IMG/VR virus record: IMGVR_UViG_3300025466_000190
Location: 1 to 22,748 of that record
Source: a virus
Strand: one strand, 5' to 3'
Length of the DNA: 22,748 bases
Shown: positions 1 to 22,748 of the stretch, piece after piece
How positions within the stretch are numbered: position 1 is the first letter of the stretch
Layout of the letters: the number at the start of each line of letters is the position of its first letter
The notes under the pieces: generated by a model
What the model saw: the letters and a program-made list of their open reading frames with translations, nothing else
Told to the model about the DNA's origin: nothing
The model's database searches: none
Made by a program: the position numbers and the translations under genes

Positions 1-1
1 C

Positions 2-1414
2 GGCGATACAACCTTTGTCATTTCTGGCACGGTTAATGCGGGTACGCAGTGGGTTCAGACCACCGATTTCCCAATCACCATTGGCACAACGCCTCTTACG
101 TTTGTTCAGATTGGTGGGCCGGGTGTTTATTCCGCTGGTACGGGTCTTACATTATCAGGCAACGTATTCAGCATTACAAATACGGCGGTTACAGCCACTT
201 CATATGGCTCATCCACTGCCATACCTACGTTTACGGTCAATGCACAGGGCCAGTTAACTGCGGCGTCTACTGCGGCGGTTATTGCTCCGGCGGGTACGTT
301 AACGGGTACGACATTAGCATCAAACGTGGTCTCATCGTCCTTAACCAGTGTTGGAACAATCGCAACGGGTGTTTGGAACGGAACAACTATTGCAACGGGA
401 TACGGCGGCACTGGATTGACGACATTCACGTCTGGCGGCGCAGTATATGCTACGTCATCGTCTGCATTGACCACGGGAACACTGCCTATTGCATCTGGCG
501 GAACGGGGCAAACAACTGCTTCTGCGGCGTTCAATGCATTGTCGCCAATTACGTCTACGGGCGATTTAATTATTGGCAACGGCACAAATAGTGCAACCCG
601 CCTTGCAATCGGCACAAATGGTTATGTTTTAACTTCTAATGGGACAACGGCATCTTGGGCCGCTGCTTCAGGGGTTACGTCATTCACATCGGGTACAACG
701 GGACTTACGCCATCATCCCCTACAACAGGTGCGATTACTCTTGCAGGTACGTTAAATACTGCAAATGGCGGCACGGGCCTTACAGGATTTACCGCAGCCA
801 ATAATGCTATTTATTCCACATCGTCGTCCGCATTAACGGCAGGAACACTTCCTGTGGCGGCTGGTGGTACGGGCGCTACAACACTTACTGGTGTGCTTAA
901 AGGCACGGGTACAACAGCAATTACGGCGGCAACGGCAGGTACGGATTATGTTGCACCCGGTACGGCCACGACATTTACCGCAACACAAACATTTTCTGGT
1001 TCGTCTTCTGTCTTGGCGGCGGTTGCTACCAACATTGCAGAAGTTGCGACCGTATCGGCCACGGCTGCTACGGGTACAATTAACTTTGACGTAACCACGC
1101 AGTCTGTCTTGTATTACACGTCATCTGCGTCGGCTAACTGGACACTGAATATACGCGGCAGTTCAGGAACGTCATTAAATACGCTTATGTCCACTGGTCA
1201 ATCCATTACGATTGCCTTCTTGGTAACAAATGGCGCTACCGCCTATTACCAGACAGGTTTTACGATTGATGGAACATCAGTCACACCAAAGTGGCAGGGT
1301 GGTACGGCTCCGACATCAGGTGACGCCAGTTCAGTTGACATATATACTTTTAGCATTGTTAAGACGGGTTCGGCTGCGTATACCGTCTTTGGCACAGTAA
1401 CCAAGTTTGCATAA
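2..1414 (+). CDS. Tail fibre protein with GGTG repeats (5' partial)
   Basis: The reading frame is open from base 2 to a TAA at 1412-1414, so the gene starts upstream and 470 residues are visible. It is almost entirely Gly/Thr/Ser/Ala, as in fibrous phage tail proteins. Two copies of a characteristic unit are clear: SGGAVYATSSSALTTGTLP followed by IASGGTGQTTAS (434-508), and NAIYSTSSSALTAGTLP followed by VAAGGTGATT (797-874). Between them is a segment of the type GDLIIGNGTNSATRL...GTNGYVLTSN, typical of long phage tail fibres. The last ~127 residues (from 1031) form a compact module that recurs in the protein at 4518-5456. Inference: a trimeric fibre contributing to host adsorption. The N-terminal virion-attachment part lies outside the window. 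The first GTG inside the window (326) is not the true start, because coding character extends unbroken to the left edge. Confidence 0.85.
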   Translation, partial: GDTTFVISGTVNAGTQWVQTTDFPITIGTTPLTFVQIGGPGVYSAGTGLTLSGNVFSITNTAVTATSYGSSTAIPTFTVNAQGQLTAASTAAVIAPAGTLTGTTLASNVVSSSLTSVGTIATGVWNGTTIATGYGGTGLTTFTSGGAVYATSSSALTTGTLPIASGGTGQTTASAAFNALSPITSTGDLIIGNGTNSATRLAIGTNGYVLTSNGTTASWAAASGVTSFTSGTTGLTPSSPTTGAITLAGTLNTANGGTGLTGFTAANNAIYSTSSSALTAGTLPVAAGGTGATTLTGVLKGTGTTAITAATAGTDYVAPGTATTFTATQTFSGSSSVLAAVATNIAEVATVSATAATGTINFDVTTQSVLYYTSSASANWTLNIRGSSGTSLNTLMSTGQSITIAFLVTNGATAYYQTGFTIDGTSVTPKWQGGTAPTSGDASSVDIYTFSIVKTGSAAYTVFGTVTKFA

Positions 1415-1425
1415 GGATAAGACGG

Positions 1426-3816
1426 ATGCCAACGATTATCACCCGTGGAGCAGTATCGGCAAAGGCTTACGGCTTTGGTGTGTCTGGTGGTTACAGCGTA
1501 GGTAAGTCCCTGCGCTTTCGTTCGTCTGCAAGTGCGTATTTGAATAGGACTCTTGGCACTTCGACCAATGGGCAAAAATTCACATGGTCAGGGTGGGTAA
1601 AACGCGGTAAACTTGGGTCAGTTCAAGGATTGCAACACGGCTATTCCGCAAGCAATAACCAAGGCGGAATATTATTTAATTCTTCTGATATTTTGCAATT
1701 TAGTGATTATCCAACATCATCAAATGCACTGCTTCAAACTACCGCCGTTTATCGTGATCCATCCGCTTGGTATCATATTGTAGTTGCGGCTGATACAACA
1801 CAGGCAACGGCTTCAAACCGCGTACTAATGTATGTCAATGGCGTTCAAATTACGTCATTTTCTACGGCAACATACCCAACGCAGAATACTGTCCTTAATA
1901 TCAATAAAACTTCTAATACTGGTTTAATTGGTCAATATTATGACGGCACAAATAACTATTTTGATGGTTATCTTGCTGAAGTAAATATGGTTGACGGCCA
2001 AGCCCTGACGCCATCCAGCTTCGGTGCATACGACACCAACGGCGTATGGCAACCCATCAAGTACAGCGGCACGTATGGCACGAACGGGTTCTACCTGAAT
2101 TTCGGTAATACGACATCTACGACCACGCTTGGCTATGACACGTCTGGCAATAGCAATAACTGGACGACGAACAACATTTCCCTGACGGCGGGTAGCACCT
2201 ACGACAGCATGACGGATAGCCCTACGGTTACGTCTGCGTCGGTGGCGAATTATGCGGTGTTGAATCCTATATTTAATCCTAACGGCACAGTTGTAACGTA
2301 TTCAAATGCAAATTTAAATTATTCGTATTCCACACCAACGGGTGTTGCCAATAAAGCGCCAGTTCAGGGTTCAATAGCAGTAAATTCTGGAAAATGGTAT
2401 TATGAATTTACTGAAGGAAGTCCTGTAAACGCACAGGTTGGCATTACAACTGGCGTTTTATATGGTGGTAGCGCAAACGGCCCAAATTATGTTCTTATGT
2501 CCAACGGCGGTTGGAACACCACCAGTGGAAGCACTCCTGCCAACCCGTCCACTTGGACAACTGGGGCGGTCATTGGTGTTGCATTTAATCTTACAAATCA
2601 AACTGTTCAATTTTTTATTAATGGAACAAGCCAAGGAACCATAACTGGCATTACATCCGGTTTAACATGGTATCCAATTATATCTGTAAACACATCTGCA
2701 AGTGGTGGCGCAGGTTCTGTTAACTTCGGCCAACAGCCATTCACCTACACCCCGCCAACGGGCTTCAATGCACTGAACACCTACAATTTACCTACGCCTA
2801 CCATTGCAAACGGGGCGCAGTATATGGCGGCTACGACCTATACGGGTACGGGTGTTACGCAAAACGTATTGAACAGCGCCAATAATACGATTGGAACAAC
2901 CTTCCAGCCTGATTTAGTTTGGTACAAAAACAGAAGTTATTCTTCTGGGGCAAGCCATCGTTTGTTTGACGTTTCCCGTGGGACAAATGCCTTGTATTCA
3001 AATTTGACAAATGCTGAAGCAAACGAAAGTGCATATTATTCGGGAACAATTTCCAACGGGTTTACAGTCACTGGCAACGATCAATCATCAAATTTCAGTG
3101 GGTCAACATTTGTCGGTTGGCAATGGAAAGCTGGCGGCTCAACCGTCTCCAACACCAATGGCAGCATCACGTCCACCGTGTCGGCTAACACGACCGCAGG
3201 GTTCTCTGTGGTGACTTATACCGCGCCTTCAAGCGGCTCAGCAACTGTTGGGCATGGGCTGGGTGTTGCACCATCATTGGTAATTATGAAGACACGCGCC
3301 TATGTTTTGGATTGGTATGTTTATCATCAATCGTTAGGCGGGACACAATATTTAATACTTGATGGTACCGCCGCAGCAGCAACAAGTTCTGTTGTATGGA
3401 ATAACACAAACCCCACATCAACTGTATTTTCTTTGGGCGCTGGTCTTGCAACAACAGGAAACATGGTTGCCTACTGCTGGGCCGCAGTAGCTGGCTACAG
3501 TGCATTTGGATCGTACACGGGTAATGGTAGTACGGATGGCACGTTCGTGTATCTTGGATTTAGACCAAGGTTTATAATGTTCAAACGAACAGACGCAACA
3601 AGCAACTGGCTTATTATTGACAGTTCTCGTGGACCATACAATCCAGATCAAAACAGATTATTTCCTAATTTAAGTGCGGCAGAAGACACATCTGAAAATT
3701 ACGATTTGTTGTCTAACGGATTTAAACTTAGGGATGCTTCTGGATTAGCAAATAATGGTACAATAATCTACGCCGCTTTTGCGGAAAACCCGTTTAACTC
3801 GTCCCGCGCCCGATAG
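1426..3816 (+). CDS. Tail fibre / receptor-binding protein with LamG-like and SPRY-like domains
   Basis: The 796-residue product starts at an ATG preceded by AAGGATAAG, 11 bases after the previous stop. Residues ~28-240 resemble a LamG/concanavalin A-like lectin domain (FTWSGWVKRG near 52, WYHIVVAADT near 115, VLMYVNGVQI near 133, DGYLAEVNMVDGQALTPSSF near 180-199). Residues ~318-440 resemble a SPRY domain (SGKWYYEF, VIGVAFNLTNQTVQFFINGT, a final SVNFGQQPF). Residues ~485-790 contain two related blocks, PDLVWYKNR...LFDVSRG...NGFTV and PRFIMFKRT...IIDSSRG...NGFKL, an arrangement common in phage tail proteins. Such beta-sandwich lectin folds bind carbohydrate or protein receptors, so host recognition is the likely role. 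Base composition alternates sharply along the gene, suggesting a mosaic built by recombination. Domain calls rest on motif recognition and no profile search was run. Confidence 0.8.
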   Translation: MPTIITRGAVSAKAYGFGVSGGYSVGKSLRFRSSASAYLNRTLGTSTNGQKFTWSGWVKRGKLGSVQGLQHGYSASNNQGGILFNSSDILQFSDYPTSSNALLQTTAVYRDPSAWYHIVVAADTTQATASNRVLMYVNGVQITSFSTATYPTQNTVLNINKTSNTGLIGQYYDGTNNYFDGYLAEVNMVDGQALTPSSFGAYDTNGVWQPIKYSGTYGTNGFYLNFGNTTSTTTLGYDTSGNSNNWTTNNISLTAGSTYDSMTDSPTVTSASVANYAVLNPIFNPNGTVVTYSNANLNYSYSTPTGVANKAPVQGSIAVNSGKWYYEFTEGSPVNAQVGITTGVLYGGSANGPNYVLMSNGGWNTTSGSTPANPSTWTTGAVIGVAFNLTNQTVQFFINGTSQGTITGITSGLTWYPIISVNTSASGGAGSVNFGQQPFTYTPPTGFNALNTYNLPTPTIANGAQYMAATTYTGTGVTQNVLNSANNTIGTTFQPDLVWYKNRSYSSGASHRLFDVSRGTNALYSNLTNAEANESAYYSGTISNGFTVTGNDQSSNFSGSTFVGWQWKAGGSTVSNTNGSITSTVSANTTAGFSVVTYTAPSSGSATVGHGLGVAPSLVIMKTRAYVLDWYVYHQSLGGTQYLILDGTAAAATSSVVWNNTNPTSTVFSLGAGLATTGNMVAYCWAAVAGYSAFGSYTGNGSTDGTFVYLGFRPRFIMFKRTDATSNWLIIDSSRGPYNPDQNRLFPNLSAAEDTSENYDLLSNGFKLRDASGLANNGTIIYAAFAENPFNSSRAR

Positions 3817-3823
3817 GTGAAAT

Positions 3824-4282
3824 ATGTTTCTTCATAATGGCCAACAGATCAACATAGACCAGCCCTTCACTATTGGGGATACAAACTATCCTCCAAATTG
3901 GTTGCGGGAATCTACGCCTGAAATGCGTGAAGCATTGGGCATTGTTGAAATTACGTGGGGTCCACGTCCTGACGACCGTTTCTATTGGGTTCAAGAAAAC
4001 ATGGATGGGACATATACAACGTCGCCAAAAGACCTGACGCAGTTAAAGGCGACCTTTACCGCGCAAGTGGATCAAACGGCATATAGTCTGTTGTTACCAA
4101 CGGATTGGATGATTGTGCGTAAGGCAGAAACCAATGTGGCGGTTCCTGATGCCACGACAACTTACCGTGCTGCGGTTAGGGCTGGTGCGCTTGCCAACCG
4201 GACGGCAATAGCCAATGCTCCGAATGTTGAAGAACTAATTACGGCGGTTTCCTCACTTACTTGGCCTGTGGTGCAATCATGA
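3824..4282 (+). CDS. Tail fibre assembly-like protein (DUF4376-like)
   Basis: The product is 152 residues, starting at an ATG with GATAGGTG-like sequence upstream. Its N-terminal half is a small beta-rich region (FTIGDTNYPPNWL, EITWGPRPDDRFYWVQENMDGTY). Its C-terminal half has the alpha-helical pattern LLLPTDWMIVRKAET followed by TTYRAAVRAGALAN and a final VEELITAV. This tDW.v.R..E then YR..vR pattern is typical of tail-fibre assembly/chaperone proteins that sit directly downstream of the fibre they help fold. The position right after the 796-residue receptor-binding protein fits this. Its TGA overlaps the next gene's ATG (ATGA), so the two are translationally coupled. Whether it is a transient chaperone or stays in the virion cannot be read from sequence. 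Confidence 0.6.
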   Translation: MFLHNGQQINIDQPFTIGDTNYPPNWLRESTPEMREALGIVEITWGPRPDDRFYWVQENMDGTYTTSPKDLTQLKATFTAQVDQTAYSLLLPTDWMIVRKAETNVAVPDATTTYRAAVRAGALANRTAIANAPNVEELITAVSSLTWPVVQS

Positions 4283-4521
4283 CATTAGACTGGCAGCAAA
4301 TTGTTGATATTCTCATTACGGCGGGATTTGCTTGTGTAGGGTATTTTTATGCCCAAATCATTGCAGACGCCAAAAAAGACCGTCAAATGTTGAATGATTT
4401 GCGGGTTGATCTGCCAACAAAATACGTCAGCAAAGATGATTTAACTGCTCATTTAAATCGCATTGAAATGATGCTAAACAAGATTTGGGACCGTTTGGAG
4501 CAAAAGGTGGATAAGCCATGA
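4279..4521 (+). CDS. Small single-pass membrane protein, unknown function
   Basis: The chosen ATG at 4279 overlaps the previous stop (ATGA), giving 80 residues. An in-frame TTG at 4261 would add six residues but lies deeper inside the upstream gene. Residues ~5-25 form one hydrophobic segment (IVDILITAGFACVGYFYAQI). The rest is charged and helical (DAKKDRQMLNDLRVDLP, YVSKDDLTAHLNRIEMMLNK) and looks able to form a coiled coil. Similar short proteins (one N-terminal membrane helix, then LP..YV.K.d and a helix ending in K.DK) are common near lysis or tail-fibre genes in phages and resemble XhlA-type or holin-associated proteins in outline. A role in lysis is plausible but unproven. The TGA overlaps the start of the next gene by four bases. 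Confidence 0.7.
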   Translation: MTLDWQQIVDILITAGFACVGYFYAQIIADAKKDRQMLNDLRVDLPTKYVSKDDLTAHLNRIEMMLNKIWDRLEQKVDKP

Positions 4522-5456
4522 GTATTACAACCAATCTTGCCCTAAACGAACCAGCGTATAACAGTACGTCCCCAACGTGGGATCAGCCGCTTAATTATAA
4601 TGCTACCATCCTTGACCAGATGTTTGGCAACACGACAAGCGTATCTGTCAGCACCAGCGGTTCACCCACTTATACTAACATTACTGCGCCAAGTTCCACG
4701 GCAGCGGGTTCCACGTCTCAGGCTATGCGGTTTAACTTGACGGGTGCGTTGGCGGCTAACCAGACTGTGCTTTTGCCACAAAGCGTGGCAGGTATGTGGA
4801 TTGTTACCAACAGCACAACTGGCTCTTATACTGTAACGGTTGGCTCTAATAACGGAAGCAATGCGTCAGCGGGTACTACGGTTGCACCGCCACAGGGATT
4901 TAGCATCCTACTTTATTCAGACGGAACGAACGTCAAAAAGGCGGATGATGGTATTCTAAGTGCTGTTACGGCCCTTACTCTTACGGGCAATCTGGTTGTA
5001 GGCGGCACGTCTACTTTTAACGGGACATCTACCTTTAATGGTTCCGCATCCACTTTGGCGGCAATCATACAAAATGCGGCAGAACCAGCCACAATTACCG
5101 CGACTTCTGCGACCGGAACAATTAACTTTGACGTTCTTACGCAGTCGGTATTGTATTACACCACAAATGCCAGTGGCAATTTTACATTAAACTTCCGTGG
5201 TAACGGGTCAAATACGCTCAACTCCATATTGTCCACGGGTCAGGCGCTTACGTGTGTGTTTATTAACACCAATGGCTCAACGCCTTATTATGCATCTGCC
5301 TTTACTATAGACGGGACATCCGTAACCCCTAAGTGGCAGAACTTGGTTACTCCATCGTCTGGCAATGCAAGCGCGTTGGACATTTACACATTTGCCATTA
5401 TTAAAACTGGGTCTGGTACGTATACCGTTCTGGCTGGATTGGTGGGATATGCGTAA
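4518..5456 (+). CDS. Second tail fibre-like protein sharing a C-terminal module with the first
   Basis: The 312-residue product begins at an ATG overlapping the upstream TGA. The N-terminus (LALNEPAYNSTSPTWDQPLNYNATILDQMFG) is the kind of short helix-turn segment seen where phage fibre proteins attach. Residues ~60-145 are beta-rich (VLLPQSVAGMWIVTNSTTGSYT, FSILLYSDGTNVKKAD). Next is the fibre signature LTLTGNLVVGGTSTFNGTS with TSTFNG repeated in tandem. From residue 186 to the end (5073-5453) the protein matches the C-terminal module of the gene ending at 1414, including the shared strings TGTINFDV, TQSVLYYT and FTIDGTSVTPKWQ. The likely role is a second fibre or fibre-tip protein. The shared module suggests a common receptor, trimerisation or docking function for both fibres. 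Confidence 0.75.
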   Translation: MSITTNLALNEPAYNSTSPTWDQPLNYNATILDQMFGNTTSVSVSTSGSPTYTNITAPSSTAAGSTSQAMRFNLTGALAANQTVLLPQSVAGMWIVTNSTTGSYTVTVGSNNGSNASAGTTVAPPQGFSILLYSDGTNVKKADDGILSAVTALTLTGNLVVGGTSTFNGTSTFNGSASTLAAIIQNAAEPATITATSATGTINFDVLTQSVLYYTTNASGNFTLNFRGNGSNTLNSILSTGQALTCVFINTNGSTPYYASAFTIDGTSVTPKWQNLVTPSSGNASALDIYTFAIIKTGSGTYTVLAGLVGYA

Positions 5457-5764
5457 TGAAATTTACGTGGGAATTTCCGCAGTTTATCGTTAGCCCAGAA
5501 TATGATGGCCTAGCCAATGTGGTTACGGCCATTAATTGGGTATGCACGGGAACGGATGGCACTGTCACATCATCTGCATCTGGTACGGCTAATTTAGGTT
5601 CGCCAAACCCAGCAGAATTCGTTCCATATGCTGACATTACTCAAGAAATGGCCTATCAATGGGTTGCGGGTTGTATTAGTATGCCCGGCGTTGAGGCGCA
5701 AATTGCTTCACAAATTAACCTATTAAGTGAAACAACGTCACAAACCCAACAACCACCATTCTAA
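5456..5764 (+). CDS. Small conserved phage protein downstream of tail fibres, unknown function
   Basis: This 102-residue protein starts at an ATG sharing one base with the upstream TAA (TAATG), with GGTGGGA upstream as a possible ribosome binding site. The pattern FTWEFPQFIVSPEYDGLANVV, INWVCTGTDG, then FVPYADITQEMAYQWV and a short helix VEAQIASQINLL recalls a family of ~100-residue proteins common in tail or structural clusters of aquatic phages (beta-rich N-half, then a helix like those of tail assembly proteins). I do not know an experimentally shown function. The position suggests a minor tail or assembly factor. No signal peptide or membrane segment is visible. Confidence 0.7.
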   Translation: MKFTWEFPQFIVSPEYDGLANVVTAINWVCTGTDGTVTSSASGTANLGSPNPAEFVPYADITQEMAYQWVAGCISMPGVEAQIASQINLLSETTSQTQQPPF

Positions 5765-5773
5765 GAGGATTCA

Positions 5774-5959
5774 ATGGAAAATCTTGAACTTACTTTCAAA
5801 TTTACGGTCGCAGAAGCAAATATTATTGCGGCGGGTCTTGGGAAGTTACCGCTTGAAGCGGGTATTGCTGTTTATGAAAAAATAAAAGCACAAGCAGAAC
5901 CGCAAATCCAAGCTGCTGCAGCCACGCCTGTAGCGCCGGAAAATCAACCTGCTGAATAA
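5774..5959 (+). CDS. Very small conserved phage protein, unknown function
   Basis: The product is 61 residues from an ATG preceded by a good AGAGGA site. The N-terminal 40 residues (LTFKFTVAEANIIAAGLGKLP, AGIAVYEKIKAQAE) follow a pattern I recognise from many short marine-phage proteins: a hydrophobic strand, then 'ea N.il.aLgklP' and a helix. The tail is Ala/Pro/Gln-rich and probably disordered. No catalytic or binding motif is visible. It lies between the fibre cluster and the lysis cassette and is probably co-transcribed with both. The call as a real gene rests on the ribosome site, spacing and recognisable pattern. Confidence 0.65.
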   Translation: MENLELTFKFTVAEANIIAAGLGKLPLEAGIAVYEKIKAQAEPQIQAAAATPVAPENQPAE

Positions 5960-5971
5960 TATGGACTAAGT

Positions 5972-6439
5972 ATGGACCCGTTTACCCTCATCGCTGGCGC
6001 GACTGCAATCTATAATAGCATCAAGTCCGCCGTCGATGCAGGGCAGGACGTAATGGAAACTGCAGAAAAAGTGGGCAATCTTTTCAGTAAGGTTGCCCAA
6101 ATTGTTACTATTGCGTCTACACCACGCAAAAAGAAATTATTCCAAAGCCAAGCTGAGTTTGAGGCTGAAGCGGTTAAGATTTATGCCGCCAAAGCCAAGG
6201 CTCAGCAAATGCAGTTGGACGTTAAAAATATGTTTGTGGGGCAGTATGGCCCTGCCGCATGGGAAGGTATTCAACGGTCAGTCATTGAGATGCGGAAGGA
6301 AGCTGCCCGTCAAGCTGCGGCTGCCTTGAAGGAACAGGAAGAAAACCGCAAGGATTTGATTATGGTTAGCAGTATTGTAGGTTTTCTGGTATTAGGCATT
6401 GGTGCAATTGGCGTATTTCTTATGATAACGGTGAAATAA
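5972..6439 (+). CDS. Tail-anchored membrane protein, unknown function, next to holin
   Basis: The 155-residue protein has a mostly helical, charged body (residues ~25-128, including long Ala/Lys/Glu/Gln stretches such as KEAARQAAAALKEQEENRKD). One strong hydrophobic segment sits at the C-terminus (residues ~129-152, DLIMVSSIVGFLVLGIGAIG). The N-terminus (MDPFTLIAGATAIYNSIKSAVDAGQD) is a pattern I associate with conserved proteins of marine myo- and podophages. A C-terminal anchor with a cytosolic helical domain, immediately before the holin, suggests an accessory lysis role, for example a pinholin regulator or antiholin. A structural role cannot be excluded. The start ATG at 5972 has only a weak upstream site (GGACTAAG). 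The next gene follows after one base. Confidence 0.7.
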   Translation: MDPFTLIAGATAIYNSIKSAVDAGQDVMETAEKVGNLFSKVAQIVTIASTPRKKKLFQSQAEFEAEAVKIYAAKAKAQQMQLDVKNMFVGQYGPAAWEGIQRSVIEMRKEAARQAAAALKEQEENRKDLIMVSSIVGFLVLGIGAIGVFLMITVK

Positions 6440-6440
6440 C

Positions 6441-6971
6441 ATGGACATTCTTAAAACTTTTGGACCATTGCTTGGTTCAGTCGCCCCAACCATCGCGACG
6501 GCATTGCTTGGACCTGTTGGTGGCATGGCGGTTAAAGCTATATCAAATGCCCTTTTTGGTCATGAAAATGGCACTGAAGACGACATCATGTCGGCTCTTG
6601 CTAATCCAACAGGTGATCAGTTGGCGGCCCTGAAAAAGATTGATGCGGACTTCAAAGTTCAGATGAAGTCGTTGGACATTGATCTGGAACGTATTTCCGA
6701 ACAAGACCGCGATTCAGCCCGTAATATGCAGATTGCAACCCGCGATTGGATCCCTCGCGTATTGGCAGTAGGCGTTACGGTCGGTTTTTTTGGCATCATT
6801 GCTTATATTTTGCACTTTGGTCTTCCGGCCACAGGTGGCGAGGCATTGCTTATGCTAATCGGTACACTTGGCACTGCTTGGACTAGCGTAATGGGTTTTT
6901 ATTTTGGTTCGTCCGCTGGTTCAAAGCAAAAGACGGATGCGCTTACTGCTTCCTTGGGGAACAAACAGTGA
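6441..6971 (+). CDS. Holin of the GTA_holin_3TM type
   Basis: The 176-residue product has an N-terminal hydrophobic stretch (residues ~8-38, Gly/Ala-rich), a charged middle (IDLERISEQDRDSARN, ~80-96) and two strong membrane helices (~106-127 VLAVGVTVGFFGIIAYILHF and ~134-155). It ends in the signature GFYFGSSAGSKQKTD. The order 'D..sAR.m...t.dW.pr.la', two membrane spans, then 'YFGSS.gSk.K' is characteristic of the three-transmembrane holin family found in Rhodobacter gene transfer agents and many phages. It should permeabilise the inner membrane so the endolysin can reach the peptidoglycan. The next gene is the endolysin and its GTG start overlaps this gene's TGA, which fits a holin-lysin pair. 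Confidence 0.85.
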   Translation: MDILKTFGPLLGSVAPTIATALLGPVGGMAVKAISNALFGHENGTEDDIMSALANPTGDQLAALKKIDADFKVQMKSLDIDLERISEQDRDSARNMQIATRDWIPRVLAVGVTVGFFGIIAYILHFGLPATGGEALLMLIGTLGTAWTSVMGFYFGSSAGSKQKTDALTASLGNKQ

Positions 6972-7480
6972 ACGGTAATTTTGAACAATGTTTAGCCCTC
7001 GTTCTTAAATCTGAAGGTGGGTATACGGATAATCCCAAAGACCCCGGCGGTCGTACAAATCTTGGCGTAACGCAAAAAGTTTGGGAATCTTGGGTGAAGC
7101 GAGATGTTACTGAAGCTGAAATGAGGGCTTTAGGGCCGCAGGACGTGGCTCCTTTGTATAAGGCTAATTATTGGGATAAGATCAGTGGCGACTCACTTCC
7201 TCTTGGCATTGACTATGCCACTTTTGATATGGCTGTTAATAGTGGGGTAGGCCGTGCGGCGAAAACCCTTCAGCAGGTACTTGGCGTTGGTGCGGACGGA
7301 CAAATCGGCCAAGCCACAATTAGTGCTTGTGAAGCGGCTAACGCTCGTGAAGTTGCTACGGGAGTCTGTGAAGCAAGACTAGCCTTTTTGCAAAGTTTGC
7401 CCACGTATGGTACGTTTGGCAAAGGTTGGTCAAATAGAGTTGCGGCGGTAGAAAAGGCTGCCTTTGACATGGCATCGTAG
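6968..7480 (+). CDS. Endolysin, glycoside hydrolase family 108 muramidase
   Basis: The 170-residue protein starts at GTG, overlapping the holin stop (GTGA). Near the N-terminus is the family signature EGGYTDNPKDPGGRTNLGVT, with Glu16 the expected catalytic acid, followed by YKANYWDKI and FDMAVNSGVGRAAKTLQ. The C-terminal half (VLGVGADGQIGQAT...) matches the peptidoglycan-binding domain usually joined to GH108. Length and order are normal for the family, as in phage N4 gp61-like lysins. No signal peptide or membrane segment is seen, so export should depend on the upstream holin. It cleaves the MurNAc-GlcNAc bond during lysis. Confidence 0.93.
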   Translation: MNGNFEQCLALVLKSEGGYTDNPKDPGGRTNLGVTQKVWESWVKRDVTEAEMRALGPQDVAPLYKANYWDKISGDSLPLGIDYATFDMAVNSGVGRAAKTLQQVLGVGADGQIGQATISACEAANAREVATGVCEARLAFLQSLPTYGTFGKGWSNRVAAVEKAAFDMAS

Positions 7481-7489
7481 GATTAAGTT

Positions 7490-8203
7490 ATGGCCTTAAC
7501 ATACTCAAGTTACGTGCAGCAAATTAGCACAATGGCCGTCATTCCGTCCAATGATACCAATTTCACGATCATTTTGCCCCAAATGATCAGCTACGCAGAA
7601 TTGCGTATGCAGCGTGATTTAGACTTTCTTTCTACTCAAATTAGCACGACAGCTTATTCATTTACCCAAAATAACAATACGTTAACTTTACCTACGTCGC
7701 AGTTTATTGTACCGCAGACGTTTGAAGTAGTTAATTCCGGTGTTTCTTCACCGCTATTGCCAGTTACTAAAGAATTTATACAGAATGTTTACGGATCAGG
7801 TTCTACGACAGGCGTACCTCAGTATTTTGCTGTTTATGGGGGCGATACTGCTACTACAGGTAATACTAGCCAATATATGATTGTGGGGCCAACGCCTGAC
7901 AGTAACTACGGCACTATTATTACTGGCACTGTCCGGTCTGCGCCGCTTTCTGCCACAAACACGACAACTTACATTTCAACGTACCTGCCAGATATGTTTA
8001 TCATGGCAAGTATGATTTACATCTCCGCATTCCAGCGCAACTTTGGGCGTATTAACGACGACCCACAAATGGCGCAAACCTACGAAAGCCAGTATCAGGC
8101 TTTGAAAGCCAGTGCGTTGGTTGAAGAGAATCGCAAAAAATATGAGGCAGCCGCTTGGTCGTCTTATTCACCTGCCCCCGCCGCTTCGCCAACTAGGGGT
8201 TAA
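7490..8203 (+). CDS. Head-tail adaptor protein (SU10 adaptor / P22 gp4-like)
   Basis: The 237-residue protein starts at an ATG preceded by TAGGATTAAG. The N-terminal helix region (ILPQMISYAELRMQRDLDFL), then beta strands ending in FIVPQTFEVV, LPVTKEFIQNVYG, PQYFAVYGGD and a C-terminal helical part (YLPDMFIMASMIYISAFQ, then DPQMAQTYESQYQALKASALVEENRKK) is the pattern of phage adaptor proteins that dock under the portal ring. The final Ser/Pro/Ala-rich tail is likely flexible. It is directly followed by the gp10-like stabilisation protein, the same order as gp4-gp10 in P22. Expected location: a dodecameric ring between portal and nozzle that helps retain packaged DNA. Confidence 0.8.
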   Translation: MALTYSSYVQQISTMAVIPSNDTNFTIILPQMISYAELRMQRDLDFLSTQISTTAYSFTQNNNTLTLPTSQFIVPQTFEVVNSGVSSPLLPVTKEFIQNVYGSGSTTGVPQYFAVYGGDTATTGNTSQYMIVGPTPDSNYGTIITGTVRSAPLSATNTTTYISTYLPDMFIMASMIYISAFQRNFGRINDDPQMAQTYESQYQALKASALVEENRKKYEAAAWSSYSPAPAASPTRG

Positions 8204-8205
8204 TC

Positions 8206-10449
8206 ATGCCCTTTGGTACGATCAAACTCAAACCCGGCGTTGATACGAACGTAACCCCAACCTTAAATGAGGCCGCTTATTCCGTTTCTCAATTGATTCG
8301 CTTTTTGCCGGAACGAAACGGATTTGGATTGGCTCAGAAGCTTGGCGGTTGGGTAGCGTATTATAATTCTGCTATTGGCTCAGCTATTCGCGCACTTAAG
8401 GGTTGGGCTGATCTTAATGCCATCAACCATCTTGGGATTGGAGCAGAATCGTCCCTTAATGTTTTGACAGGGAACAACCTTGTTAACATTACACCACAAA
8501 ATAGCGTAACAAATACTGCACCAGTATTCTCAACCACATCTGGTTCAAAAGTTGTTAACGTAACGGATTCCAACATTACTGCATCAGTTTTGGACTACGT
8601 TGATTATATAACACCCGTATCTGTTGGCGGGATTGTTTTATCGGGGCCATATCAATTATTGACCGCTGCTGGGACAACGTATTCTATTACGGCGGCAAGT
8701 GCTGCAACTTCAACAGCCAATACATCCACCAACACAACAGCTGGGTCATTTGTGGTGGGAAACACCTATCAAATTGTGACTGTTGGCACAACTGACTACA
8801 CCTTAATTGGCGCGTCAGCCAATACAGTTGGTGTGATATTTAATGCCACAGGTGTTGGAACTGGCACGGGTACGGCTAAATTAGTTGGTGTCCCTGCCTT
8901 TCAAACCACAAACGGTCAATCTACGGTTACATGTTACCTTGATAACCACGGGTATTCCATAGGTTCCACGTTTTATGTTGGTGTATCTACGACTGTTGGC
9001 GGTGTTACACTTTTTGGTTTGTACACCATTTTAACAGTTCCAAGCGGAAGTTCATTTACTTTTGCCGCAGCTAACACAGCAACATCTTCTGCTGGCCCCA
9101 CGGCAGAAAATAGCGGCAATGTGCAATCCAATTTTTACATTGCCATCGGCCCCCAACCCACGGGTACTGGGTTTGGCGTTGGCGGATTTGGTACAGGAGG
9201 CTTTGGCGTTGGTTCAACTCAACCGTCTGTTCCCGGCACAGCAATCACTGCGACAGATTGGACCTTAGATAACTTTGGTTCGTATCTAGTTGCATGTCCT
9301 GCAGGTGGCGCAATCTATTATTACGATCCTAACGGCCAATTGCAAAATGCTCAGATTGTGGGTGGCAGTGGCCCGCTCGTTAATTCTGGCATTTTTGTCG
9401 CCATGCCTCAACGACAGATTGTAGCTTACGGTTCTTCGTTTAACCTACAGGCAGACCCTATGCTTGTCAGGTGGTGTGACGTTGGCGATTTTACCAATTG
9501 GATAGCTTCGTCAACCAACCAAGCTGGTTCATATCGCATCCCTACAGGTTCTAAGATTGTGGCGGGTATACAAGGTCCGCAACAGGGATTGCTTTGGACT
9601 GATTTAGACTTATGGGCGATGCAATATGTGGGAACGCCATTTGTCTATAGCTTTAACAAGATTGGCTCTAATTGCGGAGCGGTATCAAGACATTGCACTG
9701 GTCAGCTTAATGGCGCTGTATATTGGATGTCCCAAAGACAGTTTTTTATGATGATGGGTGGCGGCCCACAGCCAATACCATGCCCTATCTTTGACGTGAT
9801 TTTCCAAAACATTAACAAAGATTACATTAGCAAAGTAGCTTGCGGCGTTAACAGCCAATACAACGAGATTACGTGGTATTATCCATCCGCCTCTGCTACT
9901 GAAAACGATAGCTACGTTAAGTACAACGTGCAGACCCAACAGTGGGATTTTGGCACACTAGGCAGAACTGCTTGGATTGACCAATCTGTTCTTGGCCCAC
10001 CAATTGGCGCGGGTAGCGACACTTATATTTATCAGCATGAAGTGGGCAATGACGCCGCCAGTGGAACATCAACCACTGCCATGTTGTCGTCATTTCAGAC
10101 AGGTTATTTCCAATTGGCTGAAGGAGAGAATTTGGTTTTTGTGGATCAAATCTGGCCAGACATGAAATGGGGTACGTACAGCGGCAACCAAAATGCTACT
10201 GTTTACTTGACCATTTACTACACCAACTACGCCACTGACACAGCCACCTCACCGTCAACCAGTTACTATTCTGGTTCCCCGTCTAACACGGTCAGTTCAG
10301 TAACATTCCCCATGACGCAATCCACGGAATATATTTCATGCCGGATTAGGGCGCGTTTCATGGCGTTCTCGCTGTCGTCGCAAGACGTTGGCACATTCTG
10401 GCGTTTGGGCGGGGTTAAGTATCGTTTTCAGGTAGACGGCAAATTTTAA
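8206..10449 (+). CDS. Packaged-DNA stabilisation / tail nozzle protein (P22 gp10-like) with an inserted small domain
   Basis: The 747-residue product starts two bases after the adaptor stop. The N-terminus (KLKPGVDTNVTPTLNEAAYSVSQLIRF), the Gly/Phe-rich repeat GFGVGGFGTGGFGVG (~322-336) and the blade-like C-terminal part are typical of phage head-stabilisation proteins of the P22 gp10 / T7 gp12 nozzle type. Those conserved strings include DWTLDNFGSYLVACPAGG, RWCDVGDFTNW, GSKIVAGIQGPQQGLLWTDLDLWAMQY and GGVKYRFQVDGKF. Residues ~110-170 and ~231-300 are two related beta units (TTSGSKVVNVTDSN / TTNGQSTVTCYLDN). Between them, residues ~178-226 form a short module beginning AGSFVVGNTYQIVTVGTTDY that I know from unrelated phage structural proteins. 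The protein probably forms the beta-propeller-like tail nozzle below the adaptor. The inserted module could be an exposed adhesive domain. Confidence 0.8.
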   Translation: MPFGTIKLKPGVDTNVTPTLNEAAYSVSQLIRFLPERNGFGLAQKLGGWVAYYNSAIGSAIRALKGWADLNAINHLGIGAESSLNVLTGNNLVNITPQNSVTNTAPVFSTTSGSKVVNVTDSNITASVLDYVDYITPVSVGGIVLSGPYQLLTAAGTTYSITAASAATSTANTSTNTTAGSFVVGNTYQIVTVGTTDYTLIGASANTVGVIFNATGVGTGTGTAKLVGVPAFQTTNGQSTVTCYLDNHGYSIGSTFYVGVSTTVGGVTLFGLYTILTVPSGSSFTFAAANTATSSAGPTAENSGNVQSNFYIAIGPQPTGTGFGVGGFGTGGFGVGSTQPSVPGTAITATDWTLDNFGSYLVACPAGGAIYYYDPNGQLQNAQIVGGSGPLVNSGIFVAMPQRQIVAYGSSFNLQADPMLVRWCDVGDFTNWIASSTNQAGSYRIPTGSKIVAGIQGPQQGLLWTDLDLWAMQYVGTPFVYSFNKIGSNCGAVSRHCTGQLNGAVYWMSQRQFFMMMGGGPQPIPCPIFDVIFQNINKDYISKVACGVNSQYNEITWYYPSASATENDSYVKYNVQTQQWDFGTLGRTAWIDQSVLGPPIGAGSDTYIYQHEVGNDAASGTSTTAMLSSFQTGYFQLAEGENLVFVDQIWPDMKWGTYSGNQNATVYLTIYYTNYATDTATSPSTSYYSGSPSNTVSSVTFPMTQSTEYISCRIRARFMAFSLSSQDVGTFWRLGGVKYRFQVDGKF

Positions 10450-10450
10450 T

Positions 10451-10456
10451 AGGAGG
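10451..10456 (+). promoter_or_regulatory. Strong Shine-Dalgarno site that fixes a non-ATG start
   Basis: The hexamer AGGAGG lies just after the gp10-like stop (10447-10449). It sits five bases before the ATC at 10462. In the frame of the following gene the only codons between the upstream in-frame TAG (10450-10452) and ATC are GAG, GCT and ACC, so this site points to the ATC as the initiation codon. Confidence 0.75.
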
Positions 10457-10461
10457 CTACC

Positions 10462-10800
10462 ATCGCATCTTTAGACGACATCCTTTCCACGCAGAAAAAC
10501 GGCGTTATTGGCATTAACTCTTACGTTACTGCCATAAATACCCATGCTGGTTTTTATAACAGCAAGGAAGTATCCACTGCGTCAGTGATCAAGTCATCGT
10601 CAGGCTGGTTGGCTACGGTAAGCGTTATCGTGGCAGGTTCCACGCAGGGCTACCTTTATGACGCGACATCTGCCGCATCAAGTAGCCGCATTTATGCCGT
10701 TCCTAACACGCTTGGCATTTACCAAATCCAAGTTCCATTTGCGACGGGATTGTATTTTTCGCCCGGCACAGGTTCCATTATTGCAGTAGGATATTCGTGA
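10462..10800 (+). CDS. Conserved ~112-residue virion-region protein (ASLDD type) with an apparent ATC start
   Basis: The frame closed by TGA at 10798-10800 is open back to a TAG at 10450. Its first GTG (10585) would remove 41 residues that look genuine. Reading from ATC at 10462 gives (M)ASLDDILSTQKNGVIGINSY..., and the N-terminal ASLDDIL..QKNGV is exactly the start I know for a widespread short phage protein. The remaining residues (WLATVSVIVAGSTQGYLYDA, GIYQIQVPFATGLYFSPGTGS) match the beta-rich body of that family. The preceding AGGAGG at ideal distance supports initiation at ATC. ATC is a very rare start codon, so either this gene really uses AUC (weak expression) or the base is an ATG-to-ATC mutation or sequencing error. 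The function is unknown; its place in the neck/ejection module suggests a minor structural protein. Confidence 0.75.
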   Translation: MASLDDILSTQKNGVIGINSYVTAINTHAGFYNSKEVSTASVIKSSSGWLATVSVIVAGSTQGYLYDATSAASSSRIYAVPNTLGIYQIQVPFATGLYFSPGTGSIIAVGYS

Positions 10801-11330
10801 TGCCACTTAAGCACGGTTCATCTCAAGCTACTATCAGCAAGAACATAAGTGAACTTTCCCGTTCAGGTCATCCGCATGACCAAGCTGTGGCGGCTGCATT
10901 AAATATTGCGCGGTCGGGAAAAGCACATGGAGGAAATTCGCATGGAAATGGGCGTAATATTATCCATACTGGTCCTATCCACAGCCCCGTGGCTGGTCGC
11001 ACAGATCATCTTCCTATGCATGTACCCGCCGGAGCCTATGTTATTCCGGCTGAAGAAGTTGCTTACCTTGGTGAAGGGAACACGCTTAGTGGTTTCAAAA
11101 ACATCACAGAAATGATATCAAAATACCATGACGATGGATCACACAATGCTGGTAACCCTGTTCCTATTGTTGCTGCTGGTGGAGAGTACGTTATTCCCCC
11201 GTACGCGGTTGTGGGTATTGGCGGCGGCGATCTTAATCGTGGTCATCGCATACTTGACCAATTTGTAATGAAGTTACGAAAGAAACATATTAAGACCCTA
11301 CAAAAACTTGCACCTCCAAAGAAGGACTAA
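10800..11330 (+). CDS. Conserved phage protein with DUF6496-like N-terminus, unknown function
   Basis: The chosen ATG at 10800 overlaps the upstream TGA by one base (TGATG), giving 176 residues. A GTG at 10797 would add one residue. The first ~45 residues (MPLKHGSSQATISKNISEL, HDQAVAAALNIARSG) match the common pattern MPlK.GSS..tIs.Ni.eL...G.p..QAvAiAl..A, usually labelled DUF6496. The following part has two similar beta units, VPAGAYVIPAEEVAYLGEGN and AAGGEYVIPPYAVVGIGGGD, each followed by a helix. The C-terminus is basic (KLRKKHIKTLQKL..PPKKD). Such proteins sit next to ejection proteins in many aquatic podophages. Being small, basic and beside the ejection genes, it could be virion-internal, but no function is established. 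Confidence 0.75.
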   Translation: MPLKHGSSQATISKNISELSRSGHPHDQAVAAALNIARSGKAHGGNSHGNGRNIIHTGPIHSPVAGRTDHLPMHVPAGAYVIPAEEVAYLGEGNTLSGFKNITEMISKYHDDGSHNAGNPVPIVAAGGEYVIPPYAVVGIGGGDLNRGHRILDQFVMKLRKKHIKTLQKLAPPKKD

Positions 11331-11332
11331 AA

Positions 11333-11902
11333 ATGGAATCAATGTTTAAAAAGCAACGTATTCGCCTGTCCAAAAGCGCCCGTAAGCGGATGCCAAAGTT
11401 TGAACGGGTAACAACTGAACCATTGGTAAGGACTGCCCAACCGGATGACGAGGACGGCATTATGACCCTCGCCAGAATGATCCACCAAGAAATCGGAATG
11501 TTTGAGTTAAATGAGCAAAAGGTTCGCGATACGGTTCGCCCTTTGCTACATAAGCATTTTGGTATTATTGGCGTGGTGGGAACTAAAGATAATCTTGAGG
11601 CTATGATTCTTCTTCGGATTGCTAACAACTGGTATTCTGATACCCCATTCCTTGAAGAAATGTCTGTATTTGTCCGCCCTGAATACAGAAACGCTACGGT
11701 TTCCCGCGTTCATAAGTTGATTGAGTTTGCTAAAAAGGCGGCTGATGGCCTTGATCTACCTCTAATGATTGGGGTTTTGTCAAATCAACGAACAAATGCT
11801 AAAGTAGAGTTATATGAGAAACACTTCGGCCACCCCGCTGGTGCTTTCTTTATTTATGGGGCGTCAACTGGTCAGCCTGAAATGGCTGCCAACGCTGCTT
11901 AG
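11333..11902 (+). CDS. GNAT-family acetyltransferase
   Basis: The 189-residue protein starts at an ATG two bases after the upstream stop, with GAAGGA as ribosome site. After a basic N-terminus (KKQRIRLSKSARKRMPK), the GNAT order is visible: VRTAQPDDEDGIMTLARMIHQEIG (strand-helix 1), a central HFGIIGVVGTKDNLEAMILLR, the motif A strand EEMSVFVRPEYRN with helix VHKLIEFAKKAAD, then LPLMIGVLSN and a C-terminal VELYEKHFGHPAGAFFIYG. GNATs transfer an acyl group from CoA to an amine. The loop that normally reads (R/Q)xxGx(G/A) is RNATVS here, lacking the glycine, so CoA binding may be altered. Phage GNATs in this position are frequent and may modify a host or virion protein; the target is unknown. 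Confidence 0.8.
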   Translation: MESMFKKQRIRLSKSARKRMPKFERVTTEPLVRTAQPDDEDGIMTLARMIHQEIGMFELNEQKVRDTVRPLLHKHFGIIGVVGTKDNLEAMILLRIANNWYSDTPFLEEMSVFVRPEYRNATVSRVHKLIEFAKKAADGLDLPLMIGVLSNQRTNAKVELYEKHFGHPAGAFFIYGASTGQPEMAANAA

Positions 11903-11914
11903 TAGGAGATAGCC

Positions 11915-14900
11915 GTGTGCGGTTCTAAAGGTACAGCTACAACCACATCGACGTATTCGCCACCACCTCAGGTACAGGCGAATTATGACATGCTTTCAGC
12001 CCAAGCACAGCAAGTCGCGGCTACACCTTTTACACCGTATACAGGGGAAATGGTTGCGGGTTTAACGCCGACTCAGCAAGCAGGTGTCCAAAACATAAAT
12101 GCGGCCGCCGCTGAAGCGCAACCATATTATCAGGCGGGTGCAGGTTTGGTGGGCAATGCCGCTACGCCATTCGGCCAACAGCAGCTTAACCAATATATGT
12201 CGCCGTATATTAATAGTGTGGCGGCGGCTACTCAAGCCAATCTTAATGAAACCAATGCCCAACAACAGCAACAACTGTTGGGCAATGCCATTAGCCAAGG
12301 CGCTTTTGGTGGTGATCGTGCGGGTGTGGCACAAGCTGAATTGGCTCGTCAGCAGGGATTAGCTGCTGGGCAAACGATGGCTAACGTCTATCAGGGCGGG
12401 TACGGTCAAGCACTTGCCCAATTCAATGCGGATCAAGCCCGTCAACTTCAGGCCGGATCACAGTTGGGTCAGCTTGGTACCGGCGCACAGACAGCAGGTC
12501 TTGCAGGTGGACAAGCGCAGATGGCGGCAGGTGCTACGCAACAGGCTGTACAACAAGCGCAAGACGTTGCGAATCAGCAGCAGTTCCAAGCGCAACAGGC
12601 TTACCCATTTCAGACGACTCAGTATCTTGCCAATCTTCTTCTTGGTATTGGCGGTCAATCTGGTGGCACGGCTCTTACAGCACAGCCACAGGGCAACATT
12701 GGCTCCTCGTTGGTTGGCGGCTTGTTGACTGCAGGTTCTCTATTTAAGCCATTTAACAAAGGCGGTGTTGTTCCCCATGATGATTCAATGGGAGGCGCTG
12801 TTCATGAGGGCGATGATCGCCAAGGTTATGCTTTGCAAGGCGGCGTAGATTCACAATACGGCGTTGACGTTCCTTATTCTGACCAGCCAACTGGTGGATC
12901 AACTAAACCATTAAGCCTTGCTGATGTTATGCGTGTCCGACATTTAGGCAGGTCATCCCCTGGTTGGTCAACAAAACCATCTGCCCCATCTTTATCTGAT
13001 GAGGGGGAAATTGATCCAAGCAAGGTTTTAAGCCAAGCAATGGCTGATCCTTCAGAAAAAGCTAATTTGCGCGGTTGGGCTAATAAGCTGATTGGCAACA
13101 CACTTGGAACTGTATCGGCAAGTGATGTTATTGGTAACAGCCAAGGAACTTATAGCCTTGGATTGAATTATGCTGACGGTGGTGTTGTAGGTCGTCATGG
13201 TTATGAGGGGGATGGTTTCGTGCCACCTGCGAATCCATATGCAGCAAAGCTTGGTACATTAGCTGATACTATCGCTCAGCAGTATCAGGATTTAAATGCC
13301 CAACCTGATCCAAATCGTCCTAAAACAATCGCAGAAACGATTGTCGGCCATCCTTTGTCAGATGAAGCCAATATGGGTTTGTTGTCTGCCGGTCTTGCCA
13401 TGATGGGCAATAAGTCGCCTATATTTGGCATCGGCGTTGGTCAAGGCGCACAAGCTGGTCTTGGCACCTATTACAATGCGCTAAAGAACAAACGCGATTT
13501 TGGAGAAAAATTGCTAGAACGCGAGGCAAATGCTTTAGGTACGGCATCTCAAGCAACGTATCAACAAGGCGATCTTGGATTGCGTGGCGAACAATTAAGG
13601 CAAGAACAGTTTAAAACTGCCTTTGACTTGGATAATAAACTTCAAGAAAAGTGGATTCCACAAAACCCAGCTGATATGCCAGACGAAATTCGTGCGCAAA
13701 ATCCAAATGCAAAGAATTGGTATAAAAATTTAAGTACTGGGCAAACAATTTCTGAAGACCAATACTTTAAAATTTTTGAAGATAATGCCTCATTGCTTCG
13801 TCTTCCAAGGGGATTAAGTTCTGTTTTAAGATCCAATACTATTCCCCCTAGAGAAGCAAAAGGGGGAAGAATTGGGTTGGCTCTTGGCGGCGTTGACCCT
13901 TCGGTGGTACCCGAAGATGATCAGGTGTCGGGGGCTATTAAAGATAAGCAAGATATGTCCAAGTTAATCTCGTCTACTTTAGGGGCGGGAGAAGGCGATG
14001 TTGATAAGACTCAACCAATGGTTCAAGTTGCCGATGCTTTGGGCGATATTGCTAAAAATGCTAAACCTTCAAAAGCATTCCCAGATATGGCTCCGACTGG
14101 TACTCCAGACTATTGGAATTCAGTTGCGAAGTATTGGGAAGATAAAAATAAATGGCTTTCCACGTTCGGGTCATCGCGTGAAAAAGAAGCGGCTGAGGCA
14201 CTTGAAAATGCAAGTAAATATAGGACATTAGCAAAAGATATTGCTAATGGTGATGCCCCTACTCAGTTAGTTGACCCCGATACGGGTGAACCCGCAGGTA
14301 TGGGCAAGTCTCCGTCAGCAGTGGCGGCCGCGCAACAACGTGCGGCTGAAGCAACAAAAAGGACAGAAATATCCAAAAATGAAGCGGCTGATTTAAAGGC
14401 ATACAACGACGAAACTGGTAAATTTTTACAAGAATTTGGTAAAAATGAACAACTTTTGGACACGTTGACTAAAATTTACCAAAATGTTTCCAGTAACAAT
14501 CTTTCTGGGCTTCGGGCGCAGTTAATTGGTTATATGCAGTCGGCAGGTATTGACCATTTTGGCAATATCAGCCTTGAACAGATTCAATCTGGTGATGCTA
14601 CCGCTGTTAAGGCAGCGACAAGTCAAGCAATTGAAACTGTGGCAGCTGAGTTAGGAAGATCACCTGCTGTAGGATTAAAAACTACTTTAAAAACAGTTGC
14701 CTCTCCTGATCTTCCCGCAACATCTCGATATCAATTAATTCAAAATGCTTATGCAGAATTAATGCAAGAAAAAGATTTACGAGAAGCGTGGCTTGATGCG
14801 GGGAAACCCGATCCAAATACTTTTGCAAAAAAATGGCGCAACCAGACAGATGATGATGGTGTGCCATTGCATGATTTAAATGCTTACCGCCAATATGTTA

Positions 14901-15067
14901 CCGACAACAAATTGGGTGGTAAAAAAGGTTTATTCCCTGGCATGAATGAAGAAAGCATGAAAAATCTGCTTAATAAGCCAACTGAACTTTGGGATGAAAA
15001 GGCCGCAAATCCAAATGTTCCTGCGGGAGCATTGATTTGGAATCCTAAAACTGGGTTTGGAGGCTAA
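11915..15067 (+). CDS. Large ejection (internal virion) protein
   Basis: The 1050-residue product starts at GTG preceded by TAGGAGATAG. The N-terminus MCGSKGTATTTSTYSPPPQV followed by QQVAATPFTPYTGEMVAGLTPTQQAGV is a pattern I recognise from podophage DNA-ejection or internal virion proteins. Residues ~60-235 are extremely Gln/Ala-rich and helical. Gly-Gly linkers follow at ~282-310 (NKGGVVPHDDSMGGAVHEGD) and ~419-435 (ADGGVVGRHGYEGDGF), with a third near 13855-13900 (AKGGRIGLALGGVD). Residues ~480-530 (GLLSAGLAMMGNKSPIFGIGVGQGAQ etc.) look membrane-active. The rest is helical and charged. It is probably stored in the capsid and ejected to form the trans-envelope channel, with the next gene product. 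Confidence 0.75.
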   Translation: MCGSKGTATTTSTYSPPPQVQANYDMLSAQAQQVAATPFTPYTGEMVAGLTPTQQAGVQNINAAAAEAQPYYQAGAGLVGNAATPFGQQQLNQYMSPYINSVAAATQANLNETNAQQQQQLLGNAISQGAFGGDRAGVAQAELARQQGLAAGQTMANVYQGGYGQALAQFNADQARQLQAGSQLGQLGTGAQTAGLAGGQAQMAAGATQQAVQQAQDVANQQQFQAQQAYPFQTTQYLANLLLGIGGQSGGTALTAQPQGNIGSSLVGGLLTAGSLFKPFNKGGVVPHDDSMGGAVHEGDDRQGYALQGGVDSQYGVDVPYSDQPTGGSTKPLSLADVMRVRHLGRSSPGWSTKPSAPSLSDEGEIDPSKVLSQAMADPSEKANLRGWANKLIGNTLGTVSASDVIGNSQGTYSLGLNYADGGVVGRHGYEGDGFVPPANPYAAKLGTLADTIAQQYQDLNAQPDPNRPKTIAETIVGHPLSDEANMGLLSAGLAMMGNKSPIFGIGVGQGAQAGLGTYYNALKNKRDFGEKLLEREANALGTASQATYQQGDLGLRGEQLRQEQFKTAFDLDNKLQEKWIPQNPADMPDEIRAQNPNAKNWYKNLSTGQTISEDQYFKIFEDNASLLRLPRGLSSVLRSNTIPPREAKGGRIGLALGGVDPSVVPEDDQVSGAIKDKQDMSKLISSTLGAGEGDVDKTQPMVQVADALGDIAKNAKPSKAFPDMAPTGTPDYWNSVAKYWEDKNKWLSTFGSSREKEAAEALENASKYRTLAKDIANGDAPTQLVDPDTGEPAGMGKSPSAVAAAQQRAAEATKRTEISKNEAADLKAYNDETGKFLQEFGKNEQLLDTLTKIYQNVSSNNLSGLRAQLIGYMQSAGIDHFGNISLEQIQSGDATAVKAATSQAIETVAAELGRSPAVGLKTTLKTVASPDLPATSRYQLIQNAYAELMQEKDLREAWLDAGKPDPNTFAKKWRNQTDDDGVPLHDLNAYRQYVTDNKLGGKKGLFPGMNEESMKNLLNKPTELWDEKAANPNVPAGALIWNPKTGFGG

Positions 15068-15069
15068 TA

Positions 15070-17421
15070 ATGGCAAATATTTCAGTTGTTGGCCCAGATA
15101 ATCAGGTTTTTTCCTTCCCTGAAGGAACGCCTCAAAATGTAATGCATCAAGCATTAACAACTCACTACAATGAGTTGCAACGACGCACTACACCTGCTTA
15201 CACGCCACAATCTGAAGATGAGGCTGCTGTATTGGCAGGTGCGGGTGTTGACCCATTCAATGTTGGCATTCCTGAAAAACCATATGAAGCAAAAATTCCA
15301 TCGGTTACGGAAATCCCTATAAAGGATTACCCATCTATTAGTAATGCATTAGCGGCAAAAATGGGTATGCCACTGACCAATAGCACCGCCGCAGTTAAGG
15401 ATATTCTTGAGTCTAACATTCCTGGTGGGGTTAAGTATTCCACCGATGAATGGGGCAATCCTGTTGCAGTAGTTAATGGTAAAAAATACTACCCAGAAGG
15501 TCATGGGTTAAATGCACTAAGTGCTGAACGCGGTCTTACGCAGGGTGCCATAGGAACTGGTGCTGCGTTACTTACAGGCGCAATGCTTCCAGAGGAAGCT
15601 GTTGGTGCGGGTATTTACGCGGGTGCGCAGGGCTTATCGGCATTGGGTTCTAATGTCGGTGAATATGTTGGGTCACGTTTTGCGGGGAATAAAGAAGCAT
15701 TTGATCCTGGTGCCGCAGCAGTTGAAACTGTTTTTGGTGCAGCCGCTCCTTTCGCGGCCAAAGCATTAGGGTCATTAGCTAAATTGGGTGAGCCTGAAAC
15801 ATTCGCTGACTTGCCTCGTGGTGCAAAAACTTGGTTGAAGAATTTAGCAGATAACTTTCAAAACGGTAAAATTCCAGTTGGCGCAGAGGGAACTACCAAT
15901 CTATTACTTGATACGCCAGAAGGTCGTGGTGTTGCCCTTGATATTGTCTCGCAAAAGGGCAGACCAACAAAGGGCGCAAATGACATTTTAAGTGCTGTTG
16001 ATCAAAGGCTTTCGGAAGCCCCACAGCGTATTAGAACAGATGTAGATTCTGTTATTGGCGACCAAATTGTTAATACGCCAGAAATGGCTGAATCACTTAA
16101 AGCTGCACGTCTTGCCAACAGCGATGAATTAACTAAATTGCTGAGTGACGCAACTCCGGGATTGCCTTCGACTGGTGGGAATATAGTTTCACGAATTCCT
16201 CAAGACGAAGTTAAAAATGTTGTTGCTACAATCGACGGAATGTTGCCCGATTCGGTCGGTAAAGTTGAATCTACATTAAAGTACATTCGCAATATGCTTG
16301 TCCGAAACCCGACTGAATTAGAAACAGCTACCGGAATAAGAGAAGGTCAAGAATTTTACCATACTTCTCCACAAAGGTTGCAAAACACAATTAATGCAAT
16401 CAGCAACCTCATTCGCAACGGCGGCAATGCAGGTGTTGACGCTATTCGCCCTGGCGAGTTACCTGGATTAAGCGCAAATGTCGGCAAATTAAGAGATAAC
16501 ATTTCCGGTATTCTTCGGCGTAATGTGACCGATAAAGAAGGAAATTTGGTTTACGATAATTTGATGGGCAAATACAAAAACATTTATGAGTTGGGGGATG
16601 CCCTTGAACTTGGACAAAATGTTTTGAATAAGGGCGAGTACGTGAATGATGGCGTTCATTCGCTGTTAGATCAATTTTTGGCTAATCCAGAAACGGCTAA
16701 CGCCGTTAAAGTCGGCGCAAGAGATGCAGTCAATACTAAGATTGGATTAAATGCAAAAGATACAGGCCCACTATCCAATTTAAATGATAGCGAAAACAAC
16801 TTTATTAACCAAAGTTTGGCAAAGATTTTTGGCGATAACACGGGGTCGCGGCTTGTAAATATTGCAGACCGCGAAAACGGATATGTTCGCAACGCAAAAG
16901 AACTAAAGTCTGCGTTTGATCAGGCCCGTGTTGCTACTGGACGAGATGTATCTGCTCAAACAAGGCAGCCGATCATTTCTGAAAACCAATTGGATGTAGC
17001 CAATATTCCATTCAAAAAGTTTATTGCTCAACCATTGAACTGGGGTGCTAAAAAAATTACTGGGCAAGCAGGTCCAGAATTTACTGAGGCTCAGGGTAGA
17101 ATTTTAACAACACCTGCTGACCAGTTAGAAGCATTGCGCCAAGGGGTTGAGGCCCGTCAAGAAGCCGCAAGAAATTTAAACAAGGCTATGGCCGGGGTTA
17201 CTGTTGGTGGGACTGCAGCCTATGGCCCATTCAGACAAGCTGATGGTGGCCGCATAGAACGCAAATCAGGCGGCTCCGTCATTGATAAGGCGGCAGACGC
17301 ACTAGTAAGCGAAACTATGCGTAACCAAAAGCTATTGGCTAACCATACAGAGCAGATGCTATCCATGCCTGATGATGCGATCGTACAAGCATTGAACGTA
17401 GCGCGTAGTGTAGCCGCTTAA
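15070..17421 (+). CDS. Second large ejection (internal virion) protein
   Basis: The 783-residue protein starts at an ATG two bases after the previous stop (GGAGGCTAATAATG carries the GGAGG site). The N-terminus ANISVVGPDNQVFSFPEGTP then VMHQALTTHYNELQ is the common 'ANI.V.gPdg..f.FP.GTp..vi..am..hy' start of phage ejection proteins. Residues ~157-238 are Gly/Ala-rich and hydrophobic, a likely membrane-interacting part. The middle is a long helical region with D/N/R-rich segments. The C-terminal 65 residues begin QADGGRIERKSGG and end in a helical unit (HTEQMLSMPDDAIVQALNVARS). This ending recurs in many aquatic phage internal proteins. It probably works with the 1050-residue protein in genome delivery. 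Its TAA shares three bases with the stop of the leftward gene. Confidence 0.75.
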   Translation: MANISVVGPDNQVFSFPEGTPQNVMHQALTTHYNELQRRTTPAYTPQSEDEAAVLAGAGVDPFNVGIPEKPYEAKIPSVTEIPIKDYPSISNALAAKMGMPLTNSTAAVKDILESNIPGGVKYSTDEWGNPVAVVNGKKYYPEGHGLNALSAERGLTQGAIGTGAALLTGAMLPEEAVGAGIYAGAQGLSALGSNVGEYVGSRFAGNKEAFDPGAAAVETVFGAAAPFAAKALGSLAKLGEPETFADLPRGAKTWLKNLADNFQNGKIPVGAEGTTNLLLDTPEGRGVALDIVSQKGRPTKGANDILSAVDQRLSEAPQRIRTDVDSVIGDQIVNTPEMAESLKAARLANSDELTKLLSDATPGLPSTGGNIVSRIPQDEVKNVVATIDGMLPDSVGKVESTLKYIRNMLVRNPTELETATGIREGQEFYHTSPQRLQNTINAISNLIRNGGNAGVDAIRPGELPGLSANVGKLRDNISGILRRNVTDKEGNLVYDNLMGKYKNIYELGDALELGQNVLNKGEYVNDGVHSLLDQFLANPETANAVKVGARDAVNTKIGLNAKDTGPLSNLNDSENNFINQSLAKIFGDNTGSRLVNIADRENGYVRNAKELKSAFDQARVATGRDVSAQTRQPIISENQLDVANIPFKKFIAQPLNWGAKKITGQAGPEFTEAQGRILTTPADQLEALRQGVEARQEAARNLNKAMAGVTVGGTAAYGPFRQADGGRIERKSGGSVIDKAADALVSETMRNQKLLANHTEQMLSMPDDAIVQALNVARSVAA

Positions 17422-17837
17422 TACTTCTCTGATGCACGTAATACACGGCGTGGGTAACGATTTTTTGTTGACGTAGAACCATTGTAGCAACCTAATGCTA
17501 ATCGATCCTCGCCGTGCTTCTCGTAACAATAGTGTAGATACCGCATACCGTATTCAAGGTTGTTTTCCGGTATTAGCAAATCATTTAAGTTGCCCTTAAA
17601 TCCCATAGCTTTAGCGGTAGCCATGCGTATTTGCATAAGTCCATAGTTACCATCTTTTTGGGCGGTTGGTTTAAATGTACTTTCCACATCAATTAAACCT
17701 AAAGCTATTTGTGGGTTTACGTCATGGGAAATCGCTGCCGCTCGAATCATCTCGTGCAGGGGCGGCTCTGCTGATCTGCTTACAGTTTCACACCCTGTAG
17801 TAAGCAATACAGCAAGAAGTGGGGCGGACAGCTTCAT
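17418..17837 (-). CDS. Lytic transglycosylase (SLT domain) lipoprotein
   Basis: From the ATG at 17837 the product is 139 residues and starts MKLSAPLLAVLLTTGCETVS: a Lys, a hydrophobic core and a lipobox-like LTTGC with Cys16 as the likely lipidated residue. An ATG 45 bases upstream (17882) would bury this signal and overlap the previous gene by 40 bases, so it was not chosen. Residues ~35-120 carry the SLT pattern: ALGLIDVESTFKPTAQ with Glu52 as catalytic acid, NYGLMQIRMATAKAMGF, LLIPENNLEYGMRYL and LALGCYNG. Such enzymes cleave the glycan strand, forming 1,6-anhydro ends. It is last in the leftward early operon, apart from the holin-endolysin pair, so a role other than lysis timing (entry, superinfection effects, envelope remodelling) is possible. 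It is predicted to sit in the outer membrane or periplasm. Confidence 0.85.
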   Translation of the reverse strand: MKLSAPLLAVLLTTGCETVSRSAEPPLHEMIRAAAISHDVNPQIALGLIDVESTFKPTAQKDGNYGLMQIRMATAKAMGFKGNLNDLLIPENNLEYGMRYLHYCYEKHGEDRLALGCYNGSTSTKNRYPRRVLRASEKY

Positions 17838-17842
17838 AACGC

Positions 17843-18199
17843 TCAACGCGGTACGATGGTGCCATCCATCTTCTTTTTCCATTTGGACATCTTACCATAT
17901 GGCATCGGCGAACGCGACTGTTTTAAGCCAAGATGGTTTTGCTTAACTCTTTTTGCTTTTGCTGCCATTTTATGATCCTTTTTTGTTTTTTCTTTTGCGC
18001 AAGGCTTGCATGTAAGCCTTATATTGTCGTCTGTGTCAGTCCCGCCTAATTCTAAAGCACGAACGTGTTCGTAAATAAATTGTCCAGTCATTAGTTTTAC
18101 GCCGCATTCCATGCAGCATCCGCGTTCACGCTCCCAAATGGCTAACTTTCTTTTGCCAGATAAACTGCCACGCGCTGTAGTGCCTACATCTTCAGTCAT
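17843..18199 (-). CDS. HNH endonuclease-like protein
   Basis: The 118-residue product contains Cys29-x2-Cys32 (CMEC), then YEHVRALELGGTDTDDNIRL with His45 and Asn59, then CKPCAKEKTKKDH with Cys64 and Cys67. This is the HNH layout with a zinc-binding Cys4 frame: histidine, asparagine, then KT..D. The C-terminal tail (KRVKQNHLGLK...GKMSKWKKKMDGTIVPR) is a basic extension common in phage versions. The residue after the last Cys is Ala68, where many relatives have His (CHxxKT). That His is the final metal ligand in the classic motif, so activity is uncertain. Phage HNH proteins act in packaging or as nicking or homing nucleases; here the early-operon position argues for DNA processing. It overlaps the upstream nuclease gene by eight bases. 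Confidence 0.85.
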   Translation of the reverse strand: MTEDVGTTARGSLSGKRKLAIWERERGCCMECGVKLMTGQFIYEHVRALELGGTDTDDNIRLTCKPCAKEKTKKDHKMAAKAKRVKQNHLGLKQSRSPMPYGKMSKWKKKMDGTIVPR

Positions 18200-18668
18200 G
18201 AATTTTCCATGATACTAATTGGTCAATCTCAACAACATAGGTATCGCCGTATCCAATTTTTTTAATGTTTTCAGGTTGATACAAAAATTTTGCTGTGCAA
18301 TAGCCGGGGAATGTAACCGTATTTTCCTTTATGATAGCTAAAACAAAAACATCTACATCGGAATTGTGTTTGATATGCTTGATCAATCGACCGTTTTGAC
18401 GGCGGGTTGACTTAATATCAATGCGTTTGCCTTTGTAAAAACAATCATAAGTGCTTGATCGTGGATTAATTGTAGGATCAAAAAAGATGTTGTGGTGTTT
18501 GCAAAAAGCGAATTCAGCCATCACACCATCAATATCAATTTCATGATCAGCAAGTTCACTAACTTTATTATTCTTAACGCCGTGCGACCGACTCATGGAT
18601 GACCGTAATTCGCCAAGGATGCGAATGATATTCATATCTTCTCGTGTTAGGGTGACAGAAAATGTCAT
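18192..18668 (-). CDS. PD-(D/E)XK nuclease-like protein
   Basis: The 158-residue protein shows the core of the restriction-endonuclease-like fold. A helix carries GVMAEFAF with Glu52, strand two reads STYDCFYKGKR with Asp75, and strand three reads RIDIKSTR with Asp84 and Lys86 (D-x-K). After it come a strand DVDVFVLAIIKENTVTFPGYC and a C-terminal strand with YVVEIDQL. This order E...D...DxK matches phage-encoded small PD-(D/E)XK nucleases. The genomic partner set (Erf annealase, SSB-like protein, Gp157) makes an exonuclease feeding the annealase an attractive reading, but that is inference. Its ATG overlaps the stop of the upstream gene (ATGA, minus strand). No extra DNA-binding domain is visible. 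Confidence 0.75.
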   Translation of the reverse strand: MTFSVTLTREDMNIIRILGELRSSMSRSHGVKNNKVSELADHEIDIDGVMAEFAFCKHHNIFFDPTINPRSSTYDCFYKGKRIDIKSTRRQNGRLIKHIKHNSDVDVFVLAIIKENTVTFPGYCTAKFLYQPENIKKIGYGDTYVVEIDQLVSWKIHD

Positions 18669-19003
18669 TTAAAACTATTCCCCGCTCTTTGGTTGGCTTG
18701 TTCTGATCGCCACGCCTCAATGACAGCATCGGCGCGGTTGCGTTCTGCGCGTAGATACTCATCATTGCGAATGGCGTCTGCCTCGTTATTAACTGCTTCA
18801 GCATATAGTTCGTGTTGTTCTGCCCAAGCTTCTTTCATGGCAGATGTTTTTTCTTCAGAGGAGAGGATCAGGTTTGCCCTGACCCTCTTTCTGGCGTGTT
18901 CCGCTTTGAACCTATCCGATCTGGCTTCTGCACCAAGAGAACTATGAGTGGCAAGAAATGTTAAGGCTTCTTCCATCATGTCATCGGATATAAATTGGGT
19001 CAT
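18665..19003 (-). CDS. Conserved phage early protein, helical, unknown function
   Basis: The 112-residue protein is highly charged and helical throughout. It has a pattern I recognise from many phage early regions: DDMMEEALTFLATHSSLGAE, a basic R/K-rich helix (RFKAEHARKRVRANLIL), then SAMKEAWAEQHELYAEAV and a final VIEAWRSEQANQRAGN. No catalytic motif or membrane segment is seen. It could be a small coiled-coil adaptor. It is coupled on both sides by ATGA overlaps, within the recombination operon between the 78-residue protein and the PD-(D/E)XK nuclease, which suggests a DNA-metabolism role. Real-gene status is secure from context; function is unknown. Confidence 0.75.
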   Translation of the reverse strand: MTQFISDDMMEEALTFLATHSSLGAEARSDRFKAEHARKRVRANLILSSEEKTSAMKEAWAEQHELYAEAVNNEADAIRNDEYLRAERNRADAVIEAWRSEQANQRAGNSFK

Positions 19004-19236
19004 TCGTATTGCTCACCAAAGTTAGGATCGTACGGAACCAAAGATACCCAACATTCACCGTCTTGATTGGGAAGTGGGGCAGCTTCAAAGTTTACGTTAA
19101 TCGTGCCTTCTTTGCGTCCAGTAAATCCACGACCAAGTTTGGTTTTACGCACATGGCCGTGTTTATCAGTCCGATAAGAAAGAACGATGTATTCAGTACC
19201 GCTCTGCTCAGAAAGGTATTTCGTCGTCGATTTCAT
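19000..19236 (-). CDS. Small protein of the recombination operon, unknown function
   Basis: The ATG at 19236 has GAGG nine bases upstream on the minus strand and gives 78 residues; a TTG two codons earlier is also in frame. The sequence (STTKYLSEQSGTEYIVLSYR, VRKTKLGRGFTGRKEGTINV, then ECWVSLVPYDPN) is beta-rich with a basic middle, and could be a small OB-like or SH3-like fold. I do not recognise a family with a known role. The gene starts inside the end of the SSB-tipped upstream gene (29-base overlap) and its TGA overlaps the next ATG, so it is translated with the operon. Confidence 0.7.
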   Translation of the reverse strand: MKSTTKYLSEQSGTEYIVLSYRTDKHGHVRKTKLGRGFTGRKEGTINVNFEAAPLPNQDGECWVSLVPYDPNFGEQYE

Positions 19237-19507
19237 CCTCAATTACCTCATGCTTACTGGATGCTTTCGTCATCGTCCCTCTCTGAGGCGGGGTCTTTGT
19301 CGGGGCTTCTGCACGTTCGCCCGATGGGTCTTTTGGTGTGAATAAAAGGCTATAAAACTCACCTTGTGACCCATGTTTCTTCCATCCTGCCATGCGGTAA
19401 TCAACACCATTCACTAAGGCGTTACCGGAAATATCAGGGTGCTTATCTAATGTTTTATACTTGTTATTAGAAATAATTCCAGAGTTATTGCGCTGTTCGT
19501 AAGCCAT
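19208..19507 (-). CDS. Small SSB-like protein with an SSB-type acidic C-terminal tip
   Basis: The 99-residue protein begins one base after the Erf stop, with the strong site AAAGGAAAG upstream. The first ~60 residues (MAYEQRNNSGIISNNKYKTL, HPDISGNALVNGVDYRMAGW, then FYSLLFTPKDP) follow a short beta-rich pattern seen in phage proteins of this size. The middle is Pro/Thr/Lys-rich and disordered. The C-terminus EDEIDDEIPF closely matches the bacterial SSB C-terminal tip (DDDIPF type), which recruits repair and replication enzymes. Position beside the Erf annealase and RusA supports a single-strand DNA or SSB-mimic role. It lacks the length of a classical SSB (about 150-180 residues), so it may be a compact OB-fold version or a decoy that recruits SSB partners. 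Confidence 0.7.
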   Translation of the reverse strand: MAYEQRNNSGIISNNKYKTLDKHPDISGNALVNGVDYRMAGWKKHGSQGEFYSLLFTPKDPSGERAEAPTKTPPQRGTMTKASSKHEVIEDEIDDEIPF

Positions 19508-19508
19508 C

Positions 19509-20189
19509 TTACTTTCCTTTCTTTTCAGCGTTTATTTCTTTTACGCGGTCTGCACATAGTTGACGCAAAGCCTCGTAATCTGCATCGTCTTTATTCAAGT
19601 TCATCTTGGTGAAGTTTTCTTTTAACTCCTGCTTCCAAAAGTCTTGAACCTCTTTAACCGTCCGGCACATTTCAATCGCCATCTGGAATACTTTCATATA
19701 GGTATATAAGTCTTTAGTATAATCCGGCCAATGGCTTAACGCATCGCTATTTGCCACTGACTCATGTGCCACTGGCGTAGTATCCCGCTCAGGATCATCG
19801 CCTGTTTCAATCTGGAATAGCTTGAACAAAAAATACTTATTTGCGCCAGTGATTGCCTTATAAAGCCCCTTATCACCAACCGTGCCATTTTTGGCACGAT
19901 CGTTACCACATCCGGCAACACGAATCAGATGAGGCCAGATATCGCCATCCTTGTGGACAATCTCATACCGCATATCCACAACCGTATTGCCATGCTCGTC
20001 CATAGGGCGAACCATTTCAATCGATGGGATTAAGATAAGACCCTCCTCAATCAAGGCGGGACGCAACTTCTCAAGCAAATCAGCTTCAGAAACATACTTG
20101 TAACCGTGAAACTTATTCTCACTACCCTTTTGAACATACGTAACTTTGGTCATTACGTTATGCAGGGCTAATGCAATCTTTGCACTCAC
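19509..20189 (-). CDS. erf: Erf-family single-strand annealing protein
   Basis: The chosen start is the GTG at 20189. It has GGGGAG nine bases upstream, follows the previous stop by four bases and gives VSAKIALALHNVMTKVTYVQ, the usual Erf opening. An ATG at 20252 would add 21 residues and overlap the upstream gene by 59 bases. The 226-residue product has the Erf core: KFHGYKYVSEADLLEKLRPA, a strand DMRYEIVHKDG, and GTVGDKGLYKAITGANKYFL followed by FQIETGDDPE. Erf proteins form rings on single-stranded DNA and promote strand annealing and genome circularisation or recombination, as in P22. The C-terminal ~70 residues are helical and differ from the core, possibly a partner-binding part. Neighbours (Gp157, SSB-like, nuclease, RusA) fit recombination. 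Confidence 0.9.
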   Translation of the reverse strand: MSAKIALALHNVMTKVTYVQKGSENKFHGYKYVSEADLLEKLRPALIEEGLILIPSIEMVRPMDEHGNTVVDMRYEIVHKDGDIWPHLIRVAGCGNDRAKNGTVGDKGLYKAITGANKYFLFKLFQIETGDDPERDTTPVAHESVANSDALSHWPDYTKDLYTYMKVFQMAIEMCRTVKEVQDFWKQELKENFTKMNLNKDDADYEALRQLCADRVKEINAEKKGK

Positions 20190-20193
20190 TGGC

Positions 20194-20691
20194 TTATGCT
20201 CCCCTAATGACGATGGTGGTTCCACCGTTTGAGAGCGTAACACCTGGCACATCCATTTTCTCCAACATTTCTTTCAACAGTACTTTGTTTGGTTCTTTTT
20301 TGATTCGCATAAAGTCATCTGGAATTTCGTATTCATTCAGCACAACGACTTGCGGCGGCGTATTCATCAGTGACAAAGTTGCCGTTGGAAACTCAAGTTT
20401 GCGCACATCGGCAGCTTCCATAAGTCGCTTCATCAGTTCCCGACCAAAGTCTACGCGCTTGTCAAACCGCTTACGACGATCGTGAATATCACGCTCGGCT
20501 GCCTGACACGCATTGGACAAGTAAATATTGTCCTGTGTGCGGCGCAATAGTTTTTCCATTGTTTCGCGGAAATCCGTCGCACCCTCAAGCATATCTGCTT
20601 TCAGTTCCTCATCTTCTTTAAGTTCTGGGTAACGCTCAAGAAGCAACTCAATGGTTCTCTTAAGCATATCTACGTCGTATTTGCTTTTCAT
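20194..20691 (-). CDS. Gp157-family protein
   Basis: The ATG at 20691 has AGAAAGG upstream at suitable spacing and gives 165 residues. An in-frame ATG at 20760 would add 23 residues that run through the control region and look non-coding. The long N-terminal helical part (residues ~1-105, charged coiled coil with LLERYPELKEDEEL and a basic RDIHDRRKRFDKRVDFGRE) precedes the beta part KLEFPTATLSLMNTPPQVVVL, EIPDDFMRIKKEPNKVLLKE and DVPGVTLSNGGTTIVIRG. This matches the Siphovirus Gp157 family, first described in Streptococcus thermophilus phage Sfi11 and linked to phage resistance and DNA metabolism. It opens the leftward operon directly upstream of Erf, as in many phages, suggesting an early recombination or replication helper. 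Confidence 0.88.
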   Translation of the reverse strand: MKSKYDVDMLKRTIELLLERYPELKEDEELKADMLEGATDFRETMEKLLRRTQDNIYLSNACQAAERDIHDRRKRFDKRVDFGRELMKRLMEAADVRKLEFPTATLSLMNTPPQVVVLNEYEIPDDFMRIKKEPNKVLLKEMLEKMDVPGVTLSNGGTTIVIRGA

Positions 20692-20707
20692 TTTTTTACC
20701 TTTCTCG

Positions 20708-20730
20708 CAAAATCCCTGTTTAGGATTTTG
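20708..20730. promoter_or_regulatory. Perfect inverted repeat (candidate operator) in the divergent control region
   Basis: CAAAATCC (20708-20715) and GGATTTTG (20723-20730) are exact reverse complements, separated by seven bases (CTGTTTA). A TTGACA hexamer on the minus strand lies 13-18 bases away, so the expected -10 of the leftward promoter falls within this repeat. A site of this type suits a dimeric repressor, possibly the XRE protein encoded at 21036. A role in leader RNA structure is also possible. Confidence 0.5.
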
Positions 20731-20742
20731 TTCCGTTCTTGC

Positions 20743-20748
20743 TGTCAA
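20743..20748 (-). promoter_or_regulatory. Possible -35 box (TTGACA) for the leftward early operon
   Basis: The plus-strand TGTCAA reads TTGACA on the minus strand, a perfect sigma-70 -35 match, about 55 bases upstream of the Gp157 start. At a spacing of 17-18 bases the -10 would be TCCTAA or CCTAAA, a poor match, so the promoter is uncertain or needs an activator. Confidence 0.35.
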
Positions 20749-20759
20749 CGAGTTGATCA

Positions 20760-20776
20760 TTTACGTATGGTGTAAA
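20760..20776. promoter_or_regulatory. Short inverted repeat upstream of the rightward genes
   Basis: TTTAC (20760-20764) and GTAAA (20772-20776) are reverse complements with a seven-base spacer, the same spacer length as the nearby 8-bp repeat. It lies ~20 bases before the rightward ATG at 20795 and could be a second regulatory site. Five-base arms are short enough to arise by chance. Confidence 0.25.
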
Positions 20777-20794
20777 CAAAGTCAAGAGGCCATT

Positions 20795-21043
20795 ATGCTT
20801 TTACAACTTAACCCGCCAATTCCTGTCATGTCCCCAAAAGGCAAGGGGTTGGCACACGCTTTAATCGACTACGGCGCTGAACATGACCTACTCTGGGTGG
20901 TATTTCAAGATGAAACTGGTGAATGTTGGACTTGGAACAACAGAGAAGTTCGGGGCCAACCCAACATAACTATGGGTAGACCAGAAGTAATAACACCCCT
21001 GCCAATTAAGCGTGAAAGGCCAAGAGTAGTACCAAATGAATGA
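20795..21043 (+). CDS. Conserved 82-residue phage early protein, unknown function
   Basis: The ATG at 20795 has AGAGG upstream (20785-20789). It starts MLLQLNPPIPVMSPKGKGLA, an opening I recognise from a widespread short phage protein. Next come HALIDYGAEHDLLWVVFQDETGECWTWNNREVRGQPNITMGR and a Pro/Arg-rich tail. It is probably a compact beta domain with a disordered end. It opens the rightward early operon, directly after the divergent control region. The end overlaps the next start by eight bases. No function is known; an expression or replication helper is a guess. Confidence 0.8.
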   Translation: MLLQLNPPIPVMSPKGKGLAHALIDYGAEHDLLWVVFQDETGECWTWNNREVRGQPNITMGRPEVITPLPIKRERPRVVPNE

Positions 21044-21254
21044 GCATCCACTGCGCCAATGGCGTAGAAAAAATAACGTGATTCTAACCGACTTTGCTAA
21101 GTTGGCGGGAACAACTGCATCGTCCATTTCCCGTGTTGAGCGTGGCGTTCAAGACCCATCATTGAATTTGATGGTCAGGATTGTAAGAGCAACAAACAAG
21201 GAAATTACACTACACCATTTTTTCCTTGATTGGAAGCAGCATGATCAAGCTTGA
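21036..21254 (+). CDS. XRE-family helix-turn-helix regulator
   Basis: The 72-residue protein is essentially one HTH domain: PLRQWRRKNNVILTDFAKLAG (helices 1 and 2), TTASSISRVERGVQDPSL (turn, recognition helix and the 'ISR.E.G...PSl' signature), and LMVRIVRATNKEITLHHFF (helices 4 and 5). This is the Cro/CI-type (HTH_3) fold. There is no cleavage or oligomerisation domain, so it resembles a Cro-like or small accessory repressor rather than a CI repressor. Being second in the rightward operon behind the divergent region, it is the natural candidate to bind the inverted repeats at 20708-20730 and autoregulate. The ATG at 21036 overlaps the previous gene by eight bases. Confidence 0.85.
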   Translation: MNEHPLRQWRRKNNVILTDFAKLAGTTASSISRVERGVQDPSLNLMVRIVRATNKEITLHHFFLDWKQHDQA

Positions 21255-21624
21255 GTTGCCATTGGCCCCTAGCACAAACCGTTTATGGAAAGTAGGCAAA
21301 GGTGGTCGTATGTATCGTTCCCCTGAATACGTGGCTTGGCTTGAAGAAGCTTCTTGGATGGTCAAGTCACAGACCAAGGATCAAATACTTGGGCAGTATA
21401 TCGTTCACATCTCCGCGACGAAGCCGGACAAAAGGCGTCGGGATTTGGATAACTTATTAAAATCAACAAGCGACCTTTTGGTTAAAACTAAAGTAGTAGA
21501 AGATGATTCGGAATGTAAAGCTATCGCTGCAGAGTGGGGCGATCATGGTGTACCTATGGTAGTGACCGTATATGGTCTTGAGGAAGATGCATGGACAGAG
21601 AACCGCAGACTTACGATGAACTGA
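21241..21624 (+). CDS. rusA: RusA-family Holliday junction resolvase
   Basis: From the ATG at 21241 (GGAAG upstream) the product is 127 residues; a TTG at 21226 is less likely. Typical RusA features are visible: LPLAPSTNRLWKVG near the start, MYRSPEYVAWLEEASWMV, the acidic core RRDLDNLLKSTSDLLV with Asp68, Asp70 and Lys74, then VVEDDSE with Asp88/Asp89. These match the catalytic carboxylates and lysine of E. coli RusA. It resolves four-way DNA junctions made during recombination or replication, fitting the Erf-Gp157 genes on the other strand. The C-terminal ~20 residues extend beyond the core. The gene overlaps its neighbours by 14 and 34 bases. Confidence 0.93.
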   Translation: MIKLELPLAPSTNRLWKVGKGGRMYRSPEYVAWLEEASWMVKSQTKDQILGQYIVHISATKPDKRRRDLDNLLKSTSDLLVKTKVVEDDSECKAIAAEWGDHGVPMVVTVYGLEEDAWTENRRLTMN

Positions 21625-22010
21625 AAGCCAAGTATTTGGCTGTCAAAAAGAGATTGGGCGGCGTCAGTGGCCCTACTGGCGTTGTTCCGATCGAACGAGT
21701 CACTTTGCCGCAGGAATCTAAAATCCTGGAGGATACTCCTGTTCTCCAAGTAAGGCTCTACAACCGCAAGTTTGCCACCATGCTTCGGGAAGTTGCCGCC
21801 ATGCACGGCATCGATCCAAATATCGTAAGAAGTCCAACCATCAGGGCGGATGTTGTTAAAGTTCGGCGTGAAGTGTTTTACCGCGCCAAAAACGAACTTA
21901 ATTTGGCTTATTCAGAGATTGGCCGACTCATGGATGTCCGGCACTCGACTGTGATCTACGGCATAAAAAAATACCAAAAGGGTATTGCATCACGCGCAAA
22001 AAGTTGTTAG
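21591..22010 (+). CDS. DnaA domain IV-like DNA-binding protein
   Basis: The 139-residue protein starts at an ATG with GAGGAAG upstream, inside the end of rusA. The N-terminal ~50 residues are variable and likely flexible. From residue ~58 it is helical, with VRREVFYRAKNELNLAYSEI and then GRLMDVRHSTVIYGIKK (residues 111-127). This matches the C-terminal DNA-binding domain IV of the initiator DnaA, whose signature ends IG..F..RDH(S/T)TV....K. The AAA+ ATPase domain is absent. Compared with E. coli DnaA the segment between IG and H(S/T)TV is one residue shorter, so DNA recognition may differ. The next 215 bases are an A+T-rich non-coding region followed by a helicase, so this may be a phage origin-binding protein or a regulator targeting DnaA boxes. 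Confidence 0.85.
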   Translation: MDREPQTYDELKAKYLAVKKRLGGVSGPTGVVPIERVTLPQESKILEDTPVLQVRLYNRKFATMLREVAAMHGIDPNIVRSPTIRADVVKVRREVFYRAKNELNLAYSEIGRLMDVRHSTVIYGIKKYQKGIASRAKSC

Positions 22011-22019
22011 CCGTATAGT

Positions 22020-22062
22020 GTGACGGTACTCCTCCCTTTTGACCGTCACTGATAACGGTGAC
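22020..22062 (+). promoter_or_regulatory. Overlapping alternative hairpins after the DnaA-like gene
   Basis: GTGACGGT (22020-22027) can pair with ACCGTCAC (22042-22049) over eight bases around a 14-base loop containing CTCCTCCC. The second arm's GTCAC (22045-22049) can instead pair with GTGAC (22058-22062). The two stems share an arm and exclude each other. Possible roles are transcript stabilisation or attenuation, or a structured origin element. Confidence 0.45.
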
Positions 22063-22065
22063 TTG

Positions 22066-22102
22066 ACCCGCCCTTGGTTCTCCATACGAGGGCGGGTTCT
22101 TT
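22066..22102 (+). terminator. Terminator-like stem-loop
   Basis: ACCCGCCCT (22066-22074) pairs perfectly with AGGGCGGGT (22089-22097), giving a nine-base, G+C-rich stem around a 14-base loop. The stem is followed by TCTTTCC, a short and interrupted T run. This suits Rho-independent termination of the rightward early operon after the DnaA-like gene, with the helicase transcribed separately or by read-through. Confidence 0.6.
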
Positions 22103-22108
22103 CCCCCT

Positions 22109-22225
22109 CGCGCACACGCGTAAATAGTTATAATATATATAATATTCATACCAGATAGGTATGTTAGGTTATATATGTTTTATATAATCTATATATAATA
22201 ATATAAATAACATAAGGATAATAAC
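22109..22225. other. A+T-rich non-coding tract, candidate origin or promoter of the helicase
   Basis: No gene is seen between 22011 and 22225. Within it, 22121-22225 has 16 G or C in 105 bases by my count (about 85% A+T). It holds a perfect inverted repeat CATACC-agata-GGTATG (22147-22163) and TTATATA-tgttt-TATATAA (22169-22187). It starts after CGCG-caca-CGCG (22109-22120). Such easily melted DNA beside a DnaA-like protein and a helicase suggests a replication origin. Strong -10-like TATAAT strings (for example at 22129-22134) mean it may instead, or also, hold the helicase promoter. No clear TTATNCACA DnaA box is visible. Confidence 0.45.
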
Positions 22226-22748
22226 ATGAGTAAAGCTGTATTAAGAGACTATCAGCTTGATGCTATAGCTAAGTTACGAAAATCCTTGAGCAGTGGTAAG
22301 CGCAGACCCGTGGTGCAAATGCCTACTGGTGCGGGTAAGACGATTGCGGCAGCCGAGATTGTTCGCATGGCACGGGAGAAGGGAAACCGTGTTTTGTTTT
22401 GCGTCCCGTCTTTGAGCCTGATTGATCAGACCGTAGAAAAGTTTGAGCGTCACGACATTTGGGAAATTGGCGTCATTCAATCGATGCATGAACGCACCGA
22501 TCCATCGCAACCTGTACAAGTCTGCTCCGTGCAGACGTTGGCTAGACGGCCAATCCCCAAGGCTGATTTGATCATCGTGGACGAGTGCCATGTCATGTTT
22601 AAGTTTTACGATGCATGGTTCAATCATCCCGATTGGCAAGACATCCCTGTTGTTGGTTTGACAGCTACCCCTTGGGCCAAGGGCATGGGGCTTTTGTACG
22701 ATGACCTGATCATTGGGACGACTACCCAAGAATTGATTGATCGTAAAC
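22226..22748 (+). CDS. SF2 DEAD/DEAH-type helicase (3' partial)
   Basis: An ATG at 22226, preceded by AAGGATA, opens a frame that runs to the window end, so the first 174 residues are visible. The start is LRDYQLDAIAKLRKSL (Q-motif-like), then motif I MPTGAGKT (residues 32-39, Walker A), RVLFCVPSLSLIDQTV (motif Ia), a short motif near VCSVQTLAR, motif II DECH (Walker B) in DLIIVDECHVMF, and motif III as LTATPWAKG. This is the first RecA-like domain of a superfamily 2 DNA helicase of the UvsW/RecG-like restriction-helicase class. DECH (not DEAD) at motif II suggests DNA rather than RNA substrates. It likely unwinds DNA in replication or recombination. The second helicase domain lies beyond the right edge. 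Confidence 0.9.
   Translation, partial: MSKAVLRDYQLDAIAKLRKSLSSGKRRPVVQMPTGAGKTIAAAEIVRMAREKGNRVLFCVPSLSLIDQTVEKFERHDIWEIGVIQSMHERTDPSQPVQVCSVQTLARRPIPKADLIIVDECHVMFKFYDAWFNHPDWQDIPVVGLTATPWAKGMGLLYDDLIIGTTTQELIDRK

Follow-up and report, generated by a model that had tools for sequence, protein, structure and literature searches.

Tetart, Desplats and Krisch are said to have described, in 1998, distal tail-fibre adhesins of T-even phages in which conserved motifs are the recombination points that swap binding specificity. A change in phage binding decides which bacteria can be infected. Phage T4 has free-standing homing nucleases that act on the genes beside them and lead to co-conversion (PMC2988022), and nuclease genes at the boundaries of genetic exchange are also known (PMC10448857). 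The locus described here is the gene at positions 1426–3816 of a stretch of virus DNA of 22,748 nucleotides (the window, i.e., the whole stretch that was analysed). It very probably represents a cassette array, in which five modules are swapped by crossovers in the joints, with the GC3 contrast along the gene as a separate conserved property.

The open reading frame 1426–3816 on the + strand encodes 796 amino acids. Its product is predicted to be a receptor-binding or virion-surface protein with five modules, and its PHROGs matches are phrog_19943 (virion structural protein) and phrog_24898 (tail fiber). Pfam places a SPRY domain at residues 323–437 (PF00622, E 3.4e-9, 37.3 bits vs a cut-off of 26.3) and DUF7483 at residues 464–789 (PF24299, 356 bits vs a cut-off of 27); no paper mentioning the name DUF7483 was found in a literature search. 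The AlphaFold2 model of the protein, based on 60 aligned homologues, has a mean pLDDT of 87. Foldseek matched the SPRY fold to PRYSPRY crystal structures (E about 1e-8) and module 1 to laminin and neurexin LG domains in long, multi-domain alignments. No LamG match was obtained for module 1 in Pfam at E ≤ 1, and it is by its modelled fold a putative LG-like (LamG-like) beta-sandwich. DUF7483 consists of three homologous repeats (hhalign probability 98.3% for R1–R2, 98.3% for R1–R3, and 96.8% for the remaining pair). Each joint comprises the end of one domain (its last strand), a linker, and the start (first strand) of the next domain. With the repeats and domain folds mapped, the G+C-rich segments therefore lie at the borders of five modules. 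The parts of the gene are as follows.

1426–3816, +, putative receptor-binding protein gene with five modules (ORF, Pfam, PHROGs, AlphaFold2)
1426–1533, +, N-terminal conserved GC3-shifted edge, the upstream joint (GC3 residual positive in 76–79% of homologues)
1534–1965, +, module 1, LG-like (Foldseek LG matches; 97% nucleotide identity with L003)
1966–2253, +, joint J1, last strand of module 1 and linker to SPRY (GC3-rich in 97–100% of homologues)
2254–2721, +, module 2, SPRY (Pfam PF00622; Foldseek PRYSPRY)
2722–2829, +, joint J2, from the end of SPRY (NFGQQPFTYTPPTGF) to the start of R1 (GC3-rich in homologues)
2830–3153, +, module 3, DUF7483 repeat R1 (hhalign)
3154–3225, +, joint J3 (GC3, identity switches)
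3226–3441, +, module 4, DUF7483 repeat R2 (hhalign)
3442–3549, +, joint J4 (GC3, identity switches)
3550–3765, +, module 5, DUF7483 repeat R3 (hhalign)
3766–3813, +, C-terminal conserved GC3-shifted edge (positive in 88% of homologues)

The arrangement varies among relatives. Five homologues (L024, L048, L058, L060, and L080) align through J2 and then continue without the DUF7483 repeats, which suggests that other C-terminal modules can come after J2. In pelagiphage isolates (L229–L240), the protein is split near J2 into two adjacent ORFs, one with LG and SPRY and one with the DUF7483 repeats. The contig IMGVR_UViG_3300025389_000038 (41.7 kb; loci L256 and L272) contains the J1 DNA motif at two separate places, a sign that this phage may carry two receptor-binding genes. 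In the window, the downstream gene 3824–4282 has a weak match to phrog_4912 (tail fiber assembly family, E 0.0014) and possibly encodes a chaperone for the putative receptor-binding protein. The genes 326–1414 and 4518–5456 flank the putative receptor-binding gene, and their C-terminal domains (both phrog_5906) contain the two copies of a 55-bp repeat (83.6%; 1065–1119 and 5107–5161). Recombination between these copies could delete the putative receptor-binding gene.

An alternation of G+C along 1426–3816 had been claimed in a sequence-only reading, and the sliding profile confirmed it at the places named, where it is more marked than had been stated. The segments 1981–2270, 2721–2870, 3130–3245, and 3475–3550 have a G+C of 0.535, 0.527, 0.605, and 0.560, respectively, compared with 0.41, 0.42, 0.41, 0.45, and 0.40 between them. 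The GC3 of all codons is 0.69, 0.60, 0.68, and 0.52 in the rich segments and 0.27–0.38 in the stretches between; at four-fold sites it is 0.70, 0.60, 0.67, and 0.53 compared with 0.22–0.36 in the module segments. The contrast sits at silent codon positions. The GC3 predicted from the amino-acid content and the phage's own codon usage is flat, with 0.38–0.42 throughout the gene, which rules out amino-acid composition as its source. The same reading had named a flat profile as evidence against its claim; instead, the variance of windowed GC3 (0.0196 vs 0.0046 after shuffling of synonymous codons) was reached in 0 of 500 shuffles. The rich parts, which it had taken for linkers, include the flanking strands as well and are not pure linkers.

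Among the 11 genes tested, 7490–8203 was the next clearest case of uneven GC3 (P about 0.01) and 11915–15067 was marginal (P about 0.014); the majority of the window's genes have no comparable pattern. The gene 7490–8203, whose product is a head/packaging-type virion protein, has a GC3 of about 0.6 at both ends and 0.23 in the middle. The highest GC3 in same-sized windows of the window's other genes was 0.604 for J1 (0.656), 0.667 for J2 (0.667), and 0.750 for J3 (0.750), and the GC3 of J4 (0.47) was below the top windows of this kind. The N-terminus (1426–1533) and, across homologues, the C-terminus (3766–3813) belong to the same GC3-shifted class. Inside module 1, the codons of 1741–1794 (YRDPSAWYHIVV) are conserved and their GC3 is low, unlike in the joints.

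The comparison across phages was based on one scan with 80 loci and three more, which gave 179 distinct homologues in addition to the window; a fourth viral scan, with L029 as the query, gave six loci only. GC3 residuals were adjusted for the mean of each gene and for each amino acid. In every GC class (<0.2 to >0.5), the residual was positive for J1 in 97–100% and for J2 in 95–100% of the sequences. The joint boundaries had been drawn on the first homologue set, and in the 117 homologues held out, J1 was positive in 100% and J2 in 98%. Counted by cluster, J1 was positive in 87 out of 90; J3 and J4 were weaker (positive in 69% and 72%, respectively). On the logit scale, J1 lay above module 1 by about 1.0–1.2, a roughly constant offset across the GC classes. 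The step is clear in isolates of intermediate GC (CRP-811, CRP-406), whereas AT-rich pelagiphages show only small absolute differences.

For the cause of this offset, two options are live, namely an accessory-like AT shift of the modules together with selection on the joints, or a recombination-linked GC bias. Selection on codons or RNA (for accuracy, mRNA folding, or inter-domain pausing), which would account for the composition only and is compatible with exchange, is a possible though rather doubtful cause of the raised joint GC3. It would fit the conservation of the joints and their location at domain boundaries, and the higher GC of bacterial core genes compared with accessory genes has likewise been attributed to selective constraint (PMC5303225). 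However, the joint effect still has a t of 16.8 once conservation is taken into account; joint sites are GC-rich even where they are poorly conserved, and strongly conserved sites in the modules lack this richness. Translation accuracy at conserved residues was rejected because the joint effect persists at every conservation level. RNA structure was rejected as well: in J1–J2 the folding energy is no lower than in the modules and no stronger when compared with synonymous shuffles. Codon usage also argues against such selection. In mid-GC phages, nearly all amino acids shift to G- or C-ending codons, including CGG and AAG, and Leu and Arg codons shift to C at the first position, so that the shift looks general rather than codon-specific. 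In AT-rich phages the shift is less regular, and some codons there are conserved by descent.

Alternatively, the joint offset may be a by-product of their use for crossovers, either through GC-biased heteroduplex repair or through selection for strongly pairing DNA, which is conceivable but unlikely. If this were true, the recombination joints would have left a permanent mark in the composition of the gene, and the offset of 1.0–1.2 logits would measure the bias in wild phages. Joints defined by synonymous identity alone, with a gene-wide codon expectation, coincide with the same places; they also flag the GC-poor stretch 1741–1794. The smoothed identity measure, based on gene-wide codon usage, correlated with GC3 at r 0.15, and at 0.12 in separate bins, which was not significant. 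Both the conserved but GC-poor motif of module 1 and the weakness of the fine-scale correlation call for caution against a simple recombination cause. A literature search on GC-biased conversion in phage receptor genes found no paper on the subject.

The sequence-only reading had taken the patchwork for what is left of modules that came from donors with another composition, which is very improbable. The modules are indeed exchanged, and their GC3 is sharply different from that of the joints, but the contrast appears at identical places in the 117 held-out homologues. Modules have a lower GC3 than the neighbouring genes in 162 of 170 loci, in phages from AT-rich to GC-rich, and joints have a higher one in 139 of 170. 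Symmetrical exchange would scatter the modules in both directions, and their predominantly low position thus speaks against donor composition. Phages sharing a module are nearly equal in flank GC3, with a median difference of 0.026 vs 0.153 for random pairs. Since the modules are mostly below their flanks and the sharers nearly equal in flank GC3, donor composition does not explain the patchwork. In the window, moreover, it is the rich parts, not the poor ones, that deviate more from the phage's gene average (about 0.38). The interpretation of the patchwork as a trace of exchange was therefore abandoned, given GC3-rich joints in all GC classes and in the held-out homologues, and alike flanks in the sharers. 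From the homologous sequences, the GC3 contrast appears to be a conserved property separate from exchange, which marks the edges of the modules and is not imported from donors. Within one gene, the modules look like AT-shifted accessory DNA and the joints like GC-shifted core DNA.

The claim that modules are exchanged between conserved joints, in contrast, was borne out. Comparison of the homologues shows exchange, apparently with boundaries at the joints and a near-independent assortment of the modules. The closest relatives of the window, L003 and L004, are 92–93% identical to it in the upstream DNA and 86–92% in the downstream genes, and the joints match at 82–94%, while most modules are unmatched in blastn. 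In L003, the blastn match extends from the N-terminus to J1 and then covers only the regions of J2, J3, and J4 (85, 82, and 94%, respectively); module 1 is 97% identical, whereas SPRY and the repeats are at 47–57%. The match to L004 comprises parts of module 1, J1, J2, and a J3–J4 stretch. The SPRY module of the window had no blastn match in L003 or L004. Along pairs of homologues, identity is generally 85–99% at the joints and 40–60% between them, except for single shared modules at 90–100%. At shared residues of pairs that are 55–65% identical, synonymous identity is 0.61–0.69 in J1–J4 (0.36–0.43 expected) and 0.50–0.56 in the modules (0.44–0.51 expected), which is near saturation.

Pairwise identities of different modules were practically uncorrelated (Spearman −0.13 to 0.09), compared with 0.14–0.46 within a module. 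The two SPRY halves correlated at 0.46, and coherence was weak within repeat R3 (0.14) and module 1 (0.20). The module histories thus disagree; agreement among them had been named in the sequence-only reading as evidence against exchange. Such independent assortment is what a modular phage receptor-binding protein should display. J1b and J2 correlated at 0.56 across the uncorrelated SPRY, as would follow from cassette replacement between joints that are still linked. In 58 of 80 flagged pairs, which are not independent events, exactly one module was common at ≥85% and all others were at ≤70%. In the pair L072/L161, module 1 has been exchanged, modules 2–4 are 99–100% identical, as are all joints, and the last module is at 84%.

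Switches between shared and unshared sequence were placed by change-point analysis with an uncertainty interval. They overlapped a joint in 91 of 105 cases (65.5 expected), as the proposed alignment of relatives had been meant to reveal, and the saturated side starts near the joint edge. Crossovers in the conserved joints are thereby indicated, with weaker evidence under a strict tract-end model (96% vs 80%), in which 51 of 142 ends lay in joints (29% expected). This enrichment is modest because older shared modules at 85–90% end the tract early, which is why the change-point analysis was used; the result of the strict model also implies that some exchange ends lie inside modules.

These patterns would arise from co-infection: where two related phages entered the same cell, homologous crossing over within the joints would replace single modules, so that among close kin the joints would stay with the rest of the genome and the modules would be drawn from a shared pool. 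The modules presumably bind receptors. The annealase and resolvase described below, or host enzymes, may perform the crossing over, and nucleases at the 3′ edge in relatives may start some of the exchange events.

It is highly improbable that the mosaics are chimaeras of metagenome assembly, joined at conserved joints. Most loci are metagenomic, and joints of 72–288 bp with high identity could mislead assemblers. However, the window gene was found at 99.9% in two other metagenome records, and the alternation is also present in finished isolate genomes, so it is not an assembly artefact. In HTVC204P and HTVC011P, the joints are 83–87% and the modules 50–60% identical (J1: 276 bp at 90.6%), and Greip shows the same alternation. 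HTVC031P and Skadi-4 share module 1 at 97%, with the repeat modules at 56–63%. The genomes of HTVC204P and HTVC011P match in blastn mainly in the tail-fibre/receptor region and in a few short stretches; HTVC011P belongs to the Autographiviridae and carries genes for an RNA polymerase and an integrase, both of which are absent from the annotation of HTVC204P. The joint similarity thus crosses phage lineages, which implies transfer of the region as well as vertical descent. Divergence of the modules in place by diversifying selection or hypermutation (e.g., by a diversity-generating retroelement), without exchange, is hardly credible: the modules are the variable parts, but their synonymous sites are near saturation while the joints of the same pair are not, single modules are common at 90–100% to otherwise different genes in different combinations, and 40–60% nucleotide identity with length changes exceeds what adenine-directed mutation would give, so that fast evolution in place was ruled out.

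Two candidate recombination enzymes are encoded in the window.

19509–20252, −, Erf-like single-stranded DNA annealase (Pfam PF04404, E 1.1e-17; phrog_155)
21226–21624, +, RusA-like Holliday junction resolvase (Pfam PF05866, E 2.5e-10; phrog_34)

A role of Erf as the necessary driver was not supported by related records, all of which are possibly fragments: ERF was present in 7 of 25, RecT matches below the cut-off in 3 of 21, and Rad52 in 0 of 21. The annotation of HTVC011P, an isolate with the same joints, lists no annealase; a single-stranded DNA-binding protein (SSB) and an exonuclease are present.

At the 3′ end of the gene, an HNH or endonuclease-VII-type gene directly adjoins it in 29 of about 168 relatives. 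In L003, an HNH endonuclease (phrog_374; L003:6453–7061) is located between the putative receptor-binding gene and the next gene; the endonuclease-VII-type protein at the same 3′ site of L004 (L004:2780–3301) differs from it. The corresponding site of the window is empty.

3814–3826, +, empty nuclease site (stop codon 3814–3816, 7-nt spacer, start at 3824)

A profile of the L003 nuclease found 32 members in 1.5 Mb of loci, with 29 at the 3′ end, 2 at the 5′ end, and 1 elsewhere; having been seeded from a member at the 3′ site, the profile would overlook other families of nucleases located elsewhere. In an independent check of the next-downstream genes, Endonuclease_7 matched 15 of 141 and HNH_3 matched 3 of 141. 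Domain and position in the relatives, not in the window, correspond to those of free-standing homing endonucleases, as the nuclease abuts the 3′ end and the site is empty in kin. The nucleases at the 3′ edge are thus candidates for such endonucleases, which might drive the conversion of receptor modules. Genes that carry a nuclease were not clearly more frequent in pairs with a shared module (odds ratio 2.0, P 0.10). Elsewhere in the window, a small HNH endonuclease gene (17843–18199, − strand; PF01844, phrog_333) overlaps an SLT-type lytic transglycosylase gene.

Aquatic phages carry this gene family in abundance, and the exchange of single modules is visible in many natural combinations, in uncultured phages as well as in isolates. 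Because the swaps are seen between long joints in many combinations, the unit of exchange and its borders are measurable from sequence alone. Were recombination the cause of the GC3 step, GC-biased conversion in phages could be measured from it; were selection the cause, a single gene would contain two codon regimes. In relatives, the nuclease hotspot at the 3′ edge is a possible, testable engine for receptor-gene conversion.

By analogy with the T-even adhesins, conserved motifs would serve as recombination points in this gene too; unlike there, the gene has five modules of three fold types and four joints of 72–288 bp with a GC offset at silent sites. A further parallel is found in metaviromic islands, where, according to the relevant passages of two studies (PMC3909814, PMC7468147), host-recognition genes of similar phages vary by domain and the variants recur. 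The variable genes and domains were obtained there from read recruitment and reconstruction, and these passages do not discuss joints or silent-site composition, unlike the present analysis. The domain mosaicism of phage proteins described by Smug and others (PMC10684548), with tail fibres as hotspots of ongoing fragment shuffling, is similar as well; the text of that study does not mention LamG, SPRY, linker, or GC content, whereas here the crossovers were mapped within one protein family. As in other phages (PMC10448857) and in T4 (PMC2988022), HNH-type nuclease genes adjoin exchanged or essential genes and may co-convert their neighbours; tail fibres and receptors are absent from PMC10448857, whereas the putative hotspot in the relatives studied here is the 3′ edge of a putative receptor-binding gene. 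The conserved DNA is GC-richer than the mobile DNA, as in the core and accessory genes of bacteria (PMC5303225), but in this gene family the step repeats inside a single gene.
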